Assembly: GCA_019359375.1 (NCBI GenBank)
Contig: JAHHHL010000023.1
Location: forward strand, 1 to 64,000
Source of the DNA: Lyngbya sp. HA4199-MV5
GTDB taxonomy: Bacteria > Cyanobacteriota > Cyanobacteriia > Leptolyngbyales > Leptolyngbyaceae
DNA length: 64,000 nt
Reading direction: 5' to 3'
In this document: positions 1 through 64,000 of the stretch, one piece after another
Layout of the letters: every line of letters begins with the position of its first letter
How positions within the stretch are numbered: the first letter of the stretch is position 1
Translations under genes and position numbers: made by a program
Notes under the pieces: generated by a model
The model's input: only the letters and a program-made list of their open reading frames with translations
What the model was told of the DNA's origin: nothing
The model's database searches: none

Positions 1-96
1 ATTTCGCTCTCCAAAGCAGCGATGAAAGCAGTGGAGCGAAGATTAGAACGCAAGCCGTTGTTACCCAAGTGGGATATCCTGATCCAACCCGCTTAA
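1..96 (+). CDS. C-terminal end of an unidentified gene (5' end outside window)
   Basis: Frame 1 is open from the first base to a TAA at 94-96 and gives 31 residues ending in KWDILIQPA. The tail is basic (RRLERK). I do not recognise the family from so short a piece. Codon use is like that of the neighbours, so it is probably the real 3' end of a gene that begins upstream of the window, possibly a transposase, but that is only a guess. Confidence 0.45.
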   Translation: MSLSKAAMKAVERRLERKPLLPKWDILIQPA

Positions 97-123
97 TTTG
101 GTATCTTCTTTGCCGGAAATCAC

Positions 124-158
124 CTAACAACTAACAACTAACAACTAACAACTAACAA
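124..158. repeat. Heptanucleotide tandem repeat (CTAACAA)x5
   Basis: Five uninterrupted copies of the 7-bp unit CTAACAA. It is followed at about 180-228 by pyrimidine-rich imperfect repeats (CTGCTTCCCT type). Both resemble the short tandemly repeated repetitive sequences found between genes of filamentous cyanobacteria. Related CTAACAA stretches recur near 35035 and 28760. Confidence 0.85.
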
Positions 159-278
159 CTGTTTCAACTCAAAACTCTGTCTCCCCTGCTTCCCTCGCCC
201 CCTCTGCTTCCCTCTGCCCCTCTGCGTCAATGAATGCAAACAAATGTAACGATATTGCCGTCATGACGGGTTGGAGTC

Positions 279-307
279 TTGACAGCAGCCTGTGCAGTCG
301 ATATTCT
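279..307 (+). promoter_or_regulatory. Sigma70-type promoter of the ribbon-helix-helix gene
   Basis: A perfect -35 TTGACA (279-284) is followed after 17 bp by TATTCT (302-307). The start codon of the downstream gene at 342 lies 34 bp beyond the -10 box. The promoter overlaps a possible in-frame TTG at 279, which argues that translation begins at the ATG at 342 instead. Confidence 0.65.
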
Positions 308-341
308 TGCATTCATACCCGGGTACACAACTGAGAGTTCT

Positions 342-704
342 ATGCAAGACAAGCAGAAGGTTACGCTATATCTCCCGCCAGAGTTGCACCGTCAGCTAAA
401 AATTCGAGCGGCATTAGACTCTGAGACGATGACAGACATTGCTCAACGAGCGATCGTGTTTTACCTCTCCCACTCAGAGTTGGTCGATGGGTATGAGGAG
501 TCAAAGCATGGTCAGTCTCACAGGGTATATACCTGCCCAGACTGCTCGTCTCCTTCTGTTTTAAGGGGAGATGATATGGTCTCACTCCGCACGCAGTCCG
601 GTGTTCTGCTTGAGGAGAAGGTCTCAGTGGGTAAGGTGCAGGTAGCCAAGGTTGCCTCTATCAAAGCTGATTCTCAAGGTGAGGGTGAGTTGGTTCCCTG
701 CTAG
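342..704 (+). CDS. Ribbon-helix-helix (CopG/Arc-like) protein with a CxxC tail
   Basis: The 120-residue product begins MQDKQKVTLYLPPEL. Residues 5-45 fit a ribbon-helix-helix DNA-binding fold: a short beta strand (KVTLYLP), then two helices with the LPPELHRQLK and SETMTDIAQRAIVFYL patterns. A CPDC motif (C65, C68) and a lone C-terminal Cys follow, which could bind a metal or be redox-active. The ATG at 342 was chosen over an in-frame TTG at 279 because the latter falls inside a good promoter. It is transcribed towards ycf46, which starts 133 bp downstream. Likely a small transcriptional regulator, possibly of the ycf46-ycf35 region or of itself; the target is unknown. Confidence 0.75.
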   Translation: MQDKQKVTLYLPPELHRQLKIRAALDSETMTDIAQRAIVFYLSHSELVDGYEESKHGQSHRVYTCPDCSSPSVLRGDDMVSLRTQSGVLLEEKVSVGKVQVAKVASIKADSQGEGELVPC

Positions 705-837
705 GAGTGTTCTTCTTGATCTGCTGCCTTAGTGATGCACCCTTGCCCGGCAGCTAGTTGTCATCTGCTATTGGGGTTTAAGCAAGTTAAGGATTCTAGG
801 TTTTTAATGTTTGCACTGTCTCTCATGGGTTGATGTT

Positions 838-2343
838 ATGCAAGAAGAACTTAGTATTCTGATACAGGCCCAGTACCCCCTCGTCTACATGGTGACTTCT
901 GAGGAAGAGCGGGCTGAGCAAACCATTGCAGCGATCGCTCAAGCAAAGCCGCAACGCCGTGTATACATCTGGACAGTGACTCATGGCATTGTGGAGTACG
1001 GTCAACCCCGTAATGTAACCCAGCACAATACGGTTTCTCCGGAAGCTGCCATTGAATGGGTGATTCGCCACAAAGAGCCTGGAATTTTTGTTTTCAAGGA
1101 TCTCCATCCGTTCTATTCTGCCCCGGTCATTCGCTGGCTACGAGATGCGATCGCAAGCTTCAAAGGCAGTCAGAAGGCGATCGTGCTGATGTCTCCGGTG
1201 CAAGAAATTCCCATTGAGCTAGAGAAGGAAGTAGCTGTGCTGGACTACCCCATGCCGGACATGGGTGAGCTAAACCACGTCCTTTCACAGCAGCTTGAGC
1301 AGGTTCGCACTCGACGCATCACCACCGAAGCGAGGGAAAAGTTGCTAAAAGCGGCGCTGGGTCTGACACGAGATGAAGCCGAGAAAGTGTACCGCAAAGC
1401 GCAGGTAACGGCTGGGCGCTTGACAGAAGAAGAAGTTGATATTGTTCTGTCTGAGAAAAAGCAACTGATTCGTCGCAACGGCATTTTGGAGTACGTTGAA
1501 GAAGACGAAACGATCGACTCAGTGGGTGGCTTGGAAGAACTAAAGCGCTGGCTGAAACAGCGATCGAATGCCTTTACTGAGCGTGCCAGAGAATACGGCT
1601 TACCTCAGCCAAAAGGGATGCTGATTTTAGGAGTTCCTGGATGCGGCAAGTCACTGATTGCTAAAACTACATCTCGCTTGTGGGGTTTACCGCTCCTTCG
1701 CCTCGATATGGGGCGGGTCTATGACGGCTCAATGGTAGGGCGATCGGAGGCCAACCTGCGCGGTGCCTTGAAAACAGCCGAATCGATTTCACCTGCCATC
1801 CTCTTCATTGATGAAATGGATAAGGCATTTGCAGGCAGCACAGGTTCAGCCGATTCCGATGGTGGCACCTCTAGCCGCATCTTTGGTTCCTTTCTTACCT
1901 GGATGCAAGAGAAAACGTCTCCCGTGTTTGTGATGGCAACAGCAAACCGGGTTGAGCGCTTGCCAGGAGAGTTTCTGCGGAAGGGACGCTTTGACGAAAT
2001 CTTCTTTGTCGATCTGCCCAACAGTGAAGAGCGTAAAGAGATCTTCAAAATTCATCTTTCCAAGCGTCGGCGCGAGATTGCACGTTTTGATTTAGACCAG
2101 TTGGCAAATGTTTGCGAGGGCTTCTCAGGAGCCGAGATTGAGCAAGCACTGGTCGCCGCCATGTACGAAGCGTTTGCCCAGGATCGAGAGTTTACTCAAC
2201 TGGACATTATTGCGGCGATCAAGTCAACCTTACCGCTTTCTAAGACCATGACTGAGCAGGTGACTGCCCTTCGGGACTGGGCAAGGCAGCGCGCGCGACC
2301 TGCTGCGTCCTCAGTGGCTGAATATCAGCGACTTGAGTTCTAA
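838..2343 (+). CDS. ycf46: Ycf46-type AAA+ ATPase
   Basis: 501 residues. The N-terminal 200 residues are the Ycf46-specific region, followed by a classical AAA+ module: Walker A GVPGCGKS near 265-272, Walker B LFIDE near 322-326, and the RKGRFD motif near 381-386 that supplies the sensor/arginine-finger region in this family. The length matches plastid and cyanobacterial Ycf46 (about 500). Ycf46 in Synechocystis has been linked to regulation of CO2 utilisation; its molecular substrate is not established. The ATG at 838 starts the conserved sequence MQEELSILIQAQ; the reading frame extends upstream only through a TTG at 811. ycf35 follows 130 bp downstream. The protein is soluble and likely hexameric by family. 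Confidence 0.92.
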   Translation: MQEELSILIQAQYPLVYMVTSEEERAEQTIAAIAQAKPQRRVYIWTVTHGIVEYGQPRNVTQHNTVSPEAAIEWVIRHKEPGIFVFKDLHPFYSAPVIRWLRDAIASFKGSQKAIVLMSPVQEIPIELEKEVAVLDYPMPDMGELNHVLSQQLEQVRTRRITTEAREKLLKAALGLTRDEAEKVYRKAQVTAGRLTEEEVDIVLSEKKQLIRRNGILEYVEEDETIDSVGGLEELKRWLKQRSNAFTERAREYGLPQPKGMLILGVPGCGKSLIAKTTSRLWGLPLLRLDMGRVYDGSMVGRSEANLRGALKTAESISPAILFIDEMDKAFAGSTGSADSDGGTSSRIFGSFLTWMQEKTSPVFVMATANRVERLPGEFLRKGRFDEIFFVDLPNSEERKEIFKIHLSKRRREIARFDLDQLANVCEGFSGAEIEQALVAAMYEAFAQDREFTQLDIIAAIKSTLPLSKTMTEQVTALRDWARQRARPAASSVAEYQRLEF

Positions 2344-2473
2344 AAGCTTTCTCCTGCTCCCAACAGGAGGAAAGGCTAGCATTTGCTAGCAGCCGACCCA
2401 AAAGCTAATAGCGATCGTTGTTAGCTCCTGACCACCAAACGTTGTTCTCAAATCTCCACAGGAGGAAACTCAA
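2344..2473 (+). promoter_or_regulatory. ycf46-ycf35 spacer with several inverted repeats and a strong RBS
   Basis: CTCCTG/CAGGAG (2351-2369) and GCTAG/CTAGC around 2376-2391 can each form a small hairpin, and AGCTAA/TTAGCT flanks a HIP1-like core near 2402-2427. A consensus AGGAGG lies 8 bp before the ycf35 ATG. The hairpins could stabilise or process a ycf46-ycf35 transcript, or end the ycf46 message; the sequence alone does not decide. Confidence 0.35.
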
Positions 2474-2827
2474 ATGTCTCACTTTAGCACTCTGCGTACC
2501 AAGATCACTGATGCCGAAATCCTGAAGGCTTCTCTCCGTGATCTGGGGATCTCGGTGAAGACGGATGCTGATGTTCGTGGCTACAACGGTCAACGTGTTC
2601 GTTCGGACATCGTTGCTGTTTTGGAAGGCGAATACGATCTGGGCTGGTCTCGCAATACCGATGGTTCATTTGACCTGATTGCTGACCTCTGGGGCGTGGC
2701 TAAAAAGCACAACCAGACCGAGCTAATCAACTCGATCAACCAGAAGTATGCTGTGAACAAGACCTTGTCTGAAGTCAAGCGCCCTGGTCTGCAAAACGCA
2801 AACGTCAAACTGGTACTACAAAAGTAG
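2474..2827 (+). CDS. ycf35: Ycf35 (DUF1257) protein
   Basis: 117 residues, the usual length for Ycf35, opening with MSHFSTLRTKI and containing the family segment DIVAVLEGEYDLGWS. It has no membrane segment or signal peptide. Function is unknown; the gene is kept in red-algal plastids and nearly all cyanobacteria, which points to a photosynthesis- or plastid-related role. It has a perfect Shine-Dalgarno and is followed at once by a rho-independent terminator, so it is the last gene of its transcription unit, probably together with ycf46. Confidence 0.9.
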   Translation: MSHFSTLRTKITDAEILKASLRDLGISVKTDADVRGYNGQRVRSDIVAVLEGEYDLGWSRNTDGSFDLIADLWGVAKKHNQTELINSINQKYAVNKTLSEVKRPGLQNANVKLVLQK

Positions 2828-2851
2828 TTTCCTTACGCGTTCCCAAACTAG

Positions 2852-2884
2852 CGGGTTAACCTTTCCCCGGTTAGCCCGTTTTTT
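2852..2884 (+). terminator. Rho-independent terminator after ycf35
   Basis: CGGGTTAACC and GGTTAGCCCG form a 10-bp stem with one G-T-type mismatch and a TTTCCCC loop. It is followed directly by TTTTTTG, 25 bp after the ycf35 stop codon. Confidence 0.85.
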
Positions 2885-2984
2885 GTTTGGGCTTCGAGGG
2901 TTTGGGCGTAAGATGAATGGCAAGCGCCGCGTTCGACCGTTGATCAGCCGTCTCACGTCCTGTTTTAACTGCAATGCTTTTGCT

Positions 2985-3860
2985 ATGAATCCGATTTCTC
3001 TGGAGCTTGATCAACAGATTAGACAATTGCTACGTCGTTGCGGTCAGTATGCCGAGCAAATGTCCGCCAGTCAGTTTGAGGTGTTTGAGAAAGGTCCGGA
3101 TGATTACGTTACTAGCATCGATTCGCTTCTGGATCAAAAGCTGTCAGCGGCATTCAAGCTCATGTTTCCTGATGATGGTGTCATCACCGAAGAGAATGCA
3201 CAGTCAAGAACGAAGTTTCACGATCGCCATAACCGTCTGTGGTGTATCGACCCCATCGACGGGACGGAAGATTTTATTCACCGCAAGCGTGATTACGCCG
3301 TCATGGTGGGCTTGCTGCAAGACTATCAGCCGATCGCGGGGTGGCTGTATGCCCCTGCCTACGACCAACTTTACTATGGTGGATCAGATTGGGGGGTATT
3401 TCAGGCGACGGCAGACGCGGTACCTGAACCGCTCGTTGGCATTGAGCCAGCATCACCCACGGCTGGCTTTTGCCCTGTCTTGATTGGGCATCGTGACCAG
3501 TCGCGGTTTGGTAGTGCGATCGCCCAATTAATCCCCGAAGCACAGTTTTATTCACTGGGTAGTTTTGGGCTGAAGGTGGTAGATGTGATTTTAGGACGAG
3601 CGGGGCTTTACCTGTATCTCAACGGTCGAGTCAAATTGTGGGATACCGTTGGTCCGTTAGCACTGGCAAAAGCCGCCGGGTTGGTGTGCTGCGATTTAGA
3701 AGGGCGATCGATCAGTTTCTCGCCCCTTGATATAGATTCTGAGACGCTGGCACACAAACAGCCAATTTTAGTCGGCTGGGCAAATTATGTTGAATTGTTG
3801 CGTCCCAGACTTAAAGCAGCCGTTGAGACAGTGATGCCAAATCTAGAATCCTCAGTTTAG
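2985..3860 (+). CDS. Inositol monophosphatase-family phosphatase
   Basis: 291 residues. All metal-binding motifs of the Mg-dependent, lithium-sensitive phosphatase family are present: ITEEN (E69, E70), CIDPIDGT (D89, D92) and LWDTVGP (W219, D220). It therefore hydrolyses a small phosphate monoester, either inositol phosphate or 3'(2')-phosphoadenosine-type nucleotides; motifs alone do not decide. The ATG at 2985 gives the expected short N-terminus (MNPISLELDQQI); upstream in-frame starts would run through the ycf35 terminator region. A second, only distantly similar member lies at 11772-12635. Confidence 0.85.
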   Translation: MNPISLELDQQIRQLLRRCGQYAEQMSASQFEVFEKGPDDYVTSIDSLLDQKLSAAFKLMFPDDGVITEENAQSRTKFHDRHNRLWCIDPIDGTEDFIHRKRDYAVMVGLLQDYQPIAGWLYAPAYDQLYYGGSDWGVFQATADAVPEPLVGIEPASPTAGFCPVLIGHRDQSRFGSAIAQLIPEAQFYSLGSFGLKVVDVILGRAGLYLYLNGRVKLWDTVGPLALAKAAGLVCCDLEGRSISFSPLDIDSETLAHKQPILVGWANYVELLRPRLKAAVETVMPNLESSV

Positions 3861-3910
3861 AGAAGACTGCTTATACTAGGAATCTGAGTCTTTGTAACAG
3901 CGCGTCAGTC

Positions 3911-4069
3911 ATGCAGATCTTAGAGGTTGGAGCGCTGAACCGTCAGGAATCGATCGAGGTTCGCCAAAAGTTGCAGGGCGCTTTGAAAAACACTCTACAA
4001 GTGCAGCTCAAACCTTGCTACTATTCTTCCCATCAGGTGGAATTGACCGTTGACGCAAAGAATCCGTAG
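3911..4069 (+). CDS. Small hypothetical protein (52 aa)
   Basis: An ATG-initiated frame of 52 codons (MQILEVGALNRQESIEVRQK...) with codon choice like its neighbours, filling most of the gap between the phosphatase and the Crp-type gene. No recognisable domain, signal peptide or membrane segment, and no strong Shine-Dalgarno. It may be a genuine small protein, but the support is only an open frame in an otherwise unexplained 320-bp gap. Confidence 0.35.
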   Translation: MQILEVGALNRQESIEVRQKLQGALKNTLQVQLKPCYYSSHQVELTVDAKNP

Positions 4070-4183
4070 ATTCTCCCTCCAAGAAGCCATGATAATCCTG
4101 CCATGATGATACATAGGCAGTGATGCCGCCTTTTTAGCCCTTGCTGTGATTTCTGTTCAGCCTCCTTATTTCATAAACCTTTC

Positions 4184-4873
4184 ATGCAGATCGAAGCGTT
4201 TAGTGAACTCTTCCCCCTCTTAACGGCAGCCAGCCCAGAAACGTTGGAGTGGCTACTATCGGTTGCCGTTGAACATGAATACCCCGCCAATCGGGCAGTG
4301 TTAATGGAAGATGCATGGGGGAACGCTGTCTATTTCGTGGCTTCTGGGTGGGTTAAGGTACGGCGGCTTTCTGGATCAGGCGAAGATGTGGTTACGTTAG
4401 CCGTGCTGGGACAAGGCGACTTCTTTGGCGAAATGGCGATTTTGGATGAATCACCGCGATCGACCGATGTAATCGCCCTTTCTGCGGTGAAGCTCATCAG
4501 CATTTCGGCACAGCGATTCATTCAAACCTTATTTAAGGATCCGCAACTGCATCACCGGATGCTGCAATTAATGGTGAGACGATTGCGCCAGACCAACATC
4601 CGCTTTCAGTTGCGGCATCAACCGCCTGCTGTCAAGCTGGCAAACACGCTGGTCTCGCTGGGCGAAAACTACGGTCATGAAACGCAGCATGGAGTCGAAA
4701 TTTTCAACATCCCCTTCAAGGATCTGGCGGATGTGACCGACATTGGCGTTGAGGAAACCGCCAAAATTATGGAAAAGCTAGACAGCAAAGGGTGGATCAA
4801 AATCGATGCTGCCAGTCATACGGTCTGTTTAACAAACCTCAAACAACTGATGCATCTAGCCGGAAAAGTTTAG
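4184..4873 (+). CDS. Crp/Fnr-family transcriptional regulator
   Basis: 229 residues. Residues about 1-120 are a cyclic-nucleotide-binding-type beta barrel. The phosphate-binding cassette FFGEMAILDESPRST (80-94) keeps the Gly-Glu and Pro-Arg-Ser positions that contact the nucleotide in CRP, so ligand binding is plausible. A long dimerisation helix follows, then a winged HTH (about 165-215, FKDLADVTDIGVEETAKIMEKL). It lacks the Cys set of FNR, and it is not clearly NtcA because its recognition helix differs from the NtcA form I know. Probably a cAMP-type or related global regulator; regulon unknown. It stands alone upstream of the M61 peptidase. Confidence 0.85.
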   Translation: MQIEAFSELFPLLTAASPETLEWLLSVAVEHEYPANRAVLMEDAWGNAVYFVASGWVKVRRLSGSGEDVVTLAVLGQGDFFGEMAILDESPRSTDVIALSAVKLISISAQRFIQTLFKDPQLHHRMLQLMVRRLRQTNIRFQLRHQPPAVKLANTLVSLGENYGHETQHGVEIFNIPFKDLADVTDIGVEETAKIMEKLDSKGWIKIDAASHTVCLTNLKQLMHLAGKV

Positions 4874-5007
4874 CGTTCAGGCTGATACAGTCATTGCGGC
4901 GATCGACTGTTATGCTAACGGCGATTAGTGGCGCAGCCGTGACGCAGTGTTGTGTTCGTCATTGAGATTGATCATTCAGGATTTGTCATTCAGGAGTAGT
5001 ACGAGGC

Positions 5008-6867
5008 ATGAATCGAGAAGATCTGGATCAGAGTGGACAGATTGAGCCGTTCCAGTCAGCCGATACTAATACAGAGCGAAAGCCCGCTTCGCAGACCTTT
5101 CCTCATTTGCCGCCGCTGCAACTGCACTATGAAGTAGCGATGCCAGAGCCAGAGTCACACTTGTTTGAGGTGTGCCTGCACGTCAAAGGCTGTCAGCATG
5201 TAGAGGATTTGCTTGACTTGAAAATGCCCGTCTGGACTCCGGGATCTTACCTGGTGCGGGAATATGCCAGACACTTGCAGGACTTTGCGGCGGCGGACGA
5301 TCGCACAAACACCCCCTTACCCTGGCGCAAGCTCAGCAAGAATCACTGGCAGATCGAAACCCAGGGGCACGAAGGTGTGATCCTTCGCTACCGGATCTAC
5401 GCCGATGAACTGTCCGTGCGAACGAATCACCTGGATGGGACGCATGGCTACTTCAATGGAGCCGCCCTGTTCTTCTACATTCCGGGTTATAAACATTATC
5501 CCCTACAGATTACGATCGTCCCTCCAACTGACTGGCATGTATCCACATCACTTCCAGCTTTAAAGACGGCAAACACCTTTGAAGCCGCCGATTTTGACAC
5601 CCTGGTCGATAGCCCGGTTGAAATTGGTCGCCATGCAGTGTATGCGTTTGAGGCGCTGTCGAAACCACACCAGCTAGCAGTCTGGGGAGAGGGCAATCTG
5701 GAGCCAGAGCGGTTGATTCCAGACATCCAAAAATTGATTCAGGTTGAAGCAGATCTCTTTGGTGGCTTACCCTACGATCGCTACCTCTTTTTGCTGCACC
5801 TGTCGTCTCAAGGGTTTGGTGGGCTGGAGCACAAGTCGTCTTGTTCGTTGATCTATCAGCGCTTTGGGTTTCGGAGCAAGGATAAGTACGATCGCTTTAT
5901 TCAGTTGGTGGCGCACGAATTTTTTCACCTGTGGAACGTGAAGCGGATTCGCCCGAAAGCGCTGGAGGTGTTTGACTATGAGCAAGAAAACTATACGCCA
6001 TCGCTCTGGTTTAGCGAGGGTACAACCAGTTTTTACGATCTGGTCATTCCCTATCGGGCAGGCATTTACGATTTGCGAACGTACCTAACAGCGCTGAACC
6101 GTGAGATTACCCGCTTTCAGATGACACCGGGACGCAAAGTACAGCCATTAAGTGAATCCAGTTTTGATGCCTGGGTAAAGCTGTATCGATCGGATGCGAA
6201 TAGTCCAAACTCCCAGATGTCTTACTACCTGAAGGGAGAAATAGTATCGCTGTTGCTCGATCTGCTGATACGGGCACGACATGGCAATCGGCGATCGCTG
6301 GATGATGTGATGCGGCAGATGTGGGAAGAGTTTGGCAAACCTGAAGTGGGCTTTACGCCAGCCCAACTCCAGAAAATCATTGAGGAAGTTGCTGAAACCG
6401 ACTTAACGGACTTCTTTGAGCGATACCTGCACGGAACGGATGACTTGCCGTTTGATGAGTATCTCAACCCCTTTGGGCTGCGCTTGTTAGCGGACAGTGG
6501 CGCAGAAGACGGCGTGCCTTATCTGGGTCTGACGGTAAAGCCAGAATATGGACGCGATGTGGTGAAATTTGTCGAGACGGGGTCGCCTGCTCGCAAAGCC
6601 GGAATCGATGCTGGCGATGAGCTTTTAGCCATTAACGGTCTGCGGGTGACGGCGGATCAGTTGAGTGAGCGATTACGAGATTTTCGATCGGGCGATCGTC
6701 TACAGCTTTCCTTTTTTCATCAGGATGAGTTGCGGTCCAGTACGGTCACATTAGCAGAACCGCGAATGACGCGCTTTCAGGTTGTTCCAGTTGAGCAACC
6801 ATCTCGCAGTCAAGCGCAAAACTTTTTGGGCTGGTTGGGTGTGCCCTTGGACAGCATTAGAGGGTAG
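5008..6867 (+). CDS. M61-family metallopeptidase with C-terminal PDZ domain
   Basis: 619 residues. The zinc-binding motif HEFFH (H303, E304, H307) and the downstream glutamate in WFSEGTTSFY (E337) mark a gluzincin of the M61 (glycyl aminopeptidase-like) family. An N-terminal beta-rich M61 domain precedes it, and a PDZ domain occupies about 500-590 (VETGSPARKAGIDAGDELLAINGLRV region, with the carboxylate-binding loop YLGL). No obvious signal peptide, so probably cytosolic. Such enzymes remove N-terminal residues, with a preference for Gly or Ala in characterised members. A purine-rich RBS (GGAGTAGTACGAGGC) precedes the ATG. It is a single-gene unit. Confidence 0.88.
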   Translation: MNREDLDQSGQIEPFQSADTNTERKPASQTFPHLPPLQLHYEVAMPEPESHLFEVCLHVKGCQHVEDLLDLKMPVWTPGSYLVREYARHLQDFAAADDRTNTPLPWRKLSKNHWQIETQGHEGVILRYRIYADELSVRTNHLDGTHGYFNGAALFFYIPGYKHYPLQITIVPPTDWHVSTSLPALKTANTFEAADFDTLVDSPVEIGRHAVYAFEALSKPHQLAVWGEGNLEPERLIPDIQKLIQVEADLFGGLPYDRYLFLLHLSSQGFGGLEHKSSCSLIYQRFGFRSKDKYDRFIQLVAHEFFHLWNVKRIRPKALEVFDYEQENYTPSLWFSEGTTSFYDLVIPYRAGIYDLRTYLTALNREITRFQMTPGRKVQPLSESSFDAWVKLYRSDANSPNSQMSYYLKGEIVSLLLDLLIRARHGNRRSLDDVMRQMWEEFGKPEVGFTPAQLQKIIEEVAETDLTDFFERYLHGTDDLPFDEYLNPFGLRLLADSGAEDGVPYLGLTVKPEYGRDVVKFVETGSPARKAGIDAGDELLAINGLRVTADQLSERLRDFRSGDRLQLSFFHQDELRSSTVTLAEPRMTRFQVVPVEQPSRSQAQNFLGWLGVPLDSIRG

Positions 6868-7016
6868 GGTGCGGGGAAAGCGTTCAGCGGCAAGAACGAA
6901 TCTGTAGAGTGGTTTTCTAGAATTGCTCTAAAAATGCGGTTGTTCATACCCTCTACCCCATACCCCACACCCTTTTCATTCCTTGGGGTGCTGAACCTCA
7001 GCAGGGATGACTGGTC

Positions 7017-7796
7017 TTAGCCCAAACGATACCCAAAGCCTCGTACCGTAATGATGTACTGTGGACTGCTTGGATCGACCTCCAATTTTTCTCGTAGCCA
7101 GCGGATGTGGACATCAACCGTTTTAGAATCGCCCATAAAATCGATCCCCCAGACACGCTCTAGCAATTGATCGCGGGAAAAAACACGGCGCGGGTTGTTC
7201 ATGAATAATTCCAGCAGAGTAAATTCTTTGGGTGATAAATTAACGGCTCCGTCGCGCACTATAACCCGGCACTCTTGAGGGTAAAGCGCAATGTCTTGAA
7301 ATTGGATGACGAGCTGTTCCTGAAGCTGCGGCTGACGACTCGCACGGCGCAGTAAAGAGCGACACCGTGCAATTAACTCTCGCATCCCAAACGGTTTTGC
7401 TAAATAGTCATCGGCTCCAATCTCTAGCCCAACCACAACATCGGTTTCCGTGCCCTTAGCGCTGAGCATTAAAATCGGTGTGGTCATACCGTCCTGCCGC
7501 ATGAGGCGGCATAAATCGAGCCCATTAATGTAGGGCAGCATTAAATCCAGGATCAGCAGGTCGATCGCAGGCATCTCTCCCTCTTCACTACTCTGAGAAG
7601 CTCGCACCACGCCCAACGCCTGACGACCATCTTCCAGTGCCAGTACCTGATAGCCTTCATCCACCAGTGCCATTGCGATCGTTTCACGGATCAGGGCTTC
7701 ATCTTCAACAATGAGAATAAATGGCTGAGCATCTTCGGGCGAGTTAGCGACTCCGGACGATCGCATCATGGCATTAAATTTTGCAGCTTCAGACAT
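7017..7796 (-). CDS. OmpR/PhoB-family response regulator
   Basis: 259 residues: a receiver domain (about 25-145) with phospho-acceptor D84 in LILDLMLP, acidic residues E31-E33 and the conserved lysine K134 in YLAKPFG, then a PhoB-type winged helix (about 160-259) ending HIRWLREKL...RGFGYRLG. An unusually long N-terminal leader of about 24 residues precedes the receiver, and a loop insertion rich in Glu and Ser sits before the phosphorylated strand. It is fully equipped as a transcription factor of a two-component pathway, but no histidine kinase is adjacent, so it is an orphan here. It could be a SphR/PhoB-like regulator, but I cannot assign it from sequence alone. Confidence 0.88.
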   Translation of the reverse strand: MSEAAKFNAMMRSSGVANSPEDAQPFILIVEDEALIRETIAMALVDEGYQVLALEDGRQALGVVRASQSSEEGEMPAIDLLILDLMLPYINGLDLCRLMRQDGMTTPILMLSAKGTETDVVVGLEIGADDYLAKPFGMRELIARCRSLLRRASRQPQLQEQLVIQFQDIALYPQECRVIVRDGAVNLSPKEFTLLELFMNNPRRVFSRDQLLERVWGIDFMGDSKTVDVHIRWLREKLEVDPSSPQYIITVRGFGYRLG

Positions 7797-8255
7797 TTAA
7801 GCGCCGTAGGGTAGAGTCAATAGTTGTGTTTGAGCCTAAAGAATGTTTGAGCCTAAAGACTGAGGAAGCAATCAGTTGCAGCATTGTGCTTTACTACTGT
7901 TTTTAAACAAGAGAAAAACAATACACAGCCAATGATTTGCTCATAACTCGATCGTGAAAGTAACCTTGACAAAGACAAACTTAAGCGCAGAAAACTAATG
8001 CAAGCATGGCTCGTTCGCTATGCCAGGTTAAGTCTTAGTAAACTAAAGGTTAAGCTTGAAATAAAGGTTTCTTTAATGCCAATTAAAAACCTTAAAAAGC
8101 ATGGAGATAACCATCAGCATCATACAGATTTTTTCAAAGATGGCAATCAAAGAAGCGCTACATGCAAAAACGATCTGAAGCAAGCGATCGCGTTTGCACA
8201 ACAGCTTAGGCTAGTAGATCTGTAGAACCCTACCTATACTTTTGTTGAAGAAAAA
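7797..8255. other. 459-bp intergenic region
   Basis: This is the upstream region shared by the response regulator (leftward) and the small gene at 8256 (rightward). It contains a direct repeat of TTTGAGCCTAAAGA near 7831 and 7848 just upstream of the response regulator start. An A-rich stretch includes a possible -35 TTGACA near 7968. A weak frame of 49 codons from about 8076, rich in His and Lys, shows no good RBS. I see no RNA gene or repeat family here. Confidence 0.5.
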
Positions 8256-8552
8256 ATGACCCCGGTGATTACAGGTGATGGCTCCACGCTGCACCGCGAT
8301 GATGTTGAAGCATACGGGTTGAGAAAGAGTCGATCGCGAGTGAAGCAAGCGATTGATCTTCCTGGCACTTTTGTCTTTGAAGGGTCTGCTGCCAGCGCAC
8401 AAGCGTTCAAAGACGGTGGTGTCGTTGTCGTGCAGGGCGGCAAGATGCGCGGGGTGCAGCCAGATATTTTTATGCGGACATATCGGTTGAGTAATGGACG
8501 TGCGATCGGTTCTGTAACAGCAGATTTAAAGAGCCAGTGTGTGGTTCGTTGA
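8256..8552 (+). CDS. Small hypothetical protein (98 aa)
   Basis: 98 residues, ATG start preceded by GAAGAAAAA. The composition is that of a soluble folded protein (VFEGSAASAQAFKDGGVVVVQGG, DIFMRTYRLSNGRAIGSV) with no signal peptide or membrane helix. The segment VVVVQGGKMRGVQPDIFMRT looks like a short beta-rich domain, but I do not recognise it. An antisense frame covers part of it; I prefer the plus strand because of its start context and composition. The convergent NADH dehydrogenase gene ends 37 bp downstream. Confidence 0.5.
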   Translation: MTPVITGDGSTLHRDDVEAYGLRKSRSRVKQAIDLPGTFVFEGSAASAQAFKDGGVVVVQGGKMRGVQPDIFMRTYRLSNGRAIGSVTADLKSQCVVR

Positions 8553-8588
8553 CAATGGCGATCGCACCACGGCAACGTCAATCTTTGT

Positions 8589-9935
8589 CTAGACTTTGAC
8601 TGGTTCCTGGCTACTGGCTGGCGCTTCATACAGGCTTTCGTCGTTGAGCAACCCTTCACCTGTAATGATGCGCGCGCCACGTTTGCGGGTGAAATAGTTC
8701 CAGCCCCACTGCAACAGCACGATCAACTTATTGTCAAACTCAATTAAGAAATAGATGTGAGCGAAGACCCACAAGAACCAGGCGAGTAAGCCATCAAACC
8801 TCACAAAGCCAAGATCGACGACCGCTTCGTTTTGTCCAATGACCGCTAGGCTACCAAAGTCTTTGTAGACGAACGGTGCCAGCGTTTGCCCCACCAGGCG
8901 TTGTTTGAGCAGTTTGGCGACATATTCGCCTTCTTGCATCGCCACGGGTGCCACTCCGGGTAAGGGACGATCGCCTTGATGGGGAAAGTTCGCTAAATCG
9001 CCAATGACAAAAATATTGGGGTGGGTAGCAAGACTCAGATCAGGCTCAACCATCACTCGCCCGACTCGATCGAGGGTGGCACCTGCCTTGTCTGCAAGCA
9101 CCTGTCCCATCGCAGAGGCTTTCACACCCGCTGCCCAGAGAACCGTGTGTGCGGGAATATATTCTTCCTGACCATCCCGCTTCACGGTGACGGTGTTGTC
9201 GTCGATATTTGTCACCAAAACGCTTGTTTCGACAGTGACACCCAATCTGGTCAGAGAGGCTTCTGCTTTTGCCGATAGCTCTGGTGGATACGGGGGCAAG
9301 ATTCGATCTAGCCCTTCCAGCAAGAGAATTTGTGCTTCGGTCGTGTCGATATTGCGGAAGTCACTTTTGAGCGTTTTGAAGGCAAGCTCGGCGATCGCGC
9401 CTGCAAGCTCTACCCCTGTTGGTCCGCCACCCACGATAACAAACGTCAACAAGGCGCGGCGTTTCTCCAGATCCGATTCTTTCTCGGCGGCTTCAAACGC
9501 CATAAAGATCCGGCGACGCATTTCCAACGCATCCTCGATCGTCTTCAAACCGGGTGCCGTTTGCTTCCAATGATCATTGCCAAAGTAGTGATGGCTCACT
9601 CCTGTAGCAACCACTAGCGTATCGTAAGCAAGTTCTTCACCCTTCAATGTGATTGTCTGCGCTTGAGGATCCAGGTCGATCACCTCATCCATGAGCACCT
9701 GGGTGTTCTTGCTGCTGTTCAAAATGCCACGCAACGGGGATGAAATGTCGGCTGGAGAGAGCGTTCCGGTTGCAACTTGATACAGCAACGGTTGAAACAA
9801 GTGAAAATTTCGTTTGTCAATGAGCGTGACTTCTACTGGCGCACGACCTAATGCTTTGGCGGTATACAGCCCGCCGAATCCCCCTCCAACGATGACCACA
9901 CGATGCATTGGTTGGTTCTCAGTCGCATCTACCAT
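8589..9935 (-). CDS. Type II NADH dehydrogenase (NDH-2)
   Basis: 448 residues. The N-terminal FAD-binding Rossmann motif VVIVGGGFGGLYTAKALG and the internal NAD(P)H-binding motif VIVGGGPTGVELAGAIAEL are both intact. The C-terminus has the hydrophobic and amphipathic stretch (LAWFLWVFAHIYFLIEF) that anchors NDH-2 to the membrane. It oxidises NAD(P)H and reduces quinones without pumping protons; in cyanobacteria such enzymes feed or sense the plastoquinone pool. I chose the ATG at 9935 because GAGGGAG lies 8 bp upstream of it; an ATG 18 bp earlier has no RBS and overlaps that sequence. Which Ndb subtype it is cannot be decided here. Confidence 0.92.
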   Translation of the reverse strand: MVDATENQPMHRVVIVGGGFGGLYTAKALGRAPVEVTLIDKRNFHLFQPLLYQVATGTLSPADISSPLRGILNSSKNTQVLMDEVIDLDPQAQTITLKGEELAYDTLVVATGVSHHYFGNDHWKQTAPGLKTIEDALEMRRRIFMAFEAAEKESDLEKRRALLTFVIVGGGPTGVELAGAIAELAFKTLKSDFRNIDTTEAQILLLEGLDRILPPYPPELSAKAEASLTRLGVTVETSVLVTNIDDNTVTVKRDGQEEYIPAHTVLWAAGVKASAMGQVLADKAGATLDRVGRVMVEPDLSLATHPNIFVIGDLANFPHQGDRPLPGVAPVAMQEGEYVAKLLKQRLVGQTLAPFVYKDFGSLAVIGQNEAVVDLGFVRFDGLLAWFLWVFAHIYFLIEFDNKLIVLLQWGWNYFTRKRGARIITGEGLLNDESLYEAPASSQEPVKV

Positions 9936-10162
9936 TCTTTGTTGCTCCCTCATTTGTTATGGAAGTAAGCCGTCTTTAGATCTGCCGACGTTTACCAGCA
10001 CCATCTTTACAAATTGCAGCGGAATCCTGTCATCAATCTTAGTGATTCCAATAAAATCTTTACGAAATGTGAACACCTACTAAATTAGCTTATGTCGCTG
10101 AACGCTTGAGTAGCAACCGTTACGAGGGAAAAATTCATTCGCCGCTGTTTATTGGCACGCTT
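9936..10162. other. Intergenic region upstream of NDH-2
   Basis: No coding frame or repeat is evident up to 10162. The sequence is A/T-richer than the genes (for example CCAATAAAATCTTTACG near 10047) and must hold the promoter of the leftward NADH dehydrogenase gene; no convincing -35/-10 pair stands out. Confidence 0.4.
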
Positions 10163-10294
10163 CTAGGGCGTGTCATCAATTAGCTCCGAAACCTTGCCGT
10201 ATCAGCAGTGTCACGCCCGTCCCAACACATCAGGCTAGGGGCTGGAACCCTTGCTGCAAGCAATGTGTAGTCGTCACTGATGACAGCCCCTAGC
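10163..10294. repeat. 132-bp dispersed hairpin element, copy 1
   Basis: Contains two inverted repeats: GGGCGTG (10166-10172) with CACGCCC (10212-10218), and GCTAGGGGCTG (10234-10244) with CAGCCCCTAGC (10284-10294). A second copy lies in opposite orientation at 31832-31964, about 85 percent identical by eye, with paired substitutions that keep both stems. This copy abuts and ends the decayed transposase at 10290, so it may be an inserted MITE or the end of an insertion sequence. Confidence 0.8.
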
Positions 10295-10715
10295 TTCTCA
10301 GGCGCTGCAAGTATTCCCAGCCGCGTTGTGACCACACCTGTTTACCCGTTTTGGTGGCAATCCAACGGGCAACTTTAGAGCCTGTCCAGCGCCCACCTTC
10401 AGAGGGTGGCGTTTGGAGTGCTTGCTGAAGCTCTTGCTGCTGAGCCAGGGTGAGGAGCGATCGCGGTGAAGGCTGTCCGCGCTGGCTCCGATTTTTCACG
10501 CCGATCGGACCTTCCTGGTTGTAGCGGCGGACGATTTCTTTGGCGTAGTCGTAGTTAAACCCAACCATCTGAGCTGCTTGCTTGATAGTCCACTGCTGAT
10601 CTACCAGATGCAGCAAATGCCAGCGTCGTAGCTCAATATGGTCTTGCGCTTGCTGGTACTGTCTTTTCAGTTCTCTGGCAGTGAGATGGGGCTTTAATTG
10701 GACTCTTAGTGGCAC
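10290..10715 (-). pseudogene. IS630-type transposase remnant (N-terminal HTH part only)
   Basis: About 141 residues from a GTG at 10715. The sequence carries a helix-turn-helix (LLHLVDQQWTIKQAAQMVGF, then YDYAKEIVRRYNQEG) and the second winged helix (GRWTGSKVARWIATKTGKQ, then QRGWEYLQRL) of IS630-family transposases. The frame stops right where the DDE catalytic domain should begin, inside the hairpin element at 10163-10294, and no DDE sequence follows before the NADH dehydrogenase gene. The element is therefore not autonomous. IS630 elements can be split into two frames, but the second frame is absent here. Confidence 0.75.
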
Positions 10716-10949
10716 GATCGGGGACAAACCTGGGCTTGGGTACAGTCCATTTATCAAAAAATTTTGAGTGGCTCCGGACGAGTCGGGGGCACACGATGGC
10801 AAGACTGAACGGAGGATGGCGCAATTGAACTCTGAATGCTCAACGAAAGCGGCAATCTGAAGCAGGCGATCGCCCAGTCAGGCTGAACTTTGTTAATATA
10901 TCTTCATAATCGACGTTCAACCATTCAAACTGACGATTTCTTAAAAGCC

Positions 10950-11594
10950 ATGCTGCTACGTCCTGACCAGCGCACCAAATTAGACGAAACAAACGACCGT
11001 TACTTTTACGAGCAACCGCGCTTTGTCACCCATGTCGATGAAGGCTTTATCCAGCAGCTTACGGATCTGTATCAAGAACGGTTGCAGCCAAACACACACA
11101 TTCTGGATCTGATGAGCAGTTGGGTGTCACATTTGCCAGAGGCGATCGCGTTTGCCCACGTCGAAGGGCACGGGTTAAACGGCGAAGAACTGGCACGCAA
11201 CCCGCGCTTAGACCACTACTTTGTGCAGGATTTGAACCAGGAACCCAAGCTGCCGTTGGAAGACCAGTCGTTTGATGCAGTGCTGAATACAGTTTCTGTG
11301 CAGTACATTCAGTACCCTGAAGCGATTTTTAGCGAAATCCATCGCGTGCTGAAACCAGGTGGTATCGCCATTATCAGCTTCTCAAACCGGATGTTCTACC
11401 AAAAGGCGATTCAGGCATGGCGCGATGGCTCTGAGGGCGATCGGGTCCGGCTGGTAGAAGGTTATTTTGCGTCCGTCCCTGGCTTTACGAAACCCGAAGT
11501 GATTGTGAAGCAGTCTCAAGCCCCTAGCTTTATGCAGCTTTTGGGCATGGGGGGTGGTGATCCGTTTTATGCGGTGATGGCTTGTCGGGAATAG
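10950..11594 (+). CDS. SAM-dependent methyltransferase (class I, type 11-like) with unusual motif I
   Basis: 214 residues from the ATG at 10950 (a TTG at 10890 would add 20 residues). A class I methyltransferase core is visible: strand LQPNTHILDLMSSWVSHLP in the motif I position, acidic loop GEELARNP, motif IV-like FDAVLNTVSVQYI, and motif post-I LKPGGIAIISFSN. Motif I lacks the usual GxGxG and reads DLMSSWVSH, so SAM binding may be altered, though the rest is well kept. The substrate is unknown. It faces away from the transposase remnant. Confidence 0.75.
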   Translation: MLLRPDQRTKLDETNDRYFYEQPRFVTHVDEGFIQQLTDLYQERLQPNTHILDLMSSWVSHLPEAIAFAHVEGHGLNGEELARNPRLDHYFVQDLNQEPKLPLEDQSFDAVLNTVSVQYIQYPEAIFSEIHRVLKPGGIAIISFSNRMFYQKAIQAWRDGSEGDRVRLVEGYFASVPGFTKPEVIVKQSQAPSFMQLLGMGGGDPFYAVMACRE

Positions 11595-11771
11595 GGAAAA
11601 GGGTGCAGGGGATAGGGTGTAGGGTAGGGGGTTTAACAGGATCACTTTACTCTAAGCGTGGAGTTTTGTTCGCAACAGATCTGGTCACGGATGAAGCGGA
11701 TGAGTTGCTTGCAAAAATTGAAAAAATCATCTGTTTCATCTGTTCCATCCGTTGCAATCGCTCTGAGAAAC
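11595..11771. other. Spacer between convergent genes, with an inverted repeat
   Basis: Holds ACGGATG (11687-11693) and CATCCGT (11746-11752) as the outer arms of an imperfect inverted repeat. A related arrangement occurs at about 24223-24298 upstream of the Uma2 gene. It could act as a bidirectional terminator or be a small dispersed repeat. Confidence 0.35.
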
Positions 11772-12635
11772 TTAGGATGCGTCGATCGCCGCTAAGATCC
11801 TAATCGCCTCAGCACATAAAAAATCATGACAATATCCATTGCTGGCAAGTAAACCGCCCCACTGGCTTACGTCTTCCTGGTTGTAGCGCAACGGGGTACC
11901 GTCAAAGTGGGTGAAACGCCCACCAGCCTCCGTCAAAATCAATTCTGGTGCTGCCAGATCCCAATCTTTGGGGGCAGAGGTGCCAGAAAGCGACACATAC
12001 ACATCTGCCTGCTGTTGCAGAATAGTCGCAATCTTGCCTCCCACACTACCAACCGATCGCTGCTTTTGCACCGGAAATTGCTGCATAAGCTGGTTAAACC
12101 GCTCATTGCGATGTGTGCGACTGGCGACGATCGTCAACTCTTCCACCCGATTCCGTTGCGATACATGAATCGGAACGGGTATTTCGTGCTGTTTTTCGAC
12201 AAAGGTGCCATTACCTGAAGTGGCGAAATAGAGGGTTGCAGCGGCGGGACAAACGACGACAGCTAAAACAGGGCGCTCGTCCTCCAAGAGCGCAATGTGA
12301 ACCGCGTATTCTCCAGTGCCCTGAATAAAATCCTTGGTGCCATCAAGCGGGTCAATCACCCAGACTCGTGGCTTTCTTAGACGTTCATGGCTGGGCTGAG
12401 CTTTGTAGGTTTCTTCGGTCAAGTAGGCAAATTCAGTGCGCCCCAAACTGGCGTGCAAGTTATTGAGAATATAGTCGTCAACAGCCGTATCCGCTGCTGT
12501 AATCGGTTCACCTGTGGCATCCTGGATCGCCAAATCTGCCAGTCGAACGTTAAGCAGGATGTCAGCCGCACCCCATCCAATGCTGCGGGCGATCGTCAGT
12601 AACTCGTGTAATTCGGTGGGGTGGAGATGGTTCAA
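11772..12635 (-). CDS. CysQ-like 3'(2'),5'-bisphosphate nucleotidase / inositol phosphatase family
   Basis: 287 residues. The metal-site motifs are present: TEET (about 73-76), IDPLDGTKDF (D95, D98) and KDWDLAAPELI near the C-terminus. The DGTKDF and WDLAAPE forms are closer to CysQ-type nucleotidases, which clear 3'-phosphoadenosine 5'-phosphate from sulfate assimilation, than to the paralogue at 2985-3860; this is inference. The only start that fits the family length is TTG at 12635. The frame stays open further upstream into repeat sequence without an ATG, so the exact N-terminus is uncertain. Confidence 0.82.
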   Translation of the reverse strand: MNHLHPTELHELLTIARSIGWGAADILLNVRLADLAIQDATGEPITAADTAVDDYILNNLHASLGRTEFAYLTEETYKAQPSHERLRKPRVWVIDPLDGTKDFIQGTGEYAVHIALLEDERPVLAVVVCPAAATLYFATSGNGTFVEKQHEIPVPIHVSQRNRVEELTIVASRTHRNERFNQLMQQFPVQKQRSVGSVGGKIATILQQQADVYVSLSGTSAPKDWDLAAPELILTEAGGRFTHFDGTPLRYNQEDVSQWGGLLASNGYCHDFLCAEAIRILAAIDAS

Positions 12636-12639
12636 GGGA

Positions 12640-12865
12640 GAGGGATGAGGGATGAAGGCTAGAAAGCTGATCGCTGACAGCTGGGGGAGAGGCAGAAGGC
12701 GGGAGGCAGAGGGCAGAAGGGGGAGGGATGAGGGATGAAAGGGGAAGGATGAAGGCTAAAGGCTAAAGGCTAAAAAGCTGACCACTTAAAGGCTAAAGGC
12801 TAAGTTTCTACACTTTATACCTTTTATCCTTCTCTCCTCACTCCTCACCCCTCACTCCTCACCTC
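12640..12865. repeat. Short tandem repeat tract (GGCAGAA / AAGGCTA / ACTCCTC types)
   Basis: Includes three perfect AAGGCTA units (12752-12772) and two more near 12787, purine-rich GGCAGAAGGC-type repeats on the left, and CTCACTCCTCACC-type repeats on the right. It separates the CysQ-like and PfkB genes. Confidence 0.75.
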
Positions 12866-13723
12866 TCACCCTTCCATCCAGCGACGTGTGCCGAAGTGCT
12901 GGCACGATTGGGCGGCGACATGGGCAGCGATCGCCAACGCGTCTCTAAAATCTTCCTGCAAAATGGCGTGACAAAATGCACCGTGAAAAAAATCACCTGC
13001 GCCCAGGGTGTCGATCGCTTGCACAGTGGGCACGTCAATCTGCCCTGATTGGGTTGCTGTCCAGTACAAAATTGGCTGCTGTCCTCGTGTGATGGCGACA
13101 TGAGGAACGCCTAACGCTGAAAGGTACTCTACTACGTCTTCAGCGGTCTGGCAGTGGGGAGGGTAAAAGTTAGCGGAGCAGATGACGTAATCGGCAAGCG
13201 GCAACACCGTTTCAAAGCCAGGTTTCCAGCTACCTGCGTCGATCACGATCGAGATCTTCTGAGCGCTTGCCTGGTCTGCGATCGCCCGTCCGACTTCCAT
13301 TTGATGCCCGTCGATGAGTACCACGGCGATATTGTGTAGGCTATCAGCGGAAATGCTGCTGGCGATCGCTTGCGTTTTCGCGGCATTGATCGAAACCACG
13401 GCTCGTTCCCCCGTCTTCTCTGTCACCATAATGGAAGATACGGGCGGCGAATCGGAGCGCGTTGGGTCGAGATCTGCCAGTGTCACCCTGCATCGCTGTA
13501 AATCTGTCAGAATCAACTGAGTCATGGGATGGGCACCCAGCACTCCCAGCACGATCGCCTCATCGCCCAGATAGCTAAACGCAACCGCTGCATTGGTCGC
13601 AGGTCCACCTGCTGCTACGGTGTAGTCAGAAGCCACAATCTTTTCGTTATCGGTTGGTGGGCGATCGACCCGATAAACCAGATCCAGCGTCACTAAGCCA
13701 ACAAAAAGTCCGCGATGGGGCAT
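12866..13723 (-). CDS. PfkB-family carbohydrate/nucleoside kinase
   Basis: 285 residues. The N-terminal substrate loop (VAAGGPATNAAVAFSYLG) and the C-terminal signature DTLGAGDFFHGAF, which contains the catalytic aspartate and the anion-hole glycines, identify a PfkB/ribokinase-fold kinase that phosphorylates a sugar or nucleoside with ATP. The substrate cannot be read from the sequence. The length is normal for the family and the start is an ATG. It lies leftward, back to back with rsmI, across a repeat-filled spacer. Confidence 0.85.
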   Translation of the reverse strand: MPHRGLFVGLVTLDLVYRVDRPPTDNEKIVASDYTVAAGGPATNAAVAFSYLGDEAIVLGVLGAHPMTQLILTDLQRCRVTLADLDPTRSDSPPVSSIMVTEKTGERAVVSINAAKTQAIASSISADSLHNIAVVLIDGHQMEVGRAIADQASAQKISIVIDAGSWKPGFETVLPLADYVICSANFYPPHCQTAEDVVEYLSALGVPHVAITRGQQPILYWTATQSGQIDVPTVQAIDTLGAGDFFHGAFCHAILQEDFRDALAIAAHVAAQSCQHFGTRRWMEG

Positions 13724-13939
13724 GGGAGGGGAAGTTGTTGGTTTTTGGTTGTTAGTTGTTAGAAAAGAGTGGGGAGTGGGGAGTAGGGAGTAGGGAGTTA
13801 CTTCTGCCTTCTGCCTAGCGGTCAGCGGTCAGCTATCAGTGCCTTTTATCCTTCATCCCTCATCGTTTCATCCTTCTGCCTTCACCCCCATCCCTCCCCC
13901 TTCTGCCTCCTGCCCTCTGCCCTCTGCCTTCTCCCTCCC
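13724..13939. repeat. Short tandem repeat tract in the PfkB/rsmI divergent spacer
   Basis: GGGAGTA-type units near 13767-13797 are followed by CCTTCTGCCTCCTGCC-type pyrimidine repeats that run to the rsmI start codon. They must contain or flank both promoters. No unique sequence of note is seen apart from these repeats. Confidence 0.7.
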
Positions 13940-14776
13940 ATGCCCGGAACGCTTTACCTCGTCGGCACCCCGATCGGCAATCTCGAAGACATGACCTTCC
14001 GGGCTGTGCGGATTTTGCAGACGGTGGATTTGATTGCGGCGGAGGATACTCGTCACACGGGGAAGCTCCTTCACCATTTTCAGATTACTACGCCCCAAAT
14101 CAGCTATCACGATCACAATCGTCACAGTCGCACGGCAGAACTGGTGGAGCGGTTACAGCAGGGAAAGAGTGTTGCCCTCGTCACGGATGCTGGGATGCCC
14201 GGTATTTCTGATCCTGGGTATGAACTGGTGAAGGCGTGTGCAGAAGCAGAGATTCTGGTGGTGCCAGTTCCCGGTGCGAGTGCGGCGATCGCTGCTCTGG
14301 TGTCGTCCGGGCTACCCTGCGATCGCTTTGTCTTTGAAGGGTTTTTGCCTGCTAAAGCGCCTGCCCGTCGTGCTTTTTTGGAAGGATTGCAAACCGAGTC
14401 GCGTACCCTGGTTTTTTACGAAGCGCCTCATCGGTTGCGGCAAACGCTGCAAGATCTTTTGATTCTGGGTGCAGACCGTCAGATTGCTTTGGCTAGAGAA
14501 TTGACCAAGCGCTATGAGGAAATTTGGCGAGGCACGGTGGCAGCGGCGATCGACTACTACAGCACCCACGAACCCCAGGGCGAATTTACAATCGTCGTAG
14601 CAGGAGCCGCAGTCACGCAACCTGTGTTATCAGAAGCGGCACTGAAAGCAGAGTTGCAGACTCTTTTTAGGCAGGGGCTTTCGCGATCGGAAGCCAGCCG
14701 TCAACTGGCACAACAAACCGCCCTTCCCCGCCGCCAAATCTATCAGCTTGCACTGTCGTTACCAGAAGAAGATTAG
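13940..14776 (+). CDS. rsmI: 16S rRNA (cytidine-1402-2'-O)-methyltransferase
   Basis: 278 residues of the tetrapyrrole-methylase fold. The hallmark N-terminus LYLVGTPIGNLEDMTFRA, the EDTRHTGKLL motif, TDAGMPGISDPGYELV and VPGASAAIAALVSSGLP are all present. RsmI uses SAM to add the 2'-O-methyl group to C1402 in the ribosomal P site. The length and motif order are standard. The start codon directly follows a low-complexity repeat tract, so no clear RBS is seen. Confidence 0.95.
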   Translation: MPGTLYLVGTPIGNLEDMTFRAVRILQTVDLIAAEDTRHTGKLLHHFQITTPQISYHDHNRHSRTAELVERLQQGKSVALVTDAGMPGISDPGYELVKACAEAEILVVPVPGASAAIAALVSSGLPCDRFVFEGFLPAKAPARRAFLEGLQTESRTLVFYEAPHRLRQTLQDLLILGADRQIALARELTKRYEEIWRGTVAAAIDYYSTHEPQGEFTIVVAGAAVTQPVLSEAALKAELQTLFRQGLSRSEASRQLAQQTALPRRQIYQLALSLPEED

Positions 14777-14862
14777 TGAACTATCCGGAATAAAACCGTT
14801 CTACGCTGATCTTGAACTCAAGTAGGGAATAATCAATACAAAGTAGGACGAAGCTAAAACCC

Positions 14863-15195
14863 ATGAGTCAATTGTTTGGCATTCTGCTGATGCTGGCTGG
14901 GATGTACTTTCTCGGTCAAAACATCATGTTTTCGACCTTCTATTCACCTTACTTCTGGCGCAACCTCCCAGCAGTTGGTTCCGTTTTAGCCATCATGGGC
15001 GGAGTGACTTCACTATTGTTCTTTCGCCGCCAAACAGGCAGCTTTGGCTGGATTCTGCTGATTTTTGGGATTGTCCTCGTCTTTCTCAGCGGTGGCGTGA
15101 TGCTAAAACCCACCAACCTGTGGAACTTTATGATCGCCTTTGCTGCCTTGATTTCTGGCTTCAAGCTTTTAACGGAAGGCAGGCTTCGCTTTTAG
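14863..15195 (+). CDS. Small integral membrane protein (110 aa)
   Basis: 110 residues with four likely membrane helices: residues about 4-20 (FGILLMLAGMYFLGQN), 36-54 (VGSVLAIMGGVTSLLFF), 61-80 (GWILLIFGIVLVFLSGG) and 86-103. It has no known catalytic motif. It follows rsmI by 86 bp and ends at a palindromic repeat. The family is unknown to me. Confidence 0.7.
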   Translation: MSQLFGILLMLAGMYFLGQNIMFSTFYSPYFWRNLPAVGSVLAIMGGVTSLLFFRRQTGSFGWILLIFGIVLVFLSGGVMLKPTNLWNFMIAFAALISGFKLLTEGRLRF

Positions 15196-15222
15196 TAGGG
15201 ACGTTACATGTAACGTCCCTAC
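15195..15222. repeat. 28-bp palindromic repeat, copy 1
   Basis: A perfect palindrome with half-site GTAGGGACGTTACA. Further copies occur at 16503-16530 and 17004-17031. It is a dispersed palindrome that may end transcription of the membrane-protein gene, whose stop codon it overlaps. Confidence 0.85.
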
Positions 15223-15235
15223 AGATCACTGACTC

Positions 15236-16333
15236 CTACGCGCTCTGAAACACTTCATTTGAGAACATTTCATTTAATGCGCCCAGATAAGGCAAAAAGA
15301 GTGAAACATCGTTGGGGGAAAGCCGATCGTGCATTTCCCAGCCGATCGCTTGTAGCATCTCCTGCACCAACCGCCAACTCACGTTTAAGCGTGGATACAG
15401 CATGGCGCATAGGGGGAACAGTTCTCGCTGCACAGACTGAATGCTGTCTTCCAACACGCACAGGCAAAGATACACCTGAAACATCTCTACATCACGGATA
15501 CTCGACGTTCTTACCTGGGGCGTGCTGAGTGAGCCGCTATAGGTTTCGTAGCTGGGATGTTGGCGACAAATCTGCTTGCACACTTCCTGGGCAATGCGCG
15601 TGCTAATGGGCAGCAAATGCTGCACGGCTCGTAGCGGTGGAGAGGTGACTGGATGGTTGGCGGCGGCTTCATACGCTGCCCGGAGTGGCATATAGAGGTG
15701 ATCATCCATCACCTTAAAATAGGGTTCCAGCAGCAGTCGCTCTGCGGAGGAAAGGCTTTCGAGCAGCGTTTGCCCCGTGTAGTGAAACTGCATACTCACA
15801 AAGCCGATCGCCCGTGGATCGTCAGCCGTATATTTTTGACGCACTCGCCCAAACTCACCACCCACTAGCACTGAGAGCCGTCGAGGGGTGACGCGATCGC
15901 CGTAGGCATCCAGTGCTTTCTCAAACAGCGCATGAGAATCAGCCGCAATCTGCCACGGGTTAATCACATTCAGATCAATGCCATGCCGCCGGACTTCTTC
16001 TGATAAAAGCGTTTCCGTTAATGACCACGCCTGAGCGCTGGCTAATTTCAACGTTTGCTTCAGGTGGTTTGCCGTGCGGATGCGACCTTCCTGAGAGGTA
16101 ATCTCTGCTAAATCGGCACTTTTTCGTAACCGTTCGGCTTCATCCCGCGTTGTCACCGAAATAATGTAGTTCTTCGCCCATAAGGCAGCTAGAGAAGATA
16201 CTTTTGCCGGGGGAACTTTTGCCATCCTTGATGTGAAAGAAGTTGCTGTGCCATGGCGCTGAAAATTAGCCGCAGTCGATAAATTAGCCGCAGTCGATAA
16301 ATTAGCCGCAGTCGATTCAACTGAGAAAGCCAT
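15236..16333 (-). CDS. Conserved hypothetical protein with N-terminal STAANL repeats
   Basis: 365 residues from the ATG at 16333 (a TTG four codons earlier is less likely). The N-terminus has a triple STAAN(L/F) repeat encoded by an 18-bp tandem repeat, followed by a soluble, mostly helical protein with no signal peptide, membrane helix or motif I can name. Residues about 150-230 (VTPRRLSVLVGGEFGRVRQK, then GFVSMQFHYTGQTLLESL) look well structured. The long unrepetitive body and codon use argue that it is a real gene. Confidence 0.65.
   Translation of the reverse strand: MAFSVESTAANLSTAANLSTAANFQRHGTATSFTSRMAKVPPAKVSSLAALWAKNYIISVTTRDEAERLRKSADLAEITSQEGRIRTANHLKQTLKLASAQAWSLTETLLSEEVRRHGIDLNVINPWQIAADSHALFEKALDAYGDRVTPRRLSVLVGGEFGRVRQKYTADDPRAIGFVSMQFHYTGQTLLESLSSAERLLLEPYFKVMDDHLYMPLRAAYEAAANHPVTSPPLRAVQHLLPISTRIAQEVCKQICRQHPSYETYSGSLSTPQVRTSSIRDVEMFQVYLCLCVLEDSIQSVQRELFPLCAMLYPRLNVSWRLVQEMLQAIGWEMHDRLSPNDVSLFLPYLGALNEMFSNEVFQSA
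16263..16316. repeat. 18-bp in-frame tandem repeat x3
   Basis: Three perfect units of AAATTAGCCGCAGTCGAT, in frame with the gene at 15236-16333, encode the six-residue STAANL-type repeat in its N-terminus. Copy number could vary between strains without a frameshift. Confidence 0.9.
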
Positions 16334-16345
16334 TTTGTTATCCAA

Positions 16346-17003
16346 ATTTGTTAGATAAGTTTGTCAAATAAAGCCAGCCAAACAGCATGAAGCGTACATC
16401 AGCAGGAGACTGCATCCAGGGGCATGGCTGAGTCTTTCTTTGAGCAAACGTTACCAACTAATGGCGAACATAGTAGTGTTTCAAACGCGTGGTCAGCGAT
16501 CCGTAGGGACGTTACACGTAACGTCCTTACAAAAATCGTGAACAACATTTTTAGAACACTACCTGCGTGTGAGTCATTCAGCGATCGTCAGAGTGTCTTC
16601 TTTGCAGAGAGACCCTGAAGCACCGATTCGCGCTTTGCTCGAACTGTTTTTGCTTACACAACTTTTAGGCTTAAGTTTCCTCTTAGGATGAGGACAGCCA
16701 TCGTAGCGTCGTGACCCTTCCAGGCAGGAGTAGACTCTTCCGGGGCGTGGTTAAATCCACTTCGATTTGAGGTTAAGTATGCTGTACTTACACATCAAAA
16801 AACAACGACTTCGTTACAACAATTAACGCTTAGTCCAAGTTTCTTGATACATTATTCGGTTGCTTTTTGGAATTAATTATGTTCTTAAGCAGAATAAACC
16901 ACAAATCTGGATGTGAACCAGTGCCCCTCGATCGCCCAGCAACATCCCAGATGCTCAAGATGATGGTTGTAAACCTGAATCAAATCCTGGTAGTTCAATG
17001 TTT
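16346..17003. other. 658-bp intergenic region
   Basis: Apart from the palindrome at 16503-16530 I find no coding frame that looks real. The part from about 16640 to 16800 is GC-mixed and contains CTCTTAGGATGAGG-type short hairpins, and 16800-16920 is AT-rich. An unannotated small RNA is possible, but I do not recognise one. Confidence 0.4.
16503..16530. repeat. 28-bp palindromic repeat, copy 2
   Basis: Same family as 15195-15222 with central CACG instead of CATG and one unpaired change in the right arm (GTCCTTAC). It lies alone in the intergenic region. Confidence 0.8.
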
Positions 17004-17031
17004 GTCGGGACGTTATATGTAACGTCCCGAC
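17004..17031. repeat. 28-bp palindromic repeat, copy 3
   Basis: Third copy, 30 bp upstream of the ChaN-like gene. The A-T pair at the third stem position of copies 1 and 2 is changed to C-G on both arms (GTCGGGAC and GTCCCGAC), a compensatory change that keeps the stem. Confidence 0.85.
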
Positions 17032-17061
17032 GAGTCTACGATCGCTTTACCGCAATGCATT

Positions 17062-17994
17062 ATGTCAATTCGCCAAATGACTCAACTTTGGACATGGGTA
17101 TTGGGGCTTGTTTTACTGTGCGCTGTGCCAGTCAGTGCAGCTTCGCCTGACCCAGACGCAGTCCTCAAGGGATCTGTCTTCAATCTTCAGCGCCGACAGG
17201 ATGAAGCCTTAACGTCGGTACTCCCCAAACTGGCACAGGCGGATGTGGTCTATCTAGGCGAAACCCACGATCGCCCTGAAGATCACCAGGCACAGCTTGC
17301 CCTCATCCAGGCATTGCATCGCTTGCGTCCAACGCTGGCGATCAGCATGGAGATGTTTCAACGCCCCTATCAGTCTGTGCTCGATCGCTATATGGATGGC
17401 ACGTTGACTGAAAATGAACTGCAAGCTCAGACCCAATACGCCAAGCGCTGGGGGTACAACTGGGACTTTTATGCCCCCATTCTGCGGTTTGCCAAAGCGA
17501 ATCGGTTGCCTGTCATTGCCCTCAATACACCCACTGAAGTCACCCGTAAAACGGCTCGTACTGGCTTAGAAAGCTTGACTCTGGCAGAACGGCGCTTTAT
17601 TCCACCGTTATCTGCGATCGTATTGGGTCCGAATAGTTATCGCGATCGACTGCAAAAAATCTACGCCGAAAGCCATCACGGGCAAAGCACAAGTGTCAAC
17701 CTGGAGCGGTTCTTTCAGGCGCAAGTCCTGTGGGATGAAACGATGGCAGAACGCATTGCTCAAACGCTCCAGCAACAGCCCAAGGCGCTTGTTATCGTAC
17801 TGGTGGGGCAGGGACATCTTCTTTACGGCGACGGCATTCCCGCACGGGTTGCCCGACGAATGCAAGGGGCACGATCGCGCCCATCCTTGACCCAGATCTC
17901 GCTCCTGCTCAACGCTCAAACATCAGATTATCTGGACGATCGTCCAAGTGCCGACTACATTTGGCACACCCACGCCTTGCCAGAAACTCCTTGA
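17062..17994 (+). CDS. ChaN-like (haem-binding uptake, Tiki superfamily) exported protein
   Basis: 310 residues. Residues 1-26 form a signal peptide (basic start, hydrophobic LWTWVLGLVLLCAVPV, cleavage after VSA). The mature part carries ChaN/DUF399 motifs: VVYLGETHDRPEDH, LAISMEMFQRPYQSVLDRY and VIVLVGQGHLLYGDGI. ChaN-type proteins are associated with haem or iron handling and share a fold with Tiki-type proteases, so the activity is uncertain. No lipobox cysteine is seen at the cleavage site, so it is more likely periplasmic or lumenal than a lipoprotein. It is the first gene after a long non-coding stretch. Confidence 0.82.
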   Translation: MSIRQMTQLWTWVLGLVLLCAVPVSAASPDPDAVLKGSVFNLQRRQDEALTSVLPKLAQADVVYLGETHDRPEDHQAQLALIQALHRLRPTLAISMEMFQRPYQSVLDRYMDGTLTENELQAQTQYAKRWGYNWDFYAPILRFAKANRLPVIALNTPTEVTRKTARTGLESLTLAERRFIPPLSAIVLGPNSYRDRLQKIYAESHHGQSTSVNLERFFQAQVLWDETMAERIAQTLQQQPKALVIVLVGQGHLLYGDGIPARVARRMQGARSRPSLTQISLLLNAQTSDYLDDRPSADYIWHTHALPETP

Positions 17995-18081
17995 ATGAAC
18001 GCCTGTACCTTAAATCCCGCTTACGTCTCCCGGTTAACCTCATAACGGAGGCGTAACAGTTGTTGAGACATAACAGCAATC

Positions 18082-18111
18082 TTGCGATTTTTAGACTGCC
18101 AGTAGTATGAT
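18082..18111 (+). promoter_or_regulatory. Promoter of the rpmI-rplT operon
   Basis: TTGCGA (18082-18087), an 18-bp spacer and TATGAT (18106-18111), 27 bp before the rpmI ATG. The resulting leader would be short, leaving no room for the long infC-type attenuator known in other bacteria. Confidence 0.55.
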
Positions 18112-18138
18112 GGTAGACTGTGTTAATAAAAGCAACCC

Positions 18139-18336
18139 ATGCCAAAGCTAAAGACTCGCAAAGCCGCTGCAAAACGCCTGAGAGCGAGCGGAAGTGGAAA
18201 AATCTTGCGCCGCAAAGCGTATAGAAGCCACCTACTTGAACACAAGAGTGCTTCACGGAAGCGACGGCTTGCTGGGATGGCAGTGGTGAATGAACGGGAC
18301 GAAGCAAACGTCCATTTGATGCTCCCTTATCTCTAG
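18139..18336 (+). CDS. rpmI: 50S ribosomal protein L35
   Basis: 65 residues, highly basic, starting [15 protein letters not shown] with the family segment [13 protein letters not shown]. Length and sequence are standard for bL35. It is followed 105 bp later by rplT, the usual pair; infC is not adjacent, as is common in cyanobacteria. Confidence 0.97.
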
Positions 18337-18441
18337 AGTTGTGAGTTCGCAGGTTTGAATGGTGAGTTGGACGAATCACTCAAAACCCAAAGCTCGAAAC
18401 TAGATTCAGACAGTGTTTAGACCCTCAAGGAACTTGTAACG

Positions 18442-18807
18442 ATGACACGGGTAAAGCGCGGCAATGTCGCTCGTAAGCGCCGCAAAAAAATTCTGAAGCT
18501 GGCAAAAGGGTTTCGGGGTTCTCACTCCACTCTTTTCCGTACAGCCAACCAGCAGGTGATGAAGGCATTGCGGAATGCCTACCGCGATCGCCGCAAACGG
18601 AAGCGCGACTTTCGCCGTCTATGGATTACCCGCATTAACGCAGCGGCTCGTCAGCATGGGTTGAGCTACAGCCAGTTTATGGGTAGCTTGAAAAAGGCAA
18701 ACGTGCAAATCAACCGTAAAATGCTGTCGCAAATGGCAATTCTTGATCCTGCTGGCTTCAGCAAGGTTATGGAAGTCGTTAGCACAGTCGCCAAGAAAAC
18801 AGCCTGA
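18442..18807 (+). CDS. rplT: 50S ribosomal protein L20
   Basis: 121 residues starting [19 protein letters not shown], with the L20 signature [17 protein letters not shown] and [13 protein letters not shown]-type region (here [20 protein letters not shown]). It is an essential early assembly protein of the large subunit, and L20 autoregulates this operon in other bacteria. The solute-binding protein gene begins only 6 bp after its stop. Confidence 0.97.
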
Positions 18808-18813
18808 CTCTGG

Positions 18814-19626
18814 ATGTTGTCCTTTGGCATGGTCATCAAACCATTGATGCTGCTGAGCACTGTTTTGGGTTTTAGCTTGATGGGGGCACTGGTTCCGGTG
18901 CTTCCATTATTTGCTGCGGCAGATTTTCAGACGATTCAGCAGCGCGGGCGCTTAATCGTGGCGGTTAAAGAGGATGTGCGTCCACTGGGCTTTCGAGGGG
19001 CAGACGGTCAGCTTCAAGGGTTGGAAATTGAGGTTGCTCAGCGGTTAGCGCAGGAATTGCTGGGACGAAAAGACGCGGTGGAATGGCAGCCAGTTGGTAA
19101 CCAGGATCGGCTTACGGCGGTGATCGATGGCAAAGCAGATATTGCGATCGCTCACGTCACTGGAACCCCTTTGCGGGCACGCCTTGTCAGCCTGAGTGTG
19201 CCGTATTATCTGGATGGGACGGCGCTGGTTGTCCGCGATGCGTCTGTCCAGCGACTCGCCGATCTGTCAAAGCGTTCTATTGCAGTGTTGGACGGCTCTA
19301 GCGCGATCGCCATTCTGCGCTATCGGTTGCCGGAAGCCAATTTGATCAGCGTTCCTTCCTACAAAGCTGCCCATGCCCTGCTCGAAAAGGGCGACGCGAT
19401 CGCCTTTGCAGGGGATGCCACTGTGCTGGCGGGTTGGGTGCAGGAGTTTTCCGCCTATCGCTTGCTCACGCCAACGCTTTCCGCAGAGCCGTTGTGTATT
19501 GTGATGCCCAAAGGTGTGCAGTACACCGACCTCCATACTCGAATTAATCAAATCATTGCGCGCTGGACGGCTGAGGGGTGGCTGCAAGAACGCGCAGCCT
19601 ACTGGGGCTTGCCCGGTAGAGAGTAA
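18814..19626 (+). CDS. Family 3 extracellular solute-binding protein (amino-acid type)
   Basis: 270 residues. An N-terminal signal peptide (hydrophobic LMLLSTVLGFSLMGALVPVLPLF) precedes a type II periplasmic binding fold: TIQQRGRLIVAVKEDVRPLGF, GLEIEVAQRLAQELLG, RLTAVIDGKADIAIAHVT and the C-terminal RWTAEGWLQERAAYWG. It probably delivers an amino acid or a similar small ligand to an ABC importer, but no permease or ATPase gene is adjacent, so it could also act as a sensor protein. It starts 6 bp after rplT, which suggests read-through from the ribosomal operon, an odd partnership. Confidence 0.85.
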   Translation: MLSFGMVIKPLMLLSTVLGFSLMGALVPVLPLFAAADFQTIQQRGRLIVAVKEDVRPLGFRGADGQLQGLEIEVAQRLAQELLGRKDAVEWQPVGNQDRLTAVIDGKADIAIAHVTGTPLRARLVSLSVPYYLDGTALVVRDASVQRLADLSKRSIAVLDGSSAIAILRYRLPEANLISVPSYKAAHALLEKGDAIAFAGDATVLAGWVQEFSAYRLLTPTLSAEPLCIVMPKGVQYTDLHTRINQIIARWTAEGWLQERAAYWGLPGRE

Positions 19627-19752
19627 CCGCATCCTCGCTGGACGTGCGTAAGAGACGCTAGATCCATCAGCCTTTAGGATCCTTTGCCATTTTGCGATAA
19701 AGTTGACGTAGAGCCGATTTTGACTGTTATGCGGGCGAGTTAACATTCGATT

Positions 19753-20280
19753 ATGAACACATCATTTCCGATCGTGTACGTTTCTTTATTGCTTGTGCTG
19801 CTGTCGATCGCGGGTTGGGCAGTGGTCGGGCAAATTTGGAAGACGCGCAAAGTCGAAGTTGTGCTCGATAAGCTTCAGTCCAAACTATCAAAGGAAGCGG
19901 GCACGGCTCAGGAATACTATGAGCTTGGCAGCATTTACCTGGATAAGAAAATCTATTCTCAAGCAGTCATCCTGTTTCAGAAAGCGCTGAAGGCAGAAGA
20001 CCTTGAGGAAGCAGAAAGCGCCGCCATCTACAACGCGCTTGGCTTTGCGTACTTTTCGCAAGAGCAGTACGACCTGGCGATTCGGCAGTACAAAGAGGCT
20101 CTCAAAGTCGAACCAGGTTACGTGACTGCCTTGAACAATCTTGGTCACGCCTATGAGCGCAAGCAACTCACTGCCCAGGCATTAGAGGTGTACGAGCAAG
20201 TGCTAGCCATTGAGCCGAAAAATGCCACTGCCAGCCGCCGTGCCGAGTCATTGCGGAAGCGCTTTGTGCCGTCTACTTGA
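19753..20280 (+). CDS. ycf37: Ycf37-like TPR protein (photosystem I assembly)
   Basis: 175 residues: one N-terminal membrane helix (about 6-26, FPIVYVSLLLVLLSIAGWAVVG), then three TPR units from about residue 50 (AQEYYELGSIYLDKKIYSQA, then IYNALGFAYFSQEQYDLAIR, then ALNNLGHAYERKQLTAQALE). This size and layout match Ycf37 of cyanobacteria and red-algal plastids, which helps photosystem I assembly or stability. The assignment rests on architecture; a generic membrane TPR protein remains possible. Its last 8 bp overlap the convergent gene on the other strand. Confidence 0.7.
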   Translation: MNTSFPIVYVSLLLVLLSIAGWAVVGQIWKTRKVEVVLDKLQSKLSKEAGTAQEYYELGSIYLDKKIYSQAVILFQKALKAEDLEEAESAAIYNALGFAYFSQEQYDLAIRQYKEALKVEPGYVTALNNLGHAYERKQLTAQALEVYEQVLAIEPKNATASRRAESLRKRFVPST

Positions 20281-22015
20281 GTGGTGATTGAGCGTATGAC
20301 CATACGGGCGGCAGCGCTTCTGGTGACATCAACATCACTTTGGGCTGCTTGGCTTTAGGTTGAGTCGCCGAAGCTGACGTTAGCGTTTGGTCCTGAATCA
20401 TGGCTTCAACAGCGAGCAACTCCTCCTCAATAGACTCCCTGGATGCATCCAGTTGAGACCACAATAAAGGGGCTAGCATTTGCCGATAGAGTGCCAGTTG
20501 CAACAGTTTTAAGCGGCTACCTGCTGTGATGGGCGTTTCTTCGAGCAATTCTTGCAGCACAGCACGATACGCGGTCAGCCCTTTGTGTTGCTTAAAGTTG
20601 GGCAGTGCTTCCGCTAACGTATAGATTTCCTCTGCTTTCAAATGCTTGATGGCTCGTCCACGCAGCAACTCAGAAATATTGAGATGACGCTTGAGCAGTT
20701 GCCGATGAAACTGATTTGCCAACTTCTCTCTGGCATAAGCTTCAGGGCTGCGCTGCCAGGTTTGATAAAACCACAAGGCGCTGACGAAAAGAAGCGTAGC
20801 ATCCCATAGCCATTGCACCCAGAGCGGTAGGTGACTAAGAAACGGACGACCTGCAAAGAGAAAGAAGTAGTGGAAGATGCTGACGGTGCAAACGGTGAAT
20901 AGGCGATGCTGAATGACTTCAGGGCTAAGCGCGGCTCGTTGGTTCTTAAGATACGCCTTGTATGCTTTTTCTAAGATGCGTCCTACCACGTAGCCACCAG
21001 CGCTGAAGAGTGCCAGGACGATCGGCACCACAATGAGTTTTGGAATTGGGATGGCATGGTCAAAGAGGTAAAAGCCTGGTTGCAGCAAATCATTGAGTTG
21101 GTCATCACTGCGGCGTGCCCAGGCACCAGAGAAGTAAAAATCCCAGTTGCCCGCAAATAGCTCATAGTCCAGAAAAAAACCAACCACGAGTCCGGCATAG
21201 CTGTAGTAAAGAAATTTTTGCTCTGGCTGTGTGACTCGCTCCCAATAGCCTCGTTCGGCATCAATATCCATACAGCCGCTTTTGCATGCCACACATGCGC
21301 TCTGTTCGTTGCCTGCCTCTGTGGTGCGGCACATGGATTGGGTGATTTTGCGATCGCTCGTATGCGCTTTGCTCGTTAGTAAGCCACCCGGTTCTGCATA
21401 AATCTGCTGCACTGGAGCCATTGGACAGAAATAGTGGCACCAGGTTTTGCCTCCATACAGATAACCAACCGTCATGGCAGCGGCGATCGTGCCAAGCAAC
21501 CAGAATCCTAGCGCCAGCCGATTGGCATCTATGAACAGCAACCGACTGCACAACCCCAGGTAGAACAAACCAAACTGTAAGTACGAGTGATTGCGCCCCA
21601 ACCAGGAATCGGGCTTGATTTTGACCAGTTCCAGACGAGTCTTATTGGTTTTGGGATCAACCCGCTTGACCTGACGTTGCCAGCCCAACGCACGCGGTAA
21701 TTGAGACAAAAAGGAAAGCGGACACATGCGCCGCCACGCTTCGTGCCCACCCACCAGCAAGATGACGATCGACGCTGGTACAACGATGCCCCAAAAAATG
21801 GGTGCGCCGAGTGCGTAGGGTGCCGCCTCTACACAATGCCCCTGCAACTTCACGCAGATCGTGGCATCCACATGCAATGGAATTACCGTATGGGTTGGGT
21901 CAGTTAACCAGGGCGAAAGCGGATCGTAAAACAAAGAGGCAATGAGTAGCAGCCAGCAGAAAGCCAGCAGAAAACGGACACGGTGCATGGACTGCTCCGA
22001 AATCTGGTTCAGCAT
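20273..22015 (-). CDS. NosR/NapH-type membrane polyferredoxin-like protein
   Basis: 580 residues with about eight membrane helices. The NapH/NosR/RdxA-type motifs CPLSFL (C98) and WCHYFCPMAP (C193, C197) lie after membrane helices. Cys229, Cys241, Cys244 and Cys248 (CVACKSGC) can bind a [4Fe-4S] cluster. Residues beyond about 420 form a long charged, helical C-terminal extension not usual in NapH. It probably moves electrons within or across a membrane; donor and acceptor are unknown. An alternative start at 21988 has a GGAG Shine-Dalgarno and removes nine residues. The 3' end overlaps the ycf37-like gene by 8 bp tail to tail. Confidence 0.75.
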   Translation of the reverse strand: MLNQISEQSMHRVRFLLAFCWLLLIASLFYDPLSPWLTDPTHTVIPLHVDATICVKLQGHCVEAAPYALGAPIFWGIVVPASIVILLVGGHEAWRRMCPLSFLSQLPRALGWQRQVKRVDPKTNKTRLELVKIKPDSWLGRNHSYLQFGLFYLGLCSRLLFIDANRLALGFWLLGTIAAAMTVGYLYGGKTWCHYFCPMAPVQQIYAEPGGLLTSKAHTSDRKITQSMCRTTEAGNEQSACVACKSGCMDIDAERGYWERVTQPEQKFLYYSYAGLVVGFFLDYELFAGNWDFYFSGAWARRSDDQLNDLLQPGFYLFDHAIPIPKLIVVPIVLALFSAGGYVVGRILEKAYKAYLKNQRAALSPEVIQHRLFTVCTVSIFHYFFLFAGRPFLSHLPLWVQWLWDATLLFVSALWFYQTWQRSPEAYAREKLANQFHRQLLKRHLNISELLRGRAIKHLKAEEIYTLAEALPNFKQHKGLTAYRAVLQELLEETPITAGSRLKLLQLALYRQMLAPLLWSQLDASRESIEEELLAVEAMIQDQTLTSASATQPKAKQPKVMLMSPEALPPVWSYAQSPLK

Positions 22016-22096
22016 AGTTTGGGTTCATTGAAGCGTTACATCAAAGGTGGTAGAAACCCTGCAAGCGATGCTGTTGGAACGCAAGTCTGAGTGACG

Positions 22097-22258
22097 ATGA
22101 GCGAGTTACGATCGGGTCGAAAATTACTGGTGAGACGTGCCGTGACGACGTATAAAGCCGCGCTGATTGGCACTTTACGATTGCTTAAACAGAACTACAC
22201 TTTGGGACAACTCTATTTCGTAAACGTAGAAAACGGTGTTGCTGAATCCAGGCAATGA
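22097..22258 (+). CDS. Small hypothetical basic protein (53 aa)
   Basis: A 53-codon ATG frame (MSELRSGRKLLVRRAVTTYK...) in the gap between the Fe-S protein and proS, with codon choice like the neighbours. It is strongly basic at the N-terminus and has no known domain. It ends 56 bp before proS. The frame is clear, but start context and conservation are untested. Confidence 0.35.
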   Translation: MSELRSGRKLLVRRAVTTYKAALIGTLRLLKQNYTLGQLYFVNVENGVAESRQ

Positions 22259-22314
22259 GCGTACTGGGATGTTTTAGACTGAGAGGATGATTAAGTCTGT
22301 AAAGGAACTGGGCA

Positions 22315-24153
22315 ATGCGACTGTCTCAAATGCTGTTTGTCACGCTTCGAGAAGATCCAGCAGAGGCGGAAATTCCCAGCCATAAGCTGTTGCTGCGGGC
22401 AGGCTATATTCGACGCATTGCGGGGGGCGTGTATGCCTATCTGCCTCTGATGTGGCGAGTTTTGCAGAAAGTCTCGCAGATTGTCCGCGAAGAGATGAAC
22501 GCAGCGGGCGCACAAGAATGCTTATTACCTCAGCTTCAGCCTGCCGAACTGTGGCGCGAATCGGGACGGTGGGATACCTATACTAAAGCGGAAGGCATTA
22601 TGTTTTCGCTGGTCGATCGCCAGCAGCGTGAGATGGGGTTAGGTCCGACCCACGAAGAAGTGATCACGACGATCGCCCGTGACATGATCCGCTCCTACCG
22701 TCAACTGCCGCTCAACCTGTACCAGATTCAAACCAAGTTTCGGGATGAAATTCGTCCCCGCTTTGGTCTCATGCGTGGGCGCGAGTTCATCATGAAGGAT
22801 GCCTATTCGTTTGATGCCGACGAAGCGGGATTGAAGCGACAGTATGACAAGATGCATACCGCCTACTGCAACATCCTCAAGCGCTGTGGTTTGGCGTTTC
22901 GAGCCGTAGATGCCGATTCGGGCGCGATCGGCGGTTCCGGCTCGCAAGAATTTATGGTGCTGGCAGAGGCTGGAGAAGATGAAGTTCTCTATACGGAAGA
23001 CGGCAAGTATTCCGCCAACGTAGAGAAAGCCGTCTCGTTGCCACCTGATGTTGAAGCGTCTCCCTTTACGGCTTACAAGAAGGTGGACACACCTGGAACG
23101 GAGACCATCGCCAAAATTGCCCAGTTACTCAAATGTTCGCCCACGGCGATCGTTAAAAATGTCCTCTACCAGGCAGTGTTTGACAGTGGCAGAATTGCCC
23201 TCGTGCTGGTGAGCATTCGCGGCGATCAGGATGTCAACGAGGTGAAACTGCAAAACGAATTGACCAAGCTGGCAGACCAATATGGCGGTAAAACCCTTCT
23301 CTCCTTGACTGTGCCCGATGCTGCTGCCCAAGAAAAATGGGCTGCCAAGCCGTTGCCGTTAGGGTATATTGCACCCAATCTCGAAGACAGCTACATCAAG
23401 CCGCCCAAACCCATGCCCGCAGGCGCGATCGCGGTCAATCCCGTGGCACCTAAGTTCCTACGGCTGGCAGACAAAACGGCAGTTGACCTGAAACACTTTG
23501 TCACTGGCTCGAACGAAGCTGGCTATCATGTTGTCGGCGCTAACTGGGGCAAAGAGTTTGAGTTGCCGAAACTGGTCGTAGATGTGCGAAAGGCGATCGC
23601 GGGCGATCGTGCCCTTCACGACTCTACCCAAACCCTCAAAACAGCTAGAGGCATTGAAATTGGGCACATCTTCCAACTGGGCACCAAATATTCTCAAGCG
23701 CTGGGAGCCACCTACACCAACGAGCAGGGCGAAGAAAAACCGCTGGTGATGGGCTGCTACGGGGTGGGAGTCTCGCGTCTCGCACAAGCCGCCGTCGAGC
23801 AATCCTACGACAAAGACGGCATTGTGTGGACGGCTGCGATCGCGCCCTACCAGGCGATCGTCGTCATCCCAGATATCGCCAAAGCCGAGCAAGTCGAAGC
23901 CGCCGAGAAACTGTATGCAGAACTGAATGCCGCTGGGATTGAAACCTTGCTGGACGATCGCAACGAGCGGGCAGGCGTAAAATTCAAAGATGCTGAGCTG
24001 ATTGGCATTCCCTATCGGGTTGTGACTGGGCGATCGCTGCAACAAGGCAAGGTTGAAGTCGTCAAACGTGCGACCAAAGAATCGCAGGACGTGCCTCTAC
24101 AGGATGTCGTGCCGACGTTAACACAGTGGCTTTCAGCCGCCGTTAATGCCTGA
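22315..24153 (+). CDS. proS: Prolyl-tRNA synthetase (bacterial type with editing domain)
   Basis: 612 residues. Class II motifs are clear: motif 1 ([20 protein letters not shown]), motif 2 ([30 protein letters not shown]) and motif 3 ([18 protein letters not shown]). A YbaK-like INS editing domain is inserted at about 220-390, including [15 protein letters not shown] and [13 protein letters not shown]. The C-terminal anticodon-binding domain follows ([22 protein letters not shown]). The inserted domain hydrolyses misacylated Ala-tRNA-Pro. Length and order are normal for prokaryote-type ProS. Confidence 0.97.
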
Positions 24154-24353
24154 TTGCTGCTTAGAGGTGATGACGAACCCTGAAAGGATGTCTGAGAAGC
24201 ATGACTGGCAGCGGATTAAGTAACGGATGAAACGGATAGTGCATGGTTTTAGGCTAGAATTTCTCATCTGTTTTGTCCGTTTCCCATCTGTTGCTAACCG
24301 ATTTCTCATTTTTCAAACACCCTCTGATTGCGAACCACAGCGAGGCGGAGTTT
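24154..24353. other. Spacer upstream of the Uma2 gene with an inverted repeat
   Basis: ACGGATGAAACGGAT (from 24223) and the complementary-type GTCCGTTTCCCATCTG (around 24274-24290) form an imperfect inverted repeat similar in wording to the one at 11687-11752. It may contain the promoter region of the Uma2 gene. Confidence 0.35.
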
Positions 24354-25196
24354 ATGACAGACACAAGCCTGATTAACAGTCCTGAGACTGAGAGTCTGAC
24401 CCATGCACAGGCATCATGGTTGGAATTGGGCATTCCCATCCCGCCCACTCAAGATGAGCTTCCTTACGATGACGGTATCCCGATGGAATCACCCCGACAC
24501 AAACTGCAAATGGAGTTGCTGATTGATCCGCTGGTGATCTGGTTGGGCGATCAGGATGCCTATGTGGGCGGCAACATGTTTGTGTATTTCAGCCCTGATC
24601 AGGTCAAGACCCAAGATTATCGCGGACCGGATGTTTTTGTCGCGTTGGATGTGCCCAAAGGGGAGCGCAAAAGTTGGGTGACGTGGTGTGAACCCAAAGC
24701 GCCCGACATCGTGATTGAGCTGCTCTCTGATAGCACCGCCGCGATTGACAAAGGACGCAAGAAAGAGATTTACCAGAACCAGCTACGGGCAACCGAATAC
24801 TTCTGGTTTAACCCCTTTGACGCGACCGATCTGGCAGGCTTTCGCTTGATTGGCGGCAGCTATGAGCCGATCGCCCCCACGGCTGATGGGCAGTTAATCA
24901 GTCCGACCTTGAACCTGGCATTGGTTCGCTGGTCAGGAGACTTTAAAGGCACCGAGGCAACCTGGCTACGGTGGGCAACGCCGGACGGCACATTACTACC
25001 AAATGATCAGGAAACGGTGGAGCAAGAACGCCAACGCGCAGAGCAGGAGTGTCAACGGGCAGAGCAGGAGTGTCAACGGGCAGAGCAAGAGCGCCAACGG
25101 GCAGAGCAAGAGCGCCAACGGGCAGAGCAAGCGGAGCAGGAGCTAGAGCGTCTGAAGCAGCAATTGCAGGCACGCGGGATCACGCTAGGGGAGTAG
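24354..25196 (+). CDS. Uma2-family (DUF820) putative restriction-like endonuclease with coiled-coil tail
   Basis: 280 residues from the ATG at 24354. Residues about 60-210 fit the PD-(D/E)xK-type Uma2 fold: GPDVFVALD, PDIVIELLSDSTAAIDKGRK and RATEYFWFNPF hold the acidic and lysine positions expected for the active site. These genes are very numerous in cyanobacteria, and their biological role is unsettled. The C-terminus (about 223-275) is a five-fold EQE(R/C)QRA heptad repeat forming a charged coiled coil, encoded by a 21-bp tandem repeat. The next gene begins 2 bp after the stop, so they are likely cotranscribed. Confidence 0.82.
   Translation: MTDTSLINSPETESLTHAQASWLELGIPIPPTQDELPYDDGIPMESPRHKLQMELLIDPLVIWLGDQDAYVGGNMFVYFSPDQVKTQDYRGPDVFVALDVPKGERKSWVTWCEPKAPDIVIELLSDSTAAIDKGRKKEIYQNQLRATEYFWFNPFDATDLAGFRLIGGSYEPIAPTADGQLISPTLNLALVRWSGDFKGTEATWLRWATPDGTLLPNDQETVEQERQRAEQECQRAEQECQRAEQERQRAEQERQRAEQAEQELERLKQQLQARGITLGE
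25020..25124 (+). repeat. 21-bp tandem repeat x5 inside the Uma2 gene
   Basis: Five units of GAGCAAGAGCGCCAACGGGCA type, each encoding the heptad EQERQRA or EQECQRA. Units 2 and 3 share the CGT-to-TGT (Arg-to-Cys) change, indicating duplication of units. Confidence 0.9.
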
Positions 25197-25198
25197 CC

Positions 25199-25978
25199 TT
25201 GGAATTTCTTACCATCTTTCTCTCTAGCTTGATCACGCTGGTATCTCCGGCTGGGTTTGTGGTCGATCGCGTGGCTCAAAACACGATTCGGAAGCAGTTC
25301 AAAGCCGTCGAACAACTGGAAGTTCGCATCGACAATGCGCCCAGCTATCAGCTTGTGCAGGGTAAAGTCGATCGGGTGCGGATTGCAGGACGAGGGCTAT
25401 TTCCGGCTGATGGCATTCGCTTGGAGGCGTTGGAACTGGAAACCGATCCCATCCAATTGGATGCTCGTCGCCTACGAAGCGGCAAACCACGACTTGAAAA
25501 ACCGCTTCGGGCAGGGGTGCGGCTCGTTCTCACGCAGGCAGACCTAAACCAGGCGTTGCGATCGCCCACCGTCCTTAAGCGGCTTACAGCTTTGGGGAGC
25601 GGCGCTCTGGGGCAAAGTAATAGCAGACAGCGCAACCAACGCTACAGCCTGCTCAATCCCCGCCTGATCTTGCTGGCAAACCAACGGCTGCAACTACAAG
25701 CAGAACTGCAAGAAGCCAACGATCCTGCAACCTTAAAAATTGTGGCAGAATCAGGGGTTGAAATCATTGCAGGGCGGCAGCTACAGCTTATTAATCCCAC
25801 TGTGTTAATCAATAACGAAGCCGTGCCGGAGCAGGTCATTCGCTCGATCGCCAAGGGCATCAGCGAGCAATCCGACCTCCAGCAGCTAGAAAAGTCGGGA
25901 ATTACGGCAAGAATCTTACAATTGAATGTAACGGAGCGGCAAATCAACGTGGCAGCGTTCGTCCAGGTAAAACCTTGA
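25199..25978 (+). CDS. LmeA-like (DUF2993) phospholipid-binding domain protein
   Basis: About 259 residues from the TTG at 25199, which has AGGGGAG 5 bp upstream and lies 2 bp after the Uma2 stop; the frame continues upstream only through the shifted repeat region. The N-terminus is hydrophobic (FLTIFLSSLITLVSPAGFVV), then a DUF2993 domain: QLEVRIDNAPSYQLVQGKVD, LFPADGIRLEALELETDPI and ELQEANDPATLKIVAESGV fit the family of two-layer lipid-binding proteins found in cyanobacteria and actinobacteria. Probably membrane-associated and lipid-binding; the exact role is unknown. Confidence 0.75.
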   Translation: MEFLTIFLSSLITLVSPAGFVVDRVAQNTIRKQFKAVEQLEVRIDNAPSYQLVQGKVDRVRIAGRGLFPADGIRLEALELETDPIQLDARRLRSGKPRLEKPLRAGVRLVLTQADLNQALRSPTVLKRLTALGSGALGQSNSRQRNQRYSLLNPRLILLANQRLQLQAELQEANDPATLKIVAESGVEIIAGRQLQLINPTVLINNEAVPEQVIRSIAKGISEQSDLQQLEKSGITARILQLNVTERQINVAAFVQVKP

Positions 25979-26039
25979 TGTATAGAGCAACACACAGTGG
26001 TCAGAACGCACCATAACGGTCAAGACTTTGTTGGACGGA

Positions 26040-26075
26040 GCGTTACCTTCTGCCTCCTGCCTTCTGCCTTTTGTG
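26040..26075. repeat. Short tandem repeat CCTTCTGCCTCCTG type
   Basis: A short pyrimidine-rich tract of TTCTGCC/TCCTGCC units in the spacer between the LmeA-like and GerMN genes. Confidence 0.6.
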
Positions 26076-26204
26076 AAAGTAAAATTCGCTTAGCCAGCCT
26101 ATTACTTTCGATGAACATTCCCTGGTTCCGAAATAGCGTTGCGTAGACTGTAGTTACTTAGAAGTCCCCTCAGATAGCCTGGTTACTTGCAAGGAGAATA
26201 GATT

Positions 26205-26870
26205 ATGGAAGACCAACGATCGCGTCGTCAACTCCCGCTTGGAATCACGGCAGGATTGTCCGCCTTAGTGCTGGCAACGGGCAGTGCAGTTGCCTGGTGG
26301 GGTTGGCAAGCTGCTCACAAAACCGCTACTCCCACCGCAATAGAGCAGACTCAAGGCTCACCGGAGCAGCAAAAAGCATCGCCCATTGCGCCTGCCCCAA
26401 CCACCACGCAACCACCGTCTAATACCGCGCCAGTATCCCAAGCAAAACCCCTTCAAATTTACTGGCTCCAAACGTCGGGAAGCGCGATCGCCCTTCGCTC
26501 CAGTCCTGCAACGATTAAAACGGACGGCAGTCAAAATGTAGTGCTGACAGCGGCGATCGACGAATTACTCGCCGGTCCTAAAACTGCTGCGGTTACAACC
26601 ACCATTCCCCCTGAAACAAAGCTTCGCAGCCTCGCTGTTAAAAATGACGGCATCCATATTGATCTGTCGAAAGACTTTACACAAGGCGGTGGCAGTACGT
26701 CTATGACAGGTAGATTAGGACAAGTGCTTTACACAGCAACAAGCCTTAATCCAGGCGCAAAGGTATGGTTGTCTGTAGAAGGCAAGCCCCTGGAAACGCT
26801 AGGCGGTGAAGGCTTAATGCTCGATCAGCCCCTCACTCGCGAGAGCTTTAAACGCGATTTTCCACTATAG
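26205..26870 (+). CDS. GerMN-domain exported protein
   Basis: 221 residues. One N-terminal hydrophobic segment (about 11-33, LPLGITAGLSALVLATGSAVAWW) is followed by a Pro/Thr/Gln-rich linker to about residue 80. A GerMN (germane) domain then spans about 80-205: LQIYWLQ, VVLTAAIDELLAGP, IPPETKLRSLAVKNDGIHID, LSKDF and RLGQVLYTATSLNPGAKVWL. GerMN domains occur in spore-germination and lipoproteins and are thought to bind peptidoglycan or other envelope ligands. It has a good AAGGAG RBS and is probably anchored in the plasma membrane facing the periplasm. Confidence 0.85.
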   Translation: MEDQRSRRQLPLGITAGLSALVLATGSAVAWWGWQAAHKTATPTAIEQTQGSPEQQKASPIAPAPTTTQPPSNTAPVSQAKPLQIYWLQTSGSAIALRSSPATIKTDGSQNVVLTAAIDELLAGPKTAAVTTTIPPETKLRSLAVKNDGIHIDLSKDFTQGGGSTSMTGRLGQVLYTATSLNPGAKVWLSVEGKPLETLGGEGLMLDQPLTRESFKRDFPL

Positions 26871-26891
26871 GAAGGAGCCGTCAGGTATCAG

Positions 26892-27206
26892 CTACTGCCA
26901 TTCTTCCGGATCACTCCAGCGGCGCAACTTGGGAAAGCGGTAATATTCATCGCCATCGTCGTCTACTTCGGGCACTGCGCCGAAAAATTTCACCTGAGTA
27001 TCCAGATAGCTTTTGGCGAGTGCGGCATTCACCCGTGCTGCCGCCGCAAGCTGAATGAGCGAGATGTTGCCATTTTCAGCCTCCAGCAGTTGATAAAAAG
27101 CTTGCTCTAGTCGAGATTGCTGCTGTTGCTTTTGCAGAATGTTGGTGATGGAACTGCCAGCCAACACGCCAAAACCAATCAAGAAGACCCACTCAAAAAT
27201 TGCCAT
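26892..27206 (-). CDS. Small membrane-anchored protein with a winged-helix-like tail (104 aa)
   Basis: 104 residues: one N-terminal membrane helix (about 2-22, FEWVFLIGFGVLAGSSITNIL), a Gln-rich linker, then a helical region AFYQLLEAENGNISLIQLAAAARVNAALAKSYLD and a short acidic strand region. The helix-turn-helix-like part resembles small winged-helix modules seen in cyanobacterial membrane proteins; DNA binding is not established. It converges with the GerMN gene, 21 bp apart. Confidence 0.65.
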   Translation of the reverse strand: MAIFEWVFLIGFGVLAGSSITNILQKQQQQSRLEQAFYQLLEAENGNISLIQLAAAARVNAALAKSYLDTQVKFFGAVPEVDDDGDEYYRFPKLRRWSDPEEWQ

Positions 27207-27355
27207 GACTTGTTTGTGAGGGGATTGAGATAGTCCAATTGTGATTGGAGCGTAGCAAGTTGGATCACCAAGTTCCCTATCTATATCTAATAACGAGGTC
27301 GATCGCCTACCCGCATCCTAGCCAGACGTAACCGCCTGCGAACTTCTCACATCCC

Positions 27356-28474
27356 TTAAGCAACGTCTGGTTCGACAAGCTGATCTAACCCTTGAATGAC
27401 TTTCGCAGACTCGATTTTGTCTCCAGCCCTCAGTTGCTCTAAGACCTCTTTCCCGTCGATAACATAGCCAAACACCGAGTAGCGACCATCCAGCAAGTTG
27501 CGCCCCGCTGGCGTTAGCTCAGGCTCAAACAGAAAGAAGAAGAACTGAGACGAGCCACCGTTGGGGTCTTCACCAGGACGTGCCATTGCCAGGGCGCCAT
27601 AAGACGAGAAGGGTAGCACAGGCTGGTCTTTGTAGCGTCCCGCATCCTCTAGCGTGATCTCGTAAGTTGGCTCCTTATCCCCCTGCACCAACACTTCTAG
27701 CGGAATGGCACGATACTTTTTCGTTTTGGGGTCGATGAAGCCCACTTCAGGACCGGGTGGGTCACCGATTTGCAAAACGTAGGATTCTTCAGAGCGGGTG
27801 AAGGGTAAGCCATTGTAGAAACCACGCTTCACAAGATCCACAAAATTTCCAGCCGTGACGGGGGCACTGTAGCCATCCACGATCGCCGTGATCTTGCCTT
27901 TGCTGGTTGTAAATTCGATCGTCGCCCGTCCTTTAAGCTGCGGCAGATTGTTGTAAGCGACAGGCACCTCAAAGGGAAAGTCTTTCACCATGCTTTCTTC
28001 AAGCTGACTCACCAGATCGAGCAAGGCTGATCGCTGCTCAAACGTTTGTGCTTTATCTTTGGCTTCCACTGCCGTTTGTAACGGGTCAAGACCTTCTTTG
28101 AGTTGGGTGATCAAAGCTTGTGCCTGTGCCTGGTTTGCTTCAGGAACGCTGGTAAGCAACGCCGTTTCTTTATCCCGCAACACTGAAATCGCTTTTTTCA
28201 CATCACTGGCGATCGCACCCCACCGCCGATTTGCTCGCAGTTGCGTTGCAATATCTTCTAAGCTGCGTTGCAGTTCCCGAACAGGCGTATTGTCGATCGG
28301 CAGCGCATAACGCAACAACGCCTTACCATCGGTAATAGCATTGCCAGCAGGCATAATCGTCGTGGGACTGGCTGCAACCCCAGCACTCAGACCCAATGAT
28401 AACGTTACCACCAGCAGGAGAGTTGCGCCTGTTTTCAGCCAGTCTTTGAAGCGGTCAAAGCCTTGTAGTTGCAT
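27356..28474 (-). CDS. CYP38/TLP40-type lumenal cyclophilin (peptidyl-prolyl isomerase)
   Basis: 372 residues. A signal peptide (GATLLLVVTLSLGLSAGVAASP) targets it to periplasm or thylakoid lumen. Residues about 45-175 form the all-helical N-terminal bundle typical of CYP38 (RELQRSLEDIATQLRANRRW, LDLVSQLEESMVKDFPFEVP). Residues about 180-370 form a divergent cyclophilin domain (VTAGNFVDLVKRGFYNGLPFTR, ALAMARPGEDPNGGSSQFFFFL). In plants and cyanobacteria this family supports photosystem II assembly, and isomerase activity is weak or absent. The fold order and length are exact for the family. Confidence 0.9.
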   Translation of the reverse strand: MQLQGFDRFKDWLKTGATLLLVVTLSLGLSAGVAASPTTIMPAGNAITDGKALLRYALPIDNTPVRELQRSLEDIATQLRANRRWGAIASDVKKAISVLRDKETALLTSVPEANQAQAQALITQLKEGLDPLQTAVEAKDKAQTFEQRSALLDLVSQLEESMVKDFPFEVPVAYNNLPQLKGRATIEFTTSKGKITAIVDGYSAPVTAGNFVDLVKRGFYNGLPFTRSEESYVLQIGDPPGPEVGFIDPKTKKYRAIPLEVLVQGDKEPTYEITLEDAGRYKDQPVLPFSSYGALAMARPGEDPNGGSSQFFFFLFEPELTPAGRNLLDGRYSVFGYVIDGKEVLEQLRAGDKIESAKVIQGLDQLVEPDVA

Positions 28475-28908
28475 GTCTCAGTAAGAATTGCTCAAATTTA
28501 GCAGACGGTCGGGTGCTTATTGCCAGCATCACTGCCACCAGCAGGCGATCGCGGACAAGTAGCTATCAGCAGCAAATCACTTTCGTTAATTTTGCCACTC
28601 ACTCATCTTGCCATATAGGGGGTACGGCGACGTAAAGGCAGGAGGATGAAGGCAGGAGGCAGGAGGCAGGAGGCAGAAGGCAGGGAAGTTGTAAAGCCCT
28701 ATAGACATACCAGAAAAGTTGTTAGTTTTTAGTTTTTAGAAGGAGTTAGGAACGGCTCATGCACTAACAACCAACAACCAACAACTGATTCAACTCACTC
28801 CTCACCCCTCACTCCTCACCCCTCACTCCTCACCCCTCACCTCTTTTCATCGCGGTATCCCCAGAGCGGTACAATGAGGTGCCGAACATTTTCTCCCGAT
28901 ACACACTC
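28475..28908. other. 434-bp divergent spacer rich in short tandem repeats
   Basis: From left to right: about 130 bp of unique sequence upstream of the cyclophilin gene, a GGAGGCAGGAGGCAG-type purine tract (about 28637-28682), AACAACCAACAAC-type units (28763-28784), and CTCACCCCTCACTCCT-type units (28796-28842). TACAAT at 28870-28875 is a likely -10 box for efp, 34 bp before its ATG. Confidence 0.6.
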
Positions 28909-29469
28909 ATGATTTCTAGTAATGACTTTCGACCGGGCGTAAGTATTGAGCTAGACGGAGCCGTTTGGCGAGTCGTTGAGTTTTTGCACGTCAAGCCCGG
29001 TAAAGGGTCTGCGTTTGTGCGAACGAAGCTTAAAAACGTCCAAACCGGAAACGTGATGGAGCGCACGTTCCGGGCGGGTGAAACCGTGCCCCAGGCAACC
29101 CTGGAAAAAAACACGATGCAGCATACGTATAAAGACGGAGATGATTTTGTCTTTATGGAAATGGAGACGTATGAAGAGGCTCGTCTGAACGCAAAACAGA
29201 TTGGCGATCGCGTGAAGTACCTCAAAGAAGGGATGGAAGTGAACGTGGTGCGTTGGGGTGAACAGGTAATGGAAGTGGAATTGCCCAACTCTGTCGTGCT
29301 TGAAGTGACTCAGACTGATCCTGGTGTGAAAGGCGACACTGCAACAGGTGGCACCAAACCTGCGATCGTCGAAACGGGTGCTCAAGTCATGGTGCCGCTG
29401 TTCATCACGATCGGAGAGCGCATCAAAGTTGATACTCGTAATGATTCTTATTTGGGGAGAGAGCAGTAA
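28909..29469 (+). CDS. efp: Translation elongation factor P
   Basis: 186 residues starting [20 protein letters not shown], with [15 protein letters not shown] carrying the loop-tip lysine, the middle OB domain, and the C-terminal signature region [23 protein letters not shown] relieves ribosome stalling at consecutive prolines. The ATG at 28909 is the conserved start; an upstream in-frame GTG is not used by the family. It is 112 bp ahead of accB, the common cyanobacterial order efp-accB. Confidence 0.97.
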
Positions 29470-29581
29470 AGCAGAAGGCTAAAGGATAAAGGATAAATGG
29501 AAAACATGTTTTAGCCTTTAGCCCTCATCTTTTAGCCTTTCTTCACGCCCTTATCCCCTATTTTTGAGGTCTACATCAACT

Positions 29582-30127
29582 GTGTCACTGGATATAAACG
29601 CACTCCGCGAACTTTTGGCAGCAATCAACCAGACTGATATCGCGGAACTAACCTTAAAAAGCGATGATTTTGAACTAACGGTACGTCGCGGGGTACGGAT
29701 TGAAGATCGGCTCTATGCCGACGATCGTGCCTATGTTCCACCATCTGAAAACGCAGCCTTACCGCAAGCACTCGGCGATAGTCGTGGAGACGCTGGTGCT
29801 AGATACAGTGGTGAAAATGCTCCCCCTTCGACGCATGCACAGCCAACTGCAAGCGATATCTTGCGAGACAGTAAAGCCGATCGTCGCCTGATCGAGATTA
29901 TTTCACCGATGGTCGGCACCTTCTACCGTGCGGCGGCTCCCGATGAACCCCCATTTGTTGAGGTGGGCGATCGCATTCGTAAAGGGCAAACCGTTTGCAT
30001 CATCGAAGCCATGAAGCTGATGAACGAGTTGGAAGCCGAGGTGGGAGGCGAAGTCGTCGAAATTTTGGTGCAAAATGGCGAACCGATCGAATACGGTCAA
30101 CTGCTATTGCGTCTCAACCCAGACTAA
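29582..30127 (+). CDS. accB: Biotin carboxyl carrier protein of acetyl-CoA carboxylase
   Basis: About 181 residues from the GTG at 29582, which gives the family N-terminus [34 protein letters not shown] flexible Ala/Pro linker precedes the biotinyl domain, where the biotinylated lysine sits in [16 protein letters not shown] 18 bp upstream is an alternative start; GAGG lies 13 bp before the GTG. AccB carries CO2 between biotin carboxylase and carboxyltransferase in the first step of fatty-acid synthesis. It follows efp, probably in one operon. Confidence 0.95.
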
Positions 30128-30260
30128 CCGTTCAGCACAGAGCAACTCTGGTTCGCACCCCTCTTCCTAAAGCGCAACAGACTGCTTAAAATCATCGCAG
30201 TTGCTTAAACCAACCGCCAGATTTGCCCAATTAATGATGAAATTCTGAATAAATTTTGCA

Positions 30261-30289
30261 TTGTCATCAAATACTCTATTGCTATAGAG
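30261..30289 (+). promoter_or_regulatory. Promoter and candidate operator of the ArsR-type gene
   Basis: TTGTCA (30261-30266), a 16-bp spacer and TATAGA (30283-30288) make a promoter. The inverted repeat CTCTAT-TGCT-ATAGAG (30274-30289) overlaps its -10 box, 49 bp upstream of the ATG. This is the usual position for autoregulation by ArsR/SmtB repressors. Confidence 0.55.
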
Positions 30290-30338
30290 CAGTCGAGTGG
30301 CTAAAATCTGGGGATCATGACCCTCACATTAAATTTGC

Positions 30339-30689
30339 ATGAAATCTGCGAAGCCTTCGCAAGAAGTTGTTCAACAGGTTGCTGAATATTTCAGCGTTCT
30401 GGGCGAGCCTATGCGCCTGCGGATTCTCAATCTCCTCCGTGATGGTGAGAAATGTGTTCAAGACTTGGTTGAGGCGACTGACACCAGCCAAGCCAATGTC
30501 TCTAAACACTTGAAAGTCATGATGCAGGCAGGCATTCTCCATCGGCGCAGTAAAGGCACCCTGGCATACTACAGCGTTGAAGATGACCTGATCTTTGAGC
30601 TGTGCAATTTAGTCTGCGATCGCCTCGCCAACCGCATTGAACAACAAGCGCTGCACTTCCGCGCCTTCACTTTTGCTGGAAAACGATAG
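30339..30689 (+). CDS. ArsR/SmtB-family transcriptional regulator
   Basis: 116 residues with a winged helix-turn-helix: FSVLGEPMRLRILNLLRDGEKCVQDLVEATDTSQANVSKHLKVM, then HRRSKGTLAYYSV as wing (given here in parts of the same domain). Only Cys39 lies in the alpha3 metal-site position, without the CxC of ArsR. Other Cys (LCNLVCDRL, about 95-101) are near the C-terminal helix, so metal sensing is possible but not certain. It stands alone, with its own promoter and an operator-like palindrome. Confidence 0.88.
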   Translation: MKSAKPSQEVVQQVAEYFSVLGEPMRLRILNLLRDGEKCVQDLVEATDTSQANVSKHLKVMMQAGILHRRSKGTLAYYSVEDDLIFELCNLVCDRLANRIEQQALHFRAFTFAGKR

Positions 30690-30855
30690 CTTAAGAACGA
30701 GAACTCAAGAGCCGTCACATTCATTGCTTTCAGGACTGACGCATCTTGACTAAACCTCGAAGATTTAAGCCACAACGTTGGTTACGGTGCTTCATGGCTG
30801 GTCAAAACCTCCGAGGTTTGCGTAAGTTCTGGCTTTGCCCTGAGCACTCTGAAGA

Positions 30856-31767
30856 TTAGAACAGCTTTAACTGAGTTGGTGTATAGATGCTGTTCCAGGG
30901 AAGGGGCGGCACAGAAACACGACGTTGTTCGAGTAGCGTCTGGAAATGACGGGCGTTGGCAGGCGATCGCTCTTCTAAAGGACAATGCACGAAGAAGTAA
31001 AGCCGTGTTCCTTGCTGGAGCCATTGCTCCACCAGTGCCACCCATGCGTCTAAATAAGGTTGATTGAGTGCTAAATCGGGATGGCTGATGAAGCGAATCA
31101 GGCTAAAGGGAGCCGTCACACTGGGTTGGAGGGGCAGTTTCGGCTTTTTGCGTTCTGAATGCAACTGAGGATTGTCTGGTGCGTCATAGATGGGACGAGT
31201 ATCCAACAGCACGCGTCCAACGCCCAGTCGTCCTAGCAAGTCAGTCAATTTCTCTGCATGGGGTGCTTGAAACCAGTCGGGATGGCGTACTTCCAGGGCA
31301 AAATCTGCTGCGTCACGAGGCAGAGCCGTCAGAAAGGCTTCTAAATCGATAAAACTCGATGGGCTGTAGCTAGGCGGCAGTTGGGCAAATAAAGGGCCGA
31401 GGCGATCGCCCAATCCCTGCATTTTTGTTAGAAAAGCCAGCGTATCTGGCAGTGCAGGCTGCAACAAACCATTGTGCGTCAAATTCTTCGGCAACTTAAG
31501 GCAAAACTTGAACCCGTCTGGTGTTTCCGTTGCCCACCGCTTCACAGTATCAGCATCTGGAATGGAATAAAACGTCGTATTCCCTTCTACAGCCGTAAAG
31601 CGACGACTATACAGATGCAGAAAATCAGCAGCACGACTATCCGATGGAAACAACTCTCCCAACCAACCTTTGTACGCCCAAATTGCACAGCCGATGTGGA
31701 AGGTCATAAGGGAAGGGGTTGCAAGCGCCGCAGTAAATGATGGTTGCAGCGCTTCCTCTAGATTCAT
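30856..31767 (-). CDS. DUF72 (YecE-like) family protein
   Basis: About 303 residues from the ATG at 31767 (a TTG two codons upstream is less likely; an ATG at residue 21 is possible). TIM-barrel-like DUF72 features are present: IGCAIWAYKGWLGELFPSDS, FTAVEGNTTFYSIPDADTV, FKFCLKLPKNLTHN and the barrel-end LYFFVHCPLEERSPANAR. The biochemical role of DUF72 proteins is unknown. Just downstream (30750-30830) a pair of AAACCTC/GAGGTTT repeats could form a terminator. Confidence 0.85.
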   Translation of the reverse strand: MNLEEALQPSFTAALATPSLMTFHIGCAIWAYKGWLGELFPSDSRAADFLHLYSRRFTAVEGNTTFYSIPDADTVKRWATETPDGFKFCLKLPKNLTHNGLLQPALPDTLAFLTKMQGLGDRLGPLFAQLPPSYSPSSFIDLEAFLTALPRDAADFALEVRHPDWFQAPHAEKLTDLLGRLGVGRVLLDTRPIYDAPDNPQLHSERKKPKLPLQPSVTAPFSLIRFISHPDLALNQPYLDAWVALVEQWLQQGTRLYFFVHCPLEERSPANARHFQTLLEQRRVSVPPLPWNSIYTPTQLKLF

Positions 31768-31831
31768 AGCCAAACATTACTATATCTCTAACCCCAGTTC
31801 TTCCTTTCCCGTCTGAGGATTCAATCCAGAT

Positions 31832-31964
31832 GCTAGAGGCTGTCATCGATTATAACTACACATGTCTTGCAGCAAGGGTTCCAGCCTCTAGCCTGGTGTG
31901 TTGGGGTGGGCGCGATTAGGCTGATACCGCAAGGTTTTGGAGCTAATTGATGACGCGCCCTAGG
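31832..31964. repeat. 132-bp dispersed hairpin element, copy 2
   Basis: Opposite orientation to copy 1 at 10163-10294. Stems: GCTAGAGGCTG (31832-31842) with CAGCCTCTAGC (31882-31892), and GGGCGCG (31908-31914) with CGCGCCC (31954-31960). Relative to copy 1 each stem has one base pair changed on both sides. No transposase is adjacent. Confidence 0.8.
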
Positions 31965-32111
31965 CAGTTACCTAAAACCTAAAACCTAAAAACTCCTTTG
32001 CCTGCTGCCTGCGGTCTTTTGCCTCCTGAGAGCTTTTCTCCCTGTTGTCAACATCGCTTGGTAGAATGGAATCCCATTACACACCGATCGCGGGCAGGCA
32101 AGACAAAAACC

Positions 32112-33515
32112 ATGAGTACAGGGACGCTGTTTGATAAAGTTTGGGATGCACACACCGTTGGCATTTTGCCGTCTGGACAGACGCAACTCTTCATCGGGCT
32201 GCATCTAATTCACGAAGTCACCAGTCCCCAGGCTTTTGCAATGCTGCGCGAACGCAACCTGAAGGTGTTGTTTCCCGATCGCACCATTGCCACCGTCGAT
32301 CACATCGTTCCCACTGATAATCTGGCGCGTCCCCTAGCAGACTCGATCGCCGAAGAAATGATGCAGGCGCTAGAGCAAAACTGCAAAGAGAACGGCATCA
32401 CCTTTTATAACGTCGGCTCTGGGAATCAGGGCATTGTCCACGTTATTGCGCCAGAGCAAGGGTTGACTCAACCGGGCATGACGATCGCCTGTGGTGACAG
32501 CCATACCGCTACGCACGGCGCTTTTGGCGCGATCGCCTTTGGCATTGGCACCAGCCAGGTGCGTGATGTGCTGGCATCCCAAACATTGGCACTGGCAAAG
32601 CTCAAAGTCCGCAAGATTGAAGTCAACGGTGCGCTCAAGCCCGGTGTCTACGCTAAGGATGTCATTCTGCACATTATTCGGACGCTGGGCGTGAAGGGTG
32701 GTGTGGGCTATGCCTACGAATTTGCAGGCACGACCTTTGAGCAGATGAGCATGGAAGAACGAATGACCGTCTGCAATATGGCGATCGAAGGGGGGGCGCG
32801 TTGCGGTTACGTGAATCCCGATCAGGTCACGTATGACTACTTGAAAGGACGCGACTTTGCACCCAAAGCTGCGGAATGGGATCAAGCCGTCGAGTGGTGG
32901 AACAGTATTCGTAGCGATGCCGATGCTGTTTACGATGATGTGGTGGTGTTTGATGCGGCGACGATCGCGCCCACGATTACCTGGGGGATCACACCTGGAC
33001 AGGGCATTGCCGTGAACGAAACGGTGCCTACACCTGACGAAATGCCTGTAGATGAACGGGCGATCGCCGAAGAAGCCTATCAGTATATGGACTTGCAGCC
33101 TGGGAGACCTGTCCAGGGCACCAAAATCGATGTCTGCTTCATCGGTAGCTGCACCAACGGCAGAATTAGTGACCTCCGCGAAGCTGCCAAACTGGCTCAG
33201 GGACGGCATGTAGCAGAGGGCATTAAAGCCTTTGTCGTTCCCGGTTCAGAACGGGTGAAAAAGCAGGCAGAAGCCGAAGGATTGCACGATATTTTTGTGC
33301 AGGCAGGCTTTGAGTGGCGCGAACCAGGCTGCTCCATGTGCCTCGCCATGAATCCCGATAAGCTTCAGGGTCGTCAAATCAGCGCATCCTCGTCAAACCG
33401 CAACTTCAAGGGTCGTCAGGGCTCCTCATCCGGTCGCACGCTGCTGATGAGTCCAGCAATGGTCGTTGCGGCGGCTGTGACTGGTCAAGTGACCGATGTA
33501 CGAGAGCTGATGTAG
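32112..33515 (+). CDS. leuC: 3-isopropylmalate dehydratase large subunit
   Basis: 467 residues starting [17 protein letters not shown]. Aconitase-superfamily motifs are present: [20 protein letters not shown], and the three cluster cysteines in [13 protein letters not shown] and [10 protein letters not shown]. LeuC with LeuD isomerises isopropylmalate in leucine biosynthesis using a [4Fe-4S] cluster. The ATG at 32112 matches the family N-terminus; the frame extends upstream without a fitting start. leuD is not directly downstream in this window. Confidence 0.96.
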
Positions 33516-33549
33516 CGATCGTCCACTCCTGCTTGTTAGCGCCAGGGCA

Positions 33550-33843
33550 TCAGCTATCACGCAAATTCTGGTGGCGACGGAAGGCGTAGGCATCGAAGAG
33601 GGCACCGACTAGCCCACACGTAAGACCAATGACCAGAACCCCTTGAAAGGGGTCGCCACTCCCAAACACCGCGAGGAACTGCAACAACTTCTCGGCTGCG
33701 AGTTGGGCGATCGCAGCCACTAGGGGGATCTGCCCGATCGCAGATAGCGCTGCCAGTAAAAGACCGATCAAGAGAATGGGTAGGGCAAAGCTAAAAGTGC
33801 TGGTAAACAGCAAGGAACGAATGAAGGCGGGGGACATGAGCAT
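33550..33843 (-). CDS. Small membrane protein (97 aa)
   Basis: 97 residues with two or three membrane helices: LLFTSTFSFALPILLIGLLL and IPLVAAIAQLAAEKLLQFL, then VLVIGLTCGLVGALFDAYAF, and a short basic C-terminus. No motif I can name. It runs opposite to leuC, 34 bp from its stop codon. Confidence 0.6.
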   Translation of the reverse strand: MLMSPAFIRSLLFTSTFSFALPILLIGLLLAALSAIGQIPLVAAIAQLAAEKLLQFLAVFGSGDPFQGVLVIGLTCGLVGALFDAYAFRRHQNLRDS

Positions 33844-34094
33844 GATGGATACGCTGGTTCATTCAAGAGAGTAGTTGGAGAGACGGTACGATCATCTCTA
33901 CCATAGGAGCGATCGCCTCAAACAACGAGGGATGTGAAAAATCTTAAATCAAGCTTAAATATCTTGTTGAAGCTCTGTGAACAATTCTACGAAAATGAGT
34001 GCATCAGGTTAGGCGGGTCGTATGCGAGAAACTTTGCTGACGACCTCTCAGCAATCCGCTATTCTGCTAAGGTTATCGTTTCAACTGTGTTCTC

Positions 34095-34892
34095 GTGAGT
34101 GAAAAGCCGTTTACGACTGGCTTAAGTTTGTGGGGTCAGCGCTTGCTGGCTTCCATTCTGCTGGGTGGGCAGGTGATGGTGCATTTGCTATCGGGCAAAA
34201 TTCATCGTCGCAATACCCTGGAGCAGATGGCAACCGTAGGTCCAGAGTCGCTGCTAATTGCCTTACTAACCTCCACCTTTATTGGCATGGTGTTTACCAT
34301 TCAGGTGTCGAGAGAATTTATCAACTTTGGGGCAAGCGGTGCCGTGGGAGGTGTGCTGGCGATTTCGCTGACCCGTGAGATGGCTCCTGTGTTAACAGCC
34401 GTCATTCTGGCGGGACGGGTGGGATCAGCCTTTGCCGCCGAGTTGGGCACGATGCGCGTCACTGAGCAAATTGATGCGCTTTACATGCTTAAAACTGATC
34501 CGATCGACTATCTCGTGATTCCCAGAGTCATTGCCTGCTGCGTGATGCTGCCGATTTTGACCGTCCTCTCGCTCTTAACGGGGATGATTGGCGGCATGAT
34601 TATCGCTGACACGTTGTATGGCATTCCGCAAAAAGTGTTTGTCGATTCGGCGCGTAACTTTTTGGGTGTCTGGGATCTGTGTGGAGCGCCGATCAAAGCC
34701 GTCTTCTTTGGGGCGTTGATTGCCATCATCGGCTCTAGCTGGGGACTCACGACCACGGGTGGCGCAAAAGGTGTGGGGCAGTCTACAACCACAGCCGTTG
34801 TCACCTCACTGCTTGCCATCTTTATCTCTAACTTCTTTCTGTCGTGGATTATGTTCCAGGGGTTGGGGAGCGCGTTAGGACAAGGACTGTGA
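34095..34892 (+). CDS. mlaE: MlaE/YrbE-family ABC transporter permease
   Basis: 265 residues from the GTG at 34095. Five or six membrane helices and the MlaE signatures EQMATVGPESLLIALLTSTF, GFIGMVFTIQV-like segment, LAGRVGSAFAAELGTMRVTEQIDAL and ALIAIIGSSWGLTTTGGAKG are present. In cyanobacteria and chloroplasts (TGD1) such permeases move lipids between envelope or thylakoid membranes together with an MCE protein and an ATPase; neither partner is adjacent here. The gene is followed by repeat-rich DNA. Confidence 0.9.
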   Translation: MSEKPFTTGLSLWGQRLLASILLGGQVMVHLLSGKIHRRNTLEQMATVGPESLLIALLTSTFIGMVFTIQVSREFINFGASGAVGGVLAISLTREMAPVLTAVILAGRVGSAFAAELGTMRVTEQIDALYMLKTDPIDYLVIPRVIACCVMLPILTVLSLLTGMIGGMIIADTLYGIPQKVFVDSARNFLGVWDLCGAPIKAVFFGALIAIIGSSWGLTTTGGAKGVGQSTTTAVVTSLLAIFISNFFLSWIMFQGLGSALGQGL

Positions 34893-35226
34893 GCAAGCTG
34901 GAAGGCAGGAGGCAGAAGGCAGGAGGCAGAAGGCGAAGGAGTTTTTAGTTTTATAGCCCTTAAAGCCTTTCAGGCATCCAAGAAAGGGCATTCAAGAAAA
35001 GTTTTTAGAAGGAGTCAGGAAGACCTCATTCACTAACAACTAATAACCAACAACTAACAACTAACAACTCCCCCCCTGACGGCTGATGGCTGACAACTCA
35101 AAACTCAAAACTTTCGTCCCTTACCCCTTACTCCTCACCTCTCACTCCTCACTTCAAATTAGAGTGCGCCAGGGCAAGAATTTTGATCAAAAAGAGGCAA
35201 CGAATCGTCTGGTTACGATAACATTC
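34893..35226. repeat. Repeat-rich intergenic region before the TIR-WD40 cluster
   Basis: GGCAGGAGGCAGAAGGC-type units (34902-34940), CTAACAAC-type units (35032-35068) and CTTACTCCTCACCTCTC-type units (35118-35152) follow each other. No gene is seen. Similar ordered tracts occur at 28637-28842 and 57385-57575, suggesting that the composite tract itself is dispersed. Confidence 0.65.
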
Positions 35227-35304
35227 CTCCGGAGAAAACTATTGTTGTGGTGAAGCACGGAGTAGGTTAAAGCAAGCCATCACCTCTCGCCCTCAGAGGA
35301 AGCC
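35227..35304 (+). promoter_or_regulatory. Leader of TIR-WD40 gene 1 with CTCCGGAG palindrome
   Basis: CTCCGGAG at 35227-35234 is followed by AAAACTATTGTTGTGGTGAAG, shared in outline with the leaders at 38309 and 42316 (CTCCGGAG, GCAAAAGCCTGTTACGGTGAAG). The RBS is AGAGGAAGCC before the ATG at 35305. Confidence 0.5.
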
Positions 35305-38292
35305 ATGTCTGACGTTTTTATTTCCTACTCGCGTAAAGACAAAGCGTTTGTACAAACGTTGCATGCTGCACTGTGCAAGCAAGACTGCGATACCTGGGTT
35401 GATTGGGAAGATATTCCCCTCACGGCAGACTGGTGGGAAGAGATTGAGCGCGGTATTGAAAGGACAAACGCCTTTGTGTGCATCATTTCACCCGACTCGA
35501 TCGCCTCCAAAATTTGCGACAAAGAGCTGGAGTATGCCATTCAGCAAAACAAGCGCTTAGTGCCGATCGTGCGTCGTGAAGGCTTTGATCCTGAGCAGAT
35601 TCCATCGGCGTTGTCTCGCCATAACTGGCTCTTTTTTCGAGAACAGGATGATTTTGAGCAGGCATTTCAGTCGCTCCTAAAGGCGATTCACACCGATCTG
35701 GACTATGTACGATCGCACACACGCTTGCTGGAACGGGCGATCGAGTGGGAGCACCAGGAACGGGACGAAAGCTTTCTATTGCGGGGCAAAGATTTAGCCG
35801 AAGCCAGACAGTGGCTACTTCAAGGTGCTGCCAAAGATCCCCATCCCACAACCCTGCAAACCGATTATGTGTTGACCAGTGGCAAGGCAGAAACCGCTCG
35901 CCGTGAGGCTGAAATCAAACGTCAGCACGCCGAAATTAAGCAGCAGCGGGTCTGGCTTGGGTTGGTGTTGGCAGCATTAACCGTGGCAACCGGGCTGGGC
36001 ATTGTGGCATTCAGGCAGTACCAGGTGGCAAAAGAAGGCGAAATTAAAGCAGTGCTTGCTTCTTCTGAAGCGATGTTTGTCTCTAATCGTAAATTTGATG
36101 CGTTGATTGAGGTACTGCGAGCAGGCACGTTATTGAAAGGGTTATCGACTCAAAAGCCAGTGCTTCAGGCTCAGGTGCTGACCACACTTCAGCAAGCCGT
36201 GTATTGGGTCAGGCAGTCTGACAGTGTGCAGGCACACCAGAACGGCATTACTGATCTGGTGCTGAGTCCGAATGGGCAGACCCTTGCTTCTGCCAGTCGC
36301 GACGGTACGGTGAAGCTGTGGCGATCGAATGGTTCCTTTCTCCGTTCTCTAGACGGTCACACGGATGGCGTATGGGATGTCAATTTCAGCCGCGATGGTC
36401 AAACGATAGCCGCCTCCAGCCGCGATCGTACCAGCAAGCTCTGGCGCGTCGATGGTACGCTGATCACCACACTCAAAGGTCACACCGCCAGCGTTTGGGA
36501 AACGACCTTTAGCCCTAATGGTCAGGTGCTTGCGTCTGCCAGTGACGATGGACTGGTCAAACTGTGGAAGCCGGACGGAACGCTGATTAAAACGCTCAAA
36601 GCCCATCCCAATGGTGTAAAGGATGTCGTTTTTAGTCCCGATGGTCAATTTTTCCTGTCGGCAGGGGTAGACGGCACCATCAAGCGGTGGCAACCGGATG
36701 GCACGTTGTTATCCACGCTGCAAGGGCATCAAGCCGCGATTAAAAAAATCAGTTTTAGCCCCGATGGTCAGTTTTTTGCCTCTGCCAGCGCAGACAAAAC
36801 TGCCAGATTATGGCGACGAGACGGCACACTTGTAAAAGTGCTGTATGGTCACACTGCTGCGGTATCGGGAGTGGTGTTCAGCCCCGATCGACAGCTTCTC
36901 GCCACCATGAGCTACGACAAAACGGTTAAGCTCTGGAAGCTGGATGGCAAACTGGTGGCAACGCTGAGTGGACATCAGCACATTGTGCATGGGGTGGTTT
37001 TTAATGCTGACCGTCAAACGATCGCCACAGCCAGTAAAGATAAAACCATCAAGCTGTGGACGCGCCGTGGCACCCTTTTGGAAACGCTCACGGGACATAC
37101 CGACTGGGTCAATCGCGTCGTTTACAGCCAGGATGGTAAAACGCTGTATTCTGCCAGCGAAGACAAAACCATCAAGCGCTGGAGCTTTGATCAACCATTG
37201 CTGAAGCGTCTGAGGGGACATCAGGATGCCGTACAGAAAGTGGCTTTCAGCCCCAACGGGCAGTTTGTCGTCTCCAGTGGTGATGATGATACGCCCCAAC
37301 TCTGGCGATCGGACGGGACGCTCGTTGCACCGCTGAAAGGACATACAGGCGCGATCGCGAGTGTGCGCTTCAGCCCGGATAGTCAGACGATCGCCTCTAC
37401 AGGCGCAGACAAAACCGTCAAACTCTGGAACCTCGACGGCACTCTGCGAAAGACACTTACGGGCTATCAGGACACCGTTTGGGAAGCCCGCTATAGCCCC
37501 GATGGACAATTGCTGATCACTGCCAGCAACGATGGCACGGCTAAACTCTGGCAATCAGACGGTACACCGCTGACCACCCTCCGGCACCGCAGCAGTTTGT
37601 ATGATGCTCGATTTAGCCCGGATGGACAGTTGATTGCGACTGCCAACAGAGATGCTGTTGTTAAACTCTGGAAGCGAGATGGTACTTATTTAGCAACCCT
37701 TGAAGGACATACGGCTGCCGTTTACCGCGCTGTCTTCAGCCCAGATGGGCAGCTACTCGCATCAGCAGGCAAAGACGGCAGCGTGCGACTCTGGAAACGC
37801 GATGGCACGCCGCTAAAAACACTCAATGGACATCAGGGGTCTGTGTATCAGCTTGCTTTTAGCCCAGATGGACAAATCCTCGCGTCTTCCAGTGCCGACA
37901 ACACCGTGCGGCTGTGGCAGCAGGATGGCACTTTGCTGACGACCCTACAAGGACACAATGCCGAGGTTACCGATGTCAGCTTTAGCCCCGATGGGCAAAC
38001 CATTGCCTCTGCAAGCTACGACAACACCATCAAGCTTTGGAAACCCGACGGTACGCTGTTGAAAACCCTGCTAGGGCACGAAGGTGCGGTTGCCAATATC
38101 GCCTTTAGCCCGGATGGTAAATTGCTTGCATCCGCCAGCCATGATAAACAAGTGATGCTCTGGGATTGGAACTTAAATCTGGATGCGCTCATGGGGCATG
38201 GCTGTACCTGGTTGCATCAATATTTGACCAGCAATCCGACGGTGAAGGAGACCGATCGCCACCTCTGCGATGGCATAGCCGTGCGTCAGTGA
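35305..38292 (+). CDS. TIR-domain WD40-repeat protein, paralogue 1
   Basis: 995 residues. Residues 1-135 form a TIR domain (MSDVFISYSRKDKAF; WVDWEDIPLTADWWEEIERG), and E74 in CDKELEYA sits where NAD-cleaving TIR domains have their catalytic glutamate. A linker with charged helices leads to one hydrophobic segment (about 214-233, WLGLVLAALTVATGLGIVAF). I count 16 WD40 blades from about 315 to 960, each close to VxFSPDGQxIASASxDxTVKLW; they would form two propellers. The tail has a conserved GCTWLHQYLTSNP...LC motif. No NTPase domain and no TPR region. Probably a membrane-tethered sensor with an NADase or signalling effector; function is inferred from domain logic only. It is the first of three tandem paralogues. 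Confidence 0.9.
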   Translation: MSDVFISYSRKDKAFVQTLHAALCKQDCDTWVDWEDIPLTADWWEEIERGIERTNAFVCIISPDSIASKICDKELEYAIQQNKRLVPIVRREGFDPEQIPSALSRHNWLFFREQDDFEQAFQSLLKAIHTDLDYVRSHTRLLERAIEWEHQERDESFLLRGKDLAEARQWLLQGAAKDPHPTTLQTDYVLTSGKAETARREAEIKRQHAEIKQQRVWLGLVLAALTVATGLGIVAFRQYQVAKEGEIKAVLASSEAMFVSNRKFDALIEVLRAGTLLKGLSTQKPVLQAQVLTTLQQAVYWVRQSDSVQAHQNGITDLVLSPNGQTLASASRDGTVKLWRSNGSFLRSLDGHTDGVWDVNFSRDGQTIAASSRDRTSKLWRVDGTLITTLKGHTASVWETTFSPNGQVLASASDDGLVKLWKPDGTLIKTLKAHPNGVKDVVFSPDGQFFLSAGVDGTIKRWQPDGTLLSTLQGHQAAIKKISFSPDGQFFASASADKTARLWRRDGTLVKVLYGHTAAVSGVVFSPDRQLLATMSYDKTVKLWKLDGKLVATLSGHQHIVHGVVFNADRQTIATASKDKTIKLWTRRGTLLETLTGHTDWVNRVVYSQDGKTLYSASEDKTIKRWSFDQPLLKRLRGHQDAVQKVAFSPNGQFVVSSGDDDTPQLWRSDGTLVAPLKGHTGAIASVRFSPDSQTIASTGADKTVKLWNLDGTLRKTLTGYQDTVWEARYSPDGQLLITASNDGTAKLWQSDGTPLTTLRHRSSLYDARFSPDGQLIATANRDAVVKLWKRDGTYLATLEGHTAAVYRAVFSPDGQLLASAGKDGSVRLWKRDGTPLKTLNGHQGSVYQLAFSPDGQILASSSADNTVRLWQQDGTLLTTLQGHNAEVTDVSFSPDGQTIASASYDNTIKLWKPDGTLLKTLLGHEGAVANIAFSPDGKLLASASHDKQVMLWDWNLNLDALMGHGCTWLHQYLTSNPTVKETDRHLCDGIAVRQ

Positions 38293-38308
38293 GCGATCGC
38301 CCCCCAAG

Positions 38309-38371
38309 TTTCTCCGGAGCAAAAGCCTGTTACGGTGAAGCAAGCATTATCCTTTCTCTGGAGGTTGGAGC
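38309..38371 (+). promoter_or_regulatory. Leader of TIR-WD40 gene 2
   Basis: CTCCGGAG (38312-38319), then GCAAAAGCCTGTTACGGTG and TTTCTCTGGAGGTTGGAGC to the ATG. Almost base-for-base the same as the gene 3 leader, while the preceding gene's 3' end is not shared. Only 79 bp separate genes 1 and 2, so co-transcription is also possible. Confidence 0.55.
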
Positions 38372-41300
38372 ATGGCAGATGTGTTTATCTCCTACTCGCG
38401 CAAAGACAAGGATTTCGTCAAGACGCTGCATACGGCTCTGGCGAAGTGCGATCGCAATGCCTGGGTCGATTGGGAAGACATTCCCCTCACGGCTGACTGG
38501 TGGCAAGAAATTGAGCGCGGCATCGAAGCGGCGGATACGTTTGTCTTTGTCGTCAGTGCCGATTCGGTGGCTTCCAGGGTGTGCAATCAAGAGATTGACC
38601 ATGCCGTGAAGCACCACAAGCGCTTTGTCCCGGTCGTCCGCCGCGATAACTTTGACCGACCACAGGCTCATGAGGCGCTGAGACGACACAACTGGCTCTT
38701 TTTTCGGGAAGAAGACGACTTTGACCAGGCGTTTCAGTCGCTGTTGGAGGCGATCGACACCGACCTGGAGCATGTGCGGCAGCATACACGAATCTTAGTG
38801 CGGGCGATCGAGTGGGACACCCAACAGCGCAACCCTGACTTGCTGCTCCGGGGGAGTGAACTCGACGCAGTGATCCAGTGGATCACCCAGAATGCTGAGA
38901 AGGAGCCGCGATCGACCCAGGTTCAGCGCGAGTACATTGATGCCAGTCGCAGAGCGGAAAGCGATCGTCAGGAGGCTGAAATTCAGCGGCAGCAGCAGGA
39001 AATTCGCAAACAGCGTCGATGGTTGGGTGCGGTCACAGTCGCGCTGCTGGTTGCCAGTGGCTTGGGGCTGCTGGCATTCACTCAATACCAGACAGCAGAA
39101 ACTCGTCGTAAACAAATTGAGCTGAGCCAGATTGAAACCCTCAGCATGTCTGCAGATGCCTTTTTGACGGCAAATCAGGGGCTAGATGGGCTAATGCAGG
39201 GTTTGAGAGCTGCCCGCAAGCTGCAAACCATTGAGGGGGTTACTGACGACACGAGATGGCAAGTGATGGCGGCGCTACAGCAGGCACTCAACAAGATGCG
39301 CGAACGCAACCGCTTTGAGGGGCATCAGGATCAGGTTTTTAGGGTGATCTTCAGTCCCGATGGTCGTACGATCGCCTCTGCGAGTAGAGACAACACCGCC
39401 AAACTCTGGAATTTAGAAGGGAAACTTCTGACAAAGTTGCAAGCACACACAGACCCCGTGATCTGGATCAGCTTCAGCCCCGATGGTCAGACGATCGCCA
39501 CTGCCAGCGGCGATCACACCATCAAACTTTGGAGGCGAGATGGAAAACTCGTTCGTACCTTGAAGGGGCATACAGACGAAGTTTTTAGCGTCAACTTTAG
39601 CCCCAATGGTCAGCAGTTGGTGTCTGGCAGTCGAGACGGCACCATCAAATTCTGGACGCTGGACGGTCGATCGCTCAAGAGTATCGATGCTCATGCAGGC
39701 GGGGTCTGGAATGCCAGTTTTAGCCCCGATGGCAAATTGCTGGTATCTGCTGGAAGGGACAACACGGTAAAGCTTTGGCGGGCATCAGGCGAACTGCTCA
39801 AAACCTTCGCGGGTCATACCAATAACGTCATCCGTACAACATTCAGCCCTGATGGCAAACTGATTGCGTCGAGCGATTTGGATAGCATCATTAAGCTCTG
39901 GAACCTGGACGGTAAGGAGATAGCATCGATCAACGGACATCGCACCAGTGAAATTTGGGGCTTAAGCTTCAGCCCAGACGGACGATCGTTGGTTTCTGCG
40001 GGTGAAGATGGCACAGTGAAACGCTGGAGTGCGGAGGGGAAGGAACTTGAAACGCTGGGAACCTTTGATACGCCCATTGCGAGTGTCGGCTTTAGCCCAG
40101 ACGGACGGCTGCTGGCTCTTGGCAGTCGAGACAATACCGTCCGACTGTGGAACGTGAACCGCCCTGTGTTGAAGCATAACGCGACCATCAACGATGTCAG
40201 GTTTAGCCCGGATAATCAACGACTGGCGACTGCCAGCAACGATAAAACAGTCAAACTTTGGAGTGTGGACGGAGCTTTTTTGAAAACGCTCAGAGGCTAT
40301 GACGCGCCTGTAGATTGGGTTAGCTTCACCCCAGATAGCAAGATTATTAATTCAGCCACTCGCTTTGGTACGACTAAGCTCTGGAGTCAAGCGGGTCAGG
40401 CGCTCAAAGTTCCAAAGGGTCAGGGTGGAGAGCGTAAACGGGTCAGTTTTAGCCCCGATGGGCAAACGATCGCGCTAGGAAACGACGATGGCAAGGTCAA
40501 GCTTTTAGATCTTAAGCGCACCCCATTAGTTGAGTTTGAGGCAAGTAAGACGCAGATTAATCGGATTAGTTTCAGTCCTGACGGCACAATCATTGCGGTG
40601 CCCAGCAGAGACGGCATCATTACACTTTGGAATCGGGCAGGTAAACAACTGGCAACCTTGAGAGGACATACGGCTGCGGTTCGATACGTTATTTTTAGCC
40701 CCGATGGTAAAACCCTTGCTTCTGCCAGTCGAGATAAAACCCTAAAGCTTTGGAATTTGGATGGGAAAGAACTCAAAACGTTGAGAGGGCACACCAGCCA
40801 AATTAGCCAGGTCGCTTTTAGCCCGGATGGCACCATGATTGCTTCGAGTGCCGATCGCGTTGTCAAGCTGTGGAACCGAGATGGCAAAGAATTGGCAACG
40901 CTGAAAGGGCATGATGACACCGTTTGGGGCTTAAGCTTTAGCCCGGATGGTAAAACGCTGGCAACGGCTGGTCAGGACGACATCGCGATGCTGTGGAGTT
41001 TAGATTTCGACACGCTGCTGGTGCATACCTGCCACTGGCTCAGCAATTACCTGAAGACCAATCCAAATGTGACCGATCGCGATCGCCAACTCTGCAATGG
41101 CGTAGAACGAGACTGGATCGCCGAAGGTGAGGAACTGGCAAGGGCAGGTGATGTTGATGGTGCCACTCATCGCTTTCAGGAGGCACTCAAGCGTAAGCCT
41201 AAGTTGAAATTTGATCCCAAACTCAAAGCACAACAGCTTGCCGCTGTCATCCCACTCGACCAGGGTGAAGAACTCGCCATCAATGGCGATTTAGACGGTG

Positions 41301-41809
41301 CTGCGGCAAAATTCCGCACTGCTTTAGAACGATTTCCCAGCTTGAACTTTGAGCCTCAAATCAAAGCCAGACAAAGCGCCGCGATCGCCTTAATAGACAA
41401 AGCTGAAAGCCTGGTTAACAAGAGCGACGTTGAGCAGGCATTTCCCGTCTACGCCAAAGCGCAGCAGCTTGACCCAACGGTCGAAATCTCTGCCGATGCC
41501 TGGAACAATCTTTGCTGGTTTGGGGCACTCAAAGGCTACGCCACAAAAGTCCTGGATGCCTGCGAGAAAGGCGTTGCCCTTGCCCCAGATGATGCCAACA
41601 TTTGGGATAGTCGTGGGCTTGCGAGAGCGTTAACGGGCAACTTTGAGGGCGCGATCGACGATTTCCAGGTCTATGTCAAGTGGCTTGATGTAAACGGCAG
41701 CAAATTGCCTGACATCCAGAAACAGAAAGCCGATCGTCAGCGCTGGATTAAGGAACTTCGCGCAGGTAGAAACCCCTTCACGCCCGAAGAACTGAGGCGA
41801 CAGCTTTAA
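38372..41809 (+). CDS. TIR-domain WD40-repeat TPR-like protein, paralogue 2
   Basis: 1145 residues: TIR domain (1-130, MADVFISYSRKDKDFVKTLH, catalytic-position E74 in CNQEIDHA), a charged linker, one hydrophobic segment (about 211-230, WLGAVTVALLVASGLGLLAF), 14 WD40 blades (about 310-890), the HTCHWLSNYLKTNP...LCNG motif, and a C-terminal TPR-like region (about 915-1140: EELARAGDVDGATHRFQEAL; EELAINGDLDGAAAKFRTAL). The last part contains SEL1/TPR-like helices DACEKGVALAPDDANIWDSR. The architecture suggests binding of a ligand by propellers and TPRs that controls the TIR enzyme. The TIR part is nearly identical to paralogue 3; the propellers are not. Confidence 0.9.
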   Translation: MADVFISYSRKDKDFVKTLHTALAKCDRNAWVDWEDIPLTADWWQEIERGIEAADTFVFVVSADSVASRVCNQEIDHAVKHHKRFVPVVRRDNFDRPQAHEALRRHNWLFFREEDDFDQAFQSLLEAIDTDLEHVRQHTRILVRAIEWDTQQRNPDLLLRGSELDAVIQWITQNAEKEPRSTQVQREYIDASRRAESDRQEAEIQRQQQEIRKQRRWLGAVTVALLVASGLGLLAFTQYQTAETRRKQIELSQIETLSMSADAFLTANQGLDGLMQGLRAARKLQTIEGVTDDTRWQVMAALQQALNKMRERNRFEGHQDQVFRVIFSPDGRTIASASRDNTAKLWNLEGKLLTKLQAHTDPVIWISFSPDGQTIATASGDHTIKLWRRDGKLVRTLKGHTDEVFSVNFSPNGQQLVSGSRDGTIKFWTLDGRSLKSIDAHAGGVWNASFSPDGKLLVSAGRDNTVKLWRASGELLKTFAGHTNNVIRTTFSPDGKLIASSDLDSIIKLWNLDGKEIASINGHRTSEIWGLSFSPDGRSLVSAGEDGTVKRWSAEGKELETLGTFDTPIASVGFSPDGRLLALGSRDNTVRLWNVNRPVLKHNATINDVRFSPDNQRLATASNDKTVKLWSVDGAFLKTLRGYDAPVDWVSFTPDSKIINSATRFGTTKLWSQAGQALKVPKGQGGERKRVSFSPDGQTIALGNDDGKVKLLDLKRTPLVEFEASKTQINRISFSPDGTIIAVPSRDGIITLWNRAGKQLATLRGHTAAVRYVIFSPDGKTLASASRDKTLKLWNLDGKELKTLRGHTSQISQVAFSPDGTMIASSADRVVKLWNRDGKELATLKGHDDTVWGLSFSPDGKTLATAGQDDIAMLWSLDFDTLLVHTCHWLSNYLKTNPNVTDRDRQLCNGVERDWIAEGEELARAGDVDGATHRFQEALKRKPKLKFDPKLKAQQLAAVIPLDQGEELAINGDLDGAAAKFRTALERFPSLNFEPQIKARQSAAIALIDKAESLVNKSDVEQAFPVYAKAQQLDPTVEISADAWNNLCWFGALKGYATKVLDACEKGVALAPDDANIWDSRGLARALTGNFEGAIDDFQVYVKWLDVNGSKLPDIQKQKADRQRWIKELRAGRNPFTPEELRRQL

Positions 41810-41935
41810 CTGATACCAGCGGCTATCTGTAGGGGTAGCTCTTGCGATCAAACAGCCGCAAAGCCAATCACGTATTGTCTAAACTCGCCCCTCGACTGAC
41901 CGTGTTTGCAGGAAGCCCTGCTTAAATCGGTATCA
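41810..41935. other. Spacer framed by an inverted repeat
   Basis: CTGATACC (about 41810-41817) just after the stop codon of paralogue 2 and GGTATCAG (41929-41936) frame about 110 bp of unassigned sequence before the 21-bp minisatellite. Confidence 0.4.
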
Positions 41936-42312
41936 GATTGCATCCAAGCACCCGCTTTCTTGCAACAAACATGCATTGCCGAAGCTTCAACATTCAGCGA
42001 CACAGCTCAAAGACTCAACGACGAGGCTTGATCATTCACAAACGAAGCTTCAACATTCAGCGACACAGCTCAAAGACTCAACGACGAGGCTCCAACACTC
42101 AACGACGAAACTTGATCATTCAGCGACAAAGCTCCAACACTCAACGACGAGGTTCAAAGACTCAACAACGAAGCTCCAACACTCAACGACGAGGTTCAAA
42201 GACTCAACAGCGAGGTTCAAAGACTCAACGACGAACCTTGGAACATCGTGCGTGAAACCTGGAGCTTCAACGATGAACCTCAGAGCTTGAGTACGCAAGT
42301 ACGATCGCCCCC
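41936..42312. repeat. 21-bp minisatellite, copy A (upstream of TIR-WD40 gene 3)
   Basis: Twelve clear 21-bp units from 41981 to 42232, types GAAGCTTCAACATTCAGCGAC and GAGGTTCAAAGACTCAACGAC, with three decayed units to about 42290. Two of three plus frames stay open without an ATG. One frame would read as coiled-coil heptads (LNDEVQR), so it may be the remnant of a coiled-coil gene. A related copy with the same end sequence lies at 46018-46345. Confidence 0.85.
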
Positions 42313-42315
42313 CCT

Positions 42316-42394
42316 ATTTCTCCGGAGCAAGTTTCTCCGGAGCAAAAGCCTGTTACGGTGAAGCAAGCTTTATCCTTTCTCTGGAGATTGGAGC
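42316..42394 (+). promoter_or_regulatory. Leader of TIR-WD40 gene 3 with two CTCCGGAG boxes
   Basis: CTCCGGAG at 42320-42327 and again at 42335-42342, a 15-bp duplication (TTTCTCCGGAGCAAG). The rest matches the gene 2 leader through GCAAAAGCCTGTTACGGTG and the RBS region CTGGAGATTGGAGC. Confidence 0.55.
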
Positions 42395-45300
42395 ATGGCA
42401 GATGTGTTTATCTCCTACTCGCGCAAAGACAAGGATTTCGTCAAGACGCTGCATACGGCTCTGGCAAAGTGCGATCGTGATGCGTGGGTCGATTGGGAAG
42501 ACATTCCCCTCACGGCTGACTGGTGGCAAGAAATTGAGCGCGGCATCGAAGCGGCGGATACGTTTGTCTTTGTCGTCAGTGCTGATTCGGTTGCTTCCAG
42601 GGTGTGCAATCAAGAGATTGACCATGCCGTGAAGCATCACAAGCGCTTTGTCCCAGTCGTTCGCCGCGATGATTTTGACCGACCCCAGGCACATGAGGCA
42701 CTAAGACGGCACAACTGGCTGTTCTTTCGAGACGACGACGACTTTGACCAGGCATTTCAATCGTTGCTCGACGCGATCGACCTGGATCTGGAACATGTCC
42801 ACGCCCATACACGGCTGCTGGTGCGCGCGATCGAGTGGAACGAGAAAAAGCAGGACGATAGCTTTTTACTGCGCGGAAGTGACCTCAAAGCCGCTAGCGG
42901 TTGGCTCAGCCTGGGCACCGACAAAGACCCCAAACCCACAGCTCTGCAAACCCAGTACATTCTTGCCAGCGGTAAAGCCGAAATTCAGCGTCAGCGACAA
43001 ACAAGTCTCATTTCTATCGTGGGCTTTGTAGGTGCGATCGGTCTTGCGCTTCTCGCCTTGACTCAATACCAACAGGCAGAACAACGCCGCCTTGATGCTG
43101 AAAAAGGACAAATGGTGGCGCTGAGTGCCTCCTCGCGCGCCTATCTCTCATCGAATCAAGACATTGAAGCGCTGATTGACGCACTCAAACTGGGGCAACA
43201 GCTCAAACGCGTACCTAAAGTGGATGCCACGACTCGCAGTCAAGCCGTGACTGCCTTGCAGCAAGTCGTGTATACAGCGAAAGAGCGCAACCGTTTAGAA
43301 GGGCATACCGATTGGATTCGTCGGGTCAGTTACAGCAGCGATGGGCAAACAATCGCCACTGGCAGTGATGACAAAACGGTCAAACTCTGGAAACCAGACG
43401 GAACATTGCTCAAAACATTGAAAGGGAATCACAGCTCTGTTCTTGCAGTTAGCCTTAGCCCAAATGGTCAGATTGTCGCGTCAAGTGACTGGAATGACAA
43501 CGCCGTTACACTAAGGAACCGGGACGGCAAGCTGCTGCGGAAATTGAAGGGTCACGAGGAAGATATTGATGACATTCAATTCAGCCCCGACGGTCGTACC
43601 CTTGCCGCTGCGAGTAGCGATGGGATAGTCAAACTCTGGACGGTCGATGGTACGCTGCTCAAAACACTTAAAGGACATGACGATAGCGTCAAGTGTGTTC
43701 AGTTCAGCCCGAATGGACAAACGATCGCGACAGCTAGCAATGACAGAACCGTCAAACTCTGGACAGTCGGTGGTACCTTGCTCAGAACCTTTACCGGACA
43801 CAGGGATTGGGTCAACGGTGTCAGCTTTAGCCCGGATGGTCAAACGATCGCCACTGCCAGTGACGATCGCACCGTTAAACTTTGGAATCTCAACGGAACG
43901 ATCATCAAAACGCTGAGAGGGCATACGAGTGATGTGAGAGCAGTCAGCTTCAGCCCGGATGGACAGAAAATTGCGACAGCGGGTGAGGACAAGTCGATTA
44001 AACTCTGGAAACCAGACGGAACGCTGCTGGCAACGCTGAAAGGACATAGCGATCGTGTCTTTGACGTTCGCTTTAGCCCCAAAGGTGACAGACTCATATC
44101 TAGCAGTGGTGATGGCACCGCAAAACTCTGGCAGTTAACCAACACGTTGCTACCAACTCTCAAAGGTCACGATCTAGGAATCAACAGTATTAGTTTCAGC
44201 CCGGATGGACAGATGGTTGTCACGGTTGGCGCAGACAAAACAGCGAAGCTATGGCAGCTTAATGGCAATTTGTTGAAAACCCTGACTGGTCATCTTGACG
44301 GGATTAATGATGTGAGCGTTAGCCCAGATAGTCAAACCATTGCGACTGCCAGTGCCGACAAAACCATTAAACTTTGGCAGCGCGATGGCACCCTACTCAA
44401 AACCCTTCCGGGGCACCAAGAATTAGTCAGCACAGTGAGCTTCAGACCCGATAGTCAAACGCTGCTGTCACTCAGCGACGATCGCACCGCAAAGCTTTGG
44501 AAGCTGGATGGTACACTGCTCCATACCTTCAAAGGACCGCGTGATTGGGCAGGCTGGAGTCCCCGCTTTAGCCCCGATGGAGAAATGCTTGCAACCCTGA
44601 AAGCCAGCCTCGTTAAACTTTGGAAACTCGACGGGACGCTGCTGACAACCCTGAAAGGGCATAAAGCAGATGTCCATACGGTAAGCTTCAGCCCGGATGG
44701 ACAAACGATCGCATCCGGTAGCTGGGATCGGACTGCTAAACTTTGGCGACGAGATGGTACGTTGCTGGCAACCCTTAAAGGACATAGTGCTGCCGTTTCC
44801 AGCATTAGCTTTAGCCCCGACAGCCAACGCGTTGTTACAACCAGCAACGACAATACAGTCAAGCTCTGGCAGCAGGATGGCACACTGCTGCTAACGCTAC
44901 CGGGGCAGAGTGACTCACTCTGGGGCGCAAAGTTCAGCCCTGATGGCAACCGCATTGCGTTTACCGGGAGGGACAAGCTGGTGACGATGTGGGATCTAGC
45001 CGCTTTCAACTCACTCGAAACCTTGTTGCAACAAGGCTGCCATTCGCTGCGAGATTATCTGATCGCCCATCCCACGGTCCTGGTCGATTTAGAGGTCTGT
45101 CAAACGTCAGAAAATCTGGTGGCAGCCGGAACCACGTTCGCCAAAGCCGAAAATGTTCCAGCGGCAGTAGCGTTCTTCCGCAAAGCCTTGCAGCAAAACT
45201 CTGGTTTATCCCTAAACCCTGACAGCGAAGCGCAACGACTGGCGACACAAGGAAAAGCACAACGACTGGTCGAGGAAGGACAAGATCTGGCACAAGATGA

Positions 45301-45964
45301 AAAGCTACAGGCAGCGATCGCCAAGTTTCGAGAGGCACAGTCACTTGACCCAACCCTATCCTTCAGCCCCGAAACAGAGGCGCAACGGCTGAAGGCAAAA
45401 AGCAAAGCGCAACGATTAGTGGAAGAGGGATGGGATCTGGCAAGGCAAGAGGGAAATGTGGCGGCAGCGATCACCAGCTATCGACAGGCAATGCAACTCG
45501 ATCACGATTTAGCAATCAACCCAGAGGAAGAAGCCCGTTACCTCAAGGCGTATGGACTGGCAGAACAGGCGAGCGGATTGATCAGCCAGGGACAGATTAC
45601 AACAGCGGTCATTCGGCTTACGCAGGCAGAGACCCTGAAAACTACTCTCGTTCTTGACACCTACTGGAACTACTTATGTGGTGGTGGCAGTGTGCGGGGG
45701 CGAGCAGCAGAAGTGATGCCTTTCTGTGAAAAAGCGATCGCTAGCTACCCTAGAAATGGCGAGTTTCGTGATAGTCGTGGTTTTGCGAGAGCGATGACAG
45801 GAGATTTTGTAGGTGCCATTGAAGACTTTCAGGCGTTCATCGATTGGACTGATGAGGACGATCGGCGTGCCCAACGACAGCGCTGGATCAACCAACTCCA
45901 GCAGGGCAACAATCCGTTTACACCTCAAGAGTTGCAAAAACTGAAGGAAAAAGAGCTACTTTAA
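42395..45964 (+). CDS. TIR-domain WD40-repeat TPR-like protein, paralogue 3
   Basis: 1189 residues: TIR domain (1-130, E74 in CNQEIDHA), linker, hydrophobic segment (about 205-225, LISIVGFVGAIGLALLAL), 14 WD40 blades (about 300-880), the GCHSLRDYLIAHP motif and a TPR-like/coiled region (about 905-1180) with a repeated KAQRLVEEG(Q/W)DLA unit. Only about six of the first 130 residues differ from paralogue 2, and most are Asp/Glu/Asn exchanges. After residue 140 the two diverge strongly. Blade 11 lacks the usual WD40 dipeptide spacing (PRDWAGWSPRF). Flanked on both sides by direct copies of a 21-bp minisatellite. Confidence 0.9.
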   Translation: MADVFISYSRKDKDFVKTLHTALAKCDRDAWVDWEDIPLTADWWQEIERGIEAADTFVFVVSADSVASRVCNQEIDHAVKHHKRFVPVVRRDDFDRPQAHEALRRHNWLFFRDDDDFDQAFQSLLDAIDLDLEHVHAHTRLLVRAIEWNEKKQDDSFLLRGSDLKAASGWLSLGTDKDPKPTALQTQYILASGKAEIQRQRQTSLISIVGFVGAIGLALLALTQYQQAEQRRLDAEKGQMVALSASSRAYLSSNQDIEALIDALKLGQQLKRVPKVDATTRSQAVTALQQVVYTAKERNRLEGHTDWIRRVSYSSDGQTIATGSDDKTVKLWKPDGTLLKTLKGNHSSVLAVSLSPNGQIVASSDWNDNAVTLRNRDGKLLRKLKGHEEDIDDIQFSPDGRTLAAASSDGIVKLWTVDGTLLKTLKGHDDSVKCVQFSPNGQTIATASNDRTVKLWTVGGTLLRTFTGHRDWVNGVSFSPDGQTIATASDDRTVKLWNLNGTIIKTLRGHTSDVRAVSFSPDGQKIATAGEDKSIKLWKPDGTLLATLKGHSDRVFDVRFSPKGDRLISSSGDGTAKLWQLTNTLLPTLKGHDLGINSISFSPDGQMVVTVGADKTAKLWQLNGNLLKTLTGHLDGINDVSVSPDSQTIATASADKTIKLWQRDGTLLKTLPGHQELVSTVSFRPDSQTLLSLSDDRTAKLWKLDGTLLHTFKGPRDWAGWSPRFSPDGEMLATLKASLVKLWKLDGTLLTTLKGHKADVHTVSFSPDGQTIASGSWDRTAKLWRRDGTLLATLKGHSAAVSSISFSPDSQRVVTTSNDNTVKLWQQDGTLLLTLPGQSDSLWGAKFSPDGNRIAFTGRDKLVTMWDLAAFNSLETLLQQGCHSLRDYLIAHPTVLVDLEVCQTSENLVAAGTTFAKAENVPAAVAFFRKALQQNSGLSLNPDSEAQRLATQGKAQRLVEEGQDLAQDEKLQAAIAKFREAQSLDPTLSFSPETEAQRLKAKSKAQRLVEEGWDLARQEGNVAAAITSYRQAMQLDHDLAINPEEEARYLKAYGLAEQASGLISQGQITTAVIRLTQAETLKTTLVLDTYWNYLCGGGSVRGRAAEVMPFCEKAIASYPRNGEFRDSRGFARAMTGDFVGAIEDFQAFIDWTDEDDRRAQRQRWINQLQQGNNPFTPQELQKLKEKELL

Positions 45965-46017
45965 CGCTGCTTTGTCTCTGGAAGCAGGTATCAGTAAAGG
46001 CAGATGCGATGACATCT

Positions 46018-46345
46018 CCGATCGCGTTCAAACCCCAGTTTCTCTTAGCAAGCATTCAGCGCCGAAGCTCAAAGATTCATTGGCGAGTATCTAAGACTCA
46101 TCGACGAGGCTTGATCATTCATAAACGAAGCTTGATCACTCAGTGACGAGGTTCAAAAACTCAACGATGAAACTCCAACACGCAACGACACGGTTCAAAG
46201 TCTCAATGATGAGGTTCAGGGAGTCAATAACGAGATTCAAAGTCTCAACGACGAGGTTCAGAGAGTCAACGACGAAGCTCGGAACCTCGTGCGTGAATCC
46301 TAGAGCTTCAACGATGAGCCTTAGAGCTTGAGCGATCGCCTTTAA
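46018..46345. repeat. 21-bp minisatellite, copy B (downstream of TIR-WD40 gene 3)
   Basis: Same orientation and same 21-bp period as copy A (GAGGTTCAAAGTCTCAACGAC units). Its ending, CGTGCGTGAATCCTAGAGCT, matches CGTGCGTGAAACCTGGAGCT of copy A. More decayed: several units carry stop codons in the heptad frame. Confidence 0.8.
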
Positions 46346-46616
46346 ACAAAACAACCGCGCTCACTTGGGCTGCATCAATGGCGCGATCGCCTTCACGGCA
46401 TCGGTCTGGATTCGTTATGCTGGTAGAAAATATGGGCAAGCTGTAGTGATAGCATCGGCTGTGGCGGTCATCTTGTTTTAGTCGCTGCAAGGAGGTTGTC
46501 ATAGCAATGTTTGCGGCTGCGCTCAACGCCCAATCGCAGTGAAGTTCCTCGCAGTGAAATGAATTCTGTAGAATTTTTACAGTACGGGCAACTGCTATCC
46601 GCCTTTCCAGGTCAAG
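46346..46616. other. Upstream region of the sensor kinase
   Basis: Contains a direct repeat TCGCAGTGAA (near 46533 and 46549) and a small inverted repeat CTGTAGAATTTTTACAG (near 46566) about 40 bp before the ATG, a plausible regulator site. No coding frame is supported. Confidence 0.35.
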
Positions 46617-49600
46617 ATGTCTGCTAATCAGTTTGCTACATCGGTTATCACACCGACAGAAATCTTAGAGGGTATTGCGGCGATCGCCCTTCAAAGCCAG
46701 CACTCTGTCGCCCTAGCAACGATTTTACAGACAGCACTCGAAACAACCAGAGCCTTGTTGCACAGCGATCGCGTTCTGCTCTATCGCTTTCTCGGTGAGG
46801 GTGATGGGATCGTCGCTGTAGAGTCTGTGAGTGCAGAATGGCTACCGCTACTGGGGCGTGTCATGCGCGATACATGCTTTGATCGTGCCCGCCTGGAGCG
46901 GTTTCGGCAGGGATACTGGGGCGCGATCGAGGATGTAGCGGACAGTAGCGTCTCAGCCTGTTATGCCGCTTTGTTAGACCGCCTACAAGTACAGGCAATG
47001 CTGACCATACCGCTTTTAACACAGGGCGATGTGTGGGGGTTGCTGATTGCCCACCAGTGTCAGAGTACCCGCTCATGGCATCCTTTAGACGTGCAATATC
47101 TTCAGATGGTTGCTGTGCAGCTAGGTATAGCCATGCAACTGCATCAAGCTGATGATGCCAGTAATGATCACAATTCGGTAGACGCATCGTTGCCCAGAAG
47201 TGAACAGTGGCTACAGCAGTTTGGTCTCCAGTCTTCTGGCAATATCATTTATACGCTGGTACAAGCATCCAACGGCGATCTCTGGTTTGAGTTCATCAAT
47301 GCTGCTGTCGAAGGGCTTCACGAAATCCCTTATACCCAGACGCTAGAAAACGCGCAGTGGCTCATCGATTCGATTCATCCAGACGATCGGGCTGGATATG
47401 TCGCGGCTCTGGCTCAGAGTGCGCAAACGCTCAGTGCCTTCTCGCACGAATGGCGGATTGTTATGCCTTCAGGGAAGGTCAAATGGCTTCAGGGGCACGC
47501 TCAACCGCAGCAACGTCCTGATGGGGCGATCGCGTGGTGCGGTGCGATGCAAGACATGAGCGAGCGCAAACGAACCGAAGTGGTTTTGCGAGAAAGTGAA
47601 GCCCACAAGACTGCGCTCATTAGCGCTCTGCCCGATCTGGTCATCCGGGCAAATGCACAGGGCATCTATCTAGAATTCCTTGCCACAAACACCTTTAGAG
47701 TCATTGGGAAAACAGGCGATTTTGTCGGGACCCACGTATACGACAGTTTGCCGCGCGACCTGGCAAAACAGCGCATGGAAGCGATCCACACTGCCCTGGC
47801 AACAAACTCCATTCAATTCTATGAACAAACGATCGCGGTTGATGGCGAAACTCAGACCGAAGAAGTGCGCGTGGTGCCGTATCAAGTAGACGAAGTGTTG
47901 CTGCTTGTCCGCGATATCAGCGATCGCAAACAGGCCGAAATCGCACTCTGGCAGCGTGCCGAACGAGAGCAAGCCTTCAGCCGCGTGGTGAAAGCAATCC
48001 GGCAATCCCTAGATTTGCACACCATTCTGACCGCTGCCGCAACTGAAATTGCCCAACTTCTAAAAGTCGATCAGGCAGCCGTTGTGCAATATTTGCCAGA
48101 GCGTCAATGTTGGCAGCACGTTGCGATTTATAAGCAGGAGCCAGACTTACCCAATCATCTTGGGCTAGAAATCCCTGATCAGGGAAATCCGTTTGGGGCA
48201 CAACTGAAGCGCCGAGAAATTGTCAGGGTGGTTGAGCCTGCTGACATCAGCGATGACATTAATCAGAGCATCGCTCAAAGGCTACCAGGATCGTGGCTCT
48301 TAGTTCCGGTGATTGTTGGTGATGCCGTTTGGGGTAGCTTTAGTTTGCTTTCAAGCCAAAAGATCGCGCATTGGCACGATGAGCAAGTCGAACTCGTGCA
48401 GGCATTAGCCGACCAGCTAGCGATCGCCATTCAGCAAGCCGCGCTGTATCAGCAGGTGCAAACTTTAAACACAAGTTTGGAGTTGCAGGTACAGGAACGC
48501 ACGGCACAGCTACAACAAGCATTAAACTTTGAGGCGCTGCTGAAACGAATTACCGATCACGTCCGCGATAGCCTGGATGAAGCACAGATTCTTCAAACGG
48601 CGGTACAAGAACTGGCGATCGAACTGGGCGTTGATTGCTGTGATGCCGCTCTTTACGATATGGAGCGTCGCAACTCTACCATTTGGTATGAAAATATTCA
48701 GGAGCAAGTATCGATCGGCATTGGTAACGTGATCGCGTTTGCCAGCTACCCCGATCTCTACCATCAATTATTGCAGGGGCAACCAGTTCACTGCTGTGTG
48801 CCGACGCTAGAACCAGATGCTTGCCGCAACATCAAACACACCTCCACCATCTTGGCTTGCCCGTTGATGGATGAGCGTGGTGTTTTGGGCGATATGTGGT
48901 TGTTTAAGCCCCAACACACCTATTTTGATGAGTTGGAAATCCGGTTGGTGCAACAGGTGGCGAATCAATGCGCGATCGCGCTACGGCAATCGCGGTTGTA
49001 TCAAGCAGCTCAAGCTCAAGTGGAGGAACTAGAACGGCTGAATCAACTCAAAGATGACTTTCTTAGCACGGTTTCTCATGAGCTGCGAACGCCCATGTCT
49101 AACATCAAAATGGCAACCCAAATGCTAGAACTGACCCTCAAGCCGCTGGGTGTTTTAGATCATGAAGCTGACCCAATCAACCGCTATTTCAGCATTATCC
49201 GCGAGGAAGGTCAGCGTGAAATTGGGCTGATCAACGATCTCCTCGACCTGACTCGTTTGGATGCAGGCACAGAGCCGATCAATCTTACGTCGATCGCGCT
49301 TCAGCCCTTTCTCGCTCATCTTGCCGAGCCGTTTTTTGATCGCGTTCGCAGGCAGCAACAGTACTTGATTCTTCAACTGCCTGACCAGCTACCCGCGCTC
49401 ACAACCGATCGTACTGACTTAGAGCGCATCGTGACCGAATTGCTGCAAAACGCCTGCAAATATACGCCTGCTGGAGAGGCGATTACCCTATCGGCTCACA
49501 CAACCCCAACGGCGCTCACCATTTGCGTGAGTAATGCGGGTGTTGAAATTCCAGAGATCGAGCGCGATCGCATTTTTGACAAGTTTTACCGCATTCCCAA

Positions 49601-49742
49601 CAATGACCCCTGGAAGTACGGTGGTACTGGACTCGGACTCGCGCTAGTCAAAAAGCTTGCAGAACGCTTAAATGCCAGCATTCGTGTTACCAGCGAGCAT
49701 CAACAAACAACCTTTACCTTAGAGTTCTTGAGGGTTACGTGA
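46617..49742 (+). CDS. Cyanobacteriochrome-type (DXCF) sensor histidine kinase
   Basis: 1041 residues: GAF1 (about 20-178), two PAS domains (about 205-330 and 335-445), GAF2 (about 460-625), GAF3 (about 645-805), HisKA with phospho-acceptor H821 (STVSHELRTPMSNIK), and HATPase (ELLQNACKYTP; YGGTGLGLALVKKL). GAF1 has the bilin-type sequence YRFLGEG, YWGAIEDV and WGLLIAHQC. Cys115 in SACYAALLDRLQ is at the canonical bilin-attachment position, and Cys87 in RDTCF is a DXCF second cysteine exactly 28 residues earlier. It is therefore probably a blue/green-sensing photoreceptor kinase. No receiver domain or response regulator is attached or adjacent. It is cytosolic, without membrane helices. Confidence 0.85.
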   Translation: MSANQFATSVITPTEILEGIAAIALQSQHSVALATILQTALETTRALLHSDRVLLYRFLGEGDGIVAVESVSAEWLPLLGRVMRDTCFDRARLERFRQGYWGAIEDVADSSVSACYAALLDRLQVQAMLTIPLLTQGDVWGLLIAHQCQSTRSWHPLDVQYLQMVAVQLGIAMQLHQADDASNDHNSVDASLPRSEQWLQQFGLQSSGNIIYTLVQASNGDLWFEFINAAVEGLHEIPYTQTLENAQWLIDSIHPDDRAGYVAALAQSAQTLSAFSHEWRIVMPSGKVKWLQGHAQPQQRPDGAIAWCGAMQDMSERKRTEVVLRESEAHKTALISALPDLVIRANAQGIYLEFLATNTFRVIGKTGDFVGTHVYDSLPRDLAKQRMEAIHTALATNSIQFYEQTIAVDGETQTEEVRVVPYQVDEVLLLVRDISDRKQAEIALWQRAEREQAFSRVVKAIRQSLDLHTILTAAATEIAQLLKVDQAAVVQYLPERQCWQHVAIYKQEPDLPNHLGLEIPDQGNPFGAQLKRREIVRVVEPADISDDINQSIAQRLPGSWLLVPVIVGDAVWGSFSLLSSQKIAHWHDEQVELVQALADQLAIAIQQAALYQQVQTLNTSLELQVQERTAQLQQALNFEALLKRITDHVRDSLDEAQILQTAVQELAIELGVDCCDAALYDMERRNSTIWYENIQEQVSIGIGNVIAFASYPDLYHQLLQGQPVHCCVPTLEPDACRNIKHTSTILACPLMDERGVLGDMWLFKPQHTYFDELEIRLVQQVANQCAIALRQSRLYQAAQAQVEELERLNQLKDDFLSTVSHELRTPMSNIKMATQMLELTLKPLGVLDHEADPINRYFSIIREEGQREIGLINDLLDLTRLDAGTEPINLTSIALQPFLAHLAEPFFDRVRRQQQYLILQLPDQLPALTTDRTDLERIVTELLQNACKYTPAGEAITLSAHTTPTALTICVSNAGVEIPEIERDRIFDKFYRIPNNDPWKYGGTGLGLALVKKLAERLNASIRVTSEHQQTTFTLEFLRVT

Positions 49743-49816
49743 GGCAATAGAAGCGCTGGAAGGCTGTAAGATCAGCTACCAAGCTAAAGTTATATCCCCC
49801 TTCCTTCACCACTTCA

Positions 49817-51157
49817 ATGACCGTTTCTCGCACCATTTGTCTGGGTTTTCTGGCTGTGATGGCGATCGGCACCCTTGTGCTGGCGCTGCCGCTTGCGATC
49901 AATGATGGCACCTGGGCTTGGGAGCATCTGCTCATTGCACTATTTACATCCACGTCTGCGGTTTGCGTAACGGGGCATGTTGTGGTCGATACGGGCACAT
50001 ATTTCTCACCGATCGGACAATTTTTTATCCTGGTGCTTGTTCAGGTTGGCGGGCTGGGCTACATGACGGCTACGACCTTTTTGCTGCTGCTGATTGGTCG
50101 GCGGTTTGGGCTGCGCGAAAAAATTGCCGTCCAGCAAGCGCTCGATCGCAGTGAGATGCAGGGCGCGGCTCAGGTGATTCGCTCAATCATTGCGACGACC
50201 CTCCTCTTTGAGATCACAGGCATTTTTCTGCTGCTGTTTTTGTTTACCCCCACTCATGGACTCCAGCAAGCGCTATGGCTAGCCACCTTTCATAGCATCA
50301 GCGCCTGGAACAATGCAGGCTTTAGTTTATTTCCCAACAATTTGGTGAACTATCAAGCATCCCCCTTATTAAATCTGACCATTCCGGGGTTGATTGTCTT
50401 TGGTGGTATTGGCTATGAGGCCATTTTTGAACTCTTCCTCTGGTGCCGCGATCGCCTACTCAGGCGCTCTAGATGCCTTGTTTTCTCCCTCAACTTTAAA
50501 GTCGCCGTGAGTACCACTCTGACGCTACTGGTGCTGGGAACGATCGCTTTTTTCTTGGTGGAAGGACGCAACGCCAACACCCTTAGCTCCATGCCTCTGG
50601 TCACTCAGTTGATGGCAGCCTGGTTTCAGTCTGTCACGGCTAGAACGGCTGGATTCAACACGATCGACCTCAGCAAAATGACCGAAGCTGGCTTGTTCAT
50701 CACGATCGCCTTGATGTTTATTGGAGGCAGTCCCGGTGGCACCGCAGGCGGCATCAAAACAACCACTCTACGCGTCCTAACAAGCTGTACCAGAGGCATT
50801 TTGCAAGGCAAAGAAGAGGCTTCGTTATATGAACGCCAAATTCCTCTGTCACTCATTCTCAAAGCCGTAGGGGTAGCCGTTGGTTCGCTGATCACAGTGC
50901 TCGTTATGACTACCCTCATCGCGCTAAGCGATCCCCAGTTCGACTTTATTCAACTCTTGTTTGAAGTCGTGTCTGCCTTTGCTACGGTTGGCTTATCGAC
51001 TGGCATTACTGCTGGGTTATCCACCTTTGGGAAGCTCGTCTTAATTGCTACGATGTACATTGGTCGAGTTGGGGTTTTACTACTCATGAGCGCGCTTTTA
51101 GGTGATCCCACACCTACTGCCATTCGCTATCCGGAGGAAAACTTACTGGTAGGCTAA
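49817..51157 (+). CDS. ktrB: KtrB-type potassium (Na+-dependent) channel subunit
   Basis: 446 residues with eight membrane spans in M1-P-M2 repeats. Selectivity-filter regions with the conserved glycines are TSTSAVCVTGHVVVDTG, SISAWNNAGFSLFPNN, TARTAGFNTIDLSKM and FATVGLSTGITAGLS. GGSPGGTAGGIKTTTLRV is the family's intramembrane-gate/cytosolic signature. KtrB carries K+ uptake driven or coupled with Na+ and needs KtrA. The ATG follows the sensor kinase by 74 bp in the same direction. Confidence 0.93.
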   Translation: MTVSRTICLGFLAVMAIGTLVLALPLAINDGTWAWEHLLIALFTSTSAVCVTGHVVVDTGTYFSPIGQFFILVLVQVGGLGYMTATTFLLLLIGRRFGLREKIAVQQALDRSEMQGAAQVIRSIIATTLLFEITGIFLLLFLFTPTHGLQQALWLATFHSISAWNNAGFSLFPNNLVNYQASPLLNLTIPGLIVFGGIGYEAIFELFLWCRDRLLRRSRCLVFSLNFKVAVSTTLTLLVLGTIAFFLVEGRNANTLSSMPLVTQLMAAWFQSVTARTAGFNTIDLSKMTEAGLFITIALMFIGGSPGGTAGGIKTTTLRVLTSCTRGILQGKEEASLYERQIPLSLILKAVGVAVGSLITVLVMTTLIALSDPQFDFIQLLFEVVSAFATVGLSTGITAGLSTFGKLVLIATMYIGRVGVLLLMSALLGDPTPTAIRYPEENLLVG

Positions 51158-51487
51158 AACCACCGCTGAAGAGAAGGAAATTGAACGGAATCGTCAGCGA
51201 TCAGGAGTCAGGAGTCAGCTTTTTAGCCTTTCATAGCATACGCCTTTGGCAGGCTTCACCAACGCGAAGGAAACGACATCCTAGCCTTCATCCCTCATCC
51301 CTTCATCCCTCACCCCTTCTGCCTTCTGCCCTCTACCTTCTGCCTTTTTTAGCCCTCATCCCTTCTGCCTTCTGCCTTTTTCAGCCTTCTACCTTCTGCC
51401 CTCTGCCTTCTGCCTTTTTAAGCCTTTAGCCTTCCTCTCTCCTCCGCCCAACCCGCCCCATCCCATTAACTCGCTCGGAGTTCGCCT
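51158..51487. repeat. Short tandem repeat tract inside the ktrB-ktrA spacer
   Basis: About 330 bp made largely of CCTTCTGCCTTCTGCC and CTTCATCCCTCATCCC-type units (51276-51432). Upstream is a GCGTAGC-like fragment (about 51237-51275, ATACGCCTTTGGCAGGCTTC) reminiscent of other cyanobacterial repeats. It separates two genes whose products form one transporter. Confidence 0.75.
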
Positions 51488-52186
51488 GTGAACCTGACCT
51501 TTTTAAGTTTTTTTCGTAGCTTACAGACTCATCCCAATAAACACTACGCCGTGATTGGGCTGGGGCGTTTTGGGCGGGCAGTCTGTATGACCTTGCATCA
51601 GATGGGTTATGAGGTACTGGGTGTCGATACCGATGAAAAGCAGGTAGCGCGAGCACTCGCCGATCAAATTGCAGTGCGAACCGTGCAACTCGATACGACC
51701 GATCCAACGGCACTTAAGGAAGCAGGGCTTTGTGAAATTGACACCGTGATTGTGGCGATCGGCAACTATATCGAAGAAAGCGTCATCACAACGCTCAACC
51801 TGAAAGAAGCGGGTGTGCCCCATGTGGTTGCAAAAGCGTCTTCTCAAATCCACGAAAAGCTGTTGAAAAAAGTGGGAGCGGATCACGTTGTTTTCCCAGA
51901 GCATGAGATGGGCTGCACACTAGCCCGTGCGCTGACAAAACCCAGCATTCTCGAGCGATTTGAGCTTGATCCAGACAACAGTATCGTTGAAGTGTTGGTG
52001 CCAGAAGCCTTTGATGGCAAAACGATCGCGGAACTTCGGTTGCGCTCTCACTATGGTTTGAACCTTCTAGCCGTCAGCCGCGATGGCAAATTTGAGATCA
52101 ATCCCGCTTCTGGCAGCCAGCTACAAAAGGGAGCCGTGATGGTTGTCATTGGGTGTAACAAAAACATCGATCGACTCCCTGTTTAA
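51488..52186 (+). CDS. ktrA: KtrA-type RCK regulatory subunit
   Basis: 232 residues from the GTG at 51488 (CGGAG RBS 6 bp upstream). An RCK_N Rossmann domain YAVIGLGRFGRAVCMTLHQMG with GxGxxG is followed by an acidic ribose-binding end of strand 2 (VLGVDTDE), then an RCK_C domain (about 145-230, IVEVLVPEAFDGKTIAELRL). It binds ATP/ADP or NAD(H) as a ring and gates KtrB. An N-terminal extension of about 17 residues precedes the Rossmann fold. Confidence 0.92.
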   Translation: MNLTFLSFFRSLQTHPNKHYAVIGLGRFGRAVCMTLHQMGYEVLGVDTDEKQVARALADQIAVRTVQLDTTDPTALKEAGLCEIDTVIVAIGNYIEESVITTLNLKEAGVPHVVAKASSQIHEKLLKKVGADHVVFPEHEMGCTLARALTKPSILERFELDPDNSIVEVLVPEAFDGKTIAELRLRSHYGLNLLAVSRDGKFEINPASGSQLQKGAVMVVIGCNKNIDRLPV

Positions 52187-52656
52187 GGAAGAGTTCCAAG
52201 GAGCAATGGCAGTAAGCCTAAGCAGCCAGCCTCAAAGCACAGACTGACCGCTGACTCGTGACGATCGACAACTGATATCGACAACTGATATCGACTTAAC
52301 CAACCAGCGCTACAGATGAATCGTTACGTGGAGAAACGGCGATGCCCTGCCTCTACAGACTGTGTCGCCTTTTAATCTAATTTGGTACGACGACCGACAA
52401 CTAACCTTTAAAGCCATCGTACATTTACAGGCAATTCAAGGGCTACACAGACTTATCGATACGGTATCGTCCGTGAAAATGCCGTGAACTTACTGGCTAC
52501 TGAGTGCGACACCCAAAAATTCTCTGTATAGTGACAAGAGGACTAAGTAGCGTCTAAAGTGAAGGTACTTAATGTGGTTTTGTAGGTCAGTACATTAAGG
52601 TAAGACTTACGCAGATTGAGCCGAAAAGTGCGTAAGTCCTCTAAGGGTCAAGTGCT
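52187..52656. other. 470-bp intergenic region upstream of the first PTPA-CTERM leader
   Basis: Contains GATATCGACAACT direct repeats near 52274, an inverted repeat CTTAATGT/ACATTAAG around 52568-52598 and the palindromic hairpin at 52604-52638. No coding frame is supported. The promoter of the sorting substrate is expected here, but I cannot place it confidently. Confidence 0.4.
52604..52638. repeat. Palindromic hairpin GACTTACGCA/TGCGTAAGTC
   Basis: A perfect 10-bp stem with a 15-nt loop. This type of GACTTACGCA palindrome is a common dispersed element in cyanobacterial genomes. It directly precedes the structured leader of the first PTPA-CTERM gene. Confidence 0.75.
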
Positions 52657-52831
52657 CTCTACCGATGGTGCACTGCCAGGCTACCGAAGCAAAAGGATGG
52701 CTATTCAGCCTGGACAGACAAGGCAGATCACGCTGATTGGCTCTTTCAAAGCAATCTGTTCATTCGTTTGAATCCCAACGTTTACAGTGCTTGTAAACCC
52801 CGGTAGCCTACCAGGTTTAGTTGAAACGATT
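52657..52831 (+). ncRNA. Structured leader A upstream of PTPA-CTERM gene 1
   Basis: Conserved block 1 (CTACCGATGGTGCACTGCC, 52659-52677) and block 2 (CGGTAGCCTACCAGGTTTAG, 52801-52820) occur in the same order in leader B. A 9-bp stem AGGCTACCG (52678-52686) with CGGTAGCCT (52801-52809) closes a region with variable hairpins, including GTTTAC-AGTGCT-TGTAAAC just before block 2. It lies 38 bp upstream of the start codon. Likely a cis-regulatory RNA; the class is unknown. Confidence 0.55.
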
Positions 52832-52868
52832 CCCCACGGAACACAACACACTCAGGTAGGTTTCATCC

Positions 52869-53495
52869 ATGAATTTGAAGTCAATTGGTCTTAACGTTGC
52901 TGCGGCAACTGTAGTAGCTACGGGCGCAGCGATCGCATCCTCACCTGCTCAGGCGCTCTCGTTTAATAAGGGCACCTTTGTTGCTGGGGGGCAAACCAGC
53001 ATCACGAATCTCACTCCTACCTCATTCGATCTAAACTTCCAGAATTTTGGAGTTACCAGCACAACTGGTAGTTTAGCGGGTGGAAATCTAACCGGAACAC
53101 CGACTCTCGCGTCTTTATCGTTCACCAAGGATGCGAGTGGAAACTTCAACACCAGTGGCTTAACAAGCTTTGTAACGGGTCTCAAATACCAAGGGCAGGA
53201 CGCGTTCTTAGACATCAACCCATTCACGTTTACAGCTTCCACAGCTTTTGTGAACAGCGCAACGGAGTATCTCTTATTCTCGCGTACCCCATTTTCGGGA
53301 GTATTCAGAACTGCCAGTCTCGAATCCATTACCAGTATTACGCTCGGTGCCGTTAAACTCGGTACATTTAACAGCTCTACACTAACGGCTGAAATCCCAA
53401 CACCAGCGCTGTTGCCTGGATTGCTTGGTTTGGGCGTGGCGGCTCTGCGGAAGCGCAAAGCTCAAGCAACTGAAGAGGCTTCGGCAGAGGTCTAG
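52869..53495 (+). CDS. PTPA-CTERM exosortase substrate, secreted protein 1
   Basis: 208 residues. An N-terminal signal peptide (about 1-30, GLNVAAATVVATGAAIASSPAQA) is followed by a Thr/Ser/Gly/Phe-rich beta-type mature domain with no catalytic motif. The C-terminal sorting signal has PTPALLPGLLGLGVAALRKRK: PTPA motif, hydrophobic helix and basic cluster, followed by a short acidic tail. This is the cyanobacterial variant of PEP-CTERM signals processed by exosortases. It is probably an extracellular or cell-surface protein. It shares a leader with the next PTPA-CTERM gene, and a cyanoexosortase lies 2.3 kb downstream. Confidence 0.85.
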   Translation: MNLKSIGLNVAAATVVATGAAIASSPAQALSFNKGTFVAGGQTSITNLTPTSFDLNFQNFGVTSTTGSLAGGNLTGTPTLASLSFTKDASGNFNTSGLTSFVTGLKYQGQDAFLDINPFTFTASTAFVNSATEYLLFSRTPFSGVFRTASLESITSITLGAVKLGTFNSSTLTAEIPTPALLPGLLGLGVAALRKRKAQATEEASAEV

Positions 53496-53820
53496 GGTAC
53501 AGAAGAGGGGCAGCGCTAGAAGCTTCCACGCTTTCCGTTCTGCCCCTTTCTGGTTCGTTAGCATTTGCCTGTTAATAAACGCTTATTTCCACACTACGCC
53601 ACCTCAAAGCTCACTCTTCAGACGATCGCATTAATCTGCGCTTTAAAAGTTCCCGCTCTGTCAAACGTTTAAGGAGATAGCACCTGTCTTTAAAGATGCG
53701 ATAAAGCCTCTTGCAAAACGTTGTTGAGTTTGTGTCTGTCTACGTAGGATCACAGGTAACAGAGGAGCGGTCGTGGGCATAATACCCACTTTTCCTCTGG
53801 TAACTATTGGGCTGAACCCC
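53496..53820. other. Intergenic region upstream of PTPA-CTERM leader B
   Basis: No gene is supported. It contains a strong composite hairpin at about 53761-53808 (CAGAGGA ... TCCTCTG outer arms, GTGGG-CATAATA-CCCAC inner stem) flanked by GGTAACA/GGTAACT, which could end the preceding transcript or belong to the leader RNA that follows. Confidence 0.4.
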
Positions 53821-54007
53821 TTCTACCAACGGTGCATTGCCAGGGCTACTGGGATCGTCTAGACGCAAAAGTCTAGCCAAGTGCAGCCATTAGACGGTGA
53901 TTGATGGGTTGTGTATCCATCTGCTGAAGCCGTTATGCTGCGATCGCGACTACAGAGCACCTTTTTCTGTAGTTTCCGGTAGCCTACCAGGTTCAGTTGA
54001 AACCATT
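53821..54007 (+). ncRNA. Structured leader B upstream of PTPA-CTERM gene 2
   Basis: Block 1 (CTACCAACGGTGCATTGCC) and block 2 (CGGTAGCCTACCAGGTTCAG) match leader A almost exactly. GGCTACTGG (53844-53852) pairs with CCGGTAGCC (53976-53984), using a G-U wobble where A has G-C. Internal hairpins differ in sequence from A: CTAGAC-GCAAAA-GTCTAG near 53858-53875 and ACTACAG/CTGTAGT just before block 2. It lies 30 bp upstream of the start codon. Confidence 0.55.
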
Positions 54008-54037
54008 TGCAACCGAACGTACCTGTAGGTAGACACT

Positions 54038-54751
54038 ATGCATTTAAAACAACCGTTTGCGATCGTTGCGGCAACTGTTGCTGCGACCACTGTTTCTTTC
54101 ATGAGTTCTCACGCGGCTCAGGCATTGAGCTTTACATCGGGTCCTCTACCCACGACTCTGGGTGTAGACCTGATTGATTTTAATGGGCTGACTCCTGGCA
54201 TCGTGCCCACTAATCCGGCAGCGCCCATCGACCTGGGTGACGGCGTGACGTTGTTTGATTCGGCTCCTGGCAATCGTGATACGGTCATCACGGCTGAAGA
54301 TAAGCCACCGCAAGCAGCTCGACCCACAGGCAGTGACAGTAACTATCTCAAAGTGCGCCAAACGAATGCAACGTTTAGCTTTGAGAGACCCCTCGCCTAC
54401 TTTGGGTTATTGTGGGGGTCGATCGATGCCGAAAATACCATCCAGTTCTTCAACAGCTCCAGCACAACACCTGTGAACAGCTATACCGGGTCTAGCCTTG
54501 CCAGTTTGCTCGGCTTTTCTCTGCTACCGTTTCCAGCAAACCTGGGAGCCGATGGTACCAAGTATATTGAGTTTGCGCTAGCAGACATTGGTGCCGATGT
54601 AGACAAAGTTGTCCTCAGCACTGGGTTCTCACCCTTTGAAGTCGATAATGTGGCTTATCAAGCCATTCCTACGCCTGCTCTGTTGCCAGGGCTGCTTGGC
54701 ATGGGTATCGCAGCGCTACGGAAGCGTAAAGCGAAAGCAGTAGAAGGCTGA
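54038..54751 (+). CDS. PTPA-CTERM exosortase substrate, secreted protein 2
   Basis: 237 residues. A signal peptide (about 1-30, IVAATVAATTVSFMSSHAAQA) precedes a beta-rich mature domain (VDLIDFNGLTPG; IDLGDGVTLFDSAPGNRDT; LAYFGLLWGSIDAENTIQFF) like that of PEP-CTERM surface proteins of unknown role. The C-terminus has PTPALLPGLLGMGIAALRKRK, nearly the same signal as in the gene at 52869. A paired-substrate arrangement with a shared leader and a nearby exosortase suggests dedicated processing. Confidence 0.85.
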   Translation: MHLKQPFAIVAATVAATTVSFMSSHAAQALSFTSGPLPTTLGVDLIDFNGLTPGIVPTNPAAPIDLGDGVTLFDSAPGNRDTVITAEDKPPQAARPTGSDSNYLKVRQTNATFSFERPLAYFGLLWGSIDAENTIQFFNSSSTTPVNSYTGSSLASLLGFSLLPFPANLGADGTKYIEFALADIGADVDKVVLSTGFSPFEVDNVAYQAIPTPALLPGLLGMGIAALRKRKAKAVEG

Positions 54752-54974
54752 AGCAACCAATAATGTCATACGGCTCAATGGCATCGCTGCTAAGGATCGT
54801 GGATCTATTAAGGTGTAATTCTCTGCGTAGGGGCGTGGCATACCCTGCGGGAAGCAAGCTACGGTAGAAAGTCCTCGCCCTCGCCCAGACACATCTGCCG
54901 CATGCCGCGCCCGTACAACTAAAAGGCTGAGGTTGTCGAAGTTACTTAATTCATGATCTAAGCACATGATTGAA
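54752..54974. other. Spacer after PTPA-CTERM gene 2
   Basis: Holds a GTAGGGGCGTGGCATACCC-type cyanobacterial repeat fragment (about 54828-54866). No coding frame is supported. Confidence 0.4.
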
Positions 54975-55018
54975 ACGGTGGTGATGCTCTGCGTTGTGCT
55001 GAGTACACCACCGTTTTG
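54975..55018 (+). terminator. Probable rho-independent terminator
   Basis: ACGGTGGTG (54975-54983) pairs perfectly with CACCACCGT (55006-55014), with TTTT at the 3' side. It would end the transcript of the second PTPA-CTERM gene, 224 bp after its stop codon, and separate it from the HpsJ-exosortase pair. Confidence 0.55.
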
Positions 55019-55171
55019 GCACAGAATGACGTGACGTATGCCTTGTTGACTACATCAAGTTTTTACAGTAGATACCCGGATTACTACGTACTGCTGCGAA
55101 AAGTTGGTTGTCATTGCAAAATATCTTCCGCAATGGTGCCTGCCCCTCTTCAGTAAAGTGGTATCGATTTT

Positions 55172-55768
55172 ATGGCTTCTCTTTCTACTCAAAGTCTTGC
55201 TGGTATTAACGCAAAGCCTCTCTGTAGAGTGGTTGGTCTGGCGTGCGTTGCTGGTTTTGTGGTTGACCTTCTAATTTTGGCGTTACCACCTACGCTCAAT
55301 AGTGCAGAGTGGCGAGTCGGTTTTTTGCAACAGATGAGCGATCGCAGTATCGTTTTACTCTTTGGTGCAGCGCTTTTAATCTATAGCAATCTTGACTATC
55401 GTACCTGGCGAAAACAGTTGGCAATGCTGTGTCTGGTGCTAGGGATTGTGTTTCAACTTTCTTGCCTTTTGGTGATTAAAGACAGCCTCTCGCTGAACGA
55501 TATTGCAACTAGAAATATCAATGTGCAGGCATCTCAAGTGCAATCTCAGATTGAAACGGCTAAAACTGATCCAAAAGCTGCGCCCAACATTACGCCAGAC
55601 CAGTTAGAGAAGGCTTCTCAGCTTGTTACTACTCGTGCCGGTTCGTTGAAAAACAGTGCCAAAACAAGCATTCTCAAGACGGCAGGAGCCATTGTGGGCA
55701 ACTTAGTCGTGGTGGGTTTGGCGCTCATTGGGTTAGGGCGCTACGGTATGCGTCCCAGTAAAGGTTGA
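55172..55768 (+). CDS. HpsJ-like, cyanoexosortase-associated membrane protein
   Basis: 198 residues: membrane helices at about 18-40 (VVGLACVAGFVVDLLILALP), 60-75, 85-110 (LAMLCLVLGIVFQLSCLLVI) and 170-190 (GAIVGNLVVVGLALIGLG), with a hydrophilic helical loop (about 111-165) between the last two. This layout matches the HpsJ-like proteins encoded next to cyanoexosortase genes. It starts a two-gene unit with the exosortase 4 bp downstream. The role is thought to be accessory to surface protein or polysaccharide export; direct evidence is lacking in the sequence. Confidence 0.75.
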   Translation: MASLSTQSLAGINAKPLCRVVGLACVAGFVVDLLILALPPTLNSAEWRVGFLQQMSDRSIVLLFGAALLIYSNLDYRTWRKQLAMLCLVLGIVFQLSCLLVIKDSLSLNDIATRNINVQASQVQSQIETAKTDPKAAPNITPDQLEKASQLVTTRAGSLKNSAKTSILKTAGAIVGNLVVVGLALIGLGRYGMRPSKG

Positions 55769-55772
55769 ATGT

Positions 55773-56690
55773 ATGCAGTGGCAACAGCGGTTAAAACAGA
55801 CAACTCAGGATTCGTTGCATGAACTGCTTAAAGAGACGCACGGGCGCATTGTGCTCTGCGGACTCCTGGTAGGGCTATGGTATTTGCCTGCCTGGTTAGG
55901 GGTTCTGTTTCATCGGATGGGCAGAGGTTCCTCCAGCCTGGTTTTGCTGCTGGCGATCGTCTACCTGGGCTTGCAGGAGCTATGGAAACAGCGCAAACAG
56001 CTTGCCAAGAGCCGAGTTTCTGATGCCGATCGCTTCCTGGGACACGCCCTCATTCTGGCTGGTATCGTACTTTTTCCGTTTTGCCGCTTTGCCATCTGGT
56101 CGCAGGCGCTCGTCTGGCTGATCGTTTTGATTGGGATTGCGTGCAGTTCGTGGGGCGGTGGATTCTTTCGTCGACACGCCCTCCCCACGGCGCTCATGGG
56201 TCTCAGCGTTTATCCACGCCCCGGAGAAACCGCAAAGATTATGTGGGAAATCTTCACGCCACCACGAATGCTCGATCGCTTAACGGCATGGGTGGGCAGT
56301 GGCGCGTTACATGTTATCGGACAACCCGCGAAGGTTACGAATGATGTGTTCATTTCCTTACCCACAGGTTCCGTTGAGGTTGGCTGGGGTTGCAATGGCT
56401 TTGGAATGGCAACCAATATTGCGATCGGCGGCTTAATTTTAGGATTGTTTTTGAAACAAAGCTGGTTCAAAATCATTCTCTTAATGACGCTTGGCACGCT
56501 TTTAGCGTTCGTGCTCAATGTTCCCCGAGTGATGCTGGTGACATATGCAGCCGTGTATTGGGGCAAATATTGGTTTGATTTCTGGCATACCTCATGGGGC
56601 GCTCAGATCTTTGTGGCGGTTCTGTTCACCATTTACTATTACTTAGTGATGGCGATCGTGAATCGATCGCCTAAAAAGATGCCTGTATAG
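55773..56690 (+). CDS. Cyanoexosortase (C type likely), transmembrane sorting protease
   Basis: 305 residues, about eight membrane helices. The exosortase catalytic residues are visible: C207 in GWGCNGFGM, R252 in NVPRVM and H272 in FWHTSWG. Exosortases cleave PEP-CTERM-type signals and likely transfer the protein to a surface anchor. HpsJ-like neighbours and PTPA-CTERM substrates nearby point to the cyanoexosortase C group; this subtype is inference. Translation is probably coupled to the HpsJ-like gene (4-bp gap). Confidence 0.9.
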   Translation: MQWQQRLKQTTQDSLHELLKETHGRIVLCGLLVGLWYLPAWLGVLFHRMGRGSSSLVLLLAIVYLGLQELWKQRKQLAKSRVSDADRFLGHALILAGIVLFPFCRFAIWSQALVWLIVLIGIACSSWGGGFFRRHALPTALMGLSVYPRPGETAKIMWEIFTPPRMLDRLTAWVGSGALHVIGQPAKVTNDVFISLPTGSVEVGWGCNGFGMATNIAIGGLILGLFLKQSWFKIILLMTLGTLLAFVLNVPRVMLVTYAAVYWGKYWFDFWHTSWGAQIFVAVLFTIYYYLVMAIVNRSPKKMPV

Positions 56691-56944
56691 CATCCACTCA
56701 AGTGAAGTTGCGAGAAGGCAGAAGGCAGAGGGCAGAGGAGTTGTTGGTTGTTAGTTGTTGGAAAAGGCAGAAGGCAGAGGGCAGAGGGCAGAAGGAAAGA
56801 AGACGGCAGTTTGTTTTGCTCTTACCTCCTGTCTTCTGCCTCAAACGGAGCTAAATTTGGTGTAGCAACCTCATGAGGCGCGCCTAAAACGGCGGTTGGT
56901 GCGAAAAAATAACTGCTGGAACCGTTCCTATCACTGACTGACCC
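56691..56944. repeat. Short tandem repeat tract after the exosortase gene
   Basis: GAAGGCAGAAGGCAGAGGGC-type units at about 56713-56740 and 56763-56796, with GTTGTTGGTTGTTAGTTGTT between them (56740-56760). Confidence 0.7.
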
Positions 56945-57328
56945 ATGTTTGAAGGCATTCATCACGTCGCCATTATTTGCTCTGATTACGAGCGATCGAA
57001 GCACTTCTACGTCAACCTCCTGGGATTTCCAATCATTCAAGAAACCTTTCGAGCCGCACGCAATTCCTACAAGCTTGATTTAGAGATTGGGAATGGTAGC
57101 GCGATCGAGCTTTTTTCGTTTCCCCATCCGCCCGATCGACCCAACACGCCCGAAGCCTGTGGGCTGCGACATTTGGCGTTCAAAGTGGCAGACTTAAATG
57201 CTTCGGTTCGCTACTTAACTGAGCAAGGAGTTGCCGTTGAACCAATTCGCACTGACGAGCTCACCCACAAGCGCTTCACCTTCTTTAAAGATCCTGACGG
57301 CTTGCCTCTTGAACTTTATGAACTGTAG
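56945..57328 (+). CDS. VOC-family (glyoxalase-like) protein
   Basis: 127 residues with two beta-alpha-beta-beta-beta modules: IHHVAIICSDYERSKHFYVNLLGF and LRHLAFKVADLNASVRYLTEQG. Likely metal ligands: His6 or His7 in the first strand, Glu56 of SAIELFSF, His77 (RHLAF) and Glu124 of LPLELYEL. The layout resembles the glyoxalase I/YaeR group, but substrate specificity cannot be inferred. A single-gene unit in a repeat-rich area. Confidence 0.85.
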   Translation: MFEGIHHVAIICSDYERSKHFYVNLLGFPIIQETFRAARNSYKLDLEIGNGSAIELFSFPHPPDRPNTPEACGLRHLAFKVADLNASVRYLTEQGVAVEPIRTDELTHKRFTFFKDPDGLPLELYEL

Positions 57329-57685
57329 CTGCCTCTGATGTAGAAAGGAGCGATCGCATCCGCGTTCATCCATTGTCCGGCGGTTGAGAAGGCAGAGGGC
57401 AGAAGGCAGAAGGCAGAAGAAGTTGTTAATTGTATAGCCCTAAAACCCTCCAGTCACACCAGAAATGGGCACTCAAGAAAGGTTGTTGGTTTTAGTCTCT
57501 GAACCGTTCTTAGCTCCTTCCAAAAACCAAAAACTAAAAACCAACAACTCCGCTGACCCCTGACCCCTGACCCCCTAACCCCTAACCGCCTGTTTCTCGT
57601 CTGCTCAAGCCCTATGTGTTCCGCAACACTTTCTTTTCCAAGTGACTTCTGGGAGGATCTCTAGCAACGACCTCCAGGTGTATGC
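57329..57685. repeat. Composite short tandem repeat tract upstream of ppk1
   Basis: GGCAGAGGGCAGAAGGC-type units (57391-57420), ACCAAAAACTAAAAACC-type units (57532-57550) and CCCTGACCCCTGACCCCC-type units (57554-57590). The order is the same as at 34902-35152 and 28637-28842. The ppk1 promoter must lie in the last 90 bp. Confidence 0.7.
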
Positions 57686-59827
57686 ATGACGAGAGCGAAA
57701 GAGATTACGCCCGATATCAACCTGAGCGATCCGCAATATTACTTCAACCGTGAGTTGAGCTGGCTTGAGTTTAATCATCGGGTACTGCATGAAGCTCTCG
57801 ATTCACGGACACCCTTGCTGGAACGGTTGAAATTTCTAGCGATCTTCAGCTCCAACCTGGACGAATTTTTTATGGTGCGGGTGGCGATTCTCACGCAGCA
57901 GGTCGAAGCGCAGTTAGATAAAGTTGCCCCCGATGGCAGAACACCCCAACAAACTCTAGATGCCATCAGCCAGGGCTTGCGCTCTATGGTCACTGAGCAG
58001 CATCGCCATTTTGAGCGCGAACTCCGTCCTCTCCTGGCAGAAAAAGGCGTGCATCTCTTGAACTACATGGATCTGGATCAGGAGCAGCGACGCTATTTGC
58101 AAGGTTATTTTGAACAGCGCGTGTTCCCCATTTTGACCCCGCTGGCAGTCGATCCAGCTCACCCGTTTCCCTACATTTCTAATCTCAGCTTAAATTTGGC
58201 GGTGCTGGTGAGAGATCCCGTTACGCAGAAAGAACTGTTTGCCAGGGTAAAAGTGCCTAATAGCCTACCTCGCTTTGTTGTGCTGCCTCCGGACAAGCAG
58301 AAGCCCGATCGCCCCCCTATCTGGGCAGGTGTGCCGCTTGAACAAATCATTGCCCATAATTTAGAGCTACTCTTTCCTGGTATGAATATCCAGGAATATT
58401 CCCTCTTTCGCATTACGCGCGATGCCGATTTGGAACTGGAAGAAGACCTGACCCACGATCTGCTGTTGCTGATTCAACAAGAATTGCGGAAGCGACGAAT
58501 GGGTGGTGCAGTGGTGCGGCTAGAAATTGAAGCCTCTGCCTCGCAAGCGGTGCGCGATCGCCTGATGCGCGAAAAAGAATTGACCGATCGCGATGTCTAC
58601 GAGGTCGAAGGGTTGCTGAACCTCAAAGATTTAATGTCGTTCCTTGCCTTGCCGCTGCCAGAGCTTAAGGATGCTCCCTGGGTGCCTGTTGTACCCGCAC
58701 GACTGCGGCAGCTTACGGATGCGATCGCGGCAGACACAGCGCCACCTTCCGAAGCCAATGAAGATATTTTTACGCTCATTCGTCAGCAAGATTTACTTGT
58801 CCATCATCCCTATGAGTCATTCACCGCTTCAGTAGAACACTTCATCACCCAGGCGGCGCAGGATGCTGATGTGCTGGCGATCAAAATGACGCTGTATCGT
58901 ACCTCTGGCGATTCGCCGATCGTCAAAGCGCTGATTGCCGCTGCCGAAAATGGCAAGCAGGTCGCCGTGCTAATCGAACTCAAAGCTCGGTTTGATGAAG
59001 AAAATAACATCAACTGGGCACGACGCTTGGAAGAAGCAGGCGTGAATGTGATCTATGGAGTCGTAGGCTTGAAAACGCATACCAAAGTGGTGCTGATTGT
59101 GCGTCAGGAAGCCGATGCGATTCGTCGGTACGTTCACATTGGCACGGGCAACTACAATTCTAAAACCGCCAAGCTCTACACCGATTTGGGCTTATTTAGC
59201 TGCCAGGAAGACCTGGGCGCTGATTTGACCGATCTGTTTAATTTCCTCACGGGTTATTCGCGGCAGCAGTCCTATCGCAAGCTGTTAGTCGCTCCAGTGA
59301 ACTTGCGCGATCGCATGCTTGCCCTCATCCGCCGAGAAGCCGAACACGCTAGCCGGGGCGATCGCAGTCGCATCATCGCCAAAATGAATTCCCTGGTGGA
59401 TCCACAAATCATCAGGGCACTCTACGAAGCGTCTCAAGCAGGTGTAGAGATTGATCTGATCATTCGAGGCATCTGCTGCCTGCGTCCCAGCATTGCGGGG
59501 GTGAGCGATCGCATTCGCGTGATCAGCATTGTAGGACGCTTTCTCGAACATTCGCGCATCTTCCACTTCCACAACAACGGGGAGGAAGAAGTCTTTATTG
59601 GGAGTGCTGACTGGATGCCACGCAACCTCGATCGGCGCGTGGAAGCCATTACCCCTGTAGAAGCACCTGCCCTGGCAACCCAGCTCCGCGCCATGCTCGC
59701 TCTGTTTCTGGCAGACAATCGCCACGCGTGGGATTTACAGCCTGACGGTGCGTATGTACAACGACACCCTAAAGATTCGCCAGAACGGGATGCTCAGGTT
59801 GAACTGGCAAAGCAGGTACAGCAATAA
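57686..59827 (+). CDS. ppk1: Polyphosphate kinase 1
   Basis: 713 residues in the four-domain PPK1 order: N-domain (YFNRELSWLEFNHRVLHEAL), head domain, and two C-domains. The phosphorylated histidine is expected in VVGLKTHTKVVLIVR, and other conserved motifs are DVLAIKMTLYRTSGDSPIVKAL, RRYVHIGTGNYNSKTAKLYTD and IGSADWMPRNLDRRVEA. It makes long-chain polyphosphate from ATP reversibly. Cytosolic or membrane-associated. Length and motifs are standard. Confidence 0.97.
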   Translation: MTRAKEITPDINLSDPQYYFNRELSWLEFNHRVLHEALDSRTPLLERLKFLAIFSSNLDEFFMVRVAILTQQVEAQLDKVAPDGRTPQQTLDAISQGLRSMVTEQHRHFERELRPLLAEKGVHLLNYMDLDQEQRRYLQGYFEQRVFPILTPLAVDPAHPFPYISNLSLNLAVLVRDPVTQKELFARVKVPNSLPRFVVLPPDKQKPDRPPIWAGVPLEQIIAHNLELLFPGMNIQEYSLFRITRDADLELEEDLTHDLLLLIQQELRKRRMGGAVVRLEIEASASQAVRDRLMREKELTDRDVYEVEGLLNLKDLMSFLALPLPELKDAPWVPVVPARLRQLTDAIAADTAPPSEANEDIFTLIRQQDLLVHHPYESFTASVEHFITQAAQDADVLAIKMTLYRTSGDSPIVKALIAAAENGKQVAVLIELKARFDEENNINWARRLEEAGVNVIYGVVGLKTHTKVVLIVRQEADAIRRYVHIGTGNYNSKTAKLYTDLGLFSCQEDLGADLTDLFNFLTGYSRQQSYRKLLVAPVNLRDRMLALIRREAEHASRGDRSRIIAKMNSLVDPQIIRALYEASQAGVEIDLIIRGICCLRPSIAGVSDRIRVISIVGRFLEHSRIFHFHNNGEEEVFIGSADWMPRNLDRRVEAITPVEAPALATQLRAMLALFLADNRHAWDLQPDGAYVQRHPKDSPERDAQVELAKQVQQ

Positions 59828-59989
59828 TCAATATAGGTTTTTAGCAGTCAGCGGTCAGCCTGGGAGTTTGGAGTTTGGAAGTTTGTCCTTCTGCCCCCCT
59901 GTCCCCCCTTTCTTCCCCTGCCCCGACTCCGAACCCCGACTCCTAACTCCCGACTCCCCATTCCCTGCCTTCTGCCTTGTCTCTTTATA
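59828..59989. repeat. Short tandem repeat tract between convergent genes
   Basis: GGAGTTTGGAGTTTGG-type units (59862-59884) and CCCCTGTCCCCCC, CGACTCCTAACTCCCGACTCC-like pyrimidine units up to 59975. Confidence 0.65.
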
Positions 59990-60991
59990 TCAGGACAATG
60001 GATGAAAACAGATGCGATCGCGTCCTGCTGCCTTCGCTTCATACAATGCTTTGTCGGCTGCGGTAATGAGCGTTTCTGGCAAAAAATTCAGGGTGCGATC
60101 GGGTATCACACTCGAAACGCCCAAGCTGAGCGTCACGTATGGACTCACACTCGAATTGGGATGCACCAATTGCAGCGCTTTTACACTCGACTGAATCATT
60201 CGTGCTACTTCAACCGCGCCATCGATCGGCGTGTTGGATAAAATCACGGCAAACTCTTCGCCACCGTAGCGTGCCGCCAGATCACCGGGACGTTTGGCTA
60301 CGGCACTAATCGCATTGGCAACCTGACGCAAACACGCATCTCCAGCTAAATGTCCATAGCCGTCCGCATCGTTGTACCGCTTAAACTGATCTACGTCGCA
60401 GAGAATTAACGACAGCGGTTCTCCGTTGCGCATCATCCGTCGCCATTCTTGATCAAGGTGGGCATCTAGCATCATGCGGTTCGCAAGTTGCGTCAAAGCA
60501 TCAACGGTTGCCAGCCGGTGAAACAATTTGGTTGCCGTTTCCAGTTGTTTGAGCAATTGGGATTGTTGAATGAGTCTGCGAACCCGTTGACGCAACACTG
60601 CCCAATGAATGGGTTTCGTTACATAGTCGGTCGCACCAGCGGCGAAGGCTCGATCGACCGACACCTGATCATCCAGGCTGGTAATCATTAGAACGGGTGT
60701 ATGGTCGGCATCGGGCAAGGATTGCAATTGAGCACAGCATTCAAACCCGTCCATGACTGGCATCATGCCATCCAGCAGCACAATATCTGGCTGAAAGCGC
60801 GTACAGGCTTCGATGCCTTCTTCACCATTGCTGGCTTCAATAATCTGATAGTTGCCTTTCTCTAGAAAGCGTCGAATCTGAGTGCGGATTACGTTCTCAT
60901 CATCAATCAGTAAAATCAGGGGCGATGCTTTGGGCATAAAGGGCGGAGTCAAAGGTGATTTAAGCAGCGAGAGATTTACAGGAGGATTCAT
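59990..60991 (-). CDS. PleD-like response regulator: receiver + GGDEF diguanylate cyclase
   Basis: 333 residues. Receiver domain (about 25-145): DDEN acidic pocket, phospho-acceptor Asp in IVLLDGMMP, Lys in YVTKPIH. GGDEF domain (about 165-330) with the active-site motif GGEEF, and RPGD five residues upstream, which matches the RxxD inhibitory I-site. It therefore probably makes c-di-GMP with product inhibition when phosphorylated. The start ATG overlaps the upstream stop by ATGA (60988-60991), so its translation is coupled to the REC-HPt gene. Confidence 0.92.
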   Translation of the reverse strand: MNPPVNLSLLKSPLTPPFMPKASPLILLIDDENVIRTQIRRFLEKGNYQIIEASNGEEGIEACTRFQPDIVLLDGMMPVMDGFECCAQLQSLPDADHTPVLMITSLDDQVSVDRAFAAGATDYVTKPIHWAVLRQRVRRLIQQSQLLKQLETATKLFHRLATVDALTQLANRMMLDAHLDQEWRRMMRNGEPLSLILCDVDQFKRYNDADGYGHLAGDACLRQVANAISAVAKRPGDLAARYGGEEFAVILSNTPIDGAVEVARMIQSSVKALQLVHPNSSVSPYVTLSLGVSSVIPDRTLNFLPETLITAADKALYEAKAAGRDRICFHPLS

Positions 60992-61818
60992 GACGCTTGA
61001 TAGAATTGTGTCTGCTTTAAAGCAGTGTCAACGCACTCATACTCAGACTCCAGGGATGCAATCATGACCGTAATCTGGTCGATCGACGCACTCAGCGCCA
61101 TTGCTTCTAATTCTCTGCAACGCTGACTGAGGCAGAGCGCTCCCAGGGAGGCACTACTCGCTTTTAGCCCATGCGCAACCCGCTGTACTGTCTTTACATC
61201 ATGCTGGGTAATAGCTGTGTGAAGCGTTTGCAAAAGACGAGGAGCTTCTGTAAGGTAACAAGTAATCAACTCAGCAACGACCTCGTCTCCCGTTTCCCCC
61301 ATTTCCTGTTGAAAGGATGACAGCACGGCGAAATCTAACGTAAGGCTGTTGGGGTCGCTCGTTGTAGACGTTAAAGGCTTCGTAGAGGCTGGAGAAACGT
61401 GGTCGTCAACGAGCGCGATCGCATGATTCAACGGTTTGCATTGCTCCAGTACCTGACCCAGATCTTGCATCCGGATCGGCTTACTCATGTAGTGATCCAT
61501 GCCTGCCCGGAGACACATATCACGATCTCCGGGCATGGCGTTTGCCGTGATGGCAATTAAATAAGGGCGCAGGTGAGGTGGCATTTGTTGGCAGATCCAG
61601 CGAGCCGCTTCCAGTCCATCCATTTCTGGCATTTGCACATCCAGCAACACCACATCATACGGTTGGTGTTGTAGCGCCTCTATCACTTCCAGCCCATTCT
61701 CTGCTGTATCCGCCTGATAGCCGAGACGCTGCAACATCAGCAGTGCAATCTTCTGGTTAAGCAGGTGATCGTCTGCCAGCAAAATTTTGAGAGGGACGCG
61801 ATCGAGTTTAGGCACCAT
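60988..61818 (-). CDS. Receiver + HPt phosphotransfer protein
   Basis: 276 residues. Receiver domain (about 10-128): LLADDHLLNQKIA, phospho-acceptor Asp in VVLLDVQMPEMDG, ITANAMPGDRD and Lys in HYMSKPIR. A linker of about 40 residues precedes a C-terminal HPt domain (about 175-270) with the phospho-histidine in RVAHGLKASSASLGA. It has no kinase domain: it looks like the detached C-terminal half of a hybrid histidine kinase and could relay phosphate to the REC-GGDEF protein encoded in the same operon. Four-base stop/start overlap with that gene. Confidence 0.9.
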   Translation of the reverse strand: MVPKLDRVPLKILLADDHLLNQKIALLMLQRLGYQADTAENGLEVIEALQHQPYDVVLLDVQMPEMDGLEAARWICQQMPPHLRPYLIAITANAMPGDRDMCLRAGMDHYMSKPIRMQDLGQVLEQCKPLNHAIALVDDHVSPASTKPLTSTTSDPNSLTLDFAVLSSFQQEMGETGDEVVAELITCYLTEAPRLLQTLHTAITQHDVKTVQRVAHGLKASSASLGALCLSQRCRELEAMALSASIDQITVMIASLESEYECVDTALKQTQFYQAS

Positions 61819-62253
61819 GATGCTTTGGGTGGGTTAGAGAAGCCTGTCATACTGGGCGATCGCGCTGGCAGAACATCATGCTAGGGTGCGATCGTCATCT
61901 AACGTACAGACAGGTAGCGCATTGGCTCCTCTATAGAATGCCCACTTTTTTCTCAAGAGACATTAGGCGTATGCATTCAATGGATGCGCCCTTCTGCTCG
62001 GTTCATGTCACCCCCTCTACGCAGCACATAGCGCTCATCGTCAGGCGCTATAGCAAAAGGCAGGAGGCAGAGGGCAGAAGGCAGAACGCAAAACTACGCG
62101 TATCAATGCTTTGAGCAGTGCTATGTGTCCTAACCAACCTTTCAATTACTATAGCTTCTGGCAGTGCAACACCAGACGTTTGCATCACAATCTTTGCCGC
62201 TGTTCCGCTGCAAGGGTAAGCTCAGGTACTCGATCGCCATCTCCAGTCAGGAT
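61819..62253. other. 435-bp intergenic region
   Basis: Contains a purine-rich AAAAGGCAGGAGGCAGAGGG-type tract at about 62056-62092. The rest lacks a supported frame. It must carry the promoter of the leftward REC-HPt operon near 61820-61900. Confidence 0.45.
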
Positions 62254-63159
62254 TCAGATAACCGGGATAATCATGCCTTCACGCGCCAGCACGCTATCGG
62301 GAAACACCGATCGCACCTGCGCTTCCACACCGTCTAGAAAATCATCGCTATGGTTCGGGTCGTGGTGGAAGATCACGGCTTTCTTCACGCCTGCTGCTTT
62401 TGCCAACTTAATGGCTTCTTGCCAGGTTGAGTGCCCCCACCCAATCTTGGGACCTTTGGGATCGTGATACTCTTCGTCGGTGTAGCACGCATCGTAAATT
62501 AAAATGTCGGCGTTACGGGCAAGGTGCAGCAAATTCTCATCCAGATGGTCGGGATAATGTTCTGTATCAGTCGCGTAGACCACTGTACGCTCTTGCCAGG
62601 TGACACGATACCCCATTGCAGTATTGGGATGGTTCAGTGGTCCTGTTTCAATGGTGATGTTGCCTAGCTGCATCACATCGCCAGGAAACAGGTCATAAAA
62701 TTTTAGATCAGACTGCATGACCTGAATGGGCACGGGGAAATTGGGATGTAGCATTTGGTCACTGAGGCGCTGCTTCATCGTGGCTCCATTGGGCGCGATC
62801 GCGCCATAGATATGGAAGCAGTTGCCCTGCATAAAGGCTGGTACAAAAAACGGAAAGCCCTGAATATGATCCCAATGAGAATGCGAAAAGAAGAGATACG
62901 CTTCTACAGGCATCTGCTTGAGCAAGTGCTTTCCCAACATCCGTAGCCCCGTGCCGCCATCAAAGATGAGCCGTTTGCCGTCTACTCGCATCTCAACGCA
63001 GGACGTATTGCCGCCATAGCGCACCGTCTCACTACCTGGAGCGGGGATGCTGCCTCGCACGCCCCAAAACTCAACTGCGAATTCTGGAGATGCTGACACA
63101 GATTGCGTATCAGCCGTTTGAACCTGGAGGTTGGATGCAGGTGAATCAGGGTTTGGCAT
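62254..63159 (-). CDS. Metallo-beta-lactamase-fold hydrolase (PhnP/RNase Z-like)
   Basis: 301 residues. Metal-binding motif HSHWDH, downstream His in GPLNHPNT, Asp in YATDTEHY and a C-terminal FHHDPNHSDD. The N-terminal FWGVRGSIPAPGSETVRYGGNTSCVEM is typical of a cyanobacterial and delta-proteobacterial MBL subgroup often annotated as cyclic phosphodiesterase-like. It probably cleaves a phosphodiester; the substrate is unknown. A disordered N-terminal stretch of about 25 residues precedes the domain, so a start further in is possible. Confidence 0.87.
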   Translation of the reverse strand: MPNPDSPASNLQVQTADTQSVSASPEFAVEFWGVRGSIPAPGSETVRYGGNTSCVEMRVDGKRLIFDGGTGLRMLGKHLLKQMPVEAYLFFSHSHWDHIQGFPFFVPAFMQGNCFHIYGAIAPNGATMKQRLSDQMLHPNFPVPIQVMQSDLKFYDLFPGDVMQLGNITIETGPLNHPNTAMGYRVTWQERTVVYATDTEHYPDHLDENLLHLARNADILIYDACYTDEEYHDPKGPKIGWGHSTWQEAIKLAKAAGVKKAVIFHHDPNHSDDFLDGVEAQVRSVFPDSVLAREGMIIPVI

Positions 63160-63883
63160 TTTTGATCTGATTAGCCTTTTCTAACAAGTCTGTAAAGGGT
63201 AAAAACACAATTTGAGCAGATGATAAGGAAGCGTTGAACCATACGATTGCAGGTGAAGGCAAAACTGGTCATTTTCCTGGCGGGGCGATTGTGCGTGAGA
63301 GGCGGATGTTTGGGGCAGTGGGGCGAGTACAAAGTTACCAGACGCGATCGCGTCAAAATGAAAGGCGGCTGCTTTACCAGCTAGCAGTAAAGCTAACGAT
63401 GGTTCATAACGTATCCTAATGCATGAATGAATCTATCGGCATATTCGTAATGTCTCATTCATTCTTATGCTACCCATATCGTTAGTATCAGCAGCGATCG
63501 CACGGCAATTAGAAAGAAGGCTTCTTAGAGCCAGGAGTGGTCTCAATGCCCAAACGAGAGAGTTTCTGAATGACCTCCCCAACTCGTCGGTGGGTTGAGA
63601 AAGAGCGAGGCATCGGGGGGACTTGCGTCCGCTTTGTGTAAGACCGCTAAACACCGTGAGCTGTATAGAACCGAAAGCAAAACTGCTCAAGCTAGCTTTT
63701 GAGCATCAAGGAGAATACCAAAGAATAGCATTCTCAACTAAATTCGTCGGTTGCCACTATTCCCTAAAACTGGATCTCTTTAAATAATCAGGATAATTGT
63801 TAATATTCCCTGGGTATAACTATTTTTATCAGGCTTAGAGGATGTTTGAAAAGCAATGACCTGTAAAATGCGGCACTCAGAGA
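63160..63883. other. Largely non-coding region before the window end
   Basis: About 720 bp with no well-supported gene. The only candidate is a 34-codon frame at 63509-63613 on the minus strand. The area beyond 63720 is AT-rich (TAAATAATCAGGATAATTG near 63781). Confidence 0.5.
63509..63613 (-). CDS. Possible short protein or gene fragment (34 aa)
   Basis: ATG-initiated frame MPRSFSTHRRVGEVIQKLSR... ending GSKKPSF. The basic helix and GSKKPSF end look protein-like, and codon use is typical. It resembles in size and charge the first part of small toxin-like proteins, but nothing follows after the stop. It could be a fragment of a decayed gene. No RBS is evident. Confidence 0.25.
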   Translation of the reverse strand: MPRSFSTHRRVGEVIQKLSRLGIETTPGSKKPSF

Positions 63884-63958
63884 GCCCTCCTTAGCCCCCC
63901 TTAAGAAGGGGGGAAACGGTCTCAAAGTCCCCCTTTTTAAGGGGGATTTAGGGGGATC
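63884..63958. repeat. Double-hairpin repeat (CCCCCTT/AAGGGGG type)
   Basis: CCCCCCTT-AAG-AAGGGGGG (63895-63913) and TCCCCCTT/AAGGGGGA (63928-63946) lie back to back, followed by ATTTAGGGGGATC. This is a well-known form of dispersed intergenic repeat in cyanobacteria. Confidence 0.85.
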
Positions 63959-64000
63959 ATAGCTGTTGATACTCATAGTCAGACTTCTTAAAACGCCCTC

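Follow-up and report, generated by a model that had tools for sequence, protein, structure and literature searches.

A predicted DXCF-type cyanobacteriochrome histidine kinase in Lyngbya sp. HA4199-MV5 and its orthologs with two, one or no bilin-site cysteines

The window, a 64,000-nucleotide stretch of contig JAHHHL010000023.1 from Lyngbya sp. HA4199-MV5, encodes a 1041-residue multidomain sensor histidine kinase, whose domains are listed in Table 1. Pfam placed three GAF stretches (the best at residues 33-173), PAS_3 at 243-305, PAS_4 at 338-439, HisKA at 812-884 and HATPase_c at 931-1037, bearing out an earlier sequence-only reading that had described two GAF and two PAS domains besides the first GAF domain (GAF1). 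The open reading frame and motif positions also confirmed the coordinates, residue numbers and 28-residue spacing between C87 and C115 given in that reading. The H-box SHELRTP (His821), the N-box NACKY from residue 945 and the G-box GTGLGL from residue 1003 are intact, which, together with HisKA and HATPase_c, identifies the protein as a HisKA-type sensor histidine kinase. GAF2 and GAF3 were rejected as further bilin domains: neither cysteine position is filled in GAF2 in the GAF alignment, and the bilin site of GAF3 lacks a conserved cysteine in the ortholog alignment.

Table 1. Coordinates of the kinase, its domains and diagnostic residues, and neighbouring signalling genes (window positions unless a locus of a related genome is named)
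Feature	Position	Strand	Basis or remark
Sensor histidine kinase, GAF1-PAS-PAS-GAF2-GAF3-HisKA-HATPase	46617..49742	+	1041 aa from ATG; ORF and Pfam
GAF1, cyanobacteriochrome-type bilin domain (residues 13-180)	46653..47156	+	PDB sequence matches, model matches
DTCF motif, residues 85-88, second Cys C87	46869..46880	+	On TePixJ C494 by sequence and structure
Canonical Cys C115 and Tyr116	46959..46964	+	On TePixJ C522/H523 and miRFP670nano C86/Y87
Met128, replacing the Asn equivalent to TePixJ N535	46998..47000	+	Alignment of two-cysteine GAFs
PAS1 (residues about 200-318)	47214..47570	+	Differs from the corresponding PAS of G001, G005 and G002
PAS2 (residues about 325-440)	47589..47936	+	Pfam PAS_4; 70-87% in orthologs
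GAF2 (residues about 455-612)	47979..48452	+	Pfam; no bilin Cys
GAF3 (residues about 650-795)	48564..49001	+	Pfam; ortholog alignment
HisKA and HATPase_c kinase core (residues about 805-1041)	49029..49739	+	Pfam; HisKA 85-88% identity across orthologs
REC-Hpt gene and REC-GGDEF gene	59990-61818	-	Overlap at 60988-60991; about 10 kb downstream of kinase
Ethylene-receptor-like (ETR1_N) hybrid kinase, G006/G005	L039:9380-12010, L041:2739-5291	both +	Divergent from kinase ortholog

In the window, TIR-WD40 genes lie upstream of the kinase on the same strand, and TrkH and TrkA genes lie downstream. Between the nearest TIR-WD40 gene and the kinase, at about 46080-46330, we observed repetitive AACGACGAGGTTCA-like sequence that is similar to positions 12015-12395 of locus L039 and reminiscent of low-complexity open reading frames at 41938-42290. 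Further downstream, at 52869-56690, a pair of PTPA-CTERM surface proteins is encoded next to cyanoexosortase C. The statement that no cognate response regulator is adjacent proved strictly right, but two response-regulator genes stand some 10 kb downstream, and the REC-Hpt and REC-GGDEF products are candidate parts of an orphan phosphorelay.

In GAF1, the motif DTCF begins at residue 85 and ACYAALL at residue 114; of 123 related GAFs with both cysteines, 111 show the same spacing of 28 residues between them. A PDB sequence search with residues 13-187 returned only bilin domains of cyanobacteriochromes and phytochromes, with a PPHK-type dual-sensor kinase (1.1e-29), miRFP670nano and TePixJ as the top solved proteins. 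An AlphaFold model built from 34 sequences (mean pLDDT 90.4) matched PPHK, AnPixJ, miRFP670nano and TePixJ at Z scores of 22-26. Its superposition on TePixJ (4GLQ) paired residues 17-165 with chain residues 436-584; since these ranges are equal in length and 149 residues were aligned, the alignment contains no gap, and C87 falls on C494, C115 on C522, Tyr116 on His523 and Met128 on Asn535. The canonical cysteine thus stands at the bilin site in the TePixJ-type alignment that the sequence-only reading had proposed as a check. Of the TePixJ pair, C522 is the anchor of ring A and C494 the residue that adds to C10 (PMC6955287). Asp85, Leu120, His146 and the WGLLIAHQC block of GAF1 also match the TePixJ-type consensus. 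On this structural alignment, the 28-residue spacing of C87 and C115 is not a matter of chance.

The phylogeny, computed after removal of the diagnostic columns, comprised 168 GAF sequences drawn from relatives, from 80 genome-collection loci and from solved references; since sampling was biased to query-like sequences, the counts hold for this neighbourhood and not for all cyanobacteriochromes. GAF1 and its four orthologs formed a 99% group within a clade of 20 rows, 16 of which have both cysteines, and the red/green references AnPixJ, NpR6012g4 and Slr1393g3 formed a separate 100% group. Deeper branches were weakly supported, so GAF1 is assigned to the DXCF domains at large rather than to a particular sub-lineage. 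GAF1 therefore combines a bilin-type GAF fold, a canonical cysteine at the ring-A site and a second cysteine in Asp-X-Cys-Phe with a position in a two-cysteine clade apart from the XRG lineage; where XRG red/green domains carry WXDXXL, GAF1 reads RDTCFD. The cysteine sites, homology and clade support the earlier assignment of GAF1 as a putative DXCF cyanobacteriochrome, for which light sensing would be expected.

Among known systems, the blue/green DXCF domain of TePixJ (4GLQ, 3VV4) shares the structural positions and spacing of both cysteines with GAF1, which also has equivalents of its Asp492, Leu527 and His553. By contrast, His523, Asn535 and Gln526 of TePixJ are Tyr116, Met128 and Leu119 in GAF1, TePixJ lies in another part of the GAF tree, and its output is that of a chemotaxis protein rather than a histidine kinase. 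The best match in both sequence and fold was the GAF of the PPHK-type dual-sensor histidine kinase (6OAP; 34% identity, Z 26.2), which likewise belongs to a sensor kinase; unlike GAF1, it has DQYF without the second cysteine, and its canonical cysteine is followed by His.

Syntenic orthologs were found in four of the six other genomes of the genus (G006, G001, G005 and G002), with orthology backed by varying subsets of shared neighbours: the MlaE permease, TrkH/TrkA, the PTPA-CTERM proteins and cyanoexosortase C. All frames are open, with the G005 contig stopping within the gene. The closest ortholog, in G006 (79% overall), keeps both cysteines as DSCF and CH; those in G001 and G005 keep DPCF and have lost the canonical cysteine through a one-residue deletion, which, being common to two genomes, argues against sequencing error; and the G002 protein has neither bilin cysteine. 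A GAF1 relative in G025, of the same family, also has DPCF, with Gly in place of the canonical cysteine. Loss of the canonical cysteine need not mean loss of the bilin, since cyanobacteriochromes of the DXCIP group are known to attach it through the Asp-motif cysteine only (Fushimi et al. 2016, as reviewed in PMC5578081). The G001 and G005 proteins resemble that group in retaining this cysteine alone, but in DPCF rather than DXCIP, whereas the window protein keeps both. The canonical cysteine of G001, G005 and G002 may have been lost once or more than once: the GAF1 tree left G002 outside, and a single clade of the three was not rejected (AU p 0.096); in the kinase-core tree, G001 grouped with G002.

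In the two closest pairs, the dN/dS of GAF1 (NG86) was about 0.27-0.29 and that of the other domains 0.04-0.18. This suggests that GAF1 is less tightly constrained, but dS differs greatly from domain to domain. We set this ratio aside as proof of relaxed selection because dS was saturated or inconsistent across domains, hinting at recombination. Identity of PAS1 is 82% with its G006 counterpart but drops to 25-29% with the PAS that occupies the corresponding position in G001, G005 and G002, which may reflect domain replacement or exchange; the window protein and G006 also lack one PAS that those three possess. In GAF2, the window protein comes closer to G001 (84%) and G006 closer to G002 (82%), unlike in the rest of the gene, which suggests recombination inside the kinase. 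In genome G041, an open reading frame stretch (L168:574-3483, minus strand) has a 64% match to the GAF3-HK part of this kinase and lies ahead of a separate frame that starts with a GAF1 relative.

A divergently oriented ethylene-receptor-like hybrid kinase (ETR1_N, HisKA, REC) adjoins the ortholog in both G005 and G006, the two copies being 84% identical. This gene is absent from the window locus, with paralogs at about 60% identity elsewhere in the genome. No remnants of it were found between 45964 and 46617, where only flank similarity to G006 was detected. Given its presence in G005 and G006, loss in the window species is the simplest reading; G002 also lacks the gene. Ethylene-receptor and bilin-GAF kinases are associated in UirS/SynEtr1 as well, where an ethylene receptor is fused to a cyanobacteriochrome (PMC6682694), but G006 and G005 encode them in separate, divergent genes.

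The pocket of GAF1 bears on how well the domain would switch. Tyr116, which the sequence-only reading had singled out as replacing the usual His, is indeed present, but we rejected it as a special feature: among 123 two-cysteine GAFs, His occupies this position in 78 and Tyr in 36. The rarer feature among the aligned sequences is Met128, at a site where 109 of the 123 have Asn and Met is confined to the window protein and the G006 ortholog. A title-level literature search of a limited collection found no paper on a Tyr in place of the canonical His. It is conceivable, though unlikely, that GAF1 binds a bilin and switches poorly, with Tyr116 stacking on the chromophore and Met128 failing to hold the D ring, so that the holoprotein would fluoresce or be weakly photoactive, or the domain would need a different bilin. 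An argument for such a weakly switching pocket comes from NpR3784, which was converted to fluorescent miRFP670nano by 18 substitutions including H87Y and N99I (PMC6336887): in the structural alignment to 6MGH (about 35% identity, Z 24.2), Y116 and M128 fall on residues 87 and 99, and miRFP670nano likewise has Tyr after the canonical cysteine and is hydrophobic at position 99. In TePixJ crystals, N535, beside ring D, showed the largest light-induced change together with that ring (PMC6955287), and mutation of the residue after the chromophore cysteine can suppress photoisomerisation (PMC5578081, a review). A miRFP670nano-like effect of the two positions in a DXCF domain is an analogy, however. 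Tyr116 by itself is common, M128 also occurs in G006 where the cysteine is followed by His, and miRFP670nano carries 16 other changes, binds the biliverdin for which it was engineered, has DRYF without the DXCF cysteine and derives from a wild type with His87 and Asn99.

More doubtful still is a degenerating or light-blind GAF1, its two cysteines being leftovers in a kinase that senses another cue. The one- and no-cysteine orthologs, with open frames and, where complete to the C-terminus, a conserved kinase core, are consistent with this, as is the divergence of GAF1 in G002, at 54% identity among the least conserved shared domains; yet the window species and G006 keep both cysteines, Asp85, Tyr56 and His146, and dN/dS is well below 1. 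That the kinase works together with the TIR-WD40 genes beside it, light gating a TIR system, appears very improbable. The adjacency claimed earlier holds in the window, and G006 also has a TIR-WD40 gene nearby, but the variable synteny among relatives led us to reject a functional link, the TIR-WD40 neighbour being no conserved partner: the gene directly upstream encodes the MlaE permease in G002 and the ethylene-receptor-like kinase in G005, and in G006 a gene of the latter kind intervenes between kinase and TIR-WD40 gene. In the window, a 650-base gap separates those two.

The explanation we favour, and consider probable, is that GAF1 is a phycocyanobilin (PCB)-binding domain of the DXCF lineage in a light-controlled kinase. 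The genome, with one heme oxygenase and reductases of the PcyA, PebA and PebB types, is by its gene content capable of phycocyanobilin synthesis. GAF1 would most likely take up this bilin, with ring A fixed by C115; C87 would add to C10, producing a blue-shifted state; and light would alter how a soluble histidine kinase signals, an enzyme that may also read the inputs of its PAS pair and of the non-bilin domains GAF2 and GAF3. Weighing against this explanation are the orthologs that lack one or both cysteines, Met128 at the Asn535 site and the higher dN/dS of GAF1. Bilin binding, PCB/PVB identity, any photocycle, control of the kinase and a partner regulator are what we infer from sequence. 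The definite violet-blue/green switch first read from the motif was not retained, as a motif cannot give a photocycle, Met128 replaces a near-constant Asn and sister species have lost cysteines.

In summary, the protein is, by the sequence tests applied, a well-formed DXCF cyanobacteriochrome kinase and thus an ordinary member of a large known family, and what is unusual is the loss series among its orthologs and the two-position change in the pocket. We regard as tentative, and on balance doubtful, the combined picture of one orthologous kinase in one genus whose bilin sensor moves through two, one and no anchors with the kinase itself conserved, and of a native window form that has two anchors and a pocket resembling the fluorescence-engineered one at two positions and that switches weakly or fluoresces. 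To judge from the Met128/Tyr116 pocket and from the sister species that have lost cysteines, light would be one tunable input of the kinase rather than an indispensable one. The five syntenic orthologs with two, one or no pigment cysteines offer a comparison set for how a kinase may lose or change its light input while being kept, and the Tyr116/Met128 pocket offers a test of whether residues selected in the evolution of fluorescence act alike in a natural DXCF domain.
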